64,000 bases of DNA from Demequina sp. B12 (GTDB lineage: Bacteria > Actinomycetota > Actinomycetes > Actinomycetales > Demequinaceae), in contig NZ_JAPEHU010000003.1 of the NCBI RefSeq assembly GCF_028823635.1, positions 248,001 through 312,000 on the forward strand, read 5' to 3'. The position numbers and the translations under genes were made by a program. Each line of letters opens with the position of its first letter. Positions within the stretch are counted from its first letter, which is position 1. Below the pieces are notes generated by a model. It saw only the letters and a program-made list of their open reading frames with translations. It was not told where the DNA came from and did not search any database. Below are positions 1 to 64,000 of this stretch, in pieces.

Positions 1-779
1 TCGACTACCTCAGCGCGCTGCTGTGCGTCACAGGCCTGGGCGGCATTGTGTTTGCGTTCATTGAGCAGCCGAACCTGGGCTGGAGTCATCCCAAAGTCTG
101 GATTCCCGCAGCAGTCGGAGTCGTCGCGTTCATGGCCTTCTTGGTCCGCCAAGCGAAGGTGCCGCGCCCCATGCTGCCGCTGACCATGTTTACTGTGCGG
201 AACTTTGCGTGGGGAAACGTCACCACGGCTTTGGTTTACGGAGCGTTGGCGCTGAACGGCTTCATCCTGGGCGTCTACCTCCAAGAACAGGCGGGACTCT
301 CAGCAACCGCGGCCGGGCTGGCGAGCTTGCCGATCACGCTGATCATGATTGCGCTCAGTTCACGCGTGGGTGCGTGGGCGGGCCGGTGGGGTCCCCGCAT
401 CTTTATGACTGCGGGGCCGCTCGTGATGGCTGTGGGCGCGGCCCTGATGCTGTTGGTGCGTGAGGACTTCCACTACTGGTGGCAGGTGTTCCCCGGCATC
501 GTGGTGTTTGGCTTGGGCCTGACGTTGACAGTGTCTCCGTTGACGTCCGCCATCCTGTCGGTGATCGAGCCCGAACGCTCGGGGATCGCGTCCGCGACCA
601 ACAACGCGATCTCCCGCATCGCCGGGCTCATCGCGGTCGCGCTGATCGGCACCATCGTGGGTGGCACGCTCGACCTCGAGGGCTATCAACGTGCCACGGT
701 CACCACTGCCGCGCTGATGGCAGTGGGTGGCCTGGTCTCGTGGTGGGGCATCCGCAATCCCGGCAAGGACCCGGCCTAG
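1..779 (+). CDS. MFS multidrug exporter, C-terminal part (5' end outside window)
   Basis: The frame is open from the first complete codon and ends in TAG at 777-779, so the start lies upstream of the window. About 260 residues remain with roughly seven hydrophobic helices. The segment ERSGIASATNNAISRIAG is typical of the C-terminal half of 14-helix DHA2 (EmrB/QacA-type) proton-driven drug exporters in the cytoplasmic membrane. The substrate cannot be told. The stop codon overlaps the stop codon of the convergent DUF2254 gene by 3 bp, so the two transcripts must run into each other; no terminator is visible between them. Confidence 0.85.
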   Translation, partial: DYLSALLCVTGLGGIVFAFIEQPNLGWSHPKVWIPAAVGVVAFMAFLVRQAKVPRPMLPLTMFTVRNFAWGNVTTALVYGALALNGFILGVYLQEQAGLSATAAGLASLPITLIMIALSSRVGAWAGRWGPRIFMTAGPLVMAVGAALMLLVREDFHYWWQVFPGIVVFGLGLTLTVSPLTSAILSVIEPERSGIASATNNAISRIAGLIAVALIGTIVGGTLDLEGYQRATVTTAALMAVGGLVSWWGIRNPGKDPA

Positions 780-2053
780 CGGTCGTCTTCGGGCAGGGTA
801 AGGGCCGATGCTCGGGCCCGTTCCGCGGCTTCCGTCACTAGTCGCTGGTCGCCAGGGTCGGTGAGGGCGGCCAGTGCCCGCGCCTGCGCACGCTGTGAAG
901 CACCCGCGAGGACCTCTTGTTCCTGGGCGGTGGCGCGCACCATGAGGTGCGCCACGACCCGCTGGAGACGTAGTCCCACTTCGACAAGGGCCGCACCGTC
1001 GCGGGCAATGGGCCGGAACCCGTCTTCCACGAGGTCGTCGAAGGCCAGTTCGGGCACGTAGAGCCGGTCATAGCGGACCCCGGATTCAGGCTCTGTCTCC
1101 ATGACTCGCGTGAACACTCGCTCCATTGCGTTGAGTGCCTCGATGGCGGTGCCGGGGTCGTTGGTCGAGGGCGAGAGTGCGCGGCTCGCGATCTCGGCGA
1201 GAGCGACTAGTCCCAGGCGCGGGTCCTGTTCGTAGGTGCGGTGCGGTTCTACCAGGAAGGCTCGACTGACCGTGGCGAGTTCGTCGTTGGTGAGAGTCGC
1301 GGAGGACTCGACCCACGCCACCACTTCTGCGGCGCCGACGGTCACACCGGGAAGCACGGCCAGGTGCACATGGGCGTCAACCCGTCGCGCCCAGGAGTTG
1401 AGTTCGTCAAGAGCGACGCCCGTGAGACAGCCGGGGCGCGAAGCCACGATGCGCACAGCGTGTTCAGGAACGACGACAGCGGGCTGCCCTCCCAGTCGCG
1501 GGCGGCGAGCGTAGTCGCACGCAGTGGCGGTCGCGGCGGCTTCCACACGGTCGAGGATGTCCGGCACCCGTCCGAACTCGGTGAGGTGGTGAATCCAGCC
1601 CAGCAGGGTGATCACCACGATGACCACCACGGTAAGGGTCGCGATGAACAGGATGGTCCGGGCACCGTCGCCGAAGATGTCGGTCGCGAGCGCGATGATG
1701 CCCACGACGGCGAAGACAAACGCGCCCAGGAACGTCGAGAGTGCGTTCTGAGAGGTGGGGTCTTCGACAAGAAGCTGAGTGGCACGGGGGGTGGTGCTTT
1801 GTGCGGCGGCGGCGTAGGCGGAGATCATTGCGGTCAGCGAGAACGTGGTGACGGCAAGCATGCTGGTGGCCAAAATCTGCAGGATTTGGCTGACCGAGTC
1901 TTGACCGAACTCCACATCGACGGCGTCATCGAGGGTGGGGCCAAGCCACCAGGCCAGGGCCACCACCGCTACCGCGCCGACCGTGAAGAGTACCGCTCGG
2001 AACCACACTGCGGATGCGAGCCGCGACACCACAGTGCGCCAATGAACTGCCAT
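776..2053 (-). CDS. DUF2254 family membrane protein
   Basis: This 425-residue protein has four hydrophobic helices in its first third (about residues 18-37, 60-82, 104-125, 131-153) followed by a long soluble C-terminal domain. The segment LATSMLAVTTFSLTAMISAY and the conserved order of helices followed by a cytosolic domain match DUF2254, a family of predicted membrane proteins with no established biochemical role. The ATG is preceded by GGGAGG at the correct spacing. The C-terminus overlaps the end of the upstream exporter gene. Function is unknown; involvement in the cell envelope would be a guess. Confidence 0.85.
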   Translation of the reverse strand: MAVHWRTVVSRLASAVWFRAVLFTVGAVAVVALAWWLGPTLDDAVDVEFGQDSVSQILQILATSMLAVTTFSLTAMISAYAAAAQSTTPRATQLLVEDPTSQNALSTFLGAFVFAVVGIIALATDIFGDGARTILFIATLTVVVIVVITLLGWIHHLTEFGRVPDILDRVEAAATATACDYARRPRLGGQPAVVVPEHAVRIVASRPGCLTGVALDELNSWARRVDAHVHLAVLPGVTVGAAEVVAWVESSATLTNDELATVSRAFLVEPHRTYEQDPRLGLVALAEIASRALSPSTNDPGTAIEALNAMERVFTRVMETEPESGVRYDRLYVPELAFDDLVEDGFRPIARDGAALVEVGLRLQRVVAHLMVRATAQEQEVLAGASQRAQARALAALTDPGDQRLVTEAAERARASALTLPEDDR

Positions 2054-2121
2054 CGCTATTGCCTCCCAAAAAGGACCGCGTCTGTCGTTTGCAGACTAAT
2101 CCTTCAAGGAGAGATCGTGGA

Positions 2122-2157
2122 GCGTCGGCCGGCCATTCCCCAATGGCCGACCGACGC
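2122..2157 (-). terminator. Strong hairpin, probable terminator
   Basis: Two 16-nt arms with a single mismatch flank a CCCC loop. It lies 135 nt beyond the end of the 2293-2721 gene and about 70 nt before the DUF2254 start, so it could end the former transcript. It lacks a T tract, so a role as a 5' leader structure of the DUF2254 mRNA is also possible. Confidence 0.55.
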
Positions 2158-2292
2158 AAACCGGGTCTGTTCCGCTGACAGTGAGTGAGTGAAGTACCGT
2201 TCGCAAGGCGACCCTCAGCCTCGTGCGAACACCGTCATCGGGTGTGCCGTACCCGGCTCCGCCCCACCACACTGGGGCGGACACTACTGCGT

Positions 2293-2721
2293 TTATGCGG
2301 GGAGCGCGGCCTCAGCGAAGAGGGGCGTGTGAGGCGCTTCCCAGATGGGTCGGACCGCAGCTTGGAGCTCGCGCGGCTGCGGGTCATGCCAGGCCAGACC
2401 GTGACGTTCAGCAATCGCTGCGACCACGTAGGTCGAGACAGATGCGCGGGGAAACACTGCCTGGCAGCGCCAGACCGGTCCACTCGCGCTGGTGCTCGCG
2501 GGCCACTTCCACGGGCTTCCACGATCAACCTCGATGCCACCGCGACGTGAGGGCCGTTCGGGCCATACGTCGAGTAGGTCTAGCAGAAACGCCCGGATTG
2601 CGGGCGTTGGAGGAGCCACCTCGTTCATAAGGTGCTCGCAGGCCAGTCCGTAGAACTCACGGATCGCCTCGTCGCGTCCGGAGGGGATCTTTCCCTCCCA
2701 CACATGCAGCACATGTCCCAT
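2293..2721 (-). CDS. Conserved hypothetical protein, 142 aa
   Basis: I do not recognise a named family with certainty. The protein is soluble, with no signal peptide or membrane segment. The part VVAAIAERHGLAWHDPQPREL (from about residue 97) has a pattern seen in small actinobacterial proteins that carry ...ERHGLVCYDPQ..., which supports real coding. Codon use is GC-rich and normal for the region. A TAGCGT box lies 8 nt upstream of the ATG, consistent with near-leaderless expression. Several frames on the opposite strand are open across this area but have no family features. Confidence 0.6.
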   Translation of the reverse strand: MGHVLHVWEGKIPSGRDEAIREFYGLACEHLMNEVAPPTPAIRAFLLDLLDVWPERPSRRGGIEVDRGSPWKWPASTSASGPVWRCQAVFPRASVSTYVVAAIAERHGLAWHDPQPRELQAAVRPIWEAPHTPLFAEAALPA

Positions 2722-2980
2722 GGCCAGCCACGCTAGGGAAATGTTCCTGAGAATTTACTCAGATAAGACTCACAGGAGAGAGAATCACCCTGTTACATCG
2801 TTTCGATAACCAAATGTAAGCGTTATCAGGGGCATCAGAGAGGCACTTTGTCTCAAGAGTCAACAATTCACCTTCATTTATCCCACATTCGAGAATGACG
2901 CAGCCCACCACACCCCATCAGGTCGTGAGCGAGGGACAAACGTCACTCCCACCACGCCAGCCCAGGAGTACCCTCAAAGG
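2722..2980. other. AT-rich intergenic stretch
   Basis: About 259 nt without a gene. Positions 2735-2905 are clearly richer in A and T than the surroundings. They contain an inverted repeat with arms TTACAT (2793-2798) and ATGTAA (2814-2819) that could be a regulator site. The right end carries the promoter of the TM2-domain gene. Confidence 0.5.
2969..2974 (+). promoter_or_regulatory. -10 box (TACCCT) of leaderless TM2 gene
   Basis: TACCCT ends exactly 6 nt before the ATG at 2981 and there is no convincing Shine-Dalgarno sequence. In actinobacteria this spacing puts transcription start on the A of ATG. Confidence 0.6.
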
Positions 2981-3223
2981 ATGAACGCACCGCACTCAAG
3001 CGTCGCCTACATCTACAAGCCCAAGTCGCTCGCAGTGGCCTACCTCCTGTGGTTCTTCTTGGGCATTCTGGGCATCCACCAGTTCTACATGGGCAAGGTG
3101 GGGCGAGGCGTGCTCTACCTCTTCACGGGCGCAGTGTTCACCATCGGCTGGTGGGTGGACCTGTTCACCCTGCCGTCGCAGGTCCGCACCATCAACGCAC
3201 AGCGCGCGGTCGGCATCCGCTAA
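2981..3223 (+). CDS. TM2 domain-containing membrane protein
   Basis: An 80-residue protein with two hydrophobic helices separated by a short loop. It has the TM2-domain hallmarks: a start like KSLAVAYLLWFFLGILGIHQ, then FYMGKVGRGVLYLFT and a final WWVDLFTLP with the conserved Asp. TM2 proteins sit in the membrane and their bacterial function is not known. The ATG is 6 nt from a TACCCT box, so the mRNA is probably leaderless. It stands alone; the next gene is on the other strand. Confidence 0.85.
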   Translation: MNAPHSSVAYIYKPKSLAVAYLLWFFLGILGIHQFYMGKVGRGVLYLFTGAVFTIGWWVDLFTLPSQVRTINAQRAVGIR

Positions 3224-3286
3224 CAGCAGCGCTCACCTCAGCGCTTGCCACCATCACACGCCAAGCGCCTACACGTCGCGGAACGC

Positions 3287-3694
3287 CTACAAGCCGTCGA
3301 GCAGCTCCACACCCCACGCAGCCTTTTCTTCAGCCGTGTAGAACGCGGTCCACCCCTCACACTCACCGCCGTGAGCCTCGGCAATCCGCTCCCCCACGTC
3401 AATCGCTTCCCGCAACACGTCCGGAACCATCACCGCATCGCGCCGGTACAGCAGGATCCCCCACTCCTCCACGCCATGACTTGGCGGCACCAATTCCCCC
3501 GGCTCCCGCAACTGTCCTAGCTCTTTGGCAGCGGCTCGCGCCCCTTCTTCGTTTGCGAAGGACAGCGACACTTCCAAGTTCCGCTCAGCGCCAGCATCGG
3601 CTCCTCGCGCCAGGAATGTCTCCCACTGCTGCGCATCATCCGACCACAGTCCATACGGCTCAGTGCGGCGGCGTTTGCGCGAGAACAATCCCAT
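3287..3694 (-). CDS. RraB-like regulator of ribonuclease E family protein
   Basis: The 135-residue protein begins [10 protein letters not shown] and contains the RraB-fold pattern: [18 protein letters not shown] near residue 42 and [20 protein letters not shown] in the second half. RraB proteins of proteobacteria bind RNase E and slow its activity; in actinobacteria the domain is found alone and its partner is not established. A longer in-frame extension of 20 residues exists, but the ATG at 3692-3694 lies 7 nt from a TAGCGT box and gives the usual family N-terminus. It carries one copy of the GCATCGGC octamer inside the coding region. Confidence 0.7.
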
Positions 3695-3701
3695 GCTGCT
3701 C

Positions 3702-3707
3702 ACGCTA
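3702..3707 (-). promoter_or_regulatory. -10 box (TAGCGT) of leaderless RraB-like gene
   Basis: On the minus strand TAGCGT is followed by 7 nt and then ATG at 3694, supporting the short start and leaderless initiation. Confidence 0.5.
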
Positions 3708-3820
3708 GTACCTCCACGCTGGACCACCGTGCGACTTTGGTCGCGCGACCGCACGGCATTGGAGCCAAAGCCCCCGGTCTTGATAGCGTCGAGTTACCTC
3801 GTCACCGCTGGGAGGTGGGC

Positions 3821-5080
3821 ATGAATGAGACCCTGGTAGGCACCCTGCCACGAGACTTTGGGGTGCACTCAGAGGTTGGCAAACTCCATCAAGTCCTGGT
3901 GTGCTCGCCCGGACTGGCTCACTACCGGCTCACGCCCTCCAACGCGCCGGACCTGCTGTTCGACGACGTCATGTGGGTCGACAACGCTGAACGCGACCAC
4001 GCCGAGTTTGTGGACCTCATGCGCGCCCGCGACATCGATGTGGCCGAGCTGACCTCACTGCTGACAGACATCCTTGCGCTTCCGCACGCACGTGCGTGGC
4101 TCTTGGACCGCAAGATCACTCCCAATGAAGTGGGCCTGGGACTCGTCGAAGACGTACGCGCCTTCCTGGACGCACTCACGCCCGCAGACCTTGCCCGCTA
4201 CGTCTTGGGAGGCCTCTCCACCGGCGACCTGCCCGGCGACTTCACCCCAGCCTCCGTGGCACTGGTCCGCGAAGAGTCCGGCATGCGCGACTACCTCATG
4301 CCACCTCTGCCCAACACCCTGTACACCCGCGACACCACCAGCTGGATCTACAGCGGCGTCACCCTCAACCCCCTGTACTGGCCTGCGCGCCACGCAGAAA
4401 CCCTGGTAATGAAGGCCATCTACACCTTCCACCCCATGTTCGTCGACAAGGTCACCACGTGGTGGGGAGACCCCGAGTTCGATCACGGGCTCGCCACGCT
4501 CGAAGGTGGCGACGTGATGCCGCTGGGTAACGGCGTGGTCCTCATGGGCATGTCAGAGCGCTCCAGCCGGCAAGCCATCACCCAAGTCTCGACCGAACTG
4601 TTCGCCGCCGGCGCCGCAGACCGCATCGTGGTCGCAAAACTGCCACGCATGCGGTCCGCGATGCACCTCGACACCGTCATCACTTTCGCCGCCCCCACCG
4701 TCGCTACGGTGTTCCCCTCCGTCACCGACCACATCGAGACGTACTCCATCTACCCCGGCCACAAGCCCATGGACCTCGACGTCCGGGAAGAGGCCGGGCT
4801 CTTCACCGACGTCCTCGCCCAGGCCATCGGCGCCAAGGACCTGACACTGATCGAAACCAGCGGCGATCACTACGCCGCTGAACGTCAGCAATGGGACGAC
4901 GCCAACAACATCCTCGCGCTCGAACCCGGCGTGGTCGTGGCGTACGACCGCAACACCCAAACCAACAGCGCACTACGCGCCGCCGGTATTGATGTCCTCG
5001 AAATTGTGGGCGCAGAACTTGGCCGCGGGCGTGGCGGCGCCCACTGCATGACACAACCATTGGTACGCGACCCGGCCTGA
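3821..5080 (+). CDS. arcA: Arginine deiminase
   Basis: This enzyme hydrolyses L-arginine to citrulline and ammonia in the cytosol, the first step of the arginine deiminase route, giving ATP or acid resistance. The 419 residues match the family length. Catalytic residues can be placed: Asp171 in YTRDT, Glu228 in LEGGD, His282 and Asp284 in MHLDT, and nucleophile Cys409 in GGAHCMTQP. The start was set at the ATG preceded by a perfect GGAGGT (3811-3816), not at an in-frame codon 28 residues earlier. No ornithine carbamoyltransferase, carbamate kinase or arginine/ornithine antiporter gene lies in the window, so arcA is a stand-alone copy here. A GCATCGGCCC decamer begins directly after the stop codon. 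Confidence 0.97.
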
Positions 5081-5090
5081 GCATCGGCCC
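5081..5090. repeat. Decamer motif copy GCATCGGCCC
   Basis: Intergenic copy of the over-represented decamer, lying immediately after the arcA stop codon and 70 nt upstream of the next gene. Confidence 0.6.
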
Positions 5091-5160
5091 CCGAATCCTC
5101 AGTGTCGGTACAGCCCCGCCAGGAACCGTGGGCTAGCCTCACAAGTAGCGAGGAGGTGCC

Positions 5161-6900
5161 ATGTCCACGGGCCCCATGAGGCGAGCCATGACACGCCTCA
5201 CACAACCACACACGGCACGCCCCAAGGCCCCCGGGATCACGCAACTGAGTTTCTCTGGCGTGGGGCTCGTGGTAGGGCTGTACTTCTTCTCGATTTCCCT
5301 CACACCGTCCCTCCTGCCCCGCGAAGGCTGGATCCAAGGACTGAACTCGGGCGTCACCTTCACCGTGGGGTACGCCATCGGAGTGGCGCTGTACGCAGTG
5401 GCGCGGTTCTTGACCGTCCCCGCGGCGCGGGGCTGGGTTCGGGCACTCCTGCTCATCGTGTCGCTCGGTGCGATCGCGTTGCAAACAGGCTTCGCCGTGT
5501 GGGCCTACGTGGGATGGCAAAACGACACCCGCGCCAGCTTTGGACTGGACCCGCTATCACCGTGGGTATGGCCCGTGATCGTCATCGTTGCCACCCTGGT
5601 AGCCGCCGCGCTGCTGATCGTGGGCCGCAGCATCCGCACCCTGTTCCGCTGGGCAGACAACATCGTGGACAGGTTTCTCCCCCGGCGCCTCGCAGTAGCG
5701 GTCGTCGCCGTGGTGCTCGGGTCCCTGTTGTGGTGGGTGGCATCGGGTGCGTTCGTCAACGCGTTTTTCACCGTCTCGAACTGGGCGTTCTCAGGCCGCG
5801 ACCTCGACACCAACCCCGGAGCCTCGCAGCCTTTGGACACCCTCAAGTCGGGGTCACCTGAGTCGCTCATGGCGTGGGAAGACCTGGGCCGTCAAGGCCG
5901 CTCCTTCGTGTCGACCGGCCCCACCGCAGACGACATCGACGCCGCCATGGGTGGCGGAGCACGCGAACCCATCCGCGCCTATGTGGGCCTGCGCTCCGCT
6001 GACACATTAGAAGAACGTGCGGACCTGCTGCTGGACGAACTCATCCGGGCCGATGCGTTTGATCGGGAAGTCCTGGTGGTCGCCACCACCACCGGAACGG
6101 GCTATCTGGACCCCCACGGCGTCGACTCGCTTGAGTACCTGTGGAACGGGGACACCGCAATCGCGGGAGCACAGTACTCGTACCTCCCGTCGTGGATCTC
6201 GCTGCTCGCGGACCAGGAGGAGGTGGAAGAGACCTCGCGCGTGATGTTCCGCACCATCCACGACTACTGGTCAACCCTCCCCGATGCGGACCGCCCCCGT
6301 CTGTACCTCTACGGACTGTCCCTGGGCACCACAGGCATCGAAGCAGTGCTGTCGAGTATCGAGATTCTCAACGAACCGATCGACGGCGCCCTCATGACAG
6401 GCCCGCCCTTCCTCAACGAAGTTCACTTTGAACTCACCCGCGACCGGGATCCTGACTCCCCAGCGGCACTGCCAGTCTTCAACAACGGACGCACCGTCAG
6501 GTTCGCGAACGAAGAGGGACTAGCGCCCGGCAATGGGCCCGTGTGGGGAGACACGAAGGTGGTGTACCTCCAGCACGGATCCGACCCGGTGGTGTGGTTC
6601 AACCAGCACCTCGCACTTGCTGAGCCGGCCTGGCTTGCGGAAGGCGAACGCGCACCCGATGTCTCCCCCACCATGGAGTGGTACCCGCTGGTGACAATGT
6701 GGCAAGTCCTACTGGACATGCCCTCATCTGGCGGCGTGCCCGAAGGGTACGGACACTTGTACACGGCGACTGCCAACCTCCACTCCTGGGCAGAAGTGAC
6801 AGACAGCCCGCTCACGGACACCGAGCGCGAGGCGCTGGCCGCCCACCTGGAAGAGCGCGCCACCCTCATTGACGACTACCTCAACCGGATCACTGGCTAG
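5161..6900 (+). CDS. Membrane-anchored alpha/beta-hydrolase family protein
   Basis: The 579-residue protein has about four hydrophobic helices in the first 200 residues and a soluble C-terminal half. The architecture matches the paired actinobacterial alpha/beta-hydrolase N-terminus and catalytic domains (PF15420 plus PF10081). The nucleophile elbow reads YLYGLSLGTTG, with Ser as the expected nucleophile, and the C-terminal part has HGSDPVVWFN and a late conserved region HLYTATANLHSW. The substrate is unknown; a lipid or ester in the membrane is plausible but inferred. A strong GAGGAGGTG precedes the ATG. A hairpin follows the stop codon. Confidence 0.85.
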   Translation: MSTGPMRRAMTRLTQPHTARPKAPGITQLSFSGVGLVVGLYFFSISLTPSLLPREGWIQGLNSGVTFTVGYAIGVALYAVARFLTVPAARGWVRALLLIVSLGAIALQTGFAVWAYVGWQNDTRASFGLDPLSPWVWPVIVIVATLVAAALLIVGRSIRTLFRWADNIVDRFLPRRLAVAVVAVVLGSLLWWVASGAFVNAFFTVSNWAFSGRDLDTNPGASQPLDTLKSGSPESLMAWEDLGRQGRSFVSTGPTADDIDAAMGGGAREPIRAYVGLRSADTLEERADLLLDELIRADAFDREVLVVATTTGTGYLDPHGVDSLEYLWNGDTAIAGAQYSYLPSWISLLADQEEVEETSRVMFRTIHDYWSTLPDADRPRLYLYGLSLGTTGIEAVLSSIEILNEPIDGALMTGPPFLNEVHFELTRDRDPDSPAALPVFNNGRTVRFANEEGLAPGNGPVWGDTKVVYLQHGSDPVVWFNQHLALAEPAWLAEGERAPDVSPTMEWYPLVTMWQVLLDMPSSGGVPEGYGHLYTATANLHSWAEVTDSPLTDTEREALAAHLEERATLIDDYLNRITG

Positions 6901-6918
6901 CAACCGCGACCGGCGGTA

Positions 6919-6939
6919 GGCCCGGATTCGACCCGGGCC
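6919..6939 (+). terminator. Short GC-rich hairpin after the hydrolase gene
   Basis: GGCCCGG and CCGGGCC arms enclose a 7-nt loop just after the stop codon and just before the antiporter promoter. No T tract follows. Confidence 0.5.
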
Positions 6940-6955
6940 ACAACAAAGGGCCACG

Positions 6956-6961
6956 TAGAAT
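6956..6961 (+). promoter_or_regulatory. -10 box (TAGAAT) of leaderless antiporter gene
   Basis: TAGAAT is followed by exactly 6 nt and the ATG at 6968; no ribosome binding site is visible in between. Confidence 0.65.
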
Positions 6962-6967
6962 GTCCCA

Positions 6968-8653
6968 ATGTTGCACCACGCCCCTCTCCTGACGACCATG
7001 GCCGTCGGTCTGGTGCTGGCCTTCGTCTTCGGCTTCCTTGCCCAGAAGATGCGCTTGTCCCCCATCGTGGGATACCTCGCCGCAGGCTTGCTCATTGGCC
7101 CCTACACCCCCGGATTTGTGGGCGACACGGACGTTGCATACGAGTTGTCGGAGATCGGCGTCATCCTGCTGATGTTCGGCGTGGGACTGCATTTCTCCTT
7201 CAAGGACCTCCTTGCCGTCAAGAAGGTCGCCATCCCCGGCGCCGTCCTCCAGATGACGGCAGCCACCGCCCTCGGCACCGGCGTAGGGCTGTGGCTCGAC
7301 TGGGGCCTGGGGGCATCGCTGCTCTTTGGTCTGGCGCTTTCCGTTGCCTCAACCGTGGTCATGCTGCGCGCGCTTGAGGACAAGCAACTGTTGGATACGC
7401 GCGCAGGCCACATCGCGGTGGGGTGGCTGATCGTTGAGGACCTCGCCATGGTGATCGCACTTGTGGTGATCCCTGTCCTGGCCGTGGACGCCAACAGCCC
7501 CGGTGCCATCGTGGGCGAGCTGGCGTGGACCATCCTCCGTGTCGCGATCTTCGTTGCGCTCATGCTCATTGTGGGCAAACGCGTGATCCCCTGGCTGCTG
7601 GCCAGAGTCGCTGACACGGGATCGCGGGAACTCTTCACGCTTTCTGTCCTGGCGATAGGCATGGGTGTCGCTGTGGGCGCCGCGTGGCTCTTCGAAGTGT
7701 CGTTCGCCTTGGGCGCGTTCTTTGCCGGCATGATCATGCGTGAATCCGACCTGTCCCACCGCGCTGCTGAAGACTCCCTGCCCCTGCGAGACGCGTTCGC
7801 GGTCCTGTTCTTCGTGTCCGTGGGCATGCTGGTGGACTGGCGCATCGTCCTTGAAGCGCCCGTCGCGCTCCTGGTGACGACTCTCGTCATCGTGGTGGGT
7901 AAGACTGTGGTCGCCTTTGGCCTGGTCCGCATCATGAAGTACTCGCGGCGCATGTCACTCGTGGTTGCGGTGTCGCTCGCCCAGATTGGCGAGTTCTCCT
8001 TCATTCTGGTGACCCTGGGTGGCGAGTACGAGATCCTTCCCCAGGACGCCCAAGACCTGGTCCTGGGCGGCGCAATCCTGTCGATCATGCTGAACCCCTT
8101 GCTGTTCGCTTGGGCTGGCCGCTTCTACCGTGACGCTCACGATCCGGACCTCCCCGGTGGAGATGTCGAAGGAGACGCCGATGCCGTCCAGGCCTACAGC
8201 GGCCCTGAGCATGTGATGGTGGTGGGCTTTGGCAGGGTCGGTACGCGTGTGGCGACCACCCTGTGGCAGGAAGGTGTGCCCACGGTGGTGGTTGCGGACG
8301 ACGAAAATGTGGTGAAGGCACTGAGGGAGGACGGCCAGCAAGCCATCTTGGGCAATGCAGTGCGCTCCAAGGTGCTGAAGGCCGCGGGGCTCGAACAAGC
8401 CACCACTGTGTTGGTCGCCATTCACGATCCTTTGAATGCGGGCGCGATTGTCTCCAAGATCAAGAAGCTCAGCCCTGACACGCGCGTGATTGCCCGCGGC
8501 CACGGCGACACCGATGTGGCCTATCTCGAGGAACTGGGAGCTGATCGGGTGCTCGTGGGTGTCTATGAGGTCGCAGACCTGATGGCTACCGATGTCATGT
8601 CCGACACCCCAGTACCAAAGGCAGATCCCGACGACCGCCAGGCGACAACGTAG
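6968..8653 (+). CDS. CPA2-type cation/proton antiporter (YbaL/KefB-like) with TrkA-N domain
   Basis: The first roughly 385 residues form a 12-13 helix Na+/H+ exchanger domain starting LVLAFVFGFLAQKMRLSPIV, with the typical GYLAAGLLIGPYTPGF loop. From about residue 415 a TrkA-N (RCK) nucleotide-binding domain follows, with the dinucleotide-binding pattern VVGFGRVGTRVA and later ILGNAVRSKVLKAAGL. The 561-residue length and order match YbaL/KefB-type potassium or sodium proton antiporters of the CPA2 superfamily. The cation cannot be decided. It likely helps pH or potassium homeostasis under ligand control through the RCK domain. The downstream MarR-like gene starts 21 nt later but has its own -10 box. 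Confidence 0.92.
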   Translation: MLHHAPLLTTMAVGLVLAFVFGFLAQKMRLSPIVGYLAAGLLIGPYTPGFVGDTDVAYELSEIGVILLMFGVGLHFSFKDLLAVKKVAIPGAVLQMTAATALGTGVGLWLDWGLGASLLFGLALSVASTVVMLRALEDKQLLDTRAGHIAVGWLIVEDLAMVIALVVIPVLAVDANSPGAIVGELAWTILRVAIFVALMLIVGKRVIPWLLARVADTGSRELFTLSVLAIGMGVAVGAAWLFEVSFALGAFFAGMIMRESDLSHRAAEDSLPLRDAFAVLFFVSVGMLVDWRIVLEAPVALLVTTLVIVVGKTVVAFGLVRIMKYSRRMSLVVAVSLAQIGEFSFILVTLGGEYEILPQDAQDLVLGGAILSIMLNPLLFAWAGRFYRDAHDPDLPGGDVEGDADAVQAYSGPEHVMVVGFGRVGTRVATTLWQEGVPTVVVADDENVVKALREDGQQAILGNAVRSKVLKAAGLEQATTVLVAIHDPLNAGAIVSKIKKLSPDTRVIARGHGDTDVAYLEELGADRVLVGVYEVADLMATDVMSDTPVPKADPDDRQATT

Positions 8654-8662
8654 ACACGGAAG

Positions 8663-8668
8663 TAGCCT
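8663..8668 (+). promoter_or_regulatory. -10 box (TAGCCT) of leaderless gene
   Basis: TAGCCT lies 6 nt before the ATG at 8675. This favours the ATG over the overlapping GTG three bases upstream. Confidence 0.55.
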
Positions 8669-8674
8669 GAGGTG

Positions 8675-9097
8675 ATGAGCACCCCTTCTGCATCCTCGAG
8701 CCGCCTTGACGCCCTGGTACGCCAGCTCGAAGCTGCGCTAAGCCACGCCTTTGATGAGGCACTTGCGGACCGTTCCACCACTCGGGTGGAGTTCCTGATG
8801 CTGTCTGTCTTGGCACATGCGGATCACCCGCTGACATGGGAGGAGGTCGAGGCTCGCATGCCCGCGCAGCTAGGACCTGCCACCCTCACCGAGGCGTGGA
8901 CGGGTTTGATGTCAGGCCACTGGGCCACGGACGGTAGCGACGGTCGTACGATCACCGCGGACGGCCAGGAAGCGCTCGAGGGTCTGCACTCCGACATTGA
9001 GGACATTCACGAGCGCGCAGCCTCCGGTGTCACCAACGAGGACTACGCGACCGCGGTCGCCGTCATGGAGACGATGCTCACCAACCTCACGGACTAG
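8675..9097 (+). CDS. Small winged-helix-like (MarR-type) regulator, putative
   Basis: A 140-residue soluble protein with mainly helical composition. The middle part, RVEFLMLSVLAHADHPLTWEEVEARM followed by a T-x-A-W segment and a DGRTITADGQEAL turn, resembles the winged-helix layout of MarR-like regulators: helix, recognition helix, beta-wing, then dimerisation helix. I see no strong family motif, so the assignment is tentative. The ATG is 6 nt from a TAGCCT box. A strong hairpin follows. Confidence 0.5.
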   Translation: MSTPSASSSRLDALVRQLEAALSHAFDEALADRSTTRVEFLMLSVLAHADHPLTWEEVEARMPAQLGPATLTEAWTGLMSGHWATDGSDGRTITADGQEALEGLHSDIEDIHERAASGVTNEDYATAVAVMETMLTNLTD

Positions 9098-9115
9098 CCT
9101 CACCCCGCGCATGGC

Positions 9116-9152
9116 GAAGGCCCGCCTCACCACAACAGTGAAGCGGGCCTTC
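9116..9152. terminator. Bidirectional terminator hairpin
   Basis: Arms GAAGGCCCGCCTCAC (9116-9130) and GTGAAGCGGGCCTTC (9138-9152) pair with one mismatch around a 7-nt loop. It sits between two convergent genes and can serve both. Confidence 0.85.
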
Positions 9153-9172
9153 CTTGCGAAGTCGGAGAGGAC

Positions 9173-9556
9173 CTAGTCCTTGCCGTCGATCTTGCTCTTC
9201 AGCAGGAAGGTCAAGAGGATCCAGCCTGCGAGCGCCGAGGCGAGCCACACGATCACCGTTCCCAGCAACCAGGCGGTCACACCGTCAATGGTGAGGCCAT
9301 CGGTGAAGATCGTCGTGAGGAGCAGTGCGACGAAGGTGGAGATCAGGGCGACACCGCCCTGCAGCGCCTTCGCGTACTTCACTGCCATCTTGAAGATGAA
9401 GGGAGAGAACAGGGCCTGGGCGACCACGAAGATCAGCACGGCGACAATGAAGCCGCTCAACTGAGTGTCGAAGCCGTCCACGAAGTAGTCAGCGACCCAC
9501 AGGCCGACGACCGCAGCGATGAGGTTGGTCAGAGTGTTCCACAAGAATCGCACCAT
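9173..9556 (-). CDS. Small four-helix membrane protein, phage-holin-like family
   Basis: The 127-residue protein is almost entirely hydrophobic with four helices and a charged end (KSKIDGKD). The pattern VRFLWNTLTNLIAAVVGLWV with VDGF and a later TDGLTIDGV turn matches the widespread actinobacterial membrane proteins annotated as phage holin family / superfamily IV. There is no phage context here, so it is unlikely to be a lysis holin. The start was set at the ATG that lies 7 nt from a TACCGT box, eight residues inside the longest frame. Confidence 0.7.
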   Translation of the reverse strand: MVRFLWNTLTNLIAAVVGLWVADYFVDGFDTQLSGFIVAVLIFVVAQALFSPFIFKMAVKYAKALQGGVALISTFVALLLTTIFTDGLTIDGVTAWLLGTVIVWLASALAGWILLTFLLKSKIDGKD

Positions 9557-9563
9557 GGTCCTG

Positions 9564-9569
9564 ACGGTA
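9564..9569 (-). promoter_or_regulatory. -10 box (TACCGT) of leaderless holin-like gene
   Basis: On the minus strand TACCGT is followed by 7 nt and ATG at 9556. Confidence 0.5.
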
Positions 9570-9625
9570 CTCCTCCTCATGCCAGTCGTGCAGGACGAAC
9601 GTCCACGACACGCCTGGAAGAGTCG

Positions 9626-10054
9626 CTACTCCGTGCCGCGCGTCACTCTGTTCCACGCATTGGTGACGGCAACGGTCTCCACAATTGCGCCCAACTGCTT
9701 GCGAGTGAAGAACTCCCCTGCCAGCTCACGCGCCTCGACTTCCAGCCCGCGGGGATAGTCAGTGAGGATTTCCGCGAACCTCACCGCCGCGGCGTCACCC
9801 TCGGAGATCAGATCGTGGCGCATCAGTTTGACGGGACGGGCGAGGGCAGAGATCAGCACTGGCGATGCTCCCTGCGCCGCCAACTGCTCAGAGTGCAGAC
9901 GAATGCAGTAGGAACAACCATTGATGTGAGACACCCTCAGGCGGATCATCTCGCGCAGGCGCGGCTTAAGATCCGCGCCCACTGTCATGTCAAAGTCCTC
10001 GAGCGCCTTGAGGAACTCCGGACGTACCCTCGCCGCTGTCACGGAAGGGACCAT
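9626..10054 (-). CDS. Carboxymuconolactone decarboxylase / AhpD-like protein
   Basis: The 142-residue protein carries the AhpD-core signature SHINGCSYCIRLHSEQL (about residues 44-60), with the CxxC pair and downstream His typical of peroxidase-type members. The following segments ALARPVKLMRHD and YPRGLEVEARELAGEFFTRKQ fit the CMD all-helical fold, which forms multimers in the cytosol. Members with CxxC act as thiol peroxidases or alkylhydroperoxide-linked reductases; true decarboxylases lack it. It stands alone, divergent from valS. Confidence 0.88.
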   Translation of the reverse strand: MVPSVTAARVRPEFLKALEDFDMTVGADLKPRLREMIRLRVSHINGCSYCIRLHSEQLAAQGASPVLISALARPVKLMRHDLISEGDAAAVRFAEILTDYPRGLEVEARELAGEFFTRKQLGAIVETVAVTNAWNRVTRGTE

Positions 10055-10204
10055 AGCAACGCCACACGCCCTTGCGCTACCACCCTCGCCATAAACGACC
10101 GTTTACCGGCTCGTTACCGCCACTTTCCTTGCTCCTGAACAGGCATCGGCCGTCAGACCGACCCGGATTCCTGCACAGGTGCACAGTTCTGGAACAATGA
10201 GCCC

Positions 10205-13036
10205 ATGACTGCGCGCATCCCCGACAAAGTGACCGTCGACGGACTCGAAGACCGCTGGAACGACACCTGGGAAGAAGCCGGCACCTACCGGTTCGACTCG
10301 TCGAAGTCCCGCGAAGAGATCTACTCGATTGACACCCCTCCCCCCACGGTGTCGGGATCGCTCCACGTCGGCCACGTATTCTCCTACACGCACACCGATG
10401 TCGTGGCGCGTTTCAAGCGCATGTGCGGTCGTGAGGTCTTCTACCCCATGGGTTGGGATGACAACGGCCTGCCCACTGAGCGTCGCGTCCAGAACTACTT
10501 TGGTGTCCGATGCGACCCCACCCTCCCCTACGTCGAGGGCTTTGAGCCGCCTCACGAAGGTGGCGAAGGCAAGTCGATCAAGGCCGCCGATCAGCAGCCC
10601 ATTTCCCGACGCAACTTCATTGAACTGTGTGAACGCCTCACCGAAGAGGACGAGCAGCAGTTCGAGCACCTGTGGCGTCGCCTAGGACTCTCGGTGGACT
10701 GGTCGCGCACCTACCAGACCATCGCACCGTCCTCCCAGGCCGTGGCCCAGCAGGCGTTCATCCGTTCACTCAAGCGTGGCGAGGCATATCAGGCCGAGGC
10801 CCCCACGCTGTGGGACGTGACGTTCCGCACCGCTGTCGCCCAAGCCGAGCTTGAGGACCGGGAGCGTCCCGGCGCCTACCACCGCCTCGCATTCGAGCCT
10901 GCCGCGGACATGGAAGAGGCCACCGGCTCATTCGAGTCAGTGTGGATCGAAACCACCCGCCCCGAGCTCCTGGCCGCGTGTGTGGCCCTCGTCGCCCACC
11001 CGGACGACGAGCGCTACCAGCCGCTGTTCGGCAAGCATGTGCGCACCCCCATCTTCGGTGTCGAGGTGCCCGTCGTGGCACACCGTCTGGCGTCGCCAGA
11101 CAAGGGCTCCGGCATCGCCATGATCTGTACGTTCGGTGACGTCACCGACGTGATCTGGTGGCGTGAGCTCGACCTCCCGGTCCGTTCCATCCTGGGCCAC
11201 GACGGCCGAGTGCTGTCCGACGCTCCCACGGGGATCGACTCCGAGGCTGGCCTCGCCGCCTATGCAGAAATCGCTGGCATGACCGTGTTTTCCGCACAAA
11301 AGCGCATGGTGGAGCTGCTGCAGGAGGCGGGCGTCATGGACGGCGAGCCGCGTGCCATCCAGCACCCCGTGAAGTTCTTCGAAAAGGGCGACAAGCCCCT
11401 CGAGATCGTCACCTCCCGCCAGTGGTACATCGCCAACGGCGGCCGGGACGCCTCGCTGCGCACCGCGCTCTTGGGACGCGGCGACGACCTGAACTTTGTG
11501 CCCGCACACATGGGCAAGCGCTACGAGAACTGGGTCAATGGCCTCACCGGCGACTGGCTCATCTCCCGTCAGCGCTTCTTTGGTGTGCCCATCCCCGTGT
11601 GGTACCCCCTCAACGACGCAGGCGAGATCGTGTGGGACTCCCCCATCGTTCCTTCCGAAGACCAACTGCCCGTGGACCCTTCCTCAGACGCCGCCCCCGG
11701 CTTCAGCGAAGACCAGCGCGATGTCCCCGGTGGCTTCACCGGCGAGAAGGACATCATGGACACCTGGGCTACATCCTCATTGACGCCCCAGATCGTGTGC
11801 GGGTGGCGTGACGACCCCGAGCTGTTCGCCAAGACCTTCCCCATGGACCTTCGCCCCCAGGGTCAGGACATCATTCGCACCTGGCTGTTCTCCACCGTGG
11901 TCCGCTCGCATCTGGAGCACCACGATCTGCCGTGGAAGCACGCCGCGATCTCTGGCTGGATCCTGGACCCGGACCGCAAGAAGATGTCGAAGTCCAAGGG
12001 CAACGTGGTGACCCCGCTGGGTCTCCTTGAACAGCATGGCTCCGATGCAGTGCGCTACTGGGCAGCCTCTGCCCGCCTGGGCACTGACGCAGCATTTGAC
12101 GAAGGTCAGATGAAGATTGGCCGCCGCCTCGCGAACAAGGTGCTCAATGCCTCGAAGTTCGTGTTGGGTGCCACCGGCATCGCGACCGCAGCGAATGAGT
12201 CACTTGATGCTGGCATCGCGGCTACCGCGCATGTGAGCGGCGGCGTCATCAACGGTTCCCACCTAGGACTCGGTGGCGGTGCCGCTGGAGACACGCATCC
12301 TGCCGCCATGGACGGGACCGGTTCGCTCGTTTCGAATGCCCTGGACCGTGCTCTCTTGGCTGCGTTGGCTGACGTTGTCGAGACCGCGACCACCGCGTTT
12401 ACTGCTTACGACCACACGCGCGCCCTTGAGCAGGCCGAGACCCTGTTCTGGACCTTCTGCGACGACTATGTGGAACTCGTGAAGGCACGTGCCTATGACG
12501 GCGCGGCTCCGGGCGAGGACATTGACCCGCTGGCGTCCTGCTCTGCTGGTGCGGCATCGGCCCGTGCCACGTTGGTGATTGCGCTTGAGACCTTCCTGCG
12601 CCTGTTCGCACCGTTCTTGCCGTTCGCGACCGAAGAGGTGTGGTCCTGGTTCCGCCCGGGTACCGTCCACCGTGCTGAATGGCCCACTGCGGCACCACTA
12701 CACGCTGTAGTTGGCGATGGTGCAGACGCCACTATCGTGGGTGCAGCCGGCGAGGCGCTGGCCGCATTGCGCAAGATCAAGTCTGAGGCCAAGGTTTCCC
12801 AGCGCACCGAGATCGAGTCTGTGGACCTGCTGGTGCCTGAGGCTCGGGTTGCTGCCGTTCATGCCGCCAAGGCTGATGTCATGGCCGCTGGCCGTGTCAA
12901 GGCGCTGCAGATCGTTGATGCGGTGGCTGCGCTCGACGAGGGTGTGGATGGAGACGGTCCGGAAGACGGCTCCGGCGCTCCCCTTGCTGACACGAATGTG
13001 ATGCGCACCGAGAACGCGGTGCTCGCTCAGGCCTAA
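10205..13036 (+). CDS. valS: Valine--tRNA ligase
   Basis: This class I synthetase charges tRNA-Val. The HIGH-type motif is HVGH at residues 54-57 and the KMSKS motif is at 593-597 (KKMSKSKGN). The core MGWDDNGLPTERR identifies valine specificity, and the editing domain runs between about residues 200 and 380. The 943 residues exceed the usual length. Part of the excess is a Gly/Ala-rich insertion around residues 660-700, just before the anticodon-binding segment NALDRALLAALADVV, and the C-terminus has an acidic Gly-rich tail. An AACAAT box lies 6 nt before the ATG. An 8-bp GCATCGGC motif is about 55 nt upstream; a decamer copy is inside the gene at 12554-12563. Confidence 0.97.
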   Translation: MTARIPDKVTVDGLEDRWNDTWEEAGTYRFDSSKSREEIYSIDTPPPTVSGSLHVGHVFSYTHTDVVARFKRMCGREVFYPMGWDDNGLPTERRVQNYFGVRCDPTLPYVEGFEPPHEGGEGKSIKAADQQPISRRNFIELCERLTEEDEQQFEHLWRRLGLSVDWSRTYQTIAPSSQAVAQQAFIRSLKRGEAYQAEAPTLWDVTFRTAVAQAELEDRERPGAYHRLAFEPAADMEEATGSFESVWIETTRPELLAACVALVAHPDDERYQPLFGKHVRTPIFGVEVPVVAHRLASPDKGSGIAMICTFGDVTDVIWWRELDLPVRSILGHDGRVLSDAPTGIDSEAGLAAYAEIAGMTVFSAQKRMVELLQEAGVMDGEPRAIQHPVKFFEKGDKPLEIVTSRQWYIANGGRDASLRTALLGRGDDLNFVPAHMGKRYENWVNGLTGDWLISRQRFFGVPIPVWYPLNDAGEIVWDSPIVPSEDQLPVDPSSDAAPGFSEDQRDVPGGFTGEKDIMDTWATSSLTPQIVCGWRDDPELFAKTFPMDLRPQGQDIIRTWLFSTVVRSHLEHHDLPWKHAAISGWILDPDRKKMSKSKGNVVTPLGLLEQHGSDAVRYWAASARLGTDAAFDEGQMKIGRRLANKVLNASKFVLGATGIATAANESLDAGIAATAHVSGGVINGSHLGLGGGAAGDTHPAAMDGTGSLVSNALDRALLAALADVVETATTAFTAYDHTRALEQAETLFWTFCDDYVELVKARAYDGAAPGEDIDPLASCSAGAASARATLVIALETFLRLFAPFLPFATEEVWSWFRPGTVHRAEWPTAAPLHAVVGDGADATIVGAAGEALAALRKIKSEAKVSQRTEIESVDLLVPEARVAAVHAAKADVMAAGRVKALQIVDAVAALDEGVDGDGPEDGSGAPLADTNVMRTENAVLAQA

Positions 13037-13060
13037 CCCCCGTTCCCTAACCCCCGTTCC
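13033..13060 (+). repeat. Two perfect tandem copies of a 14-nt unit
   Basis: CTAACCCCCGTTCC is repeated head to tail, the first copy holding the valS stop codon. It is probably a local slippage product with no evident function. Confidence 0.6.
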
Positions 13061-13120
13061 CTAGCCCTCGCCCCCTTTCCCCTGGCCGTAGATACTCGGC
13101 GGGGTTCGGGCAGGTTGCAC

Positions 13121-13151
13121 GCGCTGGCCGTCACTTTTCGACGGCCAGCGC
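13121..13151. terminator. Bidirectional terminator overlapping the end of the AbiEi/DUF559 gene
   Basis: GCGCTGGCCGTC and GACGGCCAGCGC form a perfect 12-bp stem around ACTTTTC. It contains the last codons and stop of the minus-strand gene and lies about 85 nt after valS, so it probably ends both convergent transcripts. Confidence 0.8.
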
Positions 13152-14108
13152 GCCACCTTTTGCACGTTGTGCCATCACCGCACGCAACGTGTCGCGGCAC
13201 CACTGCGGACGCTCCTTGATGTCCCAGTAAGAGAACCGGACGCTGACAATGCCCTGCGCCAACAGTGCAGCGTCTCGGTTGAGGTCGCGCTGCCAATGCC
13301 CCTGAGTGGCGTGGAAGGCAGCACCATCCAACTCCACCGCGATACGCAGTCCAGGGTGGTACATGTCGAGCCTGTAGCGCTGACCGCCCACCACCACGTC
13401 GAACTGCTTGATGAAGCTTCCAAAGTCGCGAAGGCCAAACACGTCACGGTGCGCATCCCGTTCCAGAACCGATTCCGCCCCGTCCTGCGAATCCTCGAGC
13501 AGTTGCTTCAGCAGCTGCCGGTCCTTGATACGAGGCATCAAGGCAAAGCACCGCCGCATCTCCTCACGCGAAATGCGGCCACGTGCCAAGGCACCCAGCA
13601 CCACACCATCACGCGACTCATGCGGCAACCTCCCGTAGGCCTGCACCAGCGCCATGGCGGGGTCAACAATCTCCCAGCCGTTCACCACGTCGCACAGTGG
13701 CGAGTACTTGGCGTGAGTGATCCGAACCCAGTCAGGCACCTCAACGATCCTGGTCTTGCGCGGAATCAGAGCATTGATGACCCGTGGCGGCTCCGCGATT
13801 TCCCCGGCGATGTACAGCGCTGTGGAGCCTGATAGAATCCCTCGAGTTCCCAGCCAGCTTGCCACCGCATCCGCCCGAGTCCAGAAACTCGTCGCAGTCT
13901 GGGCGTGCGCATAGTGGTGCGGCGTGACCTTGACGATCTCCCCACGCTCGAGCGCCCTACGGACCGCAAAGTCGCTTGACGCAGCTACGAGTTCGTGGCG
14001 CGGGAAGGCGTGCCAGGTGGCGGCAAGAACGTCCGCGATCTCGCGCGGATGGGAACACTGTGGGAAGGCTCGGAACCGTTTCACAGTTGCCACTGTGTCC
14101 AGGCTCAA
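13131..14108 (-). CDS. AbiEi-type antitoxin domain plus DUF559 nuclease-like domain protein
   Basis: The 325-residue protein has two parts. Residues about 35-190 resemble the AbiEi_4 winged-helix/antitoxin domain: FPRHELVAASSDFAVRRALE, then a short wing, SGSTALYIAGE and DPAMALVQAYGRLP. From about residue 225, VLERDAHRDVFGL leads into a DUF559 (Vsr-like endonuclease fold) segment with YRLDMYHPGLRIAVELDGAA and HWQRDLNRDAALLAQGI; the D and E residues match the restriction-type catalytic core. Such proteins are common in actinobacteria as single genes without a partner toxin. Whether it cuts DNA is unknown. The start is uncertain between TTG 14108 and GTG codons up to 14084. Confidence 0.75.
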   Translation of the reverse strand: MSLDTVATVKRFRAFPQCSHPREIADVLAATWHAFPRHELVAASSDFAVRRALERGEIVKVTPHHYAHAQTATSFWTRADAVASWLGTRGILSGSTALYIAGEIAEPPRVINALIPRKTRIVEVPDWVRITHAKYSPLCDVVNGWEIVDPAMALVQAYGRLPHESRDGVVLGALARGRISREEMRRCFALMPRIKDRQLLKQLLEDSQDGAESVLERDAHRDVFGLRDFGSFIKQFDVVVGGQRYRLDMYHPGLRIAVELDGAAFHATQGHWQRDLNRDAALLAQGIVSVRFSYWDIKERPQWCRDTLRAVMAQRAKGGALAVEK

Positions 14109-14330
14109 CGCTCAGGAACACGGCCAGCAAGCAAGTTGTGGACAGGGCCGATGCTGGACGTGGGCTGTGGGCGGACGTGCAAGTTCCAAGGGGGTAGACG
14201 TGGCGGGTCGCGCCCGCCGGAGGTCCCCGGGCGCAGGCCGGTTGTGCAGGGGTGCCGGCCGCTCAGCGCGTGAGAACTACGGCCAGGACGCCGTAGGCGC
14301 CAGGGGCCCGCCGCGTTTCTACGGCTAGGG
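14109..14330. other. GC-rich intergenic region with one decamer copy
   Basis: 222 nt between the AbiEi/DUF559 gene start and the end of clpX. It contains GGGCCGATGC at 14145-14154 and a weak inverted repeat (GCCGTAG 14290-14296, CTACGGC 14319-14325) that may act as the clpX terminator. No RNA gene or further coding sequence is recognisable. Confidence 0.5.
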
Positions 14331-15593
14331 CTATGCGGCGCCTTCTTGTGGCTCGTCGAGGTGAGTCTCATAGGCAGGGAGCACCCGCTCCATCACGACA
14401 TCACGGGTCACGACCACGCGAGCCACATCTTCGCGTCCCGGGACATCAAACATGGTCTCCTGGAGGACTTCCTCCATGATCGCGCGCAGACCGCGGGCGC
14501 CAGTGCCACGCTCCAGTGCCTGCTCAGCGATAGATTCAATCGCATCCGGCTCAAACTCGAGGTGCACGCCATCAAGGTCAAACATGCGCTGATACTGCTT
14601 GACCAGTGCGTTCTTGGGCTCCGTCAGGATCGACACCATGGCCTCAACGTCCAGCGGCGACACCGTCGCGATCACCGGCATGCGACCAATGAACTCAGGG
14701 ATCAGACCAAACTTGTGAAGGTCTGCGGGGGTGACCTGCGCGAACAGGTCCGAGTTGTCTGCTTCCTTGAGCTGCGCTCCGAACCCGATGCCCTTGCGGC
14801 CCACCCGGGAGGAGATGATCTCTTCAAGTCCTGCGAAGGCGCCGCCCAGGATGAACAGCACGTTGGTGGTGTCGATCTGGATGAACTCCTGGTGGGGGTG
14901 CTTGCGTCCACCCTGCGGGGGTACAGAGGCCTGCGACCCTTCCAGAATCTTCAGCAGTGCCTGCTGGACGCCCTCACCGGACACGTCCCGGGTGATCGAC
15001 GGGTTTTCCGCCTTGCGGGCAACCTTGTCAATCTCATCGATGTAGATGATGCCGCGTTGTGCCTTGTCGACGTCGTAGTCGGCGGCCTGCAGCAACTTGA
15101 GCAGGATGTTCTCGACGTCTTCACCCACGTAGCCGGCCTCGGTCAATGCCGTGGCGTCGGCAATGGCGAAGGGCACGTTGAGCATGCGGGCGAGGGTCTG
15201 CGCCAGGTAGGTCTTTCCTGTTCCGGTGGGACCAATGAACAACACATTCGACTTAGCGATGTCGACGTTGTCCTCACCGGCCTTGGCCGCTGTCTCTCCT
15301 GCACGGACACGCTTGTAGTGGTTGTACACCGCAACAGACAGCGCGCGCTTGGCCTGCTCCTGTCCCACGATGTACTGCTCCAGGAACCCGAAGATCTCCC
15401 GCGGCTTGGGCAGTTCGGTCAGCTCAGCCTCAGCCGCTTCCGCGAACTCCTCTTCGATGATCTCGTTGCACAACTCGATGCACTCGTCGCAGATGTAGAC
15501 GCCGGGGCCTGCAATCAGCTTGCGGACCTGCTTCTGCGTCTTGCCACAGAACGAGCACTTCAGCAGATCACCGCTGTCGGCTGGTCGTGTCAT
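14331..15593 (-). CDS. clpX: ClpXP protease ATP-dependent unfoldase subunit ClpX
   Basis: ClpX is an AAA+ hexamer that recognises, unfolds and threads substrates into ClpP. The 420-residue protein starts with the four-Cys zinc-binding domain (Cys13, Cys16, Cys35, Cys38), then Walker A GPTGTGKT at 121-128, Walker [11 protein letters not shown] and the pore and sensor regions, including [12 protein letters not shown]. The ATG has an AAAGGAGACC ribosome binding site. It lies downstream of clpP2 on the same strand but is separated by a terminator, so it has its own promoter within 15594-15761. Confidence 0.98.
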
Positions 15594-15742
15594 CGGGGTC
15601 TCCTTTCACGGCCGCGGGCGCCATCAACTCGGGCCGTACCCATTCAGGCTACATAGGACCTCTGACGTGTGCCGCTCGACTCGCCGCCAGCGTGTTCGCC
15701 CGTGGATAAGTCCACTCGGGCGTTGGCGCCGCCTCCCCATGC

Positions 15743-15752
15743 GCATCGGCCC
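15743..15752. repeat. Decamer motif copy GCATCGGCCC
   Basis: Intergenic copy between clpX and clpP2, about 150 nt upstream of the clpX start. Confidence 0.6.
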
Positions 15753-15761
15753 TCCGCACGC

Positions 15762-15801
15762 GACGACGGCCGCCTCTCCCAGCGGAGAGACGGCCGTCGT
15801 C
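15762..15801 (-). terminator. Terminator of the clpP1-clpP2 operon
   Basis: GACGACGGCCG...CGGCCGTCGTC arms extended by CTCTCC/GGAGAG give a long near-perfect stem around CAGC, directly after clpP2. It shows that clpX is transcribed separately. Confidence 0.85.
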
Positions 15802-15823
15802 ATGAAGGCAGTGTGCGCCCGGT

Positions 15824-16546
15824 TTAGCCCTGAGCCTTGCCTAGCGCGCGGTCCTCAGGCGACACGGTGTCGACACCCTTGCGGGACTCGAGCACCTGGT
15901 CAACCAAGCCGTACGCCTTGGACTCCTGAGCGGACAGGAAGCGGTCGCGCTCGATGTCCTCGCGCACCTTCTCCGCAGTCTGGCCGGTGTGCTTGGCGAG
16001 GGTGTACTCCAGCCACTCGCGCATGCGGATCATTTCTTCCGCGTAGATCTCGATGTCCGAGGCCTGTGCGCGTGCGCCACCCTCGATGCGAGGCTGGTGG
16101 ATCATCACGCGAGCGTTCGGCAGGGCGAGTCGCTTGCCGGGCGATCCAGCAGCCAACAGCACGGCGGCGGCGGATGCTGCCTGACCCAGGCACACGGTCT
16201 GCACCTCGGGCTTGATGTACTGCATGGTGTCGTAGATCGCGGTGAGCGCGGTCTGGGAGCCACCGGGGCTGTTGATGTACAGCGTGATGTCGCGGTCGGG
16301 GTCCTGAGACTCGAGCACGAGCAGCTGCGCCATCACGTCGTCTGCCGAGGCGTCGTCGATCTGCACGCCCAGGAAGATGATGCGGTCTTCGAACAGCTTG
16401 GCGTAGGGGTCTTGGCGCTTGAAGCCGTATGCGGTGCGCTCCTCGAACGAGGGCAGGATGTAACGCGACGACGGCCCTGCGGGGGCAGCCCCGCCAAAGC
16501 CTGCGGTGCGAGCACCGGCCTGCATTGCCTGGTAAATCTCGCTCAT
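15824..16546 (-). CDS. clpP2: ATP-dependent Clp protease proteolytic subunit ClpP2
   Basis: A serine peptidase that forms a mixed barrel with ClpP1 and degrades proteins fed by ClpX or ClpC. The 240 residues include an N-terminal Ala/Gly-rich extension, nucleophile Ser125 in [11 protein letters not shown] and His150 in VMIHQP. The start ATG overlaps the clpP1 stop by 4 bp (ATGA), indicating translational coupling. Actinobacteria carry such pairs and need both subunits for activity, as shown in mycobacteria. Confidence 0.96.
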
Positions 16547-17157
16547 GCCTGGCCTCCCTGCGATGAGTCGCCTGCTTCTGCGGCGTGCGTGATGACCTTG
16601 TCGACGAAGCCGTACTCGAGCGCCTCGGGCGCGGTGAACCAGCGGTCGCGGTCGGCATCCTTGTTGATTTGCTCAACGGTCTTGCCGGTCTGCTCCGCTG
16701 TCAACGTGGCGAGCGTCTTCTTCATGTGCATGATGAGCTCTGCGTTGATACGGATGTCCGTGGTGGTGCCGTAGATACCGCCGGAGGGCTGGTGCATCAT
16801 GACGCGGGCGTGGGGCGTCGCGAAGCGCTTGCCCTGCGCGCCGGAGGACAGCAGGAACTGTCCCATGGAGGCCGCCATACCCATGGCCACCGTCGCCACG
16901 TCAGGCTTGATGTACTGCATGGTGTCGTAGATCGCCATGCCAGCAGTGATCGACCCACCGGGCGAGTTGATGTAGAGGTAAATGTCCTTGTCCGGGTCTT
17001 CCGCGGCAAGCAGCATCATCTGGGCGCAGATGGCGTTGGCGTTGTCGTCGCGCACCTCATCGCCCAGCCAGATGATGCGTTCGCGCAGCAACCGGTTGAA
17101 GATCGAGTCGCTCAGCCCCATGCCGGAGCCGTCGCCTCGAGCCGTGATCTCGTTCAC
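16543..17157 (-). CDS. clpP1: ATP-dependent Clp protease proteolytic subunit ClpP1
   Basis: First gene of the clpP1-clpP2 operon. The 204-residue peptidase has Ser97 in [10 protein letters not shown], His122 in VMMHQPSGG and the conserved [18 protein letters not shown]. Initiation is at a GTG preceded by AGGAGG, which fixes the start. The 5' region holds an unusual hairpin with a homopolymeric loop (17290-17311). The long divergent spacer shared with the DUF4190 gene is a likely place for control of both. Confidence 0.96.
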
Positions 17158-17289
17158 GTGAGTCCTCCTGTTTGAACGTCTTGCTTGACCCTAACGCGCG
17201 CACCCCGTTTGCTATTGCCGTTTACCCCCTTGTTTCGCTACAGGGTGAACAGGGAATCGCGGCTCTCGTCCTACGGGTGCGCCCCCTGT

Positions 17290-17311
17290 CCCCCTCAGGG
17301 GGGTGAGGGGG
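17290..17311 (-). promoter_or_regulatory. Hairpin with six-C loop in the clpP1 upstream region
   Basis: On the minus strand CCCCCTCA, six C residues and TGAGGGGG form an 8-bp stem with a pure C loop, 133 nt before clpP1. A second GGGGG run follows and allows alternative pairing. The role is unknown. Confidence 0.4.
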
Positions 17312-17326
17312 CAACATTCGTCCTGA

Positions 17327-17378
17327 GGGCCGATGCGCGGGTTGGTCCTGGCCGGTACGCTCAAGTGAGCATCGGCCC
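17327..17378. repeat. Inverted pair of the decamer motif
   Basis: GGGCCGATGC (17327-17336) and GCATCGGCCC (17369-17378) are perfect inverted copies 32 nt apart in the divergent promoter region of clpP1 and the first DUF4190 gene; the second copy ends 24 nt before that ATG. Confidence 0.65.
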
Positions 17379-17402
17379 CAGTTCTTACGAGGAGAAAACG
17401 CC

Positions 17403-17939
17403 ATGTCACAACCCCCAGAGGACCCTTTCGCCACGCCGAACAACAACGCAGACGCGAGCGCCACTCCCCCGCCCGCAGCGCCGCAGCCGGAGCAGCCTGG
17501 CCAGCCACAACCTGGGCAACCGCAGTACGGTGCTCCTCAGTACGCGGCACCGCCGCAGGGAGCTCCTCAGCCTGGCCAGCCGCCGTATGGCGCACCTCAG
17601 TACGCGGCTCAGCCCCCTCAGCAGCCCTACAAGAACCCTGCCACCGCAAAGAACTGGATGGGCATCACGTCGCTCGTGACGTCGATCTTGGGCATCAGCT
17701 TGGCGGGAATCATCTTCGGCCACCTGGGCCGTTCAGCTGTCCGCAAGGGCGAAGCCGACAACCCCGGAATGAGCCTGGCCGGACTGATCATTGGCTACAT
17801 CGGGATGGTGCTCAGCATCATCGCGATCATCGCGATGTTCGCGTTCTTTGGCTGGTTCATTGACGAGTGCGGTGGCTCGAACCCCGCCGACTGGTGCACG
17901 AGCGAAGTGTCCTACACGTGGGAAGCACAAGGCGCCTAA
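17403..17939 (+). CDS. DUF4190 domain membrane protein with Pro/Gln-rich N-terminus
   Basis: Residues 1-80 are rich in Pro, Gln and Ala with repeated QPGQP, PPYGAPQYA-type units. Two hydrophobic helices with the DUF4190 pattern follow: LVTSILGISLAGIIFGHLG, then RKGEADNPGMSLAGLIIGY. A short extracytoplasmic tail contains two Cys residues (DECGGSNPADWC). Such proteins sit in the actinobacterial membrane; their role is unknown. A GAGGAG site precedes the ATG. The next gene is a paralogue and a terminator stands between them, so this is a tandem duplication and not an operon. Confidence 0.85.
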   Translation: MSQPPEDPFATPNNNADASATPPPAAPQPEQPGQPQPGQPQYGAPQYAAPPQGAPQPGQPPYGAPQYAAQPPQQPYKNPATAKNWMGITSLVTSILGISLAGIIFGHLGRSAVRKGEADNPGMSLAGLIIGYIGMVLSIIAIIAMFAFFGWFIDECGGSNPADWCTSEVSYTWEAQGA

Positions 17940-17954
17940 ACCACAAGATTCGGG

Positions 17955-17998
17955 ACGATGCCCCGGAGACCTCCGTAGGGGGCCTTCCGGGGCATCGT
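17955..17998 (+). terminator. Terminator between the two DUF4190 genes
   Basis: ACGATGCCCCGGA (17955-17967) and TCCGGGGCATCGT (17986-17998) form a perfect 13-bp stem with an 18-nt loop, followed by CGCTTTCC. Confidence 0.85.
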
Positions 17999-18049
17999 CG
18001 CTTTCCGATAGATTCCAGGCGACATCAATCGTTCTATGAGGGGGATCTC

Positions 18050-18505
18050 ATGAGCACTACTCCTGACGGTTCTGGCGTGCAGGACCCGTTTTTGACGCAG
18101 TCATCCACTCAGCAGGCAAACGCAGGGACCGCGCCGGTTCCCGCGCCGTACGCGCAAGCGCAGTACCCCGCCGCTCCATACTCACAGGCTCCATACTCAC
18201 AAGCTCCGTACGGCCAGCCGGTTTATCAGCCGTATGGCGGTCCTGTCGCCTCGGACGCGAAGACGTGGATGAACATCACGGCTTTGGTGACGTCGTTGGT
18301 GGGGATCGGCCTTGCTGGCATCATCTTTGGCCACTTAGGTCTCGCGGCCGTCAAGCGTGGCGAGGCGCAGCAGCGCGGTTTGGGTCTGGCGGGACTGATT
18401 ATTGGTTACGTGCAGCTTGCCGCCGTTGTGGGGCTGTTTGCTTTCTACTTCTTGATGCTCATTGGCATCTTCGGCATGGCAGCGACAGCGGGCTCAACCT
18501 ACTAA
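18050..18505 (+). CDS. DUF4190 domain membrane protein (paralogue)
   Basis: The 151-residue protein copies the layout of its upstream neighbour: a Tyr/Pro/Ala/Gln-rich disordered N-terminus with repeated YSQAPY units, then LVTSLVGIGLAGIIFGHLG and AVKRGEAQQRGLGLAGLIIGY. It lacks the Cys-containing tail. The start was placed at the ATG with GAGGGGG upstream, after the terminator; an in-frame extension back to 17867 would run through that hairpin and was rejected. Function unknown. Confidence 0.85.
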   Translation: MSTTPDGSGVQDPFLTQSSTQQANAGTAPVPAPYAQAQYPAAPYSQAPYSQAPYGQPVYQPYGGPVASDAKTWMNITALVTSLVGIGLAGIIFGHLGLAAVKRGEAQQRGLGLAGLIIGYVQLAAVVGLFAFYFLMLIGIFGMAATAGSTY

Positions 18506-18560
18506 GGGACCGCGACCCGTTGAGCGCTCAACGCTAAGCCGGTCCGCTCGCGCACAGAAA

Positions 18561-18603
18561 CGTTGAGGGCCCCGTCACCGAAATGGTGACGGGGCCCTCA
18601 ACG
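18561..18603. terminator. Bidirectional terminator, 19-bp perfect stem
   Basis: CGTTGAGGGCCCCGTCACC pairs perfectly with its complement around a 5-nt GAAAT loop, between the convergent DUF4190 and tig genes. Confidence 0.92.
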
Positions 18604-18622
18604 TATGTGGGAGGGGTGAGAG

Positions 18623-19945
18623 TTACTCGCCCTTCTCCTCAGTGGTCTCGTCCTCGGACTTTTCGTCTTCAAGCGAGCCGATGACCTCGGAAAGGTCCAC
18701 GGCGTTGCCTGCGGTGTCCTTGATGGTCGCGCGGCGCAGCGCGAAGGCGGTGGCCTTCGAACGGGCAACCTCGGCCACGATCGCGGGGATCTGGCCGCCC
18801 TGCTCGACCTGCTGAATGAAGGTCTGGGGGTCCATGCCGTACTGGCGCGAAGCGTTGATCAGGTACTCGAGCAGTTCGCCCTGCTCAACCTCAATCTCGA
18901 GGTCGTCTGCGAGCTGGTCCAGGAGGATCTGCGCGCGCAGTGCCTTCTGAGCTTCCTCGGTGACCTCTGCGCGGTGCTCGTCGTCCTCAAGGCGGTTCTC
19001 GTTTTCGAGGTGGGCGTGGACCTCACCCTCGATGACCTTCTTGGGGAGTTCAAAGTCGGTGGCTTCGGTCAGCACGTCGAGGAGCTTCTCGCGCGCCTGC
19101 ACGGCCTGGTTGTTGGCCTTGATGCGGGCGGCCTGCTCGCGCAGGTCAGTCTTGAGCTCTTCGACGGTGTCGAACTCGGAAGCGAGCTGCGCGAAGTCGT
19201 CGTCAACCTCAGGAAGCTCGCGCTCCTTGACGGCGGTGACCTTCACGGTGATCTGTGCGGTCTTGCCTGCGTGCTCACCTGCAGCGAGAGGCGCCTCGAA
19301 GGAGGTCTCTTCGTCTGCGGACAGGCCCACGAGTGCATCGTCCAGACCTTCGAGCATGTTGCCCGAACCGACCTGGTAGGAGGTGCCCTGGACGTTGTCC
19401 ACGTCTTCGCCGTCGAGCTTCGCGGCAAGGTCGATGGTGGTGTAGTCACCGTCAGCAACGGGACGATCAACGGTCTTGAGCGAGCCGAAGCGCTCACGCA
19501 GGTTGATGAGGCGCTCTTCGACGTCCTCGTCGGAGACCTCAACGGGGTCAACCTCAACGGTGATGTCTGCAGCTGCAGGGATCTTCACCTCGGGACGGAT
19601 CTCCACCTCAGCGGTGAACTCGAGGCCTTCGAAGCCTTCTTCCGAACCGGGAATCTTGACAACCTCAACCTCGGGCTGTCCGAAGGGGCGGATGCCCTGC
19701 TCCTTGACGGCATCCGAGTACCAGCCGGGAAGGCCTTCGTTGACGGCGTGCTCAATGACGGCACCCTTGCCCACGCGCTGTTCGAGGATGCGCGGCGGGA
19801 CCTTGCCCTTGCGGAATCCGGGGATCTGGACCTGCTCGCCGATGTGCTGGTAGGCGTGGTCCATCGAGGGCTTGAGGTCTTCCTCGGTGAGGGTGACCGT
19901 GAGCTTGACGGTCGTGGCGTCGATCTTCTCGAGGGCGCTGGTCAC
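18623..19945 (-). CDS. tig: Trigger factor
   Basis: The ribosome-associated chaperone binds nascent chains near the exit tunnel. The 440 residues show the N-terminal ribosome-binding domain with the signature region IPGFRKGKVPPRILEQR (about 40-56), then the FKBP-type PPIase domain (about 160-245), and a helical C-terminal domain ending in an acidic tail (EDEKSEDETTEEKGE). Initiation is at GTG with AGGAGC upstream. A decamer copy is at 20058-20067, 113 nt upstream of the start. Confidence 0.97.
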   Translation of the reverse strand: MTSALEKIDATTVKLTVTLTEEDLKPSMDHAYQHIGEQVQIPGFRKGKVPPRILEQRVGKGAVIEHAVNEGLPGWYSDAVKEQGIRPFGQPEVEVVKIPGSEEGFEGLEFTAEVEIRPEVKIPAAADITVEVDPVEVSDEDVEERLINLRERFGSLKTVDRPVADGDYTTIDLAAKLDGEDVDNVQGTSYQVGSGNMLEGLDDALVGLSADEETSFEAPLAAGEHAGKTAQITVKVTAVKERELPEVDDDFAQLASEFDTVEELKTDLREQAARIKANNQAVQAREKLLDVLTEATDFELPKKVIEGEVHAHLENENRLEDDEHRAEVTEEAQKALRAQILLDQLADDLEIEVEQGELLEYLINASRQYGMDPQTFIQQVEQGGQIPAIVAEVARSKATAFALRRATIKDTAGNAVDLSEVIGSLEDEKSEDETTEEKGE

Positions 19946-20057
19946 TGATGTGCTCCTGATTATTGGGATTGGTCCTCGCCGTATGCGGGCATACCGCAGT
20001 CGGGCAACCCCACGAGTCTAGTGCGGTATGGCGCTGTGGCCCAATCGCGTTCGCTGT

Positions 20058-20067
20058 GGGCCGATGC
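20058..20067. repeat. Decamer motif copy GGGCCGATGC
   Basis: Intergenic copy between the tandem GNAT gene and tig. Confidence 0.6.
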
Positions 20068-20085
20068 GCCAGCGTCGTTGACCGC

Positions 20086-21105
20086 TCAACGAGATACCGG
20101 TGGCGCCTCACCGTGCTGACGGGACGAGGGCTCCGTACGACGCATCGCGGAGGTGGTGTGCTTGAGTGCGAAACCTAGGCGCTCGTAGAGACGCACCGCA
20201 CCAGTCAGCGATTCAGAGTCCACGTCGAGTTCGATCAGCCCATATGCACCGCTCTGGGCGGCGACGGCGATGGTCCTGGCCAGCACTGCGCTACCCAGGC
20301 CCCGCCCACGTGAATCGGGAACGGTGCCAACGATGTTCACATACAGTTCGTTGTCAACCCACTGCCCGCACAGCGCATAGGCCAGCACTGCGCCGTCGGC
20401 GTCGACCGCGATGGTGGAGACATCCATGCGTGCACTGTTGCCCGTCCACATTTCGTGCCATGACTGGGCGCTCGGCGGAAGGCTCCCCCAGTGGTCCACA
20501 AAGGCTGCGCAGTGCGCAGCATGCGCGGCGGCCTCGTCTCCGTCGTGAGGAGAGCGGAGGGTAACGCCGGGTGGCAACTCAGCCGAGGCATCGGCGTCAC
20601 TGGGCGTGAGTGGCCGGGTGAGCGCGTTGAAGTAGCGGGCAATCTCGTAGCCACGATGCTCCAGCATGCGTTGTGCCGATGAGCCATCCCGGCCACCGCT
20701 AGCCCGCAGGTAGTGAGATGCACCCGGATGGCGTTCGGACACTGCCTCCGTGGCGCGTGCCTCGAGGCGTTCCATGAGATGGCGCCCAATGCCGCGGCCT
20801 CGGTGGTCGGCGTGAACGCCGCCGTCGAGATTGCACCGGACAAGACCTTCGGCGTCGCGTGTTTCCGAAATCCAGAGTTGACCGAAGCCCACGAGTGAGT
20901 CGCCGTCCCACACCGCGAAAGTGTCGCGTTCTGGTTCGACGTCGTGAGACTCGAGTTCCTCGCGCAAGTCTTCCGGGGAGTAGAACTCATCAGTCCTGTC
21001 GACCACAGCGAGGTGGTGGGTGAGCGCCGCCCACGGCTCGATGTCGTCGACTCGGAGGGAGGTCCAGCGAAGGTTGTCGGTCACGCGCCGATCATAGGCA
21101 CGCAC
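20086..21105 (-). CDS. Tandem GNAT acetyltransferase (mycothiol synthase-like layout)
   Basis: Two GNAT domains follow each other in 339 residues. The first has its acetyl-CoA loop at HADHRGRGIGRHLM (near residue 97), the second at VPDSRGRGLGSAVLA (near residue 277), both the Q/RxxGxG/A pattern. The double layout is that of mycothiol synthase MshD and of many uncharacterised actinobacterial enzymes. MshD-specific residues cannot be confirmed here, so no substrate is given. The start is uncertain between GTG 21105 and GTG 21084. It ends next to the tig promoter region and begins 4 nt after the DUF2306 gene. Confidence 0.8.
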   Translation of the reverse strand: MRAYDRRVTDNLRWTSLRVDDIEPWAALTHHLAVVDRTDEFYSPEDLREELESHDVEPERDTFAVWDGDSLVGFGQLWISETRDAEGLVRCNLDGGVHADHRGRGIGRHLMERLEARATEAVSERHPGASHYLRASGGRDGSSAQRMLEHRGYEIARYFNALTRPLTPSDADASAELPPGVTLRSPHDGDEAAAHAAHCAAFVDHWGSLPPSAQSWHEMWTGNSARMDVSTIAVDADGAVLAYALCGQWVDNELYVNIVGTVPDSRGRGLGSAVLARTIAVAAQSGAYGLIELDVDSESLTGAVRLYERLGFALKHTTSAMRRTEPSSRQHGEAPPVSR

Positions 21106-21109
21106 ACCT

Positions 21110-21844
21110 TCATCGCGCTGTCACCGTGCGCCTACCTATGAGGGAAGGGAGCCCTCGCCTGCGGATGAGCCACTCGGCGACGAGCACGTTGGGAACCCAG
21201 CACAAGAACGGCACCCACAGGTAGGCGGAGGCAAAGGCGGCGTCTTCGCTCTGCGCGCCTGCCGCCGTGTAGGCCACGATCAGAACGATGAGCCACAGGC
21301 GGAGTGTGACCGCAGCGAAGGTAAGCGCATAGTTGCGGATCATCCAGGCCTGGTGCTGGGCCAGGTGTCGTTGACGGGCCGCACGCACCGCGAGCACCAC
21401 TGAGCCGAGCCACAGCAATCCGAGTAGCCCGAATCCCGCAACGCCGATGCCGCCGGCAGAGTTGGACGGGGCGATGACCAGTCCGGACAGGGCGCCAAGC
21501 GTGACGCTGACGGCGTAGATACGTCCGGAGATGCGGTGAGCGGTGGTGAAGCGATGGCGGAGGCGTTTCCAGAACTGGACGGGGCCCAGCAGCAGGGCAG
21601 CCGATGCGCTCACGATGTGCGTGTAGAGCGCGGCTTGGAGCAGATCGGAGCCTTCTGCGTAGGTGAGCACGACAGAGTTGCTCTCCCCCAGCGACTGGAG
21701 CGACTGGCTTGCGTAGGTGCCCAGGCTCACCGCCGCGATAGCGAGCGCGAGCAGCGCAACCACAGCCCAACCTACGCGCGACCGTGCTGGTCGCCGCGCA
21801 CGTTCGAGGGGCGTGGAGGCGGGGACCGGCGTGAGTGTTGACAT
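21110..21844 (-). CDS. DUF2306 family membrane protein
   Basis: The 244-residue protein has about six to seven hydrophobic helices. The pattern HIVSASAALLLGPVQFWKRL then HRISGRIYAVSV and HQAWMIRNYALTFAAVTLR identifies DUF2306, whose conserved His residues may bind haem; this is unproven. It has GAGGAGAC upstream of the ATG and is divergent from a TetR regulator, with the operator-like inverted repeat lying between them. It is therefore the most likely target of that regulator. Confidence 0.85.
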   Translation of the reverse strand: MSTLTPVPASTPLERARRPARSRVGWAVVALLALAIAAVSLGTYASQSLQSLGESNSVVLTYAEGSDLLQAALYTHIVSASAALLLGPVQFWKRLRHRFTTAHRISGRIYAVSVTLGALSGLVIAPSNSAGGIGVAGFGLLGLLWLGSVVLAVRAARQRHLAQHQAWMIRNYALTFAAVTLRLWLIVLIVAYTAAGAQSEDAAFASAYLWVPFLCWVPNVLVAEWLIRRRGLPSLIGRRTVTAR

Positions 21845-21888
21845 GAGGCGTCTCCTCGTTTTGCGTCTTTGGCGAGCAGTGTGAATGC

Positions 21889-21914
21889 TATTAACTTAAG
21901 TGCCAATGTTAATA
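21889..21914. promoter_or_regulatory. Probable TetR operator
   Basis: TATTAAC (21889-21895) and GTTAATA (21908-21914) are perfect 7-bp inverted arms 12 bp apart in an AT-rich patch, inside the 78-bp divergent spacer. The second arm ends 8 bp before the regulator ATG, so bound repressor would block both promoters. Confidence 0.7.
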
Positions 21915-21922
21915 TCGTCAAC

Positions 21923-22507
21923 ATGGGCGATCGCTCCACTTACCACCACGGCTCACTGCGCACCGCGCTGCTCAAAGATGGACATGACCTGCTCGCGGAA
22001 ACGGGCCCCGAGCGGTTCTCGCTCAACGCGCTGGCACGCAAGGTCGGCGTCTCCCCCGCCGCCCCCTACCGGCACTTCCCCGACCGTGACCACCTGCTCG
22101 ACGCGATCGCCGACGAGGGCTACGAGATCTTTGGTGCCGCCCTCGCTGACGCCGTAAGCAACGCGACTGATCCTGGCGACGCGGTGAGGGGCATCGTCCG
22201 GGCCTACCTCAACTTCGCTGCGGCGCACGCCACCTATTTCTCCGTGATGTTCCGCGACAGAGAAGACCGCCCCAACCTTGTAGGCCCGCCCTCATTCACC
22301 ACCTTCGCCAACGCCATCGCGGCAGCTCAACACAGCGGGCACCTGGACTCCCACGCTGACACCGCCGGGCTCGCACGCGCCATCTGGGCAGGCGTCCACG
22401 GCGCCGCAGTCCTCACCAGCACCGGTGGGTTCGCGAAAGTGGGCCTGGGAGTCCCGCAGGAACAGCTCGTCGAAGAGATCGTGAGCCCCTACCTGCGCAC
22501 TCCTTGA
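21923..22507 (+). CDS. TetR/AcrR family transcriptional regulator
   Basis: The 194-residue protein starts MGDRSTYHHGSLRTALL and carries a classical TetR N-terminal helix-turn-helix (FSLNALARKVGVSPAAPYRHFPDRDHLLDAI), followed by a C-terminal ligand domain of the WHG type (GLARAIWAGVHGAAVL). It probably represses itself and the divergent DUF2306 membrane gene through the inverted repeat upstream. The ATG at 21923 was chosen because the longer frame would place the operator within coding DNA and add residues not seen in the family. Confidence 0.9.
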   Translation: MGDRSTYHHGSLRTALLKDGHDLLAETGPERFSLNALARKVGVSPAAPYRHFPDRDHLLDAIADEGYEIFGAALADAVSNATDPGDAVRGIVRAYLNFAAAHATYFSVMFRDREDRPNLVGPPSFTTFANAIAAAQHSGHLDSHADTAGLARAIWAGVHGAAVLTSTGGFAKVGLGVPQEQLVEEIVSPYLRTP

Positions 22508-22645
22508 GCGAGCAACCCGAGGAGACCCCACTTGCCGCTGCCGCGCGCCAGCAGTCATCCGGTGCCACATTCGAGCAAAAAGTGACACTCGGTGACTGCT
22601 ACGACACTGCGACACCTTGCGAAAAGGCCCCGTGCGAAAACGACG

Positions 22646-22673
22646 AAGGGCCCGTCCAGACGGACAGGCCCTT
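22646..22673 (-). terminator. Terminator downstream of tRNA-Pro
   Basis: AAGGGCCCGTCC and GGACAGGCCCTT arms around AGAC, 10 nt beyond the tRNA 3' end. Confidence 0.8.
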
Positions 22674-22679
22674 GCGTGA

Positions 22680-22756
<77 letters not shown>

Positions 22757-22889
22757 ATGCCCAATCGCTTGGGCCTCGTAACTCTAGTATGCCTGCGGGG
22801 GTGTTGACGACCGCAATCCCACTTTGCCGCTGTTTCCCTGCATAAACTCGATCCCATCCACGCTCTTGTCCCCCGGTTAAGGAGAGCTC

Positions 22890-23276
22890 ATGTGGGTCGC
22901 GTCGTATGTTTTTGCGGTGGCCGCTGCCGCACTGCATGTGTACATCTTCTGGCTGGAGTCGTGGGCGTGGGAGCGTCCGTCGACGCGCGCGGTCTTTGGC
23001 ATCACGTCTGAAGCGGAAGCACGCACCACCCGGCCGTTGGCGTTCAATCAGGGGTTTTACAACTTGTTCTTAGCCATCACGGCGGCGGCAGGCGTGGGAT
23101 TGATGCTTGCCGGCCATACAGCCGTGGGGGCCACGCTGGTGTTTGCTGGTGCGGGGTCGATGCTCGCTGCTGCAGTGGTGCTCGCCTCGACGGGGAGGCG
23201 CTACGCGAAGGCTGCCACCGTTCAAGGAACCCTGCCGGGACTAGCGGTGGTGACGCTCGTGATGGCGTTGCTCTAG
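22890..23276 (+). CDS. DUF1304 family small membrane protein
   Basis: A 128-residue protein with four hydrophobic helices. The N-terminus VAAAALHVYIFWLESWAW and the segment NQGFYNLFLAITAA are hallmarks of DUF1304, a widespread four-helix membrane family with unknown function. A TTAAGGAGAG site lies upstream of the ATG. No operon partner is adjacent. Confidence 0.88.
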   Translation: MWVASYVFAVAAAALHVYIFWLESWAWERPSTRAVFGITSEAEARTTRPLAFNQGFYNLFLAITAAAGVGLMLAGHTAVGATLVFAGAGSMLAAAVVLASTGRRYAKAATVQGTLPGLAVVTLVMALL

Positions 23277-23361
23277 GCGCGGCGTTTTTATCTTGGCCAA
23301 GGCTCGGCTACTCTACTAGTGGAGCCGATGCGGCAGGCAGCAGGCCTGACAACCCGGCAAT

Positions 23362-23435
23362 GCGGGTGTAGCTCAATGGTAGAGCCTCAGTCTTCCAAAC
23401 TGATTACGCGGGTTCGATTCCCGTCACCCGCTCCA
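23362..23435 (+). tRNA. tRNA-Gly (anticodon TCC)
   Basis: Acceptor GCGGGTG/CACCCGC, anticodon loop CTTCCAA giving TCC, T loop TTCGATT. CCA is encoded in the gene (23433-23435), unlike the other two tRNA genes of the window. An octamer motif copy (GCCGATGC, 23324-23331) lies 30 nt upstream. Confidence 0.96.
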
Positions 23436-23438
23436 TCC

Positions 23439-23476
23439 AGCGGCTCGAGTCTTGCGACTCGGGCCGCTTTTTCTTT
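23439..23476 (+). terminator. Rho-independent terminator of tRNA-Gly
   Basis: AGCGGCTCGAGTC/GACTCGGGCCGCT stem with TTGC loop, followed by a TTTTTCTTTCC tract, one of the few T-tailed terminators in this window. Confidence 0.9.
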
Positions 23477-23487
23477 CCGTACCGTGA

Positions 23488-23907
23488 CTAGAGGAATGCA
23501 CCGAGGATGGCGCCAGCGGCCGCAAGAGCGACGGTGTCGTGGGCGCCGTCAATGAGGGTCGCCAGGGGTGACCGTAGGGCGAAACCATCGTGGACCCAGT
23601 GCGCTCCCCACCTGAACACGACTCCGAGGATGGCGCCGGTGAGGAGTCCAGCCCACCAGGAGTCCACGCCCAGTGGCACAAAGAGGACGGCGAGCGCGAT
23701 CACGCCCAGTGCGTTGCCCAGGATCATTTGCCCGAACGACGCGGCCATGTTCGCGTCTTTCATGTCTTCGTCTGTGAACCCGACGGCACGCTGCCAGGGC
23801 TTGAAGAACAGCCCGGGCGAGTACCACAGCCACCCCAAAACAAAGGTGGCGATGAATGCGAGCAGGACTCCCAGCCACGAGATGTCGGAAAAACTGAGCC
23901 AGTCCAT
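23488..23907 (-). CDS. DUF1761 family membrane protein
   Basis: The 139-residue protein has about four hydrophobic helices and the DUF1761 signature LGWLWYSPGLFFKPWQRAVGF, then a QMILGNALGVIALAVL helix and a C-terminal HDTVALAAAGAILGAFL helix. The family has no known function. The ATG at 23907 has AAGGAGGA at correct spacing, so the longer in-frame extension was not used. Confidence 0.85.
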   Translation of the reverse strand: MDWLSFSDISWLGVLLAFIATFVLGWLWYSPGLFFKPWQRAVGFTDEDMKDANMAASFGQMILGNALGVIALAVLFVPLGVDSWWAGLLTGAILGVVFRWGAHWVHDGFALRSPLATLIDGAHDTVALAAAGAILGAFL

Positions 23908-23944
23908 GACTCCTCCTTGAGTCTGTGCGGGGCTTGCCGTGCGG

Positions 23945-24415
23945 CTAAGCCTCGCTCTGTGATTCGGCGGCGTGCGCGATGTCGTCAAGGTCTGCGATGA
24001 GCGCCTTGCGGGATGCGCTCATGCCGCCAGCCCCAAAGACGCCCCAGCCCAACTTCTGGAAGAACGTCTGTTCGCGTGGCTCTCCCGCGAAGACGACAGT
24101 AAGGACGGTGGCATCTCCGTCGAGTTCGCAACGGAACTCGGTGGTGTAGTAAATGCCGTGAGATAGCGATCCGACCGTGGTGGAGGTGGGGGCGTCCACA
24201 CCCGCCACTTCCATCTCTTCCGTGGCTTCTGCTCCGAACATCTTGCGGGTTTCGCGCCACCGCACCCCGACGGCATATCCCTCGCCTGCGAGCCGCTCAA
24301 CCTTGCGGATCGCTCGGATGTTGTCCGCGGCGTTGTCCAGGTCAGTCAGCACTGACCACACGGCGTCTGGGGTTGCGGCGACGGTGCGGCTTGCCTCGAC
24401 AGTTCTGACCTTCAT
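23945..24415 (-). CDS. SRPBCC (START-like) family protein
   Basis: The 156-residue protein starts MKVRTVEASRTVAATPDAVW and shows the polyketide-cyclase/START-like layout: a first beta strand and helix VWSVLTDLDN, then a run of strands, ending with a long helix RKALIADLDDIAHAA. These proteins bind hydrophobic ligands in a deep cavity; the ligand here is unknown. The gene lies between a DUF1761 gene and a second SRPBCC gene, all on the same strand, and may be co-transcribed with them. Confidence 0.8.
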   Translation of the reverse strand: MKVRTVEASRTVAATPDAVWSVLTDLDNAADNIRAIRKVERLAGEGYAVGVRWRETRKMFGAEATEEMEVAGVDAPTSTTVGSLSHGIYYTTEFRCELDGDATVLTVVFAGEPREQTFFQKLGWGVFGAGGMSASRKALIADLDDIAHAAESQSEA

Positions 24416-24513
24416 CGCCGGGGCTCCCTTCTTGACCACAGTTCAACCTGCTATCAACGCTAGTCGCTGCGCGCAGCGGGCGCGCGTCGAGGTGGTGCTG
24501 GTGTGTGGCGCGG

Positions 24514-25032
24514 CTACGGTGCGGGGGCCTCGTCATCGACGTGGTCGACGTCGTCGCCGCACTCTTCGTAGAGGTATCGCTGGAGTACGGCGTAGGACTG
24601 CAGGAACTCCGCTTCAGCATCGGCCCGCATGGCGCGCTTTTTCACGGTGAGGACCGCGTACTCCAGCCAGTTCAGCGGCCGGGTGGTGACCACGACTGTT
24701 TCTGCGAAGCTCACCACGGTGTCGCCGTCGACGCCGAACTCAATGTGCGATCGGCTCACGCCGTCGGGGAATGGGGTCTGGGTGGCGTAGCCGTGCGGCC
24801 GGTCCACGCTGACCATCTCTTGCTCTGCCACTACCGGGGTCCCGTCGATTTGCCGGGCGGACACCACCATGCGACTGCCAGGCGCGCCCCACTCGCCGCT
24901 GACCACATCGATGCGGTCAATCCTGGGGTGGTACTTCACCTGTGCCTCGCGGTCGTCGACGAAGGCCCAGACGTCGGCCACCTTTGCTTGAAGAGGCAGC
25001 GAGCACGCGATTTTCATTTTCAGGCGAGGCAT
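24514..25032 (-). CDS. SRPBCC (START-like) family protein
   Basis: The 172-residue protein reads MPRLKMKIACSLPLQAKVADVWAFVDDREAQ at its start, the usual strand-helix opening of SRPBCC folds, with later strands and a C-terminal helix, and an acidic tail. Ligand and role unknown. The ATG at 25032 has TGGAGAAAT upstream; an in-frame start 13 residues earlier would lie close to the decamer motif and has no ribosome site. It is divergent from the cysteine operon. It carries a decamer copy in its coding part (24617-24626). Confidence 0.8.
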   Translation of the reverse strand: MPRLKMKIACSLPLQAKVADVWAFVDDREAQVKYHPRIDRIDVVSGEWGAPGSRMVVSARQIDGTPVVAEQEMVSVDRPHGYATQTPFPDGVSRSHIEFGVDGDTVVSFAETVVVTTRPLNWLEYAVLTVKKRAMRADAEAEFLQSYAVLQRYLYEECGDDVDHVDDEAPAP

Positions 25033-25049
25033 GATTTCTCCATTTTCCA

Positions 25050-25112
25050 GGGCCGATGCTGCACTCACCATAGCGAATCGGCACCCGAATGTTGCCCGTC
25101 CCCGGCATCGGC
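25050..25112. repeat. Inverted pair of the decamer/octamer motif
   Basis: GGGCCGATGC (25050-25059) and GCATCGGC (25105-25112) face each other in the divergent spacer between an SRPBCC gene and the cysteine operon leader. Confidence 0.55.
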
Positions 25113-25150
25113 GCTAGCCTGACCGTATCTGCACTCGGAGGGATGGCACG

Positions 25151-25258
25151 ATGAGCAACGCACCGCGCACCGACGCGACGTTCGCTCCTGCCTCCACGAT
25201 GTGTACCTGCGCCCCCTGCCTGTGCTGCTGCATGTGTGCAGAGGGCTGCTGTCTGTAG
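25151..25258 (+). CDS. Polycysteine leader peptide of the cysK-cysE operon
   Basis: A 35-codon reading frame too short for routine gene calling. It starts with ATG, 7 nt after a clear GGAGGGA (25137-25143), and ends in TAG. Nine of the last 18 codons are Cys (codons 18, 20, 23, 25, 26, 27, 29, 33, 34), including three in a row. The first half is unremarkable. It lies 141 nt upstream of cysteine synthase. Cysteine-rich short ORFs upstream of cysteine genes act as cysteine-responsive attenuators in mycobacteria. The position, translation signals and codon content fit the same role here: ribosomes would slow at the Cys codons when charged tRNA-Cys is scarce. The product itself is probably not functional, although a metal-binding peptide is conceivable. 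Confidence 0.8.
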   Translation: MSNAPRTDATFAPASTMCTCAPCLCCCMCAEGCCL

Positions 25259-25314
25259 AGCGCTGGCACCAGCCCGGGACTGCAAGCCCCGGAGAAGCAG
25301 CGCCGCCAGCGCTC
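25245..25314 (+). promoter_or_regulatory. Possible attenuator structures after the polycysteine leader
   Basis: GAGCGCTGGC (25258-25267, beginning in the last base of the leader stop codon) can pair perfectly with GCCAGCGCTC (25305-25314), with a nested CCGGG/CCCGG hairpin. An alternative pairing links GCTGCT in leader codons 32-34 (25245-25250) with AGCAGC (25296-25301). Mutually exclusive folds of this sort are what attenuation needs; no T tract follows, so a classical terminator is not evident. Confidence 0.45.
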
Positions 25315-25399
25315 GCCCCCAGGAATCACCACGGTTCCGTTCGCGTTACCCCCTCCAGATGCGTCCGTAGAGGCGCTCCACATCGAAGGAAGAGAATCC

Positions 25400-26335
25400 A
25401 TGGCAAAGATCTATGAGGACGCTACGGCCCTCATCGGTAACACTCCCCTGGTCAAGATCAACACCCTCAGCGAAGGTGCTGGCGCGACCGTGCTGGGCAA
25501 GCTCGAGTTCTACAACCCTGCTAACTCCGTGAAGGACCGCCTTGGTGTCGCGATTGTTGACGCCGCAGAGAAGGACGGTTCCCTCAAGCCCGGCGGCACG
25601 ATCGTCGAGGCTACCTCCGGTAACACCGGCATCGCCCTCGCCATGGTGGGTGCGGCCCGCGGCTACAACGTCGTCCTCGCAATGCCGGAGACGATGTCCA
25701 AGGAGCGTCGCGCTCTGCTGCGTGCCTTTGGTGCAGAGCTGGTGCTGACCCCCGGGCCTGAGGGCATGAAGGGCGCTGTGGAAGCAGCAAACAAGATTGC
25801 GGAAGAGCGTCCCGGCTCGATCCTCGCTCGTCAGTTCGCCAACGAGGCCAACCCGGAGATTCACCGCCGCACCACTGCCGAGGAGATCTGGGCAGACACC
25901 GATGGTGAAGTTGACATCGTTGTCGCGGGCATCGGCACCGGCGGCACCATCACGGGCGTCGGCGAAGTCCTGAAGGCTAAGAAGCCTTCAGTGCAGATCG
26001 TGGCCGTCGAGCCCAAGGAATCCGCCATCCTCAACGGTGGAGAAGCCGGTCCGCACAAGATCCAGGGCATCGGCGCCAACTTTGTTCCTGAGGTGCTCAA
26101 CACGGAGATCTACGACGAAGTCTTCGACGTCGACTCCGAGACCGCTGTTGCGACCGCACGTGCTGCCGCACGCAAGGAAGGCCTCCTGGTGGGAATCTCC
26201 TCCGGTGCTGCCCTGCACGCCGCGATCGAGATCGCCAAGCGCCCTGAGAACGCCGGCAAGACCATCGTCACCATCATCCCGTCCTTCGGTGAGCGCTACC
26301 TGTCGTCGGTGCTCTACGCGGACTTGATGGACTAA
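25400..26335 (+). CDS. cysK: Cysteine synthase A (O-acetylserine sulfhydrylase)
   Basis: Makes cysteine from O-acetylserine and sulfide using PLP, in the cytosol. The 311 residues match CysK. The PLP lysine is Lys45 in NSVKDR, the substrate loop is TSGNTG at 72-77, and the glycine-rich phosphate site is [21 protein letters not shown] precedes the ATG. It is the first enzyme gene after the polycysteine leader and is followed after 25 nt by serine acetyltransferase, which supplies its substrate and normally binds it through its C-terminal Ile (present here). Confidence 0.98.
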
Positions 26336-26360
26336 TCCACTCAAGGAGACACGTCCCCGC

Positions 26361-27014
26361 ATGTCAAACCGCATCGGCCCCCTGAGGCTGGCCCTCGAGG
26401 ACATCCGCACCGCTCACCGCCGCGACCCCGCGGCGCGCTCGACGCTGGTCATTGCGCTGTCCTACCAGGGCGTCCACGCCGTGTGGCACCACCGTGTCGC
26501 GCACTGGCTGTGGAACCACGGCTTCAAGACTTACGGCCGGTTGTGGTCGCAGTACGCCCGCCGTCGCACCGGGATTGAGATTCATCCCGGTGCGACGCTT
26601 GGGCGCCGTGTCTTCATTGACCACGGCATGGGCGTGGTGGTGGGAGAAACTGCAGTCGTCGGAAACGACGTGCTGCTCTTCCACGGCGTCACTCTTGGTG
26701 GCACCACCATGAGCCCCGGCAAACGCCACCCCACGATCGGCGACCGGGTGGTCGTCGGTGCTGGTGCGAAGGTTCTTGGGCCTGTGCACATTGGCTGCGA
26801 TGCCCGCATCGGTTCAAACGCTGTGGTGGTGCGCGATGTGCCGGACGGCGCAACCGCCGTGGGCATTCCCGCGAAGATCCGCAACAACCCGTCGGACCGG
26901 GAAGCCGGCACGGCCGCGTCTGCCGTGGATGCGGGCGACTCTCACCGTCACCCGGATCCGGATGCGCCCCCGCGCGAGGTCGAGCAGCGCGAACCCGCGA
27001 TGTACTACATCTAA
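26361..27014 (+). CDS. cysE: Serine O-acetyltransferase
   Basis: Transfers acetyl from acetyl-CoA to serine, the step before cysteine synthase. The 217-residue protein is of the shorter EpsC/SrpH-like type: an N-terminal helical part, then a left-handed beta helix with hexapeptide repeats ([39 protein letters not shown]). The C-terminus EPAMYYI ends in Ile, the residue that enters the CysK active site in the cysteine synthase complex. It is 25 nt downstream of cysK. A decamer copy (26371-26380) is in its first codons. Confidence 0.96.
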
Positions 27015-27220
27015 CGCGCAGCGCACGGCCTCGTCGGACCAGAGCGGTGCCTCAAGCGCAATGCTCGGATCCAATAAAAACGCCTGATATTCACACAAAA
27101 GCGGACGCTTCCGGCCGTATCTGGCTTAGCTCTCCCAAAAACTGGAATGTTTCGCTACAGTGACGAACAGAGCTTCCCCAAGGCTCTACCAGTTGGAGCG
27201 TCCCTCAGCCGCGCCAACCG
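27015..27220. other. Intergenic region with possible small RNA
   Basis: About 206 nt between cysE and its terminator. An AT-rich block (27065-27175) contains TACAGT near 27158 and a small hairpin (AGAGC/GCTCT) farther on, followed by the strong terminator at 27221-27252. A transcript of about 80 nt starting here is possible, but nothing identifies it. Confidence 0.25.
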
Positions 27221-27252
27221 CTCAGGGCCCCGCCAGATGGCGGGGCCCTGAG
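27221..27252. terminator. Bidirectional terminator, 14-bp perfect stem
   Basis: CTCAGGGCCCCGCC and GGCGGGGCCCTGAG around AGAT, between cysE and the convergent dps gene. Confidence 0.9.
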
Positions 27253-27297
27253 TCGTTAACTGGCCAACGGCGAGGTTGCCGCGACCTTCGCGTCTCG

Positions 27298-27777
27298 CTA
27301 TGACGCGAAGGCGCGCAACATCCAAGCAGTCTCCTCGTGGAAGGCAAGTCGAGCGTTGTAGAGGTCGGCTGTTGCACCGTCGCCCGCCTCGTCAGCGGCC
27401 TCGGACAACGGTCGCAACGCCGCAGCGACTGCCTCGTGATCGCGCTGCAGGTTCTTCACCATCTCCATGGCGTCGGCCGCAGGCTCGTGGTCCTTCAACG
27501 AGGTCAACTCCAGCATCTCCGCCATCGATCCCGGCGCCACCTCGCCCAGCGCTCGCATACGTTCGGCGAGTTCGTCCGTGGCAGCAAACAAAGCGTTGTA
27601 CTGCTCCTCCAGCATCAGATGCAGAGAGCGGAAGTGCGGTCCAGTGACATTCCAGTGGTAGCCGTGCGTCTTCAGATACAGCGTGAAGGTGTCGGCAAGC
27701 GCCTGCGCGAGGCCAGCATTGATCTCCTTCAAGTTGGCCTCGTCAATCCCAATTGCAGGAGTCGTCGTGTCAGCCAT
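27298..27777 (-). CDS. dps: Dps-family DNA-protection / ferritin-like protein
   Basis: A dodecameric iron-storage protein that detoxifies Fe(II) and peroxide and may bind DNA. The 159-residue four-helix bundle has the ferroxidase signature HWNVTGPHFRSLHLMLEEQY (His41, His53, Glu57/58). The short N-terminus has little positive charge, so DNA binding is not assured. GGAAGGA precedes the ATG. The divergent spacer holds a perfect inverted repeat (27838-27871) that may regulate it. Confidence 0.93.
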   Translation of the reverse strand: MADTTTPAIGIDEANLKEINAGLAQALADTFTLYLKTHGYHWNVTGPHFRSLHLMLEEQYNALFAATDELAERMRALGEVAPGSMAEMLELTSLKDHEPAADAMEMVKNLQRDHEAVAAALRPLSEAADEAGDGATADLYNARLAFHEETAWMLRAFAS

Positions 27778-27837
27778 GAAACTGTTCCTTCCGTTCGTCT
27801 ACGTGGGACAACACATATAACGACTCGGTTACAGACA

Positions 27838-27871
27838 GCATTCCCGCGCGGTGTTCGCTATGCGGGAATGC
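27838..27871. promoter_or_regulatory. Inverted repeat in the dps / CoA-binding divergent spacer
   Basis: GCATTCCCGC and GCGGGAATGC are perfect 10-bp arms 14 bp apart. The position between divergent starts suggests an operator; it could also be a hairpin in either leader. Confidence 0.5.
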
Positions 27872-27899
27872 CAGCGACTCGTATACCGTTTTGTGCATT

Positions 27900-28424
27900 A
27901 TGGACATGAACGCAAGCAACGCCATTCCGCCCATTGAGCCGGTTGCATTCGACGGCGAAGCCTGCCCCGCACCGACCGGCGGCCAGCTTCCCGACGACAC
28001 GGCGTTGGCGACTGCGCTTGGACAGGCCCGAACTGTGGCCGTAGTGGGGGCTTCCCCCAACGACCAACGCACCTCATACGCGATTGCCGTGTGGCTGATG
28101 GAGAACACCCCCTACCAGGTGTTCTTGGTCAACCCGATGGCGGTCGGCGATGAGATTCGTGGCCACGCGTTCTATGCATCATTGGCCGATCTCCCCGTTG
28201 TCCCCGACATCGTCGATGTCTTCCGTAGGAGTGAACACGTCCCCGAGGTCGCGGACGAAGCCGTTGCGGTGGGGTCGCGAATGCTGTGGATGCAGCTAGG
28301 CGTTGTCAACGAGGAAGCCGCCTCACAGGCGCGATCAGCGGGAATGTCCGTTGTGCAAAACCACTGCATCAAGGTCGAGTACGCGCGGCTTCGCACCGAG
28401 ATTGAGGAACACGCTGCGGCATAG
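27900..28424 (+). CDS. CoA-binding domain protein (YccU-like)
   Basis: The 174-residue protein contains a Rossmann-type CoA-binding domain: ARTVAVVGASPNDQRTSYAI, then YQVFLVNPMAVGDEIRGHAFYASLADLP and VDVFRRSEHVPEVADEAVAVG, ending LWMQLGVVNEEAASQARSAG. Homologues bind CoA or an acyl-CoA in the cytosol and their role is not settled. It is divergent from dps. Initiation is at ATG 27900 or 27906; no ribosome site is visible and a TATACC box lies 12 nt upstream. Confidence 0.85.
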   Translation: MDMNASNAIPPIEPVAFDGEACPAPTGGQLPDDTALATALGQARTVAVVGASPNDQRTSYAIAVWLMENTPYQVFLVNPMAVGDEIRGHAFYASLADLPVVPDIVDVFRRSEHVPEVADEAVAVGSRMLWMQLGVVNEEAASQARSAGMSVVQNHCIKVEYARLRTEIEEHAAA

Positions 28425-28516
28425 CCCCGTTCCTCGTGCGATCTGAGGTCAACTGATACGTGTCCGTGATCTTCGCAATCTAGACATATACGTCGGATTT
28501 TGGCACAGTCACGAGC

Positions 28517-29776
28517 ATGAGCACTCCCAGCGGTTACCGCCGCATTTCTGTCGATTCCTCTCGATCCCGAGAGATCCTCCACGTCGACTCTTTTGCCTTC
28601 GCCTTCACCGTCCCCGCCAAGGACGAAGACTTCCTGGACCGGATGATGCCCTGGGATCGGGCCCGCGCCATCGAAGTCGCTGACGAATCACGGGGCACCC
28701 CAGGAACACTCGCCGCCGTACACGCCAGCTTTGCGTTTGGCATGCGCATCCCAGGAGGGGCCGTTGTCCCCACCTCGGGCCTCACCTGGGTGGGGGTACA
28801 CCCCGGGCACCGTCGCCGCGGATTGCTGCGCGACATGATCGACGACCACTTTGAGCGCTCACTCGCCAGAGGCGAGGCGATCTCCGTTCTCATCGCGGCA
28901 GAGACAGAGATTTACCAGCGATTTGGGTACGGCCTGGCCGTCACTGACTGCCACCTGGAACTCGGGCGCGGAGTGGGCCTCCGAGACATCGCTGGCTCAA
29001 GCGAGCTCCATGTCGAGGTCGATACCGCCTCCGCCGACAAACACGGCACCATCATCCGGGAGGTGCAGGCGCAGGCACAGCGCCCCGGCATGTTCGCGAC
29101 GCTCGCGCCCCAGACCATCGCGGACACCTTCATGGACCTGGAGATCGACCGTGACGGCGCTGAGGAGCTGCGCATCGTCATCGTGCGCGAGGGCGCACGT
29201 CCGGTCGCATGGGCACTGTTCCAGCGCAAGCTGGACTGGACACCGTCCGGCCCCGCGGGCAAAGTCCGTGTCCGAACGTGGGGAGCACTAGACGCGAAGG
29301 CGACGCACCGGCTGGTCTCCGTACTGTGCGACTTCGACCTCATGAGCACCACCTCGATGGGGTCGTTCGCGTCAGACGATCCATTCCTGACGCTCCTCAA
29401 AGACATCCGCGGCGCCAAGGTCGCAGTCAAAGACAAGTTGTGGCTGCGCATCCTCGACGTGAAGGCCGCGCTGGAGGCACGCACCTATAGCGCCGATGCC
29501 GATCTTGCCTTGGCAATCACCGACGACCAGCTGGAAGCCAACGCACGCACCTGGCGTGCCACCATCACCAACGGCGCCGCCATCGTGAGCGCAACCACGG
29601 ACGCACCGGACCTCACCATCGCCGCCCAAGAGCTCGGCGCCGCCTACCTGGGCGGCACAAGCATCATCCAGTTGCATGGCGCTGGCCTGGTCACCGAACA
29701 CACTCAAGGAGCAGCCACCGCACTGTCGAACGCCATGGCGGGACAGGGACAACCCGCGTCCAACCTCTACTTCTAA
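28517..29776 (+). CDS. Eis-like GNAT N-acetyltransferase (copy 1)
   Basis: The 419-residue protein has the three-part Eis fold: an N-terminal GNAT domain with the acetyl-CoA loop VGVHPGHRRRGLLRDMI (around residue 93-109), a second degenerate GNAT region, and a C-terminal sterol-carrier-like domain (YLGGTSIIQLHGAGLVTEHT). In mycobacterial Eis the C-terminal carboxylate of a final Phe acts in catalysis; this protein also ends in Phe (NLYF). Eis acetylates amines, including aminoglycosides, at several positions; the natural substrate here is unknown. A related gene follows after 139 nt. Confidence 0.88.
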   Translation: MSTPSGYRRISVDSSRSREILHVDSFAFAFTVPAKDEDFLDRMMPWDRARAIEVADESRGTPGTLAAVHASFAFGMRIPGGAVVPTSGLTWVGVHPGHRRRGLLRDMIDDHFERSLARGEAISVLIAAETEIYQRFGYGLAVTDCHLELGRGVGLRDIAGSSELHVEVDTASADKHGTIIREVQAQAQRPGMFATLAPQTIADTFMDLEIDRDGAEELRIVIVREGARPVAWALFQRKLDWTPSGPAGKVRVRTWGALDAKATHRLVSVLCDFDLMSTTSMGSFASDDPFLTLLKDIRGAKVAVKDKLWLRILDVKAALEARTYSADADLALAITDDQLEANARTWRATITNGAAIVSATTDAPDLTIAAQELGAAYLGGTSIIQLHGAGLVTEHTQGAATALSNAMAGQGQPASNLYF

Positions 29777-29811
29777 ACGGAGCCGCCACGCGCCCAGCCC
29801 ACCTCCGGAAC

Positions 29812-29850
29812 GGGCCGATGCCACGCTCACCTGGAGCACAGCATCGGCCC
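29812..29850. repeat. Inverted pair of the decamer motif between the two eis-like genes
   Basis: GGGCCGATGC and GCATCGGCCC are perfect inverted copies with a 19-nt spacer, after copy 1 and 65 nt before the start of copy 2. The pair could fold as a terminator-like hairpin, or be a regulator site. Confidence 0.65.
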
Positions 29851-29915
29851 TATTCCCCGGTGGGGAAAACTCCACAAGATTTCTTTACCAGTGCAATACC
29901 TGGCAGGCTGGAGCC

Positions 29916-31187
29916 ATGAAGAAGGCACAGGGTTACCAGTCCATCTCCATCCCCGACCACCGTCTTGATGAGTTCTTTCAAGTGGTGCAGTGGGCGTTCG
30001 TAGGCGAATGGCTCAAGGAAGACCGGCAGGACTACGTCGACGCGCTTCCCACGGAACGGGCCCGCGCACTCGAAGTGAACGACGACCTGCGCGGAGAAGT
30101 CGGTGAACTCGCCGCCGTCCACGCATCCTTCGGCACCGAAATGATCACCCCCGGCGGCCGCCGCGTCCCCACCGCCGGCCTGTCGTGGCTAGGTGTTCAC
30201 CCCGCACACCGCCGACGTGGCCTCATGACTGCGATGATGCGCGACCACTTCCAGCGATGCATTGATCGCGGCGAGGCAGTGTCCGCGCTGTACGCGATGG
30301 AAGCGGAAATCTACAGCCGCTTCGGCTACGGCATGGCGTCCCAGACGGTGAAAGCCTCCATCCCCCGCGGCTCCACCATGTGGCCAGTCGACGGCGTGGA
30401 TGACCTCACCATCCGCTTGGAACGCGCCGACTTCGACAAGCACGACCAGCTCGTTGCCGACCTTCAAGCCAAGCTGACGCGGCCCGCCACGATCATCAAC
30501 CCGGTCGGCTCGGGCCGCAACGCCCGGTTCACCGACCCCGTAGGCAACCGTCACGGATACGAGCGCTGGCGCATCGCGATTGTGGAAGACCGTGGCGAGC
30601 CCGTGGCGTATGCCTTCTTCCGCCGCAAGGCCGACTCTGAGATCGGCATCCACGATGGCGTGTGCCAGGTTCGTGAACACGGCGCACTCACTCCGGCCGC
30701 ATCGCAGAAGCTCTGGCAGACGCTGCTGGACTTCGACCTCGTGGGCACCACACACACCGAGAACCTCGCTCTGGACGACCCTCTGCTCCACCAGCTCAAG
30801 GACGCACGCGGTGCACGTTCCAAGGTGATCGACAACCTGTGGGTCCGCCTCCTTGACGTCAAGACGGCGCTGGAGTCACGCGAGTACTTCCACGACTGCG
30901 ACGTCACGGTCTCACTCACGGACAAGCACGTCCCCGCCAACGCCGGTGTGTGGCGCATCGTCGTATCGGGACCCGACGCGACCGTCACCAAGGTCAGCGA
31001 CGATCCCACCGCGGCGGCCGACTTGTCGATGGACGCCCGCCACCTGTCCACCATCTACCTCGGTGGAACGTCCGTGGAGTCGCTGGCCGCGGCTGGCCTC
31101 ATTGCGGAACACACCGCGGGCCAGGCACGTGAACTTGCGGTGGCGATGCTCTCCCCCGTGGCGCCGCTGACCAACTGGGACTTCTAA
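29916..31187 (+). CDS. Eis-like GNAT N-acetyltransferase (copy 2)
   Basis: The 423-residue paralogue of the preceding gene keeps the same order: AGLSWLGVHPAHRRRGLMTAMM acetyl-CoA loop, a central degenerate GNAT part, and a C-terminal YLGGTSVESLAAAGLIAEHT domain. It also ends in Phe (NWDF), matching the catalytic C-terminal carboxylate of Eis. The start is the ATG followed by KKAQGYQSISIPD; the frame is open 80 codons further upstream, but that part overlaps the end of copy 1 and the inverted decamer pair. A CAGGCT box is 6 nt before the ATG. Confidence 0.88.
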   Translation: MKKAQGYQSISIPDHRLDEFFQVVQWAFVGEWLKEDRQDYVDALPTERARALEVNDDLRGEVGELAAVHASFGTEMITPGGRRVPTAGLSWLGVHPAHRRRGLMTAMMRDHFQRCIDRGEAVSALYAMEAEIYSRFGYGMASQTVKASIPRGSTMWPVDGVDDLTIRLERADFDKHDQLVADLQAKLTRPATIINPVGSGRNARFTDPVGNRHGYERWRIAIVEDRGEPVAYAFFRRKADSEIGIHDGVCQVREHGALTPAASQKLWQTLLDFDLVGTTHTENLALDDPLLHQLKDARGARSKVIDNLWVRLLDVKTALESREYFHDCDVTVSLTDKHVPANAGVWRIVVSGPDATVTKVSDDPTAAADLSMDARHLSTIYLGGTSVESLAAAGLIAEHTAGQARELAVAMLSPVAPLTNWDF

Positions 31188-31209
31188 CCCCAGCTTCTGC
31201 CTGCCCCGC

Positions 31210-31265
31210 CAAGTGGCTCCATTTCGTTGTTTTAGCTAGCTATGACAACGAAATGGAGCCACTTG
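31210..31265. repeat. 56-bp near-perfect palindrome between convergent genes
   Basis: Perfect 21-bp arms (31210-31230, 31245-31265; core AAGTGGCTCCATTTCGTTGT) enclose a 14-nt spacer that itself contains the palindrome TAGCTAGCTA, so 26 of 28 positions are symmetric. It lies between the second eis-like gene and rpiB and can act as terminator for both, but the stem is much less GC-rich than the other terminators here. It could be a mobile hairpin repeat. Confidence 0.75.
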
Positions 31266-31322
31266 AGCGGGAGCGCACGGCCGGGCGAATGGGCGGCCGA
31301 GCCTGAGCGCTTGAGCGGGCTG

Positions 31323-31775
31323 TTAGCCGCGTTTGACCTCGTAGGCCGTCATCTCGTCGATGCGACGCTGGTGACGCTCATCCTCACTGAACGGCTCATT
31401 GATGAACGCCTCAGCAATTGCGGTCGCTTCCTCAAGCGAATGCATGCGGCCACCAATCGACCCCACCTGAGCATCGTTGTGCTGCCGCGCAAGGCGTGCC
31501 GTCTCCTCTGACCAGATCAGCGCCGCACGGATACCCGTCACCCGGTTTGCGGCGAGCTGCTCACCGTTGCCGGAGCCGCCAATAACGATGCCAAGCGCGT
31601 CAGCATCGTCCCTCACGCCTTCGGCAGCGGAAATGCAAAAGGACGGATAGTCGTCAAGGGCGTCATACTCGTGAGCGCCGTGATCGACAACGTCGTAACC
31701 ACCGTCGGCGAAGTGTGCCTTGAGGTGTTCCTTCAGCTCGTAACCTGCGTGGTCCGCAGCGATGTGGATGCGCAT
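31323..31775 (-). CDS. rpiB: Ribose-5-phosphate isomerase B
   Basis: Interconverts ribose 5-phosphate and ribulose 5-phosphate in the pentose phosphate pathway. The 150-residue protein reads MRIHIAADHAGYELKEHL, then GGSGNGEQLAANRV and HNDAQVGSIGGR, the RpiB/LacAB fold. The GSGNGE motif with Glu is the type described for mycobacterial RpiB, where this Glu acts as base in place of the Cys used by the E. coli enzyme. The start may also be ATG 31784, three residues earlier. Confidence 0.93.
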   Translation of the reverse strand: MRIHIAADHAGYELKEHLKAHFADGGYDVVDHGAHEYDALDDYPSFCISAAEGVRDDADALGIVIGGSGNGEQLAANRVTGIRAALIWSEETARLARQHNDAQVGSIGGRMHSLEEATAIAEAFINEPFSEDERHQRRIDEMTAYEVKRG

Positions 31776-31891
31776 GAGGTTCATCTTGCCAGCACAAAGC
31801 CCCCGAACGCGACCACAAGGCCACTGCCCTCGCCCCGCACCACCTTCCTCGCCGTGAGCGAAACACACCCGACGCGTCGGGCTCCCCCACA

Positions 31892-31897
31892 TAGGGT
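31892..31897 (+). promoter_or_regulatory. -10 box (TAGGGT) of leaderless M13 peptidase gene
   Basis: TAGGGT lies exactly 6 nt before ATG 31904. Confidence 0.6.
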
Positions 31898-31903
31898 GAG
31901 GTC

Positions 31904-33841
31904 ATGGCACTTCACAGTGGAATCGACCAGTCAGAGTTCTCCCCCACCGTTCGCGCGGGAGACGACTTCTTCCGGTACGTCTCCGGGCCATGGGAAGAAA
32001 CCCATGTGATCCCCGACGACCGCGCCGCCGATGGCAGCTTCTACACCTTGCGCGACGAGGCAGAGAAGCACACTCGCGACATCATCGAAGCCGCGGACAG
32101 CACTTCCCTGATCGGCGCGCTGTACGCCAGTTTCATGGACGTGGACCGCGTCAACGCCCTTGGCGCTGCCCCGCTTGACGCAGACCTCGCCGAGCTCGCG
32201 AGCGCCACCGACCACGACAGCCTTGCCGGTGCCGTGGGCCGTCTCCAGCGCGCGGGCGTGTCAGGTCTGGTGGGCTACTACGTGTTCGCAGACAAGAACG
32301 CACCCGACCGCAACGTCGTCTACCTCAGCCAGTCCGGCATCGGACTGCCCGACGAGGCGTACTACCGGGAAGACTCCTACGCAGAGGTGCGCGACAAGTA
32401 CGTCGGCCACATCGACCGTATGGCGGGCTTGACCGGTGGCGACTTCACCGGAGCTGAGATCCTCGCACTCGAAACCGCCATCGCGAAGCACCACTGGGAT
32501 GTGGTGAAGTCGCGTGAGGCTGAGCTCACCCACAACCCCACGACGCTCACACAGCTGTCATCCGACGCCCCCGGTTTCGCATGGTCCACGTGGGCCGATG
32601 CCATTGAACTGCCGGAAGCCGCGCACGAACTCCTCATCGTGGCCGAACCTAGCTACTTCGAGGCTGTGGCCGCGCTGTGGAGCGAAACCTCGATCGAGCA
32701 GTGGAAGCGCTACTTCCAGTGGCGCATCGCGTCCTCACGCGCCGCCTACCTGACCGAAGAGATCTCGAAGGCGAACTTCGACTTCTACGGCACTGTGTTG
32801 TCCGGTGCGACCGAACAGCGCGAACGGTGGAAGCGCGGAGTCGGTTTCGTCGAGGCGGTCGCCGGTGAGCTTGTGGGCCAGGAGTACGTCAAGGAACACT
32901 TCCCCCCGGACCACAAGGCACACATGGACCGTCTGGTCGCCAACCTCATTGAGGCCTACCGCCAGTCCATCACCGGCCTGGACTGGATGACCCCAGCCAC
33001 GCAGCAGCGTGCGCTCGACAAGCTTGCAAACTTCACCCCCAAGATCGGCTACCCCGAGAAGTGGCGCGACTACACCGGCCTCGAAGCCAGCGCTACCGAC
33101 CTCGTGGGCAACGTCCGTGCGTCCTCGGTGTTTGATGAAGACTGGGAGTGGTCCAAGATCGGCAAGCCCGTGGATCACACCGAATGGCTCATGACACCCC
33201 AGACGGTCAACGCCTACTACCTGCCGACCGCGAACGAGATTGTGTTCCCGGCCGCCATCCTGCAGCCCCCGTTCTTCCACCCCGAGTCGGATGACGCCAT
33301 CAACTACGGCGGCATCGGCTCCGTCATCGGCCACGAGATCGGTCACGGCTTCGACGACCAGGGCTCCAAGTACAACGGATCCGGTGCGCTCGAAAACTGG
33401 TGGACGGACGCGGACCGCGAAGCGTTCATGGAACGCGCCAACCGCCTCATCGAGCAGTACAACGGCTACTCGCCCAAGCAGCTCGACGGTTCTCACTACG
33501 TCAACGGCGCCCTCACCGTGGGCGAAAACATCGGCGACTTGGCCGGAGTGGAGATCTCTCTCAAGGCCTACGAGATTGCGCTTGGACACCCCATCGATGA
33601 AGCACCAGAGATCGATGGGCTGACCGCCAAGCAGCGGTTCTTCATCGGCTACGCACTCACCGAACGCATGATGGTCCGCTCCGAAGCACTGATTACTCGC
33701 ATCGCAATGGACCCGCACTCCCCCAGCGAGTTCCGGGTCAACGGCATTGTCCGCAACGTGGACGCCTGGTACGACGCCTTTGGTGTGACCGAGGATCACG
33801 AGCTGTACCTGCCCAAGGCCGAACGCGTAGCGATCTGGTAG
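31904..33841 (+). CDS. pepO: M13 family zinc endopeptidase (PepO-like)
   Basis: A neprilysin-type metallopeptidase that cuts short peptides. The 645-residue protein has the zinc site HEIGH at 477-481 within VIGHEIGHGFDDQG, the third ligand Glu541 in ENIGDLAG, and the substrate-binding NAYYLPTANEIVFPA segment. No signal peptide or membrane helix is present, so it is a cytosolic member like PepO of lactic acid bacteria. It starts 6 nt from a TAGGGT box. The acetyltransferase gene begins 8 nt after the stop codon and is probably co-transcribed. Confidence 0.95.
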   Translation: MALHSGIDQSEFSPTVRAGDDFFRYVSGPWEETHVIPDDRAADGSFYTLRDEAEKHTRDIIEAADSTSLIGALYASFMDVDRVNALGAAPLDADLAELASATDHDSLAGAVGRLQRAGVSGLVGYYVFADKNAPDRNVVYLSQSGIGLPDEAYYREDSYAEVRDKYVGHIDRMAGLTGGDFTGAEILALETAIAKHHWDVVKSREAELTHNPTTLTQLSSDAPGFAWSTWADAIELPEAAHELLIVAEPSYFEAVAALWSETSIEQWKRYFQWRIASSRAAYLTEEISKANFDFYGTVLSGATEQRERWKRGVGFVEAVAGELVGQEYVKEHFPPDHKAHMDRLVANLIEAYRQSITGLDWMTPATQQRALDKLANFTPKIGYPEKWRDYTGLEASATDLVGNVRASSVFDEDWEWSKIGKPVDHTEWLMTPQTVNAYYLPTANEIVFPAAILQPPFFHPESDDAINYGGIGSVIGHEIGHGFDDQGSKYNGSGALENWWTDADREAFMERANRLIEQYNGYSPKQLDGSHYVNGALTVGENIGDLAGVEISLKAYEIALGHPIDEAPEIDGLTAKQRFFIGYALTERMMVRSEALITRIAMDPHSPSEFRVNGIVRNVDAWYDAFGVTEDHELYLPKAERVAIW

Positions 33842-33848
33842 TACCGCC

Positions 33849-34487
33849 ATGACCGCACACCCCGACGTCGATCCCTACGCAGAACTGGATCCACCGGACG
33901 AACGCACCATGCGCGAACGCATGCTCGCAGGAGACCTCTACCGCGGCGACGCGGAGATCTTGCAAGGCATCGATCGTGCGCAGGAACTGATGGAGACTCA
34001 CGAGAAACTCGCCCGCACTGACCCTGAAGGAGCAACCGCCGCACTGCGGGAACTCTTGGGGCACATGGGTGAAGGTGTCTGGATCCGCCCGCCTTTCAAG
34101 GTGGATTACGGTTCCAACATCTTCATTGGCGACCGGTCGTGGGCGAACTACGGCCTGATCGCGCTGGACCCGGCCCGGATCACCATTGGTTCCGATGTTC
34201 TCATTGGCCCCAACGTGCAACTGCTCACTCCCACGCATCCCATTGACGCGGACCTGCGCCGCGCCAAGTGGGAGGCGGCGGAACCGATCACGATTGGCGA
34301 CAACGTGTGGATTGGCGGCGGCGCGATCGTGTGCCCCGGCGTCACCGTTGGTGACAACGCCGTGATTGGGGCTGGCGCTGTGGTCGTGAAAGACATCCCC
34401 GCGAACGCAGTCGCGGTGGGCAACCCTGCGCGGGTGGTGCGTGTCGTCGAGCCAGGCGAGGCACGGCCAGACCCCGCGCGGGTTTAG
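33849..34487 (+). CDS. Sugar O-acetyltransferase (maltose/galactoside acetyltransferase type)
   Basis: The 212-residue enzyme has the N-terminal mac domain (TMRERMLAGDLYRGDAEIL) and a C-terminal left-handed beta helix with hexapeptide repeats (IFIGDRSWANYGLIALD, ITIGDNVWIGGGAIVCPG, VTVGDNAVIGAGAVV). The catalytic His is in the LTPTHPIDADLR segment. It transfers acetyl from acetyl-CoA to a sugar hydroxyl; the true acceptor is uncertain. It follows the M13 peptidase after 8 nt. Confidence 0.9.
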   Translation: MTAHPDVDPYAELDPPDERTMRERMLAGDLYRGDAEILQGIDRAQELMETHEKLARTDPEGATAALRELLGHMGEGVWIRPPFKVDYGSNIFIGDRSWANYGLIALDPARITIGSDVLIGPNVQLLTPTHPIDADLRRAKWEAAEPITIGDNVWIGGGAIVCPGVTVGDNAVIGAGAVVVKDIPANAVAVGNPARVVRVVEPGEARPDPARV

Positions 34488-34539
34488 AGTAGGAGACAAG
34501 CCCCGTTGTGGGGCGGTCACCGACCTCAAGGAGGCGCCT

Positions 34540-34647
34540 ATGGCTGAGAAGACGAACATCGACCTGATCGACGTGAAGGCTGAAGAAGCTGCCACCAGTG
34601 AAGGCGGCGGATGCTGCGGTACGTGTAACTGCGGCGGCGGCCAGTAG
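34540..34647 (+). CDS. Small Cys/Gly-rich protein, 35 aa
   Basis: A perfect AAGGAGG site lies 5 nt before the ATG and a strong terminator follows, so this tiny gene is very likely expressed. Its N-terminal half is acidic (KTNIDLIDVKAEEAATSE) and its C-terminal part is GGGCCGTCNCGGGQ with four Cys, resembling a metal-binding or modified-peptide tail. I do not recognise a named family. A longer in-frame start at 34441 would overlap the acetyltransferase gene and lacks a ribosome site. Confidence 0.75.
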   Translation: MAEKTNIDLIDVKAEEAATSEGGGCCGTCNCGGGQ

Positions 34648-34670
34648 GTCGACCCCATACTTCTAGACAG

Positions 34671-34709
34671 GAAGGCGGGATCGGAGCGAACAGCTCCGGT
34701 CCCGCCTTC
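34671..34709. terminator. Bidirectional terminator
   Basis: GAAGGCGGGATCGGAGC and GCTCCGGTCCCGCCTTC pair with one mismatch around GAACA, between the small Cys-rich gene and the convergent ABC transporter gene; TTCTGTG follows. Confidence 0.9.
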
Positions 34710-34722
34710 TTCTGTGTTCTCT

Positions 34723-36621
34723 CTACGCCTGTTCTGCCGCCAGGCGCGCATACAGGCCGTCGGCAGCTACCAGCAACTCGTGCGTCCCTGACTCCACGAT
34801 CCGTCCATGGTCAACCACGTGGATGACGTCCGCTGACGCGATAGTGGAGAGCCGATGCGCGACTACCAACGTGGTGCGGCCCTCAGCCGCGCGGTCCAGG
34901 GCAGCCTGCACCACGCGCTCTGAGACTGTGTCGAGCGCACTTGTGGCCTCATCCAAGAGCAGTACGGGCGGATCCTTCAAGAGCACCCGCGCAATCGCGA
35001 TGCGCTGCTTCTCACCACCCGAAAGTCGATAGCCACGCTCCCCCACCACGGTGTCGTAGCCGTCTTCGAAACTGAGGATCTGGTCGTGAATGTTGGCGGC
35101 CCTGCACGCCGCCTCCAGTTCCTCGTCGGTCGCGTCTGGCTTCGCATAGCGAAGGTTCTGAGCGATGGTGGCGTGGAAGAGGTACGTCTCTTGAGAGACG
35201 ACCCCGACGTTGTCCACGATGGACGCGTGAGTCAAGCGACGCACGTCCTCACCGGCGAACGACACCTCGCCTTCGGAAGCCTCATACAGCCGTGCCGCCA
35301 GGTACACGATGGTGGTCTTGCCCGCTCCTGACGGCCCTACGAACGCTGCAGTCTGGCCTGGCTCGATTCCGAAGGTGACGCCGTCCAGGGTGGGACGCGC
35401 ATCGGCCCCTGTTCCTGGATAGCGGAACACCACATCGGTGAATCCCACGCTCCCCAGCGGTCCTGGCGCCTGTGCCACATCGCGGGCGTCAGCGGCATCG
35501 GTGATCGCGGGTTCCAGGTCCAGGTACTCGAAGATGCGGGCAAAGAGGGCACGGGAGGTTTGAACCTCGAGGGCGACGCGCATCAATGCCATGAGCGGGA
35601 AGAGCAGCCGTCCCTGGATGGCCGTGAACGCGACGATGGTTCCGGCGGTGATGGTGGGGTCAAACCCTTGATCAAGCGAACGCGCAATCAGGAAACCGGA
35701 CGCCAGATAGATGACAGCCGGAACGGAGCTCATGATGACGTTCACGAGCCCAAAGAACCACTGCCCTGACATTGCTAGCCGGACCTGCAGTCCGATCTGG
35801 TTGTCGTTCTCGGTTGCGTACCGTTCTGACTCCAGGGCCTGCCGATTGTGAACTTTGGACAGCAGAATGCCGCTGACTGACAATGTTTCTTGAGTAATCG
35901 CAGTCATCTCTGACAGCGACTCTTGGGTACGTGAAGCGAGCCGCGCCCGCACCTGACCCACCCGTCGCTGCACCAACACCAAGACGGGCATCATCACGAT
36001 GGCAACAAGGGTGAGACGCCAGTCCAGCACGATCATCGCGACCAGGGACGCGATCACCGTCACCGAGTTGCCCACGATGGACGACACAAACGTGGTGAGC
36101 ACGCCTGACACGCCCCCGACGTCGTTACCCAGACGCGACTGGATGTCGCCGGTGCGGGTCCGCGTGAAGAATGCAAGGTCCATCGCTTGGAGTTTGTCGA
36201 ACAGTCGCGTCCGCAGGTCCCCAGTGACCTTGTTTCCTACGGTCGCAGTGACATAGGTCTGCCACACCTGCAACGCCGCGGTGGCGAGGAAGATCAGGAT
36301 CACCAATCCCACGAGCTCCGCCAAGAGTGTGAGGTTCGGGCCTTCCCCGCCTGCGGGGAACAGTGCGTTGTCGAAGATGCGCTCGATGAGAAGCGGCGGG
36401 ATCACACCGGCCGATGCGGTGATGAGCACCAGCACAGCCGTCAGGATCAGGGATGAACGATAGGGACGGAAGAGCGCAGAGACGCGGTGCCATAGGTGTG
36501 GGATCTGGGGCGCTGCCGCGTTGCGTTCCCGCTGTGCGGCCTCGTCACGGCCAGAGATTCCCCGTCCTGGCATGCCACCCATGGCGGCCCGTCGCGATCC
36601 GGGAGGGGCTGGCGTGTGCAT
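34723..36621 (-). CDS. ABC exporter, fused permease and ATPase
   Basis: The 632-residue half-transporter has six hydrophobic helices (about 60-370) and a C-terminal nucleotide-binding domain with Walker A VGPSGAGKTT, signature LSGGEKQRIAIAR and Walker B VLLLDEATSALD. The layout is that of ABCB/MsbA-type exporters that work as dimers. An N-terminal extension is Gly/Arg-rich. The substrate cannot be told from sequence. The ATG is 6 nt from a TAGGCT box that is shared with the divergent pentapeptide-repeat gene. Confidence 0.93.
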   Translation of the reverse strand: MHTPAPPGSRRAAMGGMPGRGISGRDEAAQRERNAAAPQIPHLWHRVSALFRPYRSSLILTAVLVLITASAGVIPPLLIERIFDNALFPAGGEGPNLTLLAELVGLVILIFLATAALQVWQTYVTATVGNKVTGDLRTRLFDKLQAMDLAFFTRTRTGDIQSRLGNDVGGVSGVLTTFVSSIVGNSVTVIASLVAMIVLDWRLTLVAIVMMPVLVLVQRRVGQVRARLASRTQESLSEMTAITQETLSVSGILLSKVHNRQALESERYATENDNQIGLQVRLAMSGQWFFGLVNVIMSSVPAVIYLASGFLIARSLDQGFDPTITAGTIVAFTAIQGRLLFPLMALMRVALEVQTSRALFARIFEYLDLEPAITDAADARDVAQAPGPLGSVGFTDVVFRYPGTGADARPTLDGVTFGIEPGQTAAFVGPSGAGKTTIVYLAARLYEASEGEVSFAGEDVRRLTHASIVDNVGVVSQETYLFHATIAQNLRYAKPDATDEELEAACRAANIHDQILSFEDGYDTVVGERGYRLSGGEKQRIAIARVLLKDPPVLLLDEATSALDTVSERVVQAALDRAAEGRTTLVVAHRLSTIASADVIHVVDHGRIVESGTHELLVAADGLYARLAAEQA

Positions 36622-36627
36622 AGCGCA

Positions 36628-36637
36628 AGCCTAGGCT
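36628..36637. promoter_or_regulatory. Shared palindromic -10 element of two divergent leaderless genes
   Basis: AGCCTAGGCT is a perfect palindrome. Read on each strand it gives TAGGCT exactly 6 nt before the respective ATG (36621 minus, 36644 plus). The two hexamers overlap by 2 bp, so the genes cannot be opened at the same moment from the same site. Confidence 0.7.
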
Positions 36638-36643
36638 GAGGGG

Positions 36644-37297
36644 ATGACGTCTCTTGCCAGCCCGCGCATCGTCCCCCTTGTGTTGCCACCTTTGACCCGG
36701 GCGGACGACTATGACCTGGATGAAGGACCGGTGTGGGAGGACCTTGACTTCACTGGGCTGGATTGCAGTGGCAGGGATTTGACCGATGCGGTCTTCACCG
36801 GCTGTGATCTCACGGCTGTCACCTGGGAGGACACGGCGTTGCGGGGGGTGACCATCACGGATTGTCGTGCTGAGCGCCTGTCGGTGACGACGCTGCGCGC
36901 CGCTTCGAGCCATTGGCGCCGCAGTGTGCTGTCGGGGACTCGCATTGGCGCGGCGGAACTTCATGGTGGCGAGTGGGATCAGTGCGTGGTGTCGGGCTGC
37001 AAGGTGGGATATCTGAACCTGCGTGCGGCGTCGCTCACGGACGTAGTGTTCGAGGGATGCGTGTTTGACGATCTTGATGTGATGGAGGCATCTCTGACGC
37101 GGGTGGAGTTTCGTGATTGCCGTGCCGGGATGGTGACGGCGCGGGGCGCGACCTTTGCCGATACGAGCCTGGTGGGCTTGGATTTTGCCGGCATTGACGA
37201 TCCGTCTGCGTTGGCGGGGGCGCTGGTATCCCATGAGCAGGTGTTCGAACTGGCTCCCGTGTTTGCGGCGCGTGCGGGGCTGATCGTCGAGGACTAG
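36644..37297 (+). CDS. Pentapeptide repeat protein
   Basis: The 217-residue protein is built of A(D/N)LXX-type five-residue repeats (LDFTGLDCSGRDLTDAVFTGCDL, then VTITDCRAERLSVTTLRAAS), which form a square right-handed beta helix. Related proteins (Qnr, MfpA) mimic DNA and protect gyrase from quinolones; most others have no known function. The repeat here resembles the general class and no gyrase-specific loop can be assigned. It is leaderless, divergent from an ABC exporter, with only 22 bp between the start codons. Confidence 0.85.
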   Translation: MTSLASPRIVPLVLPPLTRADDYDLDEGPVWEDLDFTGLDCSGRDLTDAVFTGCDLTAVTWEDTALRGVTITDCRAERLSVTTLRAASSHWRRSVLSGTRIGAAELHGGEWDQCVVSGCKVGYLNLRAASLTDVVFEGCVFDDLDVMEASLTRVEFRDCRAGMVTARGATFADTSLVGLDFAGIDDPSALAGALVSHEQVFELAPVFAARAGLIVED

Positions 37298-37319
37298 TGG
37301 TGCTGTCACAATGAACGCT

Positions 37320-37784
37320 ATGTCTGCTGCGCCTCACTTGTGTTACTTCGAGCCCCGCATTCCGGAGAACACCGGTGCGGCGATTCGTTTGTCTGCGGTC
37401 ACGGGCGCGCATCTGCATTTGGTGGAGCCGCTGGGGTTCGATTTGTCAGAGCCCAAGCTCAAGCGTGCGGGGCTGGACTATCACGACCTCGCCTCCGTCA
37501 CGGTTCATTCCGACTTCGAGGCGTTCTTGGCGTCGATGCCGGACTCGAGGGTCTTTGCGTACACCGCACATGCGGACAAGATCTATTCGGACGTCCAGTA
37601 CCGCCCGAGTGACGTGTTGCTCTTTGGGTCGGAGCCGACGGGCCTGCCTGAGGAGATCATGGCGCATCCTCGCGTCACGGATCGGGTTCGCATTCCGATG
37701 ATTCCGGGCCGGCGTTCGCTCAACCTCACCAACGCGGCATCGCTCGTGGTCTACGACGCGTGGCGCCAGGCCGACTTCGCCTAG
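37320..37784 (+). CDS. trmL: tRNA (cytidine/uridine(34)-2'-O)-methyltransferase
   Basis: A SPOUT methyltransferase that 2'-O-methylates the wobble base of leucine tRNAs. The 154 residues show FEPRIPENTGAAIRLSAVTGA at the start and the trefoil-knot motifs LLFGSEPTGLPEEI and IPMIPGRRSLNLTNAASLVVYD that bind S-adenosylmethionine. The ATG at 37320 was preferred because a CACAAT box lies 7 nt upstream; ATG 37311 is in frame three codons earlier. Confidence 0.93.
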   Translation: MSAAPHLCYFEPRIPENTGAAIRLSAVTGAHLHLVEPLGFDLSEPKLKRAGLDYHDLASVTVHSDFEAFLASMPDSRVFAYTAHADKIYSDVQYRPSDVLLFGSEPTGLPEEIMAHPRVTDRVRIPMIPGRRSLNLTNAASLVVYDAWRQADFA

Positions 37785-37871
37785 CGTTCGCGAGCATCGT
37801 CCCCAAGCCTGTTCTAAGGCCCCGTCTCCTCACAGTCTGAGAGCAGGGGGCGAAGGTGTTTCTTCCAGGTA

Positions 37872-37885
37872 CTTAACGTCTTAAC
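37872..37885 (+). promoter_or_regulatory. Direct repeat CTTAAC at the MarR start
   Basis: Two CTTAAC copies spaced 8 bp apart end immediately before the MarR ATG; they may be its promoter or an autoregulatory site. Confidence 0.35.
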
Positions 37886-37886
37886 T

Positions 37887-38399
37887 ATGGAGAAAAAACA
37901 CAGCGCCCCGCTGGACCGCAAAACCGCGCTACTTGCCGGTGCTCGTGCAGTGGCGAAAGCATCGCGCCGCACCCAGAGTGCAATCGAACCGGATAGCCGG
38001 CACCACCTCACTCCCACTCAGGCGTTCTACCTCCAACACATTGCGAGAATGCCCCACGGCATCACCATCAGTGATCTTGCGGAACACGCGAAAGTCACGC
38101 TCGCGGCCGCATCGCAGATGGTGACCCGCCTGGAAAACGAGGGGTACGCGAAACGCCGTCCCTCCATCAGCGACGGCCGCGTCGTGATGGTCGCCGCGAG
38201 CGCGTACGGGCGTTGGGTGCTCTCCCTCATGATTCGTCAGCTGCGCCGCACAGAGGCGAGGTGGCGTGCGCACCTGACGCCACGCACCGCCATCACAGCG
38301 ATCGCACACATGACCGCAATCGAGCACGCTCAAAACACCAGAACCAGAGCCGATGCCGCACGCGCGTTCCAGCGTTGGTGGCAGCGATGGTGGGCGTAA
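37887..38399 (+). CDS. MarR family transcriptional regulator
   Basis: The 170-residue protein has a MarR-type winged helix: LTPTQAFYLQHIARM, then GITISDLAEHAKVTLAAASQMVTRLENEGYAKR and a wing SISDGRVVMVAAS. It has a basic N-terminus. It probably senses a small phenolic or lipophilic ligand; target genes are unknown. The convergent MFS gene ends 18 nt downstream, so they do not form an operon, and control of that gene by this regulator is only a guess. Confidence 0.85.
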   Translation: MEKKHSAPLDRKTALLAGARAVAKASRRTQSAIEPDSRHHLTPTQAFYLQHIARMPHGITISDLAEHAKVTLAAASQMVTRLENEGYAKRRPSISDGRVVMVAASAYGRWVLSLMIRQLRRTEARWRAHLTPRTAITAIAHMTAIEHAQNTRTRADAARAFQRWWQRWWA

Positions 38400-38417
38400 G
38401 TCCGACTCGCCCCGAGG

Positions 38418-39812
38418 CTAGGCCACCGGGTGGCGCGCGTCGTAGTCGAGGAACCGCTCGCCGTTGCGGGAGCGCCGCACCCGCACCAACACCGCGACGA
38501 TCCCCATGATTGCGAATCCTCCCAGCAAAGGCGGGCACCACAGGCCCACCACGGTGGCAAGGATGCCGCCATACAGATCGCCGATGCGGGGTCCACCCGT
38601 CACCACCACGATGAACACGCCCTGGAGCCGGCCCCGCATGTCGTCGGGTGCGGCCTGAATGATCATGGTCTGACGGAAGATCGCACTGACCTCATCAGAG
38701 CCGCCCAACCCCATCATCGAGATGCCCAGCAACACCAGCGCCGGCCAGTACACGCCGGCCCAGCCCTCAGTAGGGTCGTGCTCCACTATCGATGCAGCGA
38801 GGATCACCACACCAAACATCACCGTAAACGCGCCGTACACCGTGATGGCCCGCGCGATCGCGACACCATGACGATGCACCCGCCCCACTGGGCCAGAGAA
38901 CAACGACACCACGAGAGTTCCCACCGCTCCCGCAGCAGTGAGGGCTCCGACCGTCAACGCTCCACCGCCCACGAGCGTGGCGCCTAGCGCCGGGAACAGC
39001 ACTAGGGGTCGCCCAAAGGTCATTGCGACGATGTCGACCAGGAAACTCATCCGAATGTTGGGGCTGCGTCCCAGGAACTCCATGCCCTCGCGCAGCACCT
39101 TCCACCCGGCCTGCACCTGGTGTCCAAGCCTTGGCAACGCTGGAAGCATCCAGATCCCCAAGAACCCCGCAGAAAACAGCACTGCATCGATCGCGAAGGT
39201 CCACGGCAGACCCACCGTGGCGACCAAGACACCCGCGAGCGCCGGTCCCACGGTGAGCGCAGCCCCGATCGCGATGCCGTTGAGCGCGGTGGCGCGGGAG
39301 ATCAGATGCTGCGGCAGGATGCGGGCCACCACTGACCCTCGGGTCGCACCTGAGATGGTCGCGGCAACGGCGTTGAGCGTGGTCACGATGTAGAACGGCC
39401 AGACGGGCGCATGCGCACCGTCACGTTGCAAGACTGCGTCCCATGCGGAGAGGGCGACCAGCGCGAACACTGCGGCCCAGGCCACCAGCGAGGACGAGAT
39501 GAGCACACGGCGACGGTCGAAGACGTCAGCGAGCATGCCGCCCCACAGGCCAGCGATGATCATGGGTAGCAGCGCAATCCCGCCTACGAGCCCAACCGCG
39601 AGGCTGGATTCGGTGATCTCGTAGATCTGTAGCCCCACGGCTACCACTGTCATCTGGGCACCTACGCCCGAGATCGCACCGCCGATCCACAGCCGCGCAA
39701 AGGTGCGAGACTCCTTCAGTGGAGCCAGGTCCACGAGGGTGCGGCGGCGTGCCGGTTCAGCGTCCGGAGCGAGTGGGGCCGATGCCGGGGGCGGTTCGGG
39801 CGGGTGGGTCAC
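38418..39812 (-). CDS. MFS transporter (enterobactin-exporter-like)
   Basis: The 464-residue protein has twelve hydrophobic helices and a Pro-rich N-terminus before LKESRTFARLWIGGAISGVGAQMTVVAV. The MFS loop motif GLWGGMLADVFDRRRVL lies between helices 2 and 3. This arrangement resembles the EntS/MFS_3 group of exporters; the substrate is unknown. The start was placed at GTG 39812, since TACAAT lies 6 nt upstream; an ATG 20 residues earlier is in frame but has no signal. Confidence 0.85.
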   Translation of the reverse strand: MTHPPEPPPASAPLAPDAEPARRRTLVDLAPLKESRTFARLWIGGAISGVGAQMTVVAVGLQIYEITESSLAVGLVGGIALLPMIIAGLWGGMLADVFDRRRVLISSSLVAWAAVFALVALSAWDAVLQRDGAHAPVWPFYIVTTLNAVAATISGATRGSVVARILPQHLISRATALNGIAIGAALTVGPALAGVLVATVGLPWTFAIDAVLFSAGFLGIWMLPALPRLGHQVQAGWKVLREGMEFLGRSPNIRMSFLVDIVAMTFGRPLVLFPALGATLVGGGALTVGALTAAGAVGTLVVSLFSGPVGRVHRHGVAIARAITVYGAFTVMFGVVILAASIVEHDPTEGWAGVYWPALVLLGISMMGLGGSDEVSAIFRQTMIIQAAPDDMRGRLQGVFIVVVTGGPRIGDLYGGILATVVGLWCPPLLGGFAIMGIVAVLVRVRRSRNGERFLDYDARHPVA

Positions 39813-39818
39813 CGCAGG

Positions 39819-39824
39819 ATTGTA
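39819..39824 (-). promoter_or_regulatory. -10 box (TACAAT) of leaderless MFS gene
   Basis: TACAAT on the minus strand, then 6 nt and GTG 39812. This is the best consensus -10 seen in the window. Confidence 0.65.
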
Positions 39825-39904
39825 CGCAGGGAGTCGCGACGGTTTCGCTGACAGCGGGACGTTTGCGGGCATCGTCCCTATGCAGTGCGTGACACAATCT
39901 CGCT

Positions 39905-42505
39905 ATGCCAGGTACCAACCTCACCCGCGCGGAGGCTGAAGCCCGCGCCGCCATCGTCTCCACAGAGGCGTACGTTGTCGAACTCGACCTCACCACCTCT
40001 GAGGAGACCTTCAAGACGACATCGACTGTGCGTTTTGCTGCCACTGAAGGCGAGCAGACGTTCATCGACTTGATCGCTCCGCAGGTGCACCGCATCGTCC
40101 TCAACGGTGTGGACCTTGATCCTGCCACCCACTTTGCTGACTCGCGGATCACCCTGCCCAACCTCGCCGCACACAACGAGCTTGTGGTGGAGGCGACCGG
40201 TGCTTACATGAACACCGGTGAAGGCCTTCACCGCTTTGTGGACCCCGAAGACGGAGAGGTCTACCTCTACAGCCAGTTCGAGGTGGCAGACACCCGCCGC
40301 ATGTTCGCTGTGTTCGAGCAGCCTGACCTCAAGGCCACCTTCACCTTCAATGTGACGGCGCCAGAGCACTGGCATGTGCTGAGCAACAACCCCGGCGCCT
40401 CCACGCCGGTGGACGGCACCATCGAGATTGCAGGCAAGGAACGCGGCAAGTTGCGTTGGGAGTTCACGCCCACCACCGTGCTCCCCTGCTACGTGACTGC
40501 CCTGGTGGCAGGCCCGTATCACGAGGTTGAAGGCACCGTCGAGTCGCGCAAGGGAACCCTGCGGGCGAACGTGTACTGCCGCGCCGCGCTGGCTCCTTAC
40601 CTGGATGCCGACGTCATCCTTGACGACACCCAGAACGGCTTCACCTTCTACGAAGAGAAGTTCCAGATGGACTACCCCTTCGAGAAGTATGACCAGATCT
40701 TCGTTCCCGAGTTCAACGCAGGCGCCATGGAGAACGCTGGCTGCGTCACCTTCCTTGAGGACTACGTGTTCCGTTCCAAGGCCACGCAGGCTCAGGTCGA
40801 ACGCCGCACCGTCACCGTGCTGCACGAACTCGCTCACATGTGGTTTGGCGACTTGGTCACCATGAAGTGGTGGAACGACCTGTGGCTCAACGAGTCCTTC
40901 GCGGAATACGCCTCCACCGTTGCCACCGTGGAAACCACCAAGTGGAAGAACAACTGGGTCACCTTCAACTCGTTGGAGAAGACCTGGGCTGCGCGCCAGG
41001 ACCAACTTCCCAGCACCCACCCGATCATGGCGGACATCAAGGACCTCGAAGATGTCGAAGTCAACTTTGATGGCATCACCTACGCCAAGGGCGCGTCTGT
41101 GCTGCGCCAGCTCGCCGCGTGGGTGGGCGAGGACCAGTTCTTCGCGGGGGTCGCTGAGTACTTCCGCAAGCACCACCACTCGAACACCACGCTGAAGGAT
41201 CTGCTGGTCGAGCTGGAAGCGACCTCGGGCCGCGACCTGAAGGAATGGTCGGAGGTCTGGCTACAGAAGGCAGGCATCACCACCCTGCGCCCGCAGATTG
41301 AGACGGACTCCAACGACAACATCGTCTACTTTGCTGTCCGCCAGGAAGTTCCTGAAGAGTGGCCCACGCAGCGCCCGCACCGCCTGGGCATTGGCGGCTA
41401 CGACGTGGTGATCGGCGACGACGGCAACGCCAAGCTGGAGCGCACCCTCCACGTCGAGACCGACATTCGTGGCGAACTGACCGAGATCCCTGACCTGGTG
41501 GGCAAGCACCGCCCGGCTCTGCTGCTCATCAACGACGGTGACCTCGCCTACGCCAAGGTCCGTTTGGACGAGCAGTCGCTCGCGACCGCAGTTCAGCACG
41601 TCGCAGGTTTCACCGACCCGCTGGCACGCTCCATGGTGCTCACCGCAGCATGGGACATGACCCGTGACGGTGAGATGCCGGCCCGCCAGTATGTGGACCT
41701 GATCTTGGGCTCCATTGCCACGGAGACTGAGTCCACCACGGTGATGGTGCTGCTGCGCCAACTCGCCACCACGCTGGGCCTGTACGTCCACCCGGACTAT
41801 GCCGACGACACCGCAGAGCAGGCTGCCGACACACTGTGGGGCCTTGCTTTGGCTGCGGCTCCGGAATCGGACACGCAGCTCCAGCTCGTGAAGGCCTTCG
41901 CCGCGCACGCCTCGACTGATGCGCAGCTCGACACGCTCCAGGGCCTCATTGATGGTCGCCTCACGCTCGATGGCCTCGAGATCGACGCGGACCTGACCTG
42001 GGACCTCCTCACTGGTCTGGTCGCTGGTGGTCGTTGCGGAGATGTGGCGATCGAGATCCAGTTGACCAAGGACGCCACCGCATCGGGCCACCGCCGCGCC
42101 GCCAAGGCTCGCGCCGCGATCGCCACGCCAGAAGGCAAGCGTGCGGCCTGGGATGCACTGGTCAACGCGGAGAAGGACATGCCCAACGCGTTGCAGTTCT
42201 CCGCGACTGCGGGCTTCAGCCTGGTGAACGACACCGACCTGCTGCTGCCGTTCGTCGACGAGTACTTCGAGTCGGCTCGCCGCATCTACGAAACCAAGAC
42301 CAATGAGATGGCCACCACGCTGATCGAAGGCTTGTACCCCGTGGAGCTGGCCGGACGCCTCCCTGAGCTGCAGGACAAGGCTGACGCCTGGTTGGCAGCG
42401 AACGCCGATGCTCACGACGCACTCAAGCGTCTGATTGTCGAGGGACGTGACGGCGTGCGTCGTGCCTTGCAGAACCAGGCTGTCGACGCCCAGGCCGGCG
42501 CCTAA
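39905..42505 (+). CDS. pepN: M1 family aminopeptidase N (copy 1)
   Basis: A zinc aminopeptidase removing N-terminal residues from peptides in the cytosol. The 866 residues include the exopeptidase motif GAMEN at 273-277, the zinc site HELAH at 307-311 and Glu330 as third ligand in NESFAE. The C-terminal ERAP1-like helical domain runs from about residue 540. A CACAAT box lies 6 nt before the ATG. A second M1 gene of almost equal length follows after a strong terminator. Confidence 0.97.
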   Translation: MPGTNLTRAEAEARAAIVSTEAYVVELDLTTSEETFKTTSTVRFAATEGEQTFIDLIAPQVHRIVLNGVDLDPATHFADSRITLPNLAAHNELVVEATGAYMNTGEGLHRFVDPEDGEVYLYSQFEVADTRRMFAVFEQPDLKATFTFNVTAPEHWHVLSNNPGASTPVDGTIEIAGKERGKLRWEFTPTTVLPCYVTALVAGPYHEVEGTVESRKGTLRANVYCRAALAPYLDADVILDDTQNGFTFYEEKFQMDYPFEKYDQIFVPEFNAGAMENAGCVTFLEDYVFRSKATQAQVERRTVTVLHELAHMWFGDLVTMKWWNDLWLNESFAEYASTVATVETTKWKNNWVTFNSLEKTWAARQDQLPSTHPIMADIKDLEDVEVNFDGITYAKGASVLRQLAAWVGEDQFFAGVAEYFRKHHHSNTTLKDLLVELEATSGRDLKEWSEVWLQKAGITTLRPQIETDSNDNIVYFAVRQEVPEEWPTQRPHRLGIGGYDVVIGDDGNAKLERTLHVETDIRGELTEIPDLVGKHRPALLLINDGDLAYAKVRLDEQSLATAVQHVAGFTDPLARSMVLTAAWDMTRDGEMPARQYVDLILGSIATETESTTVMVLLRQLATTLGLYVHPDYADDTAEQAADTLWGLALAAAPESDTQLQLVKAFAAHASTDAQLDTLQGLIDGRLTLDGLEIDADLTWDLLTGLVAGGRCGDVAIEIQLTKDATASGHRRAAKARAAIATPEGKRAAWDALVNAEKDMPNALQFSATAGFSLVNDTDLLLPFVDEYFESARRIYETKTNEMATTLIEGLYPVELAGRLPELQDKADAWLAANADAHDALKRLIVEGRDGVRRALQNQAVDAQAGA

Positions 42506-42549
42506 GTCTCAGCATCAGCCGGAGCCGGCCCGACCGCTTCTGGCATTAC

Positions 42550-42589
42550 CCAGTGGGGTGGCAGCGAGTTTTCGCTGCCACCCCACTGG
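42550..42589 (+). terminator. Terminator after the first pepN, 18-bp perfect stem
   Basis: CCAGTGGGGTGGCAGCGA and its complement around GTTT. It separates the two aminopeptidase genes into different transcripts. Confidence 0.9.
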
Positions 42590-42650
42590 CGTTTGCGGCC
42601 ATGGGACTTGGGGACCGCGTGAGGCTTCCCGCGCGTGAAAGACTGCTCTC

Positions 42651-45245
42651 ATGCCCATCTTGACTCGTGACGAGGCTGCCGCGCGATCCGCGGCCGTGCC
42701 CACCGCCGCTTACTCCATTCACCTCGACTTCTCTGCTCCAGGGGACTCGTTCCGCTCCACCAGCACCGTGACCTTCGACGCTGCCGCCGGTACGGACACC
42801 TTCATCGACTTGGTGGGAACCGCCACCCGCGTGACCGTCAATGGTGAGGAGCGTGACGCATCGGCGCTCCAGACGGAAGACCGCATCTCATTAACGGGAC
42901 TTGCGGGTGCCACCACGGTCGTCGTCGAAGCCGAATGCACGTACCGCACCACGGGACAGGGCATCCACCGCTTCATTGACCCGGAAACCCAGGAGACCTT
43001 CCTGTACAGCCAGTTCGCCATCGACGATGCTCGGGGCGCCTTCGCTTGCTTTGACCAGCCGGATATCAAGGGCACCTTAGCGATCTCGGTCACGGCACCC
43101 GATCACTGGCAGGTCGCGTCCAACTCGATCCAGCCCGCTCCTGAGCGTGTGGACGGCACGGTCACGGTCGCTGGTGTGGAGCGCGGCCTGCAGCGCTGGG
43201 ACTTCTCCCCTACCCCGCTGCTGCCCACCTATGTCGCGGCCGTTGCGGCGGGGCCGTGGGCGTTCGAAGAAACCACCCTGACGTCCAAGGGCGGCGACGT
43301 TCCTGCACGTCTGTATGGCCGACCCCAGTTGGCAGACCACTTCGATGCCGAAGAGATCTTCGCTGCTGTGCAGGCGGGCATCGAGCTGTACGAACGCATC
43401 TTTGACACCGTGTACCCCTACGAGTGCTACGACCAACTGTTCGCACCGCAGTACAACCTGGGCGCCATGGAAAACGTGGGTCTGGTCACGATCAGCGAAG
43501 ACAAACTGCTGTTCCGGACCCGCCCGTCGCAGTCCATCCAGGAGTCACGCCTGGTCACCGTGCTGCATGAGCTCGCACACATGTGGTTCGGCAACTTGGT
43601 CACCATGCAGTGGTGGGACGACCTGTGGCTCAACGAGTCGTTCGCGGAGTTCGTGGGCACCCACGCTGGTGAGCGCGCACAAGAGTTGGACGGGGCGTGG
43701 ACCGCGTTCGGCGCCGAACGCAAGTCCGTGGCCTACGTGCAGGACCAGTTGCCCACCACACACCCGGTGTTGTCCGACATCCCCGACATCGAGGCAGTGG
43801 CCGGCCAGTTCGACATGATCACCTATGCCAAGGGCGCTTCCGCACTGCGGCAGCTGGCGCTGTGGCTGGGCGAGGACACGTTCTTTGCCGGCGTGGCCCG
43901 CTACTTGAAGGCTCACGCCTTTGGCAATGCCACACTCGCGGACCTCTTCACCGAGCTTGAGGCGGTGTCCGGACGTGACCTGACGGCGTGGTCGAAGGCC
44001 TGGCTCGAGACGGCGGGGCTCACGGCTCTCGGTGCGGATGTGACCGTCGCGGATGGTGCTGTCACCTCACTCACCGTGACCGAGGCTCTGCCGGAGCCCA
44101 CGGCGGGAGCGGCTCCCTCGATTCATCACCCGCACCAGTTGCGTGTGGGTGCCTACGTGGTGCACGACGGCGCGGTGGTTCCGGCGTGGTCTGTGGATGT
44201 TGCCACCGATGGTGCCTCGACCCCAGTGGCAGCGGCCGTGGGCAAGCCCGCTCCCGACTTGCTGCTCGTCAATGACGGTGACCTGACGTATGCCAAGTTG
44301 CGCCTCGACGCAGTCTCAGCTCGCACCGCCGTCGAGTACGCGCATGCGCTTCCACCCCAGGCTCAGGTTGTCACGCTGGGCGCGTTGTGGCACATGTGCC
44401 GCGACGGTCTGCTGCCCGCCGCGGACTACGTCAGCGCCGTACAGCGTGCAGTCACGTCGATCAACAATCCGCAGGTACGTGGCAGCCACCTCGCGAACGC
44501 TGTGACCGCGATCCAGCGGTATGCCCCCGTGGCGCAGGCACAGGAACTTGCAGTGACGTGGGCCGATGCTCTGGTCACCCTGATTGGCCGTGCCGAGCCT
44601 GGGTCCGATGCGCAGCTTCAACTCGTACGGGCCTTCGCGGGCGCCGCGGTGACGCCGGGTCATGCTGCGCAGGCACGGGCGTGGCTCGGCGGCGACGCGA
44701 TCCCTGGCCTTCCCCTGGACAGCGACCTGGTGTGGGACCTGCTGGGCGCGGTGGCGCGCGTCGGTGAACTGACAGACGCCGAGGTGGACGCCCAGCTTGC
44801 TGCCGACCCGGGATCCGCGGGTGAGCGTCGCGCCGCTGGCGTGCGGGCGTTGATCGGCACGCCTGAGGCTAAGCAACGTGCCTGGAACCGTTTGGCACGC
44901 CCCCAGGGACCGCTACCGGCGAATGCGCTGGCGTTCGAGATTGGGTTGGGCTTGTCCAACTGTGCTGATCCTGCGCTGCTGGGAACCGTTGTTGACGATC
45001 TGCTGGCGACGTTGCGTCCCACCTATCAGGTGATGGACCCCATGATGGGGGTGCGGGTCGCCAAGTATGTGATGCCGGTGACGCTTGCCGGCCGTGTGGA
45101 GAACCTGGATGGACGCCTTGAGCAGTGGCTGGCGTCCAACGCCGATGCGCCGGGTGTCCTGCGCAAGGTCGTGATCGAGGCCCTTGATGAGGTGCGGCGC
45201 GCACTTGCCGCACAGGCCGCGCGTCACGGTTCAAGCGCCGACTAG
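42651..45245 (+). CDS. pepN: M1 family aminopeptidase N (copy 2)
   Basis: The 864-residue paralogue has GAMEN at 271-275 (GAMENVG), HELAH at 306-310 and Glu329. Much of the N-terminal and catalytic parts run in parallel with copy 1 (HMWFGNLVTMQWWDDLWLNE), while the C-terminal domain has diverged more. Both copies are complete with intact catalytic residues, so both are probably active and may differ in peptide preference. It has its own transcription unit between two terminators. Confidence 0.96.
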   Translation: MPILTRDEAAARSAAVPTAAYSIHLDFSAPGDSFRSTSTVTFDAAAGTDTFIDLVGTATRVTVNGEERDASALQTEDRISLTGLAGATTVVVEAECTYRTTGQGIHRFIDPETQETFLYSQFAIDDARGAFACFDQPDIKGTLAISVTAPDHWQVASNSIQPAPERVDGTVTVAGVERGLQRWDFSPTPLLPTYVAAVAAGPWAFEETTLTSKGGDVPARLYGRPQLADHFDAEEIFAAVQAGIELYERIFDTVYPYECYDQLFAPQYNLGAMENVGLVTISEDKLLFRTRPSQSIQESRLVTVLHELAHMWFGNLVTMQWWDDLWLNESFAEFVGTHAGERAQELDGAWTAFGAERKSVAYVQDQLPTTHPVLSDIPDIEAVAGQFDMITYAKGASALRQLALWLGEDTFFAGVARYLKAHAFGNATLADLFTELEAVSGRDLTAWSKAWLETAGLTALGADVTVADGAVTSLTVTEALPEPTAGAAPSIHHPHQLRVGAYVVHDGAVVPAWSVDVATDGASTPVAAAVGKPAPDLLLVNDGDLTYAKLRLDAVSARTAVEYAHALPPQAQVVTLGALWHMCRDGLLPAADYVSAVQRAVTSINNPQVRGSHLANAVTAIQRYAPVAQAQELAVTWADALVTLIGRAEPGSDAQLQLVRAFAGAAVTPGHAAQARAWLGGDAIPGLPLDSDLVWDLLGAVARVGELTDAEVDAQLAADPGSAGERRAAGVRALIGTPEAKQRAWNRLARPQGPLPANALAFEIGLGLSNCADPALLGTVVDDLLATLRPTYQVMDPMMGVRVAKYVMPVTLAGRVENLDGRLEQWLASNADAPGVLRKVVIEALDEVRRALAAQAARHGSSAD

Positions 45246-45254
45246 AGGCGAGAC

Positions 45255-45304
45255 CAGTGAGGGGCGGGGCCCAGACAGATCTGTCTGGGCCCCGCCCCTC
45301 ACTG
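45255..45304. terminator. 50-bp perfect palindrome terminator
   Basis: The 25-nt half ending in CCCAGACAGA is followed directly by its complement, with no loop mismatch over 50 bp. It stands between the convergent pepN copy 2 and malQ genes. Confidence 0.9.
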
Positions 45305-45339
45305 TGTTGGTGGTTCGGTGTGGTGCTCGTATGCCGCGG

Positions 45340-47466
45340 CTAGCGCATGGAGCGCACTGCCTCGATGAGGCGCTGGAGACGCGGGTGGTCGAACAGGTCG
45401 TCGACCATGACGGGCACTCCGTTGGAGTCTGCCAATGGCACGCGCCAGTTCGGGTACTCGGTGTTGGTACCGGGGTGGTTTTGGGAGCGTCGTTCCCCCA
45501 CCGCGTCGGTGAGCGTCACTGAGGTCAGTAGCGCCGGCGATGCGAGCGCCAACTTGTGGACTCCGGCGACGAGGTCTTCTTCGTTCCAGTCCTCGATCAT
45601 CCAGTCGCGGGACCGGAGGAACTCGACCATGCGATCGCGTTCATGGTCGCTCTTTGCTCGCTCGTCTGCCTCAGAACCTGCGATGAGGCCGAGCTCGGCA
45701 CGGGTCGCAATGTGCTCCCCCGCAAGGTAGGCGGCGGTGGGTGGAAGATCGTGGACCGTCACCGATACCAATGCGTCCGCGCGGTAGTGCTCGGGCGGTG
45801 TGGGCGAGCCATCGTGCTGCTTCTCGAACAATGCCACGACCGTGCCCAGCAGGCCACGCTCATTCAGGTAGTCGGAGACCCACGGCTCCAGCGTGCCCAA
45901 GTCTTCACCGATGACGATGGCTCCGGCGCGCTGGGCTTCGAGGGCAAGAATGCCCACGAGGGCCTCGTGATCGAACTGCACGTAGGCACCGTCGGAGGCC
46001 TCATGACCTGCAGGGATCCACCACTGCCGGAACAAGCCCAAGATGTGGTCGATCCGCAGTGCACCGGCGTGGCGGACCGCGGAGCGGACCACGTCGCGGA
46101 ACGGCAGGTACGCGTTCGCCTCAAGGGCACGCGGCTGCCACGGCGGCTGTGACCAGTCTTGACCTTTCTGGTTGTACATGTCCGGCGGGGCTCCCACAGC
46201 GACACCGCGAGCCATCACGGTCCCCAAGGCCCACGCATCGGCCCCATAGGGGTGGACACCCACGGCGAGGTCGGTCATCAAACCGATCCCCATGCCAGCG
46301 TCCTTCGCGCGCCGCTGGGCGCGTTCAAGTTGTTCGTCTGCGATCCACTGGAGCCACGCATAAAACATGATGCGATCTGCGTGTTCGTCACGCCAGGCCT
46401 CCACGGCCGTGCGTACTCCCGTCGCGAGCTCCTCTGGCCATGGCACACCCTTGTGGCCTTCCGCGATCGAGCACCAAGTCGCGTAGTCCTCGAGAGCCTT
46501 ACCCTCACGCATGCAGAACGCCTCAAACTGGGCGTCACGGCCCGCGGAACGGGGTGCCACGTACACCTGTTCCAGTGCTGAGACCTTGGATCGCCACACC
46601 GTGTCGCGGTCGATCGAGTCGCTGCTGGCGTTCATTCGGCGCGGGCGTTCCGATTCCCATGCCAGCACGGCCCGCTGTTGTGACGGGAGGTAGGCGACCT
46701 CGGGAATGTCCTCAATCCGGATGTACAGAGGCGACAAGAACCGACGGGAGGTAGGCAGGTAGGGCGACGCCTCGATCGGGCTCACGGGTTCCGATGCATG
46801 CAACGGGTTGATCTGCAAGAAGTCCGCGCCGGTACGCACGGCCGCGAGCGCACCCAAGTCTCCGAGGTCACCAAAGTCACCGATGCCCCAGGACCGTTCG
46901 GAGCGCACGGAGTACAACTGGGCGGCAAGTCCCCATGGACGGCGTGCTCGGACCCAGGCGGGAACGTCGAGCCGTGCGGGTGTGACGACCACATAGCCGC
47001 GTCCGCGCCGGCCAGTGGTGAGCGCTTCCACTTTGTGCCAGCCGAGCGGCAAGTCTCCGGGGACGGCGAAAGTTGCGCGGCCGATGGTTCGCGTTCCGTC
47101 GTGACGGGGCGGAACATACACATCAAGCTGCTCCAGCCGGCGGGAACTCCCGTCTTCAAGGGTGAGCGAGACCTCTGCAGGCTCGCCGTCGGGAACATGA
47201 ACAGGGATCTGGCTGCCGTGGCCCTCGCGCAGCACCGTGACGGGAGGGACCATGCGGCTCCACTTATGGTCGTCGATCGCTGCGAGCGCTCGGGAGCAAC
47301 CGGCGTCATCGTGTGCATCCATGCCCATCGCTACCAGCACGGCACGTACCGCGGAAGCAGACGAGGCACGTCGCTGTCCGTCCCACCCGGTGTATTCCAG
47401 CGCGACTCCGCATTCGCGCGCGAGCGCGGCCAGAACTTCCGTCACAGCACCGGGTTCCTCAGTCAT
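45340..47466 (-). CDS. malQ: 4-alpha-glucanotransferase (amylomaltase)
   Basis: A GH77 enzyme that disproportionates maltodextrins. The 708 residues include an actinobacterial N-terminal beta-sandwich extension and the GH77 catalytic part with QINPLHASEPVSPIEASPY, LRIDHILGLFRQWWIP (nucleophile Asp in the IDH motif) and VIGEDLGT (acid/base Glu). No other glycogen or maltose genes are adjacent. The ATG overlaps the upstream region of the divergent mscS-type gene. Confidence 0.95.
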   Translation of the reverse strand: MTEEPGAVTEVLAALARECGVALEYTGWDGQRRASSASAVRAVLVAMGMDAHDDAGCSRALAAIDDHKWSRMVPPVTVLREGHGSQIPVHVPDGEPAEVSLTLEDGSSRRLEQLDVYVPPRHDGTRTIGRATFAVPGDLPLGWHKVEALTTGRRGRGYVVVTPARLDVPAWVRARRPWGLAAQLYSVRSERSWGIGDFGDLGDLGALAAVRTGADFLQINPLHASEPVSPIEASPYLPTSRRFLSPLYIRIEDIPEVAYLPSQQRAVLAWESERPRRMNASSDSIDRDTVWRSKVSALEQVYVAPRSAGRDAQFEAFCMREGKALEDYATWCSIAEGHKGVPWPEELATGVRTAVEAWRDEHADRIMFYAWLQWIADEQLERAQRRAKDAGMGIGLMTDLAVGVHPYGADAWALGTVMARGVAVGAPPDMYNQKGQDWSQPPWQPRALEANAYLPFRDVVRSAVRHAGALRIDHILGLFRQWWIPAGHEASDGAYVQFDHEALVGILALEAQRAGAIVIGEDLGTLEPWVSDYLNERGLLGTVVALFEKQHDGSPTPPEHYRADALVSVTVHDLPPTAAYLAGEHIATRAELGLIAGSEADERAKSDHERDRMVEFLRSRDWMIEDWNEEDLVAGVHKLALASPALLTSVTLTDAVGERRSQNHPGTNTEYPNWRVPLADSNGVPVMVDDLFDHPRLQRLIEAVRSMR

Positions 47467-47610
47467 GGAACCTATCCTGCCAGGCGCGCTGCTACACGCC
47501 TATGCTCACGCGCGGAGTACGGACACCACTGTGAGAAGGTACGCACGCACCGATGGTGACGCATCTCACTTCCCCTGCGGATCGTCGTATCCGTTTGTCT
47601 GCCATCCCGT

Positions 47611-47616
47611 TACAGT
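47611..47616 (+). promoter_or_regulatory. -10 box (TACAGT) of leaderless mscS gene
   Basis: TACAGT is followed by 7 nt and GTG 47624, which decides the start of a frame that is open for 129 codons further upstream. Confidence 0.5.
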
Positions 47617-47623
47617 GGAAATC

Positions 47624-48769
47624 GTGTTTGCACTCTTGAGCTCGAAGATTCCGCTGGCCGGTAGCGCTTCTGCCGACCCCTCGGCCACTCCGACGACAGA
47701 ACCTTCCCTCCCGGGCGTGCCCGACGCCGGCGACATCGGCGAGTGGTTGGGCGACGTGGAGTCGCGCGCGGGAGGTTTGGGCGCCGTAGTGCTCATCGCG
47801 TTGTTGGTGTGGGTGATCTTCCACTACGTCATCAAGTGGTTTGTGCACGGGATTGAGAAGGGCACACCGATCTCTGATCCCAAGACTTTGGCCGCTCTGA
47901 AGAAAGCCAAGATCAGGCTTCCTCAGCAAGACGACATGGATGCGCGCCTCGAAGCGGAGCGACGTCGTCAGCGAGCCCACACGCTCAAGCGGGTGCTGGA
48001 TTCCGCCTTGGCCGTGGTGGTCGTGATCATGCTCGTCATGGCCGTCTTGGCGGTGCTGGGGTTGCCTGTGGGGCCGATGCTCGCGTCTGCGGGAATCGTG
48101 GGTGTGGCACTGGGCTTTGGTGCCCAGTCACTGGTGAAGGACATCCTGGCCGGCGTGTTCATGCTCATTGAGGATCAGTACGGCGTGGGCGACGTAGTCG
48201 ACCTGGGGGCCGCAGCGGGATCCGTCGAGGAGGTGGGGCTGCGCTGTACTCGCTTGCGCGCCCTTGATGGGACGGTCTGGTACGTCCCCAACGGCGAGAT
48301 CACCCGGGTGGGCAACATGACGCGCCTGTGGAGCCGCGTCATGATCGAGGTGCGCTTTGCGTATGACACGGATGTCGAGGCAGCCAAGGACGCCATGATC
48401 GACGCCGTGAAATCGGCGGCGGTGGAGTCCGACGACGTGAAGAACAACCTCTTGGGCGAGCCCGAGGTGGCCGGCATTGAGTCGCTTGAGTACAACGCGA
48501 TCATGCTGCGTCTCATGTGCCAGGTGAACCCGGCCATGCAATGGGATGTGCAGCGTGAGGTTCGCCGCGAGATGCGTCGGATCTTCGCGGAACGCAACAT
48601 TCGCCTTGCTGTCCCCGGCGACGCCATCATCGTGGATGAGAAGCCCGCCAAGCGAGCTCCCCGCATCAACGACGTTCGCCGTCCTCACGACGAGCAGCCC
48701 GCCGATGACGAGGGACGCCCCTTGCCGCCTGCTTCTCACGACCTTGACGGCGACGGTGAAAGTGACTGA
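47624..48769 (+). CDS. MscS-type mechanosensitive ion channel
   Basis: The 381-residue protein has helices at about 50-70 and 125-145, then the pore-lining helix with [28 protein letters not shown] and the MscS beta domain ([19 protein letters not shown]). The channel opens under membrane tension and releases solutes after osmotic downshock, which fits the nearby osmoprotectant uptake operon. An N-terminal stretch rich in Pro, Thr and Ser and a charged C-terminal tail flank the core. The globin gene follows within 2 nt of the stop codon. Confidence 0.9.
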
Positions 48770-48770
48770 C

Positions 48771-49208
48771 GTGACGACTCCTGGAATGTCCGTGGGGTCC
48801 GGCCCCACTCAGGAACCTCAGCAATCCTTCTTCGACGCTGTGGGAGGGCACGAGACGTTCGCCCGCATCGTCCACCGCTTCTATACCGGGGTGAAGTCGG
48901 ATCCGGTCTTGGGTCCGATGTACCCAGCCGACGACTGGGAGGGAGCCGAATGGCGCCTGACCGCGTTCCTGGAGCAGTATTGGGGCGGCCCCACCACCTA
49001 TTCTGAGCAGCGTGGGCACCCCCGCTTGCGGATGCGCCATCAGCCGTTCCGCGTCAACCCCGAGGCGCGCGACCACTGGGTGGCACTGATGCGGGAGGCG
49101 GTCGCACAGGAGAATCTCTCTCCTCTGCACGCCACCACTTTGATGGACTACATGGAACGTGCTGCGCATTCCATGATTAACAGCTTTGAGCCCACTGAGG
49201 GCTCCTGA
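48771..49208 (+). CDS. glbO: Group II truncated haemoglobin (trHbO)
   Basis: A 2-on-2 globin binding haem and O2, often linked with redox control in actinobacteria. The 145-residue protein shows [39 protein letters not shown] (with the Trp and Tyr/Gly pattern of group II) and the proximal His in RMRHQPF. Starts at GTG 48762, GTG 48771 or ATG 48786 are all possible; I chose the one directly after the mscS stop. It and tesB probably belong to the mscS transcript. Confidence 0.92.
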
Positions 49209-49230
49209 CGCGTATCGGGGACACCAACGT

Positions 49231-50118
49231 ATGGAACACGTGGACGACATCTGGGCCGAGCAGGCTGTCGATTCAGGCATGGCAGTCTTGGACTTGCGGC
49301 GCCTGGGTGACACCAGCTTTGAGGGTGACTCGTTGCCGATGCCGGGTGGGCGCGCGTATGGCGGGCAGGTTCTTGCACAGTCGCTTTTGGCTGCAGGCCA
49401 CACCGTGGACTCTGACCGCCCCATGCACTCGATGCACGGCTATTTTCTGCGTCCGGGCGATGCGTCACGGCCCATCTCTTTTGAGGTGGAGATCCTCCGC
49501 GACGGCCGGTCGTTTTCGGCGCGCAGGACCCACGCCTTTCAGGATGGCAAGCCCATTTTGTCGATGATCGCTTCCTTCCAGCTCGACCAGGAGGGGCCGG
49601 AACACTCGGTCGCGATGCCCGAGGTTCCCGGACCGGACGCTGTGGTGTCTGCCATCGACCTGTTGGCTCCCCATGAAGGCAACCCGGTGGCCGACTATTG
49701 GCTCAAGCGCACGCCGTTTGACCTGCGGCATGTCGAAGGTAGCTTGCTGTTCCAGCCCGATGGCCGTCCCAAGCAGTACCAGACCACCTGGATTAAGCTC
49801 CGCCAGCCCATCGAGGGCACGGACCTTCTGCACCGCGCACTGCTGGCCTTCCAGTGTGATCAAGTGATGCTCGAACCGTTGCTGCGTCAGCATGGAGCCT
49901 CGTGGATGACTCCCGGCCTCAACTTTGCATCGCTGGACCACGCCATGTGGTGGCACCGTCCCGCACGCGCCGACGAATGGCTCCTCTACGTTCAGGACGC
50001 CCCCACCGCTCAGGGTGGGCGCGGGCTTGGCGGCGCGTGGATCTTCTCTGAAGACGGACGGCTCGTGGCCTCCGCTTCTCAGGAAGGCATGTTCCGGATG
50101 TCGCCGGAGGGCGCATAG
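49231..50118 (+). CDS. tesB: Acyl-CoA thioesterase II
   Basis: A double hot-dog enzyme hydrolysing medium- and long-chain acyl-CoA. The 295-residue protein has the N-terminal GGRAYGGQVLAQSLLAA hot-dog signature, the YFLRPGD strand and the C-terminal half with ASLDHAMWWHRP and WLLYVQDAPTAQGGRGL. The catalytic Asp of the second domain sits in SLDHAMWWH. The start was set at the ATG followed by EHVDDIWAEQ; a longer frame overlaps the globin gene. Confidence 0.92.
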   Translation: MEHVDDIWAEQAVDSGMAVLDLRRLGDTSFEGDSLPMPGGRAYGGQVLAQSLLAAGHTVDSDRPMHSMHGYFLRPGDASRPISFEVEILRDGRSFSARRTHAFQDGKPILSMIASFQLDQEGPEHSVAMPEVPGPDAVVSAIDLLAPHEGNPVADYWLKRTPFDLRHVEGSLLFQPDGRPKQYQTTWIKLRQPIEGTDLLHRALLAFQCDQVMLEPLLRQHGASWMTPGLNFASLDHAMWWHRPARADEWLLYVQDAPTAQGGRGLGGAWIFSEDGRLVASASQEGMFRMSPEGA

Positions 50119-50541
50119 GACTTAAGTGCCGGTTTGTCCGGTTTGCAGTAGTAGCGTTCACATACCGCGCCAAGCCAAGGCGATCGCTTTACCCAATCGT
50201 TACTAAAGTCGGCCGATAGGCTCGCTACCAGGGACCTCATGGCCGACCAGGCGGCGTGTCGGCAGGTTATTCCCTCATCAGGGTTTGAGTTTGCCCAGAC
50301 AGGCTAGATAGCGTCATGGAGCCGTTTCGGGGTTCGCGTCAGTCACGACCGAAACGTCAACGACCAGCCCAGGCCTTGTGGCAGCGCCAGATCATTGGCA
50401 GCGCCCCAGGCGAGCGTGCCGCCCATCCCATGATGGCGACCGCGGGCCCGTGACTGCCGTACGACGGCTGCGAGCTCCCTCTCCTGTTGAAGGCCGCGAC
50501 CTTCTGGCTCCCGTCTGACGCCGGGAGCATTGAGGACAACT
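50119..50541. other. 423-nt upstream region of the osmoprotectant operon
   Basis: No gene is recognisable. The region contains two short inverted repeats: GTCGGCC (50208-50214) with GGCCGAC (50241-50247), and CGTTTCGG (50323-50330) with CCGAAACG (50349-50356). Several T/A-rich segments could be promoters. No known riboswitch consensus is evident. A long 5' leader of this size is a plausible site for osmotic control of proV. Confidence 0.5.
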
Positions 50542-51816
50542 GTGAACGACATCGCCTTGAAGGCGGAAGGCCTGTACAAGGTCTTTGGCCGCAACGCGAA
50601 CGATGCCGTGAGGAAGCTCCGCGAAGGAGCGTCCCGCGACGAACTCGACGGCGCCACTGCCGCCGTCATCGACGCCTCCTTCGACGTGAAGAAGGGCGAG
50701 ATCTTTGTGGTCATGGGCCTTTCTGGCTCAGGTAAGTCCACGCTCATTCGCATGCTCAACGGACTGCACCCGCAGACCGCCGGTACCGTCACCATTGGGG
50801 ACGACTCCATCACCGGAGTGACACCTACCAAGCTGCGCGACATTCGTCGCCACAAGATCTCGATGGTGTTCCAGCACTTCGCACTTCTCCCCCACCGCAC
50901 CGTGATCGACAACGTCGCCTACGGCCTCGAGATCCAGGGAATGAGCAAGGCAGAACGCCTCGAGCGCGCCCTCAAAGTGACGACCATCGTGGGCCTGTCC
51001 GGCTGGGAAGAAAAGTACCCCTCCGAACTCTCCGGTGGCATGCAGCAGCGAGTCGGTTTGGCCCGCGCACTCGCCGCGGACACCGAAGTGCTGCTCATGG
51101 ACGAAGCGTTCTCTGCGCTCGACCCGCTGATCCGCCGCGAGATGCAGGACCAGCTCCTGGAACTCCAGGCAGAACTCGGCAAGACCATCGTCTTCATCAC
51201 CCACGACCTCAACGAGGCCATGTACCTGGGCGACCGCATCGCCGTCATGCGTGACGGCCGCATCGTCCAGATCGGCTCGCCCGAGGACGTTCTGACCAAC
51301 CCCGCTAACGACTACGTCGAGCAGTTCGTCCAGGACGTCGACCGCGCCAAGGTACTCACCGCGGAGTCGGTGATGCGCAAGCCGCGCGCCGTCGTCCACG
51401 AAAACTCCGGCCCCCACGCAGCGCTGACCGCAATGCGAGAGAACGAGATCTCAGCGTTGTACGTCACCAAGCGGGACCGCACCATCGTGGGCTGGGTCCG
51501 CGACCGCGACGTCATGGCATTGGTGCGCAAGGGCGAGAAATCCCTGGCCAGCGCCATCCAGACGGACCACGGCGCCGTGTCGAAAGACACCTCGCTTGCA
51601 GATCTGTTCATTCCGTCGCTTGAGGCCGCGCTCGCGCTGGCCGTCACCGACGACAAGGACCGTCTCGTGGGAGTAGTCCCCCGCGTCACGCTCCTCGCCG
51701 CCCTGGGCGGAGAGCCCGAGGCCGCAGCATCGGCAGAGCCGGTTGTTGAACCCCTGCCCACCGAGGTGGTCGACAAGGTCCTCGACGCCGCCACAACGAA
51801 GGGAGCACAGTCGTGA
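50542..51816 (+). CDS. proV: Glycine betaine/proline ABC transporter ATP-binding protein
   Basis: ATPase subunit of an osmoprotectant importer (ProU/OpuA type). The 424 residues include Walker A GLSGSGKST at 59-67, signature LSGGMQQRVGLARAL, Walker B VLLMDEAFSALD, and two C-terminal CBS domains that sense ionic strength in this family. Initiation is at a GTG preceded by GAGGA; a TTG four codons earlier is in frame but has no ribosome site. It overlaps proW by 4 bp. Confidence 0.96.
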   Translation: MNDIALKAEGLYKVFGRNANDAVRKLREGASRDELDGATAAVIDASFDVKKGEIFVVMGLSGSGKSTLIRMLNGLHPQTAGTVTIGDDSITGVTPTKLRDIRRHKISMVFQHFALLPHRTVIDNVAYGLEIQGMSKAERLERALKVTTIVGLSGWEEKYPSELSGGMQQRVGLARALAADTEVLLMDEAFSALDPLIRREMQDQLLELQAELGKTIVFITHDLNEAMYLGDRIAVMRDGRIVQIGSPEDVLTNPANDYVEQFVQDVDRAKVLTAESVMRKPRAVVHENSGPHAALTAMRENEISALYVTKRDRTIVGWVRDRDVMALVRKGEKSLASAIQTDHGAVSKDTSLADLFIPSLEAALALAVTDDKDRLVGVVPRVTLLAALGGEPEAAASAEPVVEPLPTEVVDKVLDAATTKGAQS

Positions 51817-52805
51817 ACATCGACATCAACCTTGGCGATACCACCGTGCACCTGTGGCCATGGCCAATCGAGATTCCCGTAGGCGACTGGATCAAGGCAT
51901 TCTTTGACTGGCTCGAAGCCTCATTCGGGGCGTTCTTTGAGGTCCTTCGAGACATCCTCAAGGGCATGTTCGACGGCCTCGACTGGCTATTCACGACGCC
52001 CGCTGCCGGGGTGATCATCCTGCTGGTGGGCGTGGGCGCGCTGCTGGCGCGGGGCTGGACGTTCGCACTGGGCACAGTCCTGGGCCTGGTGTTCATCATC
52101 TCGGTCGGCCAATGGGACAACGCCATGGACACGGTCGCCTTGGTGATCGTCGCCGCTCTTCTCGCTGTGCTCATCGCAATTCCGCTCGGTATCTGGGCCG
52201 CTCGCAACGACACCGTCTCCGCGGTCGTGAAGCCCATCATGGACTTCCTCCAGACGCTTCCCGCGTTTGTGTACCTCGTACCCGCGCTGGCACTGTTCCG
52301 CGTGGGTGTCGCCCCCGGAATCATCGCGACCATGCTGTTCGCGATCGCCCCCGGCGTGCGCCTCACCGAACTGGGCATCCGCGGTGTGGACAAGGAAGTG
52401 GTGGAGGCCGGCGAGGCCTTCGGCGCCACCCCTGGCCGCATCCTGCGCCAGATCCAGATCCCCTTGGCGATGCCCTCCATCATGGCTGGCATCAACCAGA
52501 TCATCATGCTGAGCCTGTCCATGGTCGTGATCGCTGGCCTGGTGGGTGCCGGTGGCCTGGGTGGAGACGTCTCCGCCGCCATTCAGCGCCTCGACGTAGG
52601 CCTTGGATTCGAAGCAGGCCTGTCCGTGGTGGTCCTCGCGATCATCCTGGACCGCTTCACCGCCGCATTCGGCAAGGGCATGGGCCTGTGGTCGCGCATC
52701 GCCAAGGCACGCAAGACCAAGCGCGAAGAGGCCGAGCAGGCGCGCATCGACGCCCTCGAACTCGACACCGAAGCGACACCCCGCACGCCGGAGCCTGTCG
52801 CCTGA
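51813..52805 (+). CDS. proW: Glycine betaine/proline ABC transporter permease
   Basis: The 330-residue membrane subunit has about seven helices and the MetI-like EAA loop GIRGVDKEVVEAGEAFGATPGRILRQIQIPLAMPSI, which docks on ProV. It starts with GTG in the last codons of proV (4-bp overlap, coupled translation). The C-terminus is a short charged tail. A decamer copy and a hairpin follow, then proX. Confidence 0.96.
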   Translation: MNIDINLGDTTVHLWPWPIEIPVGDWIKAFFDWLEASFGAFFEVLRDILKGMFDGLDWLFTTPAAGVIILLVGVGALLARGWTFALGTVLGLVFIISVGQWDNAMDTVALVIVAALLAVLIAIPLGIWAARNDTVSAVVKPIMDFLQTLPAFVYLVPALALFRVGVAPGIIATMLFAIAPGVRLTELGIRGVDKEVVEAGEAFGATPGRILRQIQIPLAMPSIMAGINQIIMLSLSMVVIAGLVGAGGLGGDVSAAIQRLDVGLGFEAGLSVVVLAIILDRFTAAFGKGMGLWSRIAKARKTKREEAEQARIDALELDTEATPRTPEPVA

Positions 52806-52815
52806 CCTGACCACC

Positions 52816-52825
52816 GCATCGGCCC
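52816..52825. repeat. Decamer motif copy GCATCGGCCC between proW and proX
   Basis: Copy 10 nt after the proW stop codon, in the 142-nt spacer inside the operon. Confidence 0.6.
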
Positions 52826-52909
52826 TCCTGGCCGGTGCCCTACTGCAAGACTTCGCGGCCCTCCTGGGCTGCGGGCGTTCCGCCCGATCCGGACGGTGGA
52901 ATGCTTCCA

Positions 52910-52933
52910 CGGCACAAGGAAATCCCTGTGCCG
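52910..52933 (+). promoter_or_regulatory. Intercistronic hairpin before proX
   Basis: CGGCACA/TGTGCCG arms with a short inner GG/CC pair and an AAAT loop end just before the proX ribosome site (AAAGGGAG). It may stabilise the proX message or lower read-through. Confidence 0.5.
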
Positions 52934-52947
52934 AGAAAGGGAGAAAC

Positions 52948-53862
52948 ATGTTCAAGCGCACTGCCACCGCCTTCGCGGTGACTGCTGCTGCGGGCCTCGT
53001 GCTCGCTGGTTGCTCGTCCGCCGACGAAGACACCACGGACGAGTCCACTGCTGGCGCCACCGCCGGCACCGAAACCGAAGCGGGCGGCGACATCTCGCTG
53101 GCTGTCTTCAACGGCTGGGACGAGTCCCTCGCCACCTCGCTCCTGTGGGAGAACATCCTCGAGGGCAAGGGCTACAACGTCGAGCTCGAGTACGCCGACC
53201 CCGCCGTGGTGTTCCAGGGTGTGGCCGACGGTGACTACGACGTCGTGACCGACGTGTGGCTGCCGCTGACCCACGCTGACTACATCGAGTCCTTCGGTGA
53301 CGACATGATCGAGCTGGGTGCTTGGTTCGACTCGGCAGCGCTGACCATCGCGGTCAACGCTGACGCTCCTGTCGACTCGCTCGCCGAGCTGCCTGACTTC
53401 GTCGACGACATGAACGCCCGCATCGTGGGTATCGAGCCCGGCGCCGGTCTGACCACCGCCACGGAGAACGCCATCGAGGCCTACGGCCTGTCGGACTACG
53501 AGTTCCTGACGTCGTCGACCCCCGCGATGCTCTCCGAGCTCGACACCGCCACCTCGAACGGTGAGAACATCATCGTGACGCTGTGGGAGCCCCACTGGGC
53601 CTACGGCGCCTACGACATCAAGAACCTCGAAGACCCCGAGGGCATCCTGGGCGAGGCCGAGGAAATCGTGACCTACGCACGCACCGACTTCGACACCGAC
53701 TTCCCCGAGGTCGCCGAGTGGATCGGTAACTTCACCATGGAAGCTGACGTCCTGTACTCGCTCGAGAACGAGCTCAACGGCGCAGACTCCGCGGACTACG
53801 AGTCCATCGTGGCCGACTGGGTTGCTGCCAACCAGGAGTGGGTCGACTCGCTCACCGCGTAA
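52948..53862 (+). CDS. proX: Glycine betaine/proline-binding lipoprotein
   Basis: Substrate-binding protein of the importer, anchored by lipid on the outer face of the membrane. The 304-residue precursor has a signal peptide and lipobox LVLAGC with Cys22. The mature part has the type II periplasmic-binding fold of OpuAC/ProX with Trp and aromatic residues in NGWDESLATSLLWEN and VTLWEPHWAYGAYDIKNLED for trimethylammonium binding. It is the last gene of proVWX, 142 nt after proW, followed by a terminator. Confidence 0.95.
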   Translation: MFKRTATAFAVTAAAGLVLAGCSSADEDTTDESTAGATAGTETEAGGDISLAVFNGWDESLATSLLWENILEGKGYNVELEYADPAVVFQGVADGDYDVVTDVWLPLTHADYIESFGDDMIELGAWFDSAALTIAVNADAPVDSLAELPDFVDDMNARIVGIEPGAGLTTATENAIEAYGLSDYEFLTSSTPAMLSELDTATSNGENIIVTLWEPHWAYGAYDIKNLEDPEGILGEAEEIVTYARTDFDTDFPEVAEWIGNFTMEADVLYSLENELNGADSADYESIVADWVAANQEWVDSLTA

Positions 53863-53884
53863 GTCTCACTTCAGCAGTTCTCAC

Positions 53885-53918
53885 AGCGCCGGTCGGTCCG
53901 CAAGGGCCGGCCGGCGCT
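53885..53918 (+). terminator. Terminator of the proVWX operon
   Basis: A 15-bp stem (two G-U pairs) with a GCAA loop, starting 22 nt after the proX stop codon. Confidence 0.85.
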
Positions 53919-54025
53919 CGTGTGTGCGCCCGGGCATCAAGACATAGACAGGCATCGGGCTGACTGGTACGTTTCCCAATGGGGGGGCGCGTTGGGTGTC
54001 CTCCGAACTTAGAAACGGAGCAAAG

Positions 54026-54448
54026 ATGCTTGACCACAGCGGGTTCTCCAGCATTAGAGACGAAATCATGAAGCATTCTCCCATTGTGACGGACACAACG
54101 AATGGAAGCCGAGCGAACTCGTACCAAGAAGTTAAAAGGAATGGCAAGACACGCTTCTATTATGCGTCAATGATACTGCTTGCGACATTTGCCTTCTTCA
54201 TGACCCCTGGCAGCATCTCAGATGCCTCTGCCGCTACAGTAACTGCTCGCGCTACGTGCGGAAACCCTGAACCGAAAACGGAGAGTCAACGCGTGCGATG
54301 TGGGCGTGGTTTTATCTACTATGAGTACATCTCAAAGTACACGGAGAGCAACAACGGAGCGAGCAAGCCCCGCACCTGCTACAAGTTCTATGCAACTGTC
54401 TGGTCGGGATGTGCATTGGGCAACTACTACAAGACCGTCTGCAAGTAG
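54026..54448 (+). CDS. Secreted five-cysteine small protein, unknown family
   Basis: I do not recognise the family. The 140-residue product has a polar N-terminus, a hydrophobic helix (about 44-60) and an Ala/Ser-rich cleavage site (ISDASA then ATVTARATC), so it looks exported by Sec. The predicted mature part of about 70 residues is basic, Tyr/Lys-rich and has Cys78, Cys92, Cys118, Cys129 and Cys139. The N-region of about 43 residues is long for a signal peptide and could hold a recognition leader, or initiation may be at ATG 54068. GGAG lies 5 nt before ATG 54026. The base composition is near 50% GC, unlike the flanks. The next gene, 16 nt on, is a TPR-type glycosyltransferase. The pair suggests a glycosylated secreted peptide or bacteriocin, as an inference. 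Confidence 0.6.
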   Translation: MLDHSGFSSIRDEIMKHSPIVTDTTNGSRANSYQEVKRNGKTRFYYASMILLATFAFFMTPGSISDASAATVTARATCGNPEPKTESQRVRCGRGFIYYEYISKYTESNNGASKPRTCYKFYATVWSGCALGNYYKTVCK

Positions 54449-54464
54449 AACTCTGTATCGACAA

Positions 54465-55574
54465 GTGGAATTCACGATTGCGATATTGGCGGAGCGCGAG
54501 AGCGAAATGCTCTCGCGCTCCGTTCGCTCCAGCCTGGAAACACACGCAACTGAGATATTGCTTGTCCCCACGAGGGGTAATGATGACCTTCTAGGAGCAC
54601 AAAGCACTGATTCTCGAGTCTCCTTAGCGCCGCACACATGGACTGGCTCATTCTCCGACGCAAGGAATCACGCCCTACGGGCCGCGAAAAACGATGTCGT
54701 CATGTTTCTCGACTCAGACGAATGGATCGATCAAAGAAGTACATCACGAGTGGCGGAAGAAATTCGTCGAGCACAGGGGAACTCTGCGGACCTGATGTCG
54801 TACAGAATCGTCGATGAGTCTACGGGGCAAGCCTCCACCGGCGTGCCTCGAGTCATTCTCAATAGGCACCAGACCAGGTACGAAGGTTACGTCCACGAGG
54901 CCGCGAGGATGATTGCACCGCGAGCCGCAGTTATCGAGAGTTCAGACCTTTCCATCCACCACAGTGGCTATTCTCTCGACGAAGACGCCATGAGAAGAAA
55001 GTACAATCGAAACCTCACGCTCCTATCACGCGATATTGCCGAGAACCCTGGCCGTGCTAGGAACTACGTTTATCTTGCCCGGCACTACCTCGCCTCGCGC
55101 GATAACAGCAGGGTGCTTGAAGCCCAAGACCACCTCGCAAGGCTTGGGCGCGACGACATACGCGACCACTTATGTCGTGATGATTACCTCGACGGGCTAC
55201 GACTAGAGTGCTGTTATCATCAGATAGGCATTGGGGACTGGCACAGCTTGAGAGAGTTCGCATCTCAGTTCGTCGAAATCCCGCCGTACCGGTATGCAGA
55301 GAACGCCTATTTTCTCGCAGTTTCCAGACTGATGTTGGGCGATGCTGATCAAAACGCCGCGGCGATCCTTGTCGACAGCCTCGAGGCGATCTCGATAACC
55401 TCTGATTCACTCCTGAGCTCGGACGGACTACATGTTGCAGCTGTTTGCGTTGCAATATTTGATGCTCTGGGACTGAAAGACGCTGCAAGCCTAGTTCGTG
55501 GAAACTACGGCCCGTGGACCGACGCGTTTTTCCTAAACTCGAAACCACGTTACACCACTCGTCATTACCAGTAG
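54465..55574 (+). CDS. Family 2 glycosyltransferase with C-terminal TPR-like region (SunS-like layout)
   Basis: The 369-residue protein opens with a GT-A strand FTIAILAERESEMLSRSV, then FSDARNHALRAAKNDVVMFLDSDEWID with DSDE at 83-86 as the metal/nucleotide site. After RYEGYVHEAA a helical region follows (KYNRNLTLLSRDIAENPGRARNYVYLARHYLASRD), like the TPR segments of tetratricopeptide GT2 enzymes. SunS, the S-glycosyltransferase of sublancin, has the same two-part plan and similar size; many other GT2 enzymes do too. The start is GTG 54465, since the upstream part of the frame reads through the peptide gene out of phase. Atypical base composition marks it, with the preceding gene, as acquired DNA. 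Confidence 0.65.
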   Translation: MEFTIAILAERESEMLSRSVRSSLETHATEILLVPTRGNDDLLGAQSTDSRVSLAPHTWTGSFSDARNHALRAAKNDVVMFLDSDEWIDQRSTSRVAEEIRRAQGNSADLMSYRIVDESTGQASTGVPRVILNRHQTRYEGYVHEAARMIAPRAAVIESSDLSIHHSGYSLDEDAMRRKYNRNLTLLSRDIAENPGRARNYVYLARHYLASRDNSRVLEAQDHLARLGRDDIRDHLCRDDYLDGLRLECCYHQIGIGDWHSLREFASQFVEIPPYRYAENAYFLAVSRLMLGDADQNAAAILVDSLEAISITSDSLLSSDGLHVAAVCVAIFDALGLKDAASLVRGNYGPWTDAFFLNSKPRYTTRHYQ

Positions 55575-55773
55575 CCGTTGCCGAGAACAGCTGCCAAGAT
55601 GTAGCGCGTCACACGTAATCAGAAGCCCTAACCGATGGACTTATGTGGTCGAGCATTCGGCCGCTAGGTCGAAAGACCTGACCAGGGTTTCGCGATGCAA
55701 ACACCACGCTTGGGCCAGGCCGTTCACTAACGTGGGAGACCTGGCCCAAGAGCGCTTTATGTTCGAGCAGGCG
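55575..55773. other. Intergenic region after the glycosyltransferase
   Basis: 199 nt. It contains the convergent terminator and, in its left part, AT-richer DNA continuing the insert up to about 55640. No repeat flanking the insert was found here or at the left border. Confidence 0.4.
55709..55750. terminator. Bidirectional terminator
   Basis: CTTGGGCCAGG and CCTGGCCCAAG arms enclose a smaller CGTT/AACG hairpin, between the glycosyltransferase and the convergent ettA gene; GCGCTTTATG follows. Confidence 0.8.
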
Positions 55774-57456
55774 TTAGTCGCGCGTGAGCTTGCGGTACGT
55801 CATGCGGTGCGGACGTGCTGCGTCGGCACCCAGACGTTCGATCTTGTTCTTCTCGTAGGCCTCGAAGTTACCTTCGAACCAGTACCAGTTCGAGGGGTTC
55901 TCTTCGGTGCCCTCATACGCGAGGATGTGGGTCGCAACGCGGTCAAGGAACCAACGGTCGTGGCTGACCACCACGGCGCATCCGGGGAACTCCAGCAGGG
56001 CGTTCTCCAGTGAACCGAGCGTTTCGACGTCGAGGTCGTTGGTCGGCTCGTCCAGCAGCAGGACGTTGCCGCCCTCCTTCAGCGTCAGCGCCAGGTTGAG
56101 GCGGTTGCGCTCACCACCGGACAACACGCCTGCGGCCTTCTGCTGGTCCGGCCCCTTGAAGCCGAACGCCGAGATGTACGCACGCGAGGGCATTTCGACC
56201 TTGCCCACATTGATGTAGTCCAGACCGTCGGAGACGACTTCCCACAGCGACTTCTTGGGGTCGATTCCGCCGCGCGACTGGTCCACGTAAGACACCTGCA
56301 CGGTCTCGCCGACCTTCAGCTCGCCGTCGTCCAGCGGCTCCAGACCCACGATGGTCTTGAACAGGGTGGTCTTACCTACACCGTTCGGACCAATCACACC
56401 CACGATGCCGTTGCGCGGCAGCGAGAAGGACAGCCCGTCGATCAGCGTGCGGTCGCCAAAGCCCTTCTTGAGGTTCTTGGCTTCGATGACCACATTGCCC
56501 AAGCGCGGGCCCGGGGGAATCTGAATCTCTTCGAAATCGAGCTTCCTGGTCTTCTCCGCCTCAGCCGCCATCTCTTCATAGCGGGCCAAACGAGCCTTGG
56601 ACTTGGTCTGGCGACCCTTGGCGTTGGAGCGCACCCACTCGAGTTCGTCCTTCAGACGCTTGGACAGCTTGGCGTCCTTCTTGCCCTGGACCTGAAGACG
56701 TTCCTGCTTCTTCTCCAGGTAAGTCGAGTAGTTGCCCTCGTAGGGGTACAGGCGTCCGCGGTCCACTTCACAGATCCACTCTGCGACGTGGTCCAGGAAG
56801 TAACGGTCGTGAGTGACGGCCATAACAGCGCCGGGGTACTTGGCGAGGTGCTGCTCGAGCCACAGCACGGACTCGGCGTCCAGGTGGTTCGTGGGCTCGT
56901 CGAGCAGCAGCAGGTCGGGCTTTTCCAGGAGGAGCTTGCACAGTGCGACGCGGCGACGTTCACCACCGGACAGCACCGAGACATCGGCGTCCGGCGGCGG
57001 GCACCGGAGGGCATCCATGGCCTGTTCGAGCTGGCTGTCCAGGTCCCACGCATCCGCGTGGTCCAGTTCTTCCTGGAGGGTGCCCATCTCAGCGAGCAAG
57101 GCATCGTAGTCCGCATCGGGGTTGGCCATCTCTTCCGAGATCGCGTTGAAGCGGTCGAGCTTGCCCTTGATTTCTGCGACGCCTTCTTCGACGTTGCCCA
57201 GGACGGTCTTGTCCTCGTTCAGCGGCGGCTCCTGCATCAGGATGCCCACGGTGTAACCAGGGCTCAGTCGAGCCTCACCGTTCGAGGGCTCCTCGAGACC
57301 CGCCATAATCTTCAGAATGGTCGACTTACCAGCGCCGTTAGGACCAACGACACCGATCTTTGCGCCAGGATAGAACGCCATCGTGACGTCATCGAGGATG
57401 ACCTTGTCGCCATGCGCCTTGCGCGCCTTGTGCATCGTGTAGATGAACTCTGCCAC
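55774..57456 (-). CDS. ettA: ABC-F translation factor, energy-dependent translational throttle
   Basis: A soluble ABC-F protein that binds the ribosomal E site and gates entry into elongation depending on ATP. The 560 residues hold two ATPase domains (GPNGAGKSTILKIMAG and GPNGVGKTTLFKTIVG Walker A, LSGGERRRVALCKLLL and LSGGERNRLNLALTL signatures) joined by the linker with the arm region. Length and the two signatures match EttA. Initiation is at GTG with GGAGCAGCA. It is probably a housekeeping gene. Confidence 0.96.
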   Translation of the reverse strand: MAEFIYTMHKARKAHGDKVILDDVTMAFYPGAKIGVVGPNGAGKSTILKIMAGLEEPSNGEARLSPGYTVGILMQEPPLNEDKTVLGNVEEGVAEIKGKLDRFNAISEEMANPDADYDALLAEMGTLQEELDHADAWDLDSQLEQAMDALRCPPPDADVSVLSGGERRRVALCKLLLEKPDLLLLDEPTNHLDAESVLWLEQHLAKYPGAVMAVTHDRYFLDHVAEWICEVDRGRLYPYEGNYSTYLEKKQERLQVQGKKDAKLSKRLKDELEWVRSNAKGRQTKSKARLARYEEMAAEAEKTRKLDFEEIQIPPGPRLGNVVIEAKNLKKGFGDRTLIDGLSFSLPRNGIVGVIGPNGVGKTTLFKTIVGLEPLDDGELKVGETVQVSYVDQSRGGIDPKKSLWEVVSDGLDYINVGKVEMPSRAYISAFGFKGPDQQKAAGVLSGGERNRLNLALTLKEGGNVLLLDEPTNDLDVETLGSLENALLEFPGCAVVVSHDRWFLDRVATHILAYEGTEENPSNWYWFEGNFEAYEKNKIERLGADAARPHRMTYRKLTRD

Positions 57457-57597
57457 TGCTGCTCCGTGAACTCGTGCGGCGGCGCAGATGACCTACGCCT
57501 TGGGAATGACCGCCCACCAGCCTACGCGTTCACCGCGTACGGCGGGGGCTCCGCCCACCATTGTCCCAGGTCAGCGAAGCCCCGCCATCTCACCGCC

Positions 57598-58167
57598 TCA
57601 GGCCGACAACGCGGCGCGCACCCGAGCGTCGGCCTCATCCGCGTCCGACTCGTCGACGTCTGCGCTGGGAGCGATCTCCCACTGGGTGGCTTCCTCGGCA
57701 GTGAGCTCGGCTTCACTCTCATCCACGTCCACGTCCACGTCCGCGTCCACAGTGTCCTCGGCCCGCGCACCGGCATCGGCGATGGTTCCGCTGCCATCTA
57801 CGACTGCTCGCCGGAAGGTGGCATAGCCACGGCTCAGGTCATGGCCCACAGCGGTGGCGTCGAGCTGCATCTCCGTGCGTGACTCCCCTTCCGCGGTCTG
57901 CCAGGTGTGCGAGCGCAGCCTTCCGCACACGACCACCGGTTGTCCCTTGGCCACCGAGCGCTCAACGAAGTAGGCAGCGTCGCGGTGCACACGGACGGTG
58001 AACCATTCGGTTTGCGCGTCCCGCCAGTCCTTGACCGCTGGATTGAAGCGTCGAGGCGTCTGCGCCATGCGGAACGTACACATGTCAGTGGGGCTGCCGT
58101 CGCGCCGGACCACCATGTGCGGTTCCGTCGCCACCCATCCTGTCAGCGTGAGGTTGAGGTCATTCAT
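57598..58167 (-). CDS. ssb: Single-stranded DNA-binding protein, secondary type
   Basis: An OB-fold protein of 189 residues: MNDLNLTLTGWVATEPHM, RRFNPAVKDWRDAQTEWFTV and GQPVVVCGRLRSHTWQ are SSB signatures. The C-terminal third is acidic (DVDVDVDESEAE and similar) but it ends ARVRAALSA and lacks the conserved DDDIPF tip that recruits repair and replication partners. It may be an accessory SSB, for example for DNA uptake or stress, while the main ssb lies elsewhere, but this is inferred. GGGAGAAA precedes the ATG. Confidence 0.9.
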   Translation of the reverse strand: MNDLNLTLTGWVATEPHMVVRRDGSPTDMCTFRMAQTPRRFNPAVKDWRDAQTEWFTVRVHRDAAYFVERSVAKGQPVVVCGRLRSHTWQTAEGESRTEMQLDATAVGHDLSRGYATFRRAVVDGSGTIADAGARAEDTVDADVDVDVDESEAELTAEEATQWEIAPSADVDESDADEADARVRAALSA

Positions 58168-58317
58168 GAGTTTCTCCCGTCACCTGTGGCACGGTGCCGC
58201 AGGTGGATCCACCGTGCAGGGAGGAAAGCGCGCAGCGCCTACGAAGATCTCAACATGGGGACCGATGCGGCGGCTTGACGGCCCTGGGGATAGCACTAGC
58301 GCGCTCAGCGAGAGGAG

Positions 58318-59130
58318 TTAGGCGCCCATCTCGACGTTGCGCAGGCGGGCTGCCTCAAGACCATCAGCGATCAGACCCTTGAGGTCACGGTCATCGAAGA
58401 CACCGATCGCTTGCGCGGTCGAGCCTCCCGGGCTGGTCACCTGGCGTCGCAGTTCAGCAGGCTCCTCGCCGGACTGTTCCAGGTACGCCAGCGAACCCGC
58501 CAACATGGCAGGTACCGCACGTTCTGCGAGTTCAGCAGGAAGTCCTAGGCGCGCTGAGGCGTCACGCAGCGCCTCCACCACGTAGTACGCATACGCCGGG
58601 CCAGAGCCACACACGGCAGAGAAAGCATCAATCGACGATTCGGGGAGCGGCTCCACCAGACCGGTGGGCTCCAACAGTGCCACGGCATCGGCCAAGACCT
58701 CTGCGGGTGCATCATCCTCGATAGCGACAGCAGTGACGCCACGCCCCACCGCTACCGGGGTGTTGGGCATGGTTCGGACAAGCCGCGCGTGAGCGGGAAG
58801 TGCGGCGCGCATCGGCGCCAGTCGGACGCCCGCGGCCACCGACACCACCACCGCACCGGGCGCAATCAGCGGCGCGATTTCCTGCAGCAGATCAACGACG
58901 CCCACGGGCTTCACGCCGACGAGCACCACATCTGCACCGGCAAGGGCCCATGCGGTTGCGGTGGGGTCGGACTCGAGTGCGCGGTGCTCGACGTTGTCCA
59001 GTTCTGCCGCCCACGCGGGCACCCGGGTTCGGGTGGTCAGGCGGACCGTTGTCTGGGGGCCAGTGGCGGCGAGTCGGCGAGCAATCGCACCCGCCATGTT
59101 TCCTGCTCCCAGGACTGCAATGGTGGTCAC
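58318..59130 (-). CDS. proC: Pyrroline-5-carboxylate reductase
   Basis: Reduces pyrroline-5-carboxylate to proline with NAD(P)H. The 270-residue protein starts MTTIAVLGAGNMAGAI with the Rossmann GxGxMA pattern and has VCGSGPAYAYYVVEAL and SPGGSTAQAI in its C-terminal domain, both family signatures. The start codon overlaps the upstream GTPase gene by 4 bp. Location in an operon with two dynamin-like GTPases is unusual. Confidence 0.95.
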   Translation of the reverse strand: MTTIAVLGAGNMAGAIARRLAATGPQTTVRLTTRTRVPAWAAELDNVEHRALESDPTATAWALAGADVVLVGVKPVGVVDLLQEIAPLIAPGAVVVSVAAGVRLAPMRAALPAHARLVRTMPNTPVAVGRGVTAVAIEDDAPAEVLADAVALLEPTGLVEPLPESSIDAFSAVCGSGPAYAYYVVEALRDASARLGLPAELAERAVPAMLAGSLAYLEQSGEEPAELRRQVTSPGGSTAQAIGVFDDRDLKGLIADGLEAARLRNVEMGA

Positions 59131-60491
59131 GCCTGCTCCTCGTGGTCGTCGACATCTACGGAATCAAGGCGGGTCAGTTCATCCATGGCGCGGTAGGCCT
59201 GATGGATGGTCACGGTGGGTTCCACCACGTCAGGCACCACCACGGCTCGGACTGCCGCACGGCCCACGTCCAGAGTCTTCTTGCGCGCACTGGCCGCGAG
59301 CCCTGCCCGCGCGAACAGGGCCTTCAGACCGGTGGGACGAGCCACCACAGGCCACGGAGCGTCCGCGAGCGCGACTTCGAGGTCTGCACTCAGGGTGGCG
59401 CCGTCGGAGACAGCTTCCGCCATGACTTGTCGCCACGTGGGCGGCAATCCGTCGGTGGCGGCATCGACCCAGTCCATGCGTTCACGTTCCGCAGTCGCGA
59501 CCGTCAGACGCAGGGGCGCGTGAAGGTCGTTGGCTGCACCCTTGGCGCGGGCGCCCGCGGCTTCGGCACGTGCGTCGACTCCGGCAGCCCGGGCGAGTGC
59601 TTCCACTAGTTCCTCGGCATCGGGAAGCTGCGGCTCCGCACCGCGTGACAGCGCTCCGGACAACAGCCGGCCCGCGTGCACCAGGTCGGAGCGGACCGCT
59701 TCTGCGGCCACGGACCTTGCTGCGACAGCGCCGCCGAGTTCGGCGCGCAAGATGTCGAGTCCCTGCCCCGTGCGTGCACTGATGGGCATCACCGGCACCT
59801 GGGTCATGCCGTCAACGGCAAGGAGGCGCTGAAGATCGCGGGCCACAGCCCAGGCATCCTCCGTCGAGAGCCGGTCGACATGGTTGAGCACCACGAGGGA
59901 CGGGCGCTGCTGTCGCGACGCGGCCTCCAGATAGGCGGAGTGCAAGGCGTGGTCGGCGTACTTTTGGGGATCCACTACCCACAACAACAGGTCTGCCATG
60001 GGGACGATGCGGTCCACCGTGGCGCGGTTGTCCGCGTTCACGGAGTCGTGGTCGGGCAGGTCAAGCAGGACCATGCCTGCGAGGTTGATCTCGTCATCAT
60101 CGTCGAGCTCGTCAATGACGCGTTCGAAACGGCGGACCTGAGAGATACCCAACCAGTCGAGCAGTTGAACCGCGTCACCTCCCCACACTGCGGCACTGAC
60201 ATGGGAAGTGGTCGGCCGAGCGACCCCGGGGACGGCGAACTCTCGGCCCAGGATCGCGTTGAAGAGCGTGGACTTGCCCGAGCCTGTGCCTCCCGCGAGC
60301 GCCACCACGGTGTGGTCCACACCGAGCGCGAGACGCTCTTCACAGCGGTCGATGGTGGCGAAGACTTCTGCCCGGACAGCGGCGGGGATGGCGTCCGAGG
60401 CCCACTCCATGGCGGAGCGCAGCCGGGCCACTCGCTCCCCCAGCAGCACGGTTTCGGAGCGGGGTTCGAGCGGAACGAACTGGACGCTCAC
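59127..60491 (-). CDS. Dynamin-like GTPase (second of the pair)
   Basis: The 454-residue protein has the P-loop GGTGSGKST at 67-75, the G3 segment DLPDHDS and G4 NHVD, the order of dynamin/Era-type GTPases. The C-terminal half is helical, with a hydrophobic patch, as in bacterial dynamin-like proteins that act in pairs on membranes. It overlaps both neighbours by 4 bp. Pairs of such genes occur in actinobacteria (IniA/IniC of mycobacteria, DynA/DynB of Streptomyces). The membrane process served here is unknown. Confidence 0.85.
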   Translation of the reverse strand: MSVQFVPLEPRSETVLLGERVARLRSAMEWASDAIPAAVRAEVFATIDRCEERLALGVDHTVVALAGGTGSGKSTLFNAILGREFAVPGVARPTTSHVSAAVWGGDAVQLLDWLGISQVRRFERVIDELDDDDEINLAGMVLLDLPDHDSVNADNRATVDRIVPMADLLLWVVDPQKYADHALHSAYLEAASRQQRPSLVVLNHVDRLSTEDAWAVARDLQRLLAVDGMTQVPVMPISARTGQGLDILRAELGGAVAARSVAAEAVRSDLVHAGRLLSGALSRGAEPQLPDAEELVEALARAAGVDARAEAAGARAKGAANDLHAPLRLTVATAERERMDWVDAATDGLPPTWRQVMAEAVSDGATLSADLEVALADAPWPVVARPTGLKALFARAGLAASARKKTLDVGRAAVRAVVVPDVVEPTVTIHQAYRAMDELTRLDSVDVDDHEEQA

Positions 60492-62077
60492 ATCAGCCCC
60501 CTCAACTCGGCGCGGCGCAGGCGTACGGTGGAGGACACTTCCGGCATCAGTGACGGCACATCGGTGGGTTTCATCATGTCGAGCGCCTCACGGTTGATGC
60601 AGTACCGGCGTGCTCCCGTGAGTTCGGCGCGCGCAAGGTGCACGGGCTCCCCTACGGATGGCGTCACGAGTACTCCCAGAATCGTGCGCGCCTGTTCAAT
60701 TCCGAGCGCCGCCGACGCGAGCGCGACGGCGAGTCCTTCTTCTCCCACGATCTCTGCGCCGCGTTCTGCGCCGGGAAGCCTCATCACTTGTTCGTGGCAC
60801 TTCGACATCCAGGCGCGGGTGGCATCGGCTGCTCGGCGCTCTCTGATCACGCGGGCGTCGCGTGGGTCGCGTTGCGATGCCAGCCACGTTCCTGGCGACT
60901 CATCGCCGTCGGTGAGGGTTTCCACCATCATGACGGACGCGTCGCCGGCGGCGGCGCTGAGGGTTGCTTCCACGGAATCAAGGACGTCTTTGTGGATGGC
61001 GTGCAGCACGTCGTCGCGCTGTTCGCGTGCGGAGCGGCGCTTGGTCCACATGCTGTGGCGCAACTTGAACAGCGGGCCACCTTCGGAGCACGCTGCTTCC
61101 CAACGGGCAGCAAGCACTCCGGTGGAGATCTCCTCGTACCAGGTGTCTCCGCCCTTGGCCTCAGCGTGGGCGGCGCAGCGACGGACTTCTGCACGGACTT
61201 CCTTGGCGGCGCTGACTTGGTCATCCATGCGCTCGGCCAGTGTCTCCAACCACTCTTTGAGCGACTCGGTGGCGCCGTGCATCGTGCGCTCCACAATGGT
61301 CCCCGCTGACGCCGCCGCGACGGACTCAAGCCAGCGTCCCAGTCCGCCCACCACATCGGCCGGAAGATCCTTGCCGCCGCGTGTGTCCTCCGGGATCACA
61401 AAGAGTGGCAGCGACTCGAGGTCTTCTTGCGCGAGGCGCTCCACAAGTTCGCGGCGTACCTGGGCGGCGACGTCGAGTGTCACCCGGTTAAGCACCATCG
61501 CGATCGACGCACCACGCTCGGCACCCTTGCGCAAGGCGTCCCACGGCACGGCATCGCCGTAGCGCGCGGCCGTGGTGACAAAGATCCACAAGTCCGCCGC
61601 TTCAAGAAGGTTCTCCGCCACATCACGGTTTTCTGCGCGTACGGAGTCAAGGTCGGGCGAGTCCACAAGCGCAAGTCCACGCGGCACAGCGTCCGTTGCT
61701 TGGACCTTGGCTTCGTCAGCCACAGACGTGAGCACTTCTGTGTCCAGCGGGTGGTGGAATACGTGCGGAATACGGGTCGTGGGACGCAACACCCCTGAGG
61801 GAGTCAACTGCTCACCTAGGAGGGCGTTCACCACGGTGGACTTGCCTGCTCCGGTGGACCCCGCCACCACCACGATCGCGGGCGAGGCTTCTTCGCGTAC
61901 ACGCGGAATCAAATGGTGGTCAAGCTGGTCCAGCATGTGGTCACGGATCTCGCGCGTGTCCTCGGCATTGCCCAACGGAATAGGCAACTCAAGATCGGCG
62001 ACAACACGCCGAGTGTCGACCAGCGCGTCAAGGAGCGCGCCAGGGTACGACCACGTCTTAATGGGGCGGATCGACAT
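60488..62077 (-). CDS. Dynamin-like GTPase (first of the pair)
   Basis: The 529-residue protein has P-loop GSTGAGKST at 73-81, G3 segment DSPDLDS and a degenerate G4, NRVT. A long helical C-terminal part follows. GGAGGAAG precedes the ATG at 62077; an in-frame extension of 27 residues has no such signal. It is the first gene of a 4-bp-overlap chain with the second GTPase and proC. Its upstream spacer holds a decamer copy and faces the tRNA-Arg gene. Confidence 0.85.
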   Translation of the reverse strand: MSIRPIKTWSYPGALLDALVDTRRVVADLELPIPLGNAEDTREIRDHMLDQLDHHLIPRVREEASPAIVVVAGSTGAGKSTVVNALLGEQLTPSGVLRPTTRIPHVFHHPLDTEVLTSVADEAKVQATDAVPRGLALVDSPDLDSVRAENRDVAENLLEAADLWIFVTTAARYGDAVPWDALRKGAERGASIAMVLNRVTLDVAAQVRRELVERLAQEDLESLPLFVIPEDTRGGKDLPADVVGGLGRWLESVAAASAGTIVERTMHGATESLKEWLETLAERMDDQVSAAKEVRAEVRRCAAHAEAKGGDTWYEEISTGVLAARWEAACSEGGPLFKLRHSMWTKRRSAREQRDDVLHAIHKDVLDSVEATLSAAAGDASVMMVETLTDGDESPGTWLASQRDPRDARVIRERRAADATRAWMSKCHEQVMRLPGAERGAEIVGEEGLAVALASAALGIEQARTILGVLVTPSVGEPVHLARAELTGARRYCINREALDMMKPTDVPSLMPEVSSTVRLRRAELRGLM

Positions 62078-62205
62078 GCCGCGTGCTTCCTCCGTCCTCA
62101 GGGCAGCCTCAAGATTACCGTGACTCAGGCCTGCTACTAGTTCACCATCCTGCCTCACTGGACCCGGTCAGACGCCCCGAAAGCGCACGAAAACTGCGCA
62201 TTATG

Positions 62206-62215
62206 GGGCCGATGC
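62206..62215. repeat. Decamer motif copy GGGCCGATGC upstream of tRNA-Arg
   Basis: Copy in the divergent spacer between a GTPase gene and tRNA-Arg, 74 nt before the tRNA. Confidence 0.6.
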
Positions 62216-62288
62216 GCACCTCCCTGAAGCACGGACGGCTACGCTGGTAGTCGCAAATCCGGGTGCGACGGCGCGTTCGGCTACGCAG

Positions 62289-62361
<73 letters not shown>

Positions 62362-62485
62362 CCGCGGCCGCGCGGGAGCGGCCACCCAGGAAGCCTGCAG
62401 GGAATCAGTTGACAGTCCAGAATCGTTGACAGGTAAAACGCCCTGAATCGTTCCGCGCCCTTCGCGCCCGAATGAAAGACCGCAC

Positions 62486-63574
62486 ATGACCACCTCCGCT
62501 TTGTTCAGCCCCCTCACTCTTGGGGACGTGACGTTCCGCAATCGCCTGTGGGTGGCGCCGATGTGCCAGTACTCGTGCGAGGACCGCGACGGTGTTCCCA
62601 CGGATTGGCACCTGGTGAACTTGGGCGGGATGGCTCGCGGTGGGGCAGGTTTGGTGATGGCGGAGGCTACGGCGGTCACGCCCGAGGGCCGCATCTCGCC
62701 GTGGGATACCGGTATCTGGAACTCCACGCAGGCCGATGCGTGGGCCCGGATTGTGCGCTTCATCCATGGCCAGGGAGCCAAGGCTGGGGTGCAGTTGGCC
62801 CATGCCGGACGCAAGGCGTCGACGTACCGGTCGTGGTCCGGGCATGGCGCGGTCCCGCACGACGATGGCGGCTGGACTCCGCAAGCCCCGTCAGCGCTGG
62901 CCTTCCGCGGGCTGGCGTACCCGGAGGAGCTCAATCACGCGGGCATTGCTGCGGTGGTGACGTCCTTCCGGGAGGCGGCATTGCGGGCGGTCGCTGCGGG
63001 CTTTGATGTCCTGGAGATTCACGCCGCTCACGGCTACCTGTTGCACGAGTTCCTCTCCCCTTTGTCCAACCAACGCGACGACGAGTACGGCGACTCGCTC
63101 GAGAACCGCGCACGTCTGCTGCTCGACATCGTTCGCGCGATGCGTGAGGTAGCACCATCGCAGGCCATCTTTGTGCGCTTCTCTGCGACCGACTGGATGG
63201 AGCCGGAAGGCTGGACCGTCCAGGACACCGTCATCGTGTCGGAGTGGGTCAAAGATGCGGGTGCGGACCTCATTGACGTGTCGTCTGGGGGCAACGTGCC
63301 GGATGCCAAGATTGCCGTGGGTCCGGGATACCAGGTGGCGTTTGCCACGGAGGTCAAGGAACGTGCACACGTTCCGGTCAGCGCCGTTGGTCTCATCACT
63401 GACCCTCACTTGGCCGAGCACATCGTGGCCGCGGGACAAGCCGATGCTGTGATGGCGGGCCGCGAGTTCATGCGTGATCCGCACTTTGCGTTGCGTGCCG
63501 CGCACGAGTTGGGTGTGGATGTTGACTACTGGCCGTCCCAGTACGACCGGGGCACCTTCGCAGACCGCCCGTAA
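62486..63574 (+). CDS. namA: NADPH dehydrogenase, old yellow enzyme family
   Basis: An FMN-dependent ene-reductase of the YqjM type. The 362-residue barrel has the redox Cys in APMCQYSCE, VQLAHAGRKA and the His/Asn pair region EIHAAHGYLLHEFLSPLSNQR, and GREFMRDPHFALRAA near the end. It likely reduces activated double bonds or detoxifies electrophiles. It stands alone between a tRNA and a lipoprotein gene. Confidence 0.95.
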   Translation: MTTSALFSPLTLGDVTFRNRLWVAPMCQYSCEDRDGVPTDWHLVNLGGMARGGAGLVMAEATAVTPEGRISPWDTGIWNSTQADAWARIVRFIHGQGAKAGVQLAHAGRKASTYRSWSGHGAVPHDDGGWTPQAPSALAFRGLAYPEELNHAGIAAVVTSFREAALRAVAAGFDVLEIHAAHGYLLHEFLSPLSNQRDDEYGDSLENRARLLLDIVRAMREVAPSQAIFVRFSATDWMEPEGWTVQDTVIVSEWVKDAGADLIDVSSGGNVPDAKIAVGPGYQVAFATEVKERAHVPVSAVGLITDPHLAEHIVAAGQADAVMAGREFMRDPHFALRAAHELGVDVDYWPSQYDRGTFADRP

Positions 63575-63632
63575 CGCCCTTCCCTGCCCTGACAGGTCCG
63601 CGCGGGCCTGGTGCGCGACGAATCGTGCACGG

Positions 63633-63641
63633 TTATCCACA
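63633..63641 (+). promoter_or_regulatory. Single perfect DnaA box (TTATCCACA)
   Basis: One copy in the spacer between namA and the lipoprotein gene. No cluster, no AT-rich unwinding element and no dnaA or dnaN nearby, so it is not an origin; it could be a titration or regulatory site. Confidence 0.45.
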
Positions 63642-63730
63642 GAGTTTGCGCAGAATGCGGCATGAGGGGAACCGGTACGGCATCCTGGCCGTTGCACTCA
63701 CACTGCACCGTTGTGACCAAAGGAGTTTTC

Positions 63731-64000
63731 ATGCGTCAGGCCGCCATCTCTGCAGCGATTCTTGGCTCAGTTGCCCTGTCCGGGTGTTCTGGCGACGGAT
63801 TTGGGGATGCAGTGGGAGAACTGGCACAAGACGCGGCGGAACAGGCCATCAACGAGGCCACCGGCGGTGAAGCCTCGATCAACCTGGGTGACGGCGCGTC
63901 GCTGCCTGCCAGCTGGCCGGAGGGTGTGCCCGCACCAGAGTTTGAGTTGCAGGCGGCTGCGGCCACGGGATCGGGCTGGACGGCAGCCGCCACAGCGCCG
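63731..64000 (+). CDS. Lipoprotein, C-terminus outside window
   Basis: The frame starts at an ATG with AAAGGAG upstream and stays open to the end of the window (90 codons). A short signal peptide ends in the lipobox VALSGC with Cys19, followed by SGDGFGD and an Ala/Glu-rich stretch. It will be lipid-anchored on the outer face of the membrane. The rest of the protein is not visible, so no function can be given. Confidence 0.8.
   Translation, partial: MRQAAISAAILGSVALSGCSGDGFGDAVGELAQDAAEQAINEATGGEASINLGDGASLPASWPEGVPAPEFELQAAAATGSGWTAAATAP

What the first reader, a model, noticed from the sequence alone, without database searches (positions are those of the whole stretch)
53996..55640. AT-richer two-gene insert: secreted five-Cys protein plus TPR-type glycosyltransferase, a possible glycosylated-peptide (glycocin-like) system
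Seen: base composition near 50% GC against a GC-rich background, a 140-residue protein with export signal and five cysteines in a mature part of about 70 residues, and a GT2 enzyme with DSDE motif and TPR-like tail starting 16 nt later. Known: SunS-type enzymes of this plan glycosylate a Cys of sublancin, whose core also has five Cys. Inference: the enzyme may modify the neighbouring peptide. Differences from known glycocins are the Sec-type export, a larger peptide and no PCAT transporter, so this would be a new variant. No immunity gene is seen.
Basis: partly seen in the sequence, partly recalled or inferred. Interest (0 to 1): 0.8.

Follow-up and report, generated by a model that had tools for sequence, protein, structure and literature searches.

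The report
Secreted cysteine peptide with sugar-transferase partner
A two-gene island found in only one bacterial species so far pairs a small exported cysteine-rich peptide with an enzyme resembling those that put sugars on bacteriocins, so it may make a new kind of sugar-tagged peptide, but the link is not proven.

Summary
In detail: between opuAC and an ettA-like gene lies a 1.8 kb stretch at 51-56% GC with two co-directional genes: a 140-aa precursor (export-signal-like stretch, 71-residue mature part, five Cys, net charge +7) and, 16 nt on, a 369-aa GT2 enzyme. In 17 of 29 same-genus loci a thioesterase gene sits there instead. The peptide has no credible relative in what was searched. 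The enzyme belongs to the broad SunS/GmaR-like GT2 group; whether it falls inside the glycocin subclade is unresolved: trees lean that way (97/82, 81/98, long branch), AU tests do not reject the alternatives, class profiles score 127.6 against 125.6 bits. SunS is also the best NCBIfam match of 10 of 10 control GT2 enzymes, nine scoring higher, so that match proves little. A nucleotide-pocket Asp present in 62 of 62 compared rows is lost. Also found: a perfect 14-bp hairpin in the first 60 nt of the enzyme gene; a hairpin follows the precursor gene in 5 of 6 glycocin-type clusters examined. No C39 domain was found in the genome, so it is not a glycocin as defined. Best reading (0.4): the enzyme glycosylates the neighbouring peptide before Sec export.

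The parts
53936..55762 (.). insert that takes the place of the thioesterase gene seen between opuAC and the ettA-like gene in relatives (approximate limits)
   Evidence: blastn homology with same-genus loci reaches 53935 at most on the left and resumes between 55763 and 55783 on the right; thioesterase in 20 of 29, opuAC plus thioesterase in 17 of 29 fetched same-genus loci, Pfam 4HBT_2; not found in the own genome
54026..54448 (+). precursor of a secreted peptide, 140 aa: 42-residue N-terminal part, hydrophobic stretch, ASA|A site, mature 71 aa with 5 Cys and net charge +7 (GTG 53996 is an alternative start, 150 aa)
   Evidence: no family in Pfam, NCBIfam, PHROGs, PADLOC
54465..55574 (+). GT2 glycosyltransferase of the SunS/GmaR-like group, 369 aa; W59, F63, R67-N68, D83-S-D85, H144-E145, H166-x-GY, R182-N183 kept, DTGS pocket motif changed to PTRG at 35-38
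54490..54522 (+). perfect 14-bp inverted repeat with 5-nt loop inside the first 60 nt of the GT gene: candidate attenuating or stabilising hairpin
   Evidence: z -3.6, 0 of 200 shuffles; only copy in the genome, exact core pattern; 0 of 1000 synonymous-codon shuffles fold as well

Best explanation
The two genes form a minimal operon gained by horizontal transfer. The first encodes a cationic, disulfide-type secreted peptide, most likely a bacteriocin-like weapon. The second encodes a cytosolic GT2 enzyme that adds one or a few sugars to the precursor (on Cys, or on Ser/Thr) before the Sec machinery exports it and signal peptidase cuts at ASA|A. With five Cys, four could pair and one carry a sugar, as in sublancin (recalled). 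The hairpin at the start of the enzyme gene would keep enzyme output low relative to peptide. Shown: gene order, spacing, five Cys, GT2 homology, foreign composition, replaced gene, hairpin, no C39 match in the genome. Inferred: the export signal (by eye), one transcript, peptide as acceptor, site and sugar, antibacterial use, role of the hairpin.
For: 16-nt spacing on one strand in an insert where no other ORF looks like a gene. The enzyme falls with the rows I labelled glycocin-type in two trees, 97/82 with 44 rows and 81/98, below the starred level, with 63 rows. In plasmids 107 of 121 hit records are Enterococcus, many of them near-copies; of ten plasmid regions opened, four have an annotated C39- or peptidase-type transporter beside the enzyme and two an ABC transporter with thioredoxins. 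Best structural matches of the model are ThuS (Z 22.8, 276 residues, rmsd 6.6) and SunS (20.8, 274, 6.3), next family 17.7 over 162 residues. Peptide-then-hairpin order as in 5 of 6 glycocin-type clusters examined.
Against: Level profile scores, 127.6 glycocin versus 125.6 generic, while nine labelled members differ by 44-81 bits. AU tests do not reject grouping with actinobacterial rows, p 0.18 and 0.23; the glycocin rows without the window are themselves held together only at 55/72. Asp at 35, present in 62 of 62 other rows, is Pro; Asn/Asp at 11, also in 62 of 62, is Arg. The C-terminal half scores 3.6 bits on the glycocin C-terminal profile: 5 of 2000 shuffles reach that, but so do 6 of 35 generic enzymes. 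The model was built with a SunS sequence in its alignment, so one search is not independent. Other opened plasmid hits are a flagellar locus (34), Pantoea without a transporter in the stretch and two unannotated records. No PCAT, oxidoreductase or immunity gene.
Confidence: 0.4

Rival explanations
1. The enzyme glycosylates something else (cell-wall polymer, another protein, a surface glycan) and the peptide is an independent, unmodified secreted bacteriocin or effector that travelled with it.
For: SunS/GmaR-like GT2 enzymes without a recognisable small-peptide neighbour occur in actinobacteria: by eye none around the 12 loci or the 3 printed. Profile scores do not favour the glycocin class. 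GmaR is the top PDB match by a hair (48.6 bits against 48.2 for SunS).
Against: Two genes 16 nt apart with no other apparent gene in the insert; tree lean to glycocin-type enzymes.
Confidence: 0.33
2. The enzyme is degenerate or has changed donor: an intact reading frame with an altered nucleotide pocket, so the peptide acts alone and the gene is on its way out, or the donor is not a UDP-sugar.
For: DTGS is PTRG at 35-38, Thr42 is Leu and Asn/Asp11 is Arg, positions kept in 56-62 of 62 other rows apart from Thr36, which is unchanged here; very long branch, 2.55 and 1.89 changes per column; a hairpin overlaid on the first coding bases.
Against: The other near-invariant residues between 59 and 186 are kept, apart from Ser for the usual Ala at 84; the frame is open over 369 codons with GC 0.60/0.45/0.58 by codon position.
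Confidence: 0.17
3. The small ORF is not a real secreted peptide gene and the enzyme stands alone.
For: No credible relative of the peptide in the searches made; GC by codon position 0.40/0.50/0.62 is not typical; low-confidence model, pLDDT 53.
Against: Ribosome-binding site, hydrophobic stretch followed by ASA|A, five Cys all in the mature part, tight spacing to the next gene.
Confidence: 0.1

Closest known systems
Glycocins (sublancin, glycocin F/ASM1, enterocin 96/F4-9 type)
   Same: small Cys-rich precursor gene and a SunS-like GT2 gene side by side; five Cys as in sublancin; hairpin after the precursor gene (5 of 6 clusters examined)
   Different: Sec-type signal by eye instead of a leader for a C39 transporter; mature part of 71 residues; no C39 match in the genome; no thioredoxin-like gene in the insert; Cys spacing unlike sublancin; SunS-model score below all seven glycocin-type enzymes tested
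SunS / ThuS peptide S-glycosyltransferases (TIGR04195; PDB 7msp, 7msn, 7msk)
   Same: GT-A domain with DxD, HE, HxGY, RN motifs; best structural matches
   Different: 48 bits against a cut-off of 350; DTGS pocket motif replaced; C-terminal half matched only weakly and not specifically
GmaR of Listeria (PDB 22ao; flagellin glycosylation recalled)
   Same: equally similar GT2 domain (48.6 bits)
   Different: longer protein in a flagellar gene cluster; no flagellar gene in this insert
S/O-HexNAc-transferase of an actinobacterium (Sharma, Ahlawat and Rao 2021) and glycocin clusters beyond Firmicutes (Singh and Rao 2021)
   Same: S-linked glycosylation in actinobacteria is already in print by title
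   Different: seen only as reference-list titles and in citing passages; papers not held, so whether a Sec-exported peptide is involved there is not known to me

Membership tests
Glycocin (RiPP) | short Cys-rich precursor gene adjacent to a GT gene | tested here: met
   140-aa precursor, 5 Cys, 16 nt upstream of the GT
Glycocin (RiPP) | GT of the glycocin S/O-transferase clade | tested here: inconclusive
   trees 97/82 and 81/98 for; AU p 0.18/0.23 and profile scores 127.6 v 125.6 undecided
Glycocin (RiPP) | leader cut by a C39 peptidase-containing transporter (PCAT) | tested here: not met
   no PF03412 match in the own genome, while 8 of 14 control genomes ring; precursor has a Sec-type signal by eye
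Glycocin (RiPP) | thioredoxin-like oxidoreductase genes in the cluster (not in every known one) | tested here: not met
   no further gene recognised in the insert
Glycocin (RiPP) | sugar on Cys/Ser/Thr of the product | not testable with these tools
   needs mass spectrometry
SunS family TIGR04195 | score at or above the curated cut-off (350 bits) | tested here: not met
   48.3 bits; seven enzymes of glycocin-type clusters also miss it, at 126-186 bits
Pfam GT2 (PF00535) | score above gathering cut-off | tested here: met
   34.7 bits, cut-off 23.3
Sec-exported protein | positively charged stretch, hydrophobic core, AxA cleavage site | tested here: inconclusive
   all three seen by eye at residues 36-69, behind an unusual 42-residue N-terminal part; no prediction program available

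The most novel reading that the evidence does not exclude
A minimal two-gene glycopeptide system in which a cytosolic SunS/GmaR-like enzyme with a rebuilt nucleotide pocket modifies a precursor whose long N-terminal part guides the enzyme, after which the Sec pathway, not a dedicated C39 transporter, exports the product: a PCAT-free, Sec-exported glycosylated bacteriocin class outside Firmicutes.
Probability: 0.25. Interest if true: 0.7.

Novelty: new variant of a known kind. Interest (0 to 1): 0.45.

Why it matters
Glycocins as described rely on a C39 transporter that cuts off the leader, mostly at a double glycine (a Gly-Lys site is also reported, PMC12457901, abstract and passages seen). 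A Sec-exported one would show that peptide glycosylation can be run by two genes with housekeeping export, and would make such peptides easy to produce. The changed nucleotide pocket would also bear on donor choice in this enzyme group.

Tried and rejected
Peptide relatives: besides itself 3 weak matches among 198 other relatives (E 0.004-0.006), 3 among 395 other genomes of the order (E 0.007-0.008), 1 plasmid at E 0.2, a PDB chain (PeiW) at E 0.16, none in phages or viral contigs. L010, L129 and L130 were read: the matched stretches lie in alternative or opposite frames of other genes, by eye. L009, L011 and L131 were not opened. Taken as chance.

C-terminal homology with glycocin enzymes: it looked promising by eye. 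The profile score of 3.6 bits is reached by 5 of 2000 shuffles and by 6 of 35 generic enzymes; hhalign gave P 0.003 but probability 10% over 135 columns. A faint signal, not specific to glycocins. The first attempt failed in its main search on a file error; its leave-one-out part ran.

CX6C as a glycocin hallmark: dropped, since of four other precursors counted only sublancin's shows it.

Fold of the peptide: single-sequence model at pLDDT 53, best fold match E 0.11; not interpretable.

Promoter and terminator scans: 1 promoter-like and 2 terminator-like sites, against means of 0.9 and 1.7 in shuffles. GmaR is not among the 50 rows shown.

Peptide neighbours of other GT loci: searches (L013-L025, filtered for short ORFs with at least four Cys; 12 loci; four loci given, L124 printed nothing) were read by eye only. 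output was cut. One search has no positive control of its own.

Rows left out of the trees and profiles: matches under 30 bits (L001-L006 where matched, L025), the phage copy L028, the SunS copies L108-L112 and L115, and the partial rows L102, L105, L116-L118; L024 was left out of the generic profile.

Full report
The window lies in a 2.33 Mb, nearly complete genome without a name (G000:C30:248001-312000). That it is an actinobacterium is my inference from GC, gene content and large-genome class mates; no call names it.

What is there. Between opuAC (52948-53862; Pfam OpuAC) and an ettA-like ABC-F gene (55774-57456, minus strand; two ABC_tran stretches and ABC_tran_Xtn; the name ettA is recalled) GC drops to 0.51-0.56. 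Two plus-strand genes fill the gap: a precursor of 140 aa from ATG 54026 and a GT2 enzyme of 369 aa from GTG 54465, 16 nt after the precursor's stop. The mature part after ASA|A has 71 residues, Cys at 9, 23, 49, 60 and 70, eight Tyr and net charge +7. GC3 of both genes (0.62, 0.58) is far below that of the neighbours (0.88, 0.82).

Origin. The ettA-like gene was found in 41 of 41 genus genomes, the own one included; 30 loci were fetched, 29 of them from relatives, each with at most 1.5 kb of flank. Seventeen of the 29 show opuAC within that flank and all 17 also have a thioesterase gene (4HBT_2) between the two; 20 of 29 have the thioesterase. The window genome has the two-gene island there instead, with homology ending near 53935 and resuming near 55763. 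No thioesterase match was found elsewhere in it (a search without its own positive control). So the island looks like a gain that replaced a gene.

Who else has it. The peptide has no credible relative in 198 other relatives, 395 other genomes of the order (mature part), plasmids, phages or viral contigs, and no family in four libraries. The enzyme has only distant relatives: 11 of 198 other relatives at 1e-8, 4 of 395 in the order and 29 of 395 in the phylum at 1e-10, 121 plasmid records, 9 phage records, 2 loci in the named genome collection, none in viral contigs with the single sequence. With an alignment that holds the enzyme itself (A1), 25 of 344 other class genomes match at 1e-15 and 11 viral loci are found, six of them SunS copies.

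What the enzyme is. It is GT2 by Pfam. Best matches are SunS in NCBIfam (48.3 bits, cut-off 350), GmaR, SunS and 7msk (ThuS, so named) in the PDB (48.6, 48.2 and 33.9 bits), and phrog_13126, a beta-1,4-glycosyltransferase (57.8 bits). Of ten plasmid regions opened, four have an annotated C39- or peptidase-type transporter next to the enzyme (short precursors read for these four), two an ABC transporter with thioredoxins, one is the Listeria flagellar locus (34), Pantoea shows small neighbours but no transporter in the stretch, two had no annotation.

How specific is that? In a control, 10 of 10 GT2 pieces (nine actinobacterial hits and GmaR) also have SunS as best NCBIfam match, at 41.8-107.3 bits, nine of them above this enzyme; seven enzymes of glycocin-type clusters score 126-186. 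So a SunS best match at 48 bits says only that the enzyme is in this wide group. Trees: with 44 rows the window enzyme joins the eight rows I labelled glycocin-type (Pantoea among them) at 97/82; with 63 rows it joins nine (the actinobacterial L089 added) at 81/98, and no starred set holds it. Its end branch is the longest (2.55, 1.89). Forcing it with all actinobacterial rows or with same-order rows is not rejected (p 0.183 and 0.23), and the eight glycocin rows without it stand at 55/72 (on the 44-row tree). Profile scores are 127.6 for glycocin (9 rows) and 125.6 for generic (52 rows); 15 random generic sets of nine give 98-119. Left-out glycocin rows favour their class by 44-81 bits and 12 sampled generic rows theirs by 81-144. 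The enzyme is an outlier of both, leaning slightly to glycocin. Its C-terminal half reaches 3.6 bits on the glycocin C-terminal profile, as do 5 of 2000 shuffles and 6 of 35 generic enzymes. A model (mean pLDDT 64) built from five sequences, one of them a SunS, matches ThuS and SunS over about 275 residues at Z 22.8 and 20.8 (rmsd above 6), the next family 17.7 over 162; supportive but not independent.

A departure. Near-invariant residues between 59 and 186 are kept (W59, F63, R67, N68, D83, D85, H144, E145, H166, G168, Y169, K179, R182, N183), apart from Ser for the usual Ala at 84. The DTGS motif is PTRG: Asp is at position 35 in 62 of 62 other rows, Gly at 37 in 60, Ser at 38 in 61, Thr at 42 in 56; position 11 is Asn or Asp in 62 of 62 and Arg here. 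From general knowledge of GT-A enzymes the Asp contacts the nucleotide base, so donor choice or activity may have changed. One possible alignment puts a one-residue insertion there; the Asp is lost either way.

A hairpin. A perfect 14-bp inverted repeat with a 5-nt loop lies at 54490-54522, inside the first 60 nt of the enzyme gene. The RNA folds at -45.1 kcal/mol, z -3.6, 0 of 200 shuffles; 0 of 1000 synonymous-codon shuffles fold as well; its exact core pattern occurs once in the genome. Perfect arms of 12 or more with a loop of 3-12 occur at seven places in the 64 kb window and at none in 10 shuffles. Of six glycocin-type clusters given to the same test, five (sublancin, Photobacterium, two Enterococcus, L119) have a hairpin within 80 nt after the precursor gene (z -2.5 to -4.3) and the enterocin-96-type one does not (z -0.6); the Lactiplantibacillus and Pantoea stretches were not tested. 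The SPBc2 record annotates a stem-loop after the sublancin gene. Such a hairpin is a usual way to make more precursor than enzyme; it supports an operon but is not specific to glycocins.

What is missing. No C39 peptidase domain was found in the own genome, while 8 of 14 control genomes ring. By eye the island has no oxidoreductase, transporter or immunity gene. No neighbour resembling the peptide was recognised by eye around 12 actinobacterial GT loci or the three printed.

Literature. By titles in reference lists, glycocin clusters beyond Firmicutes and an actinobacterial S/O-HexNAc-transferase are in print; neither paper is held. PMC12457901 was seen in passages, PMC9576775 in passages, PMC11976392 without a match. 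Searches of glycocin with Sec terms listed no title about a Sec-exported glycocin: one search listed 15 of 144 papers, 10 of 12, 10 of 19; those papers were not opened for this point, so it is no proof of absence.

Judgement. Observation confirmed; interpretation partly supported. If the best reading holds it works like a glycocin, but it is not one by the defining transporter.

Noticed in passing
   Followed up: partly
L029 1846-3629, L037 2086-4110, L030 3995-5748: A shared three-gene unit in Photobacterium, Enterococcus and Pantoea: a SunS-like GT, a 66-86 aa precursor with a GPSxVWG or GASGVWAG motif, and a 112-121 aa protein that is homologous in all three (40% and 27% identity to the Photobacterium one) and reaches no Pfam cut-off. 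The Photobacterium and Enterococcus precursors are 38% identical. Possibly an unrecognised glycocin type across Gram-positive and Gram-negative hosts.
   Followed up: partly
window 53936-55762 and relatives L039-L067: The gap between opuAC and the ettA-like gene varies in the genus; the 4HBT_2 thioesterase gene found there in 20 of 29 fetched relatives was not found in this genome.
   Followed up: partly
L026, L027, L029, L032, L037, L119: A stem-loop shortly after the precursor gene in 5 of 6 glycocin-type clusters examined, which could help to find unannotated precursors.
   Followed up: partly
TIGR04195 (NCBIfam): Seven enzymes from glycocin-type clusters fall far below the curated SunS cut-off (126-186 against 350 bits), while 10 of 10 other GT2 pieces tested have it as best match.
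   Followed up: yes
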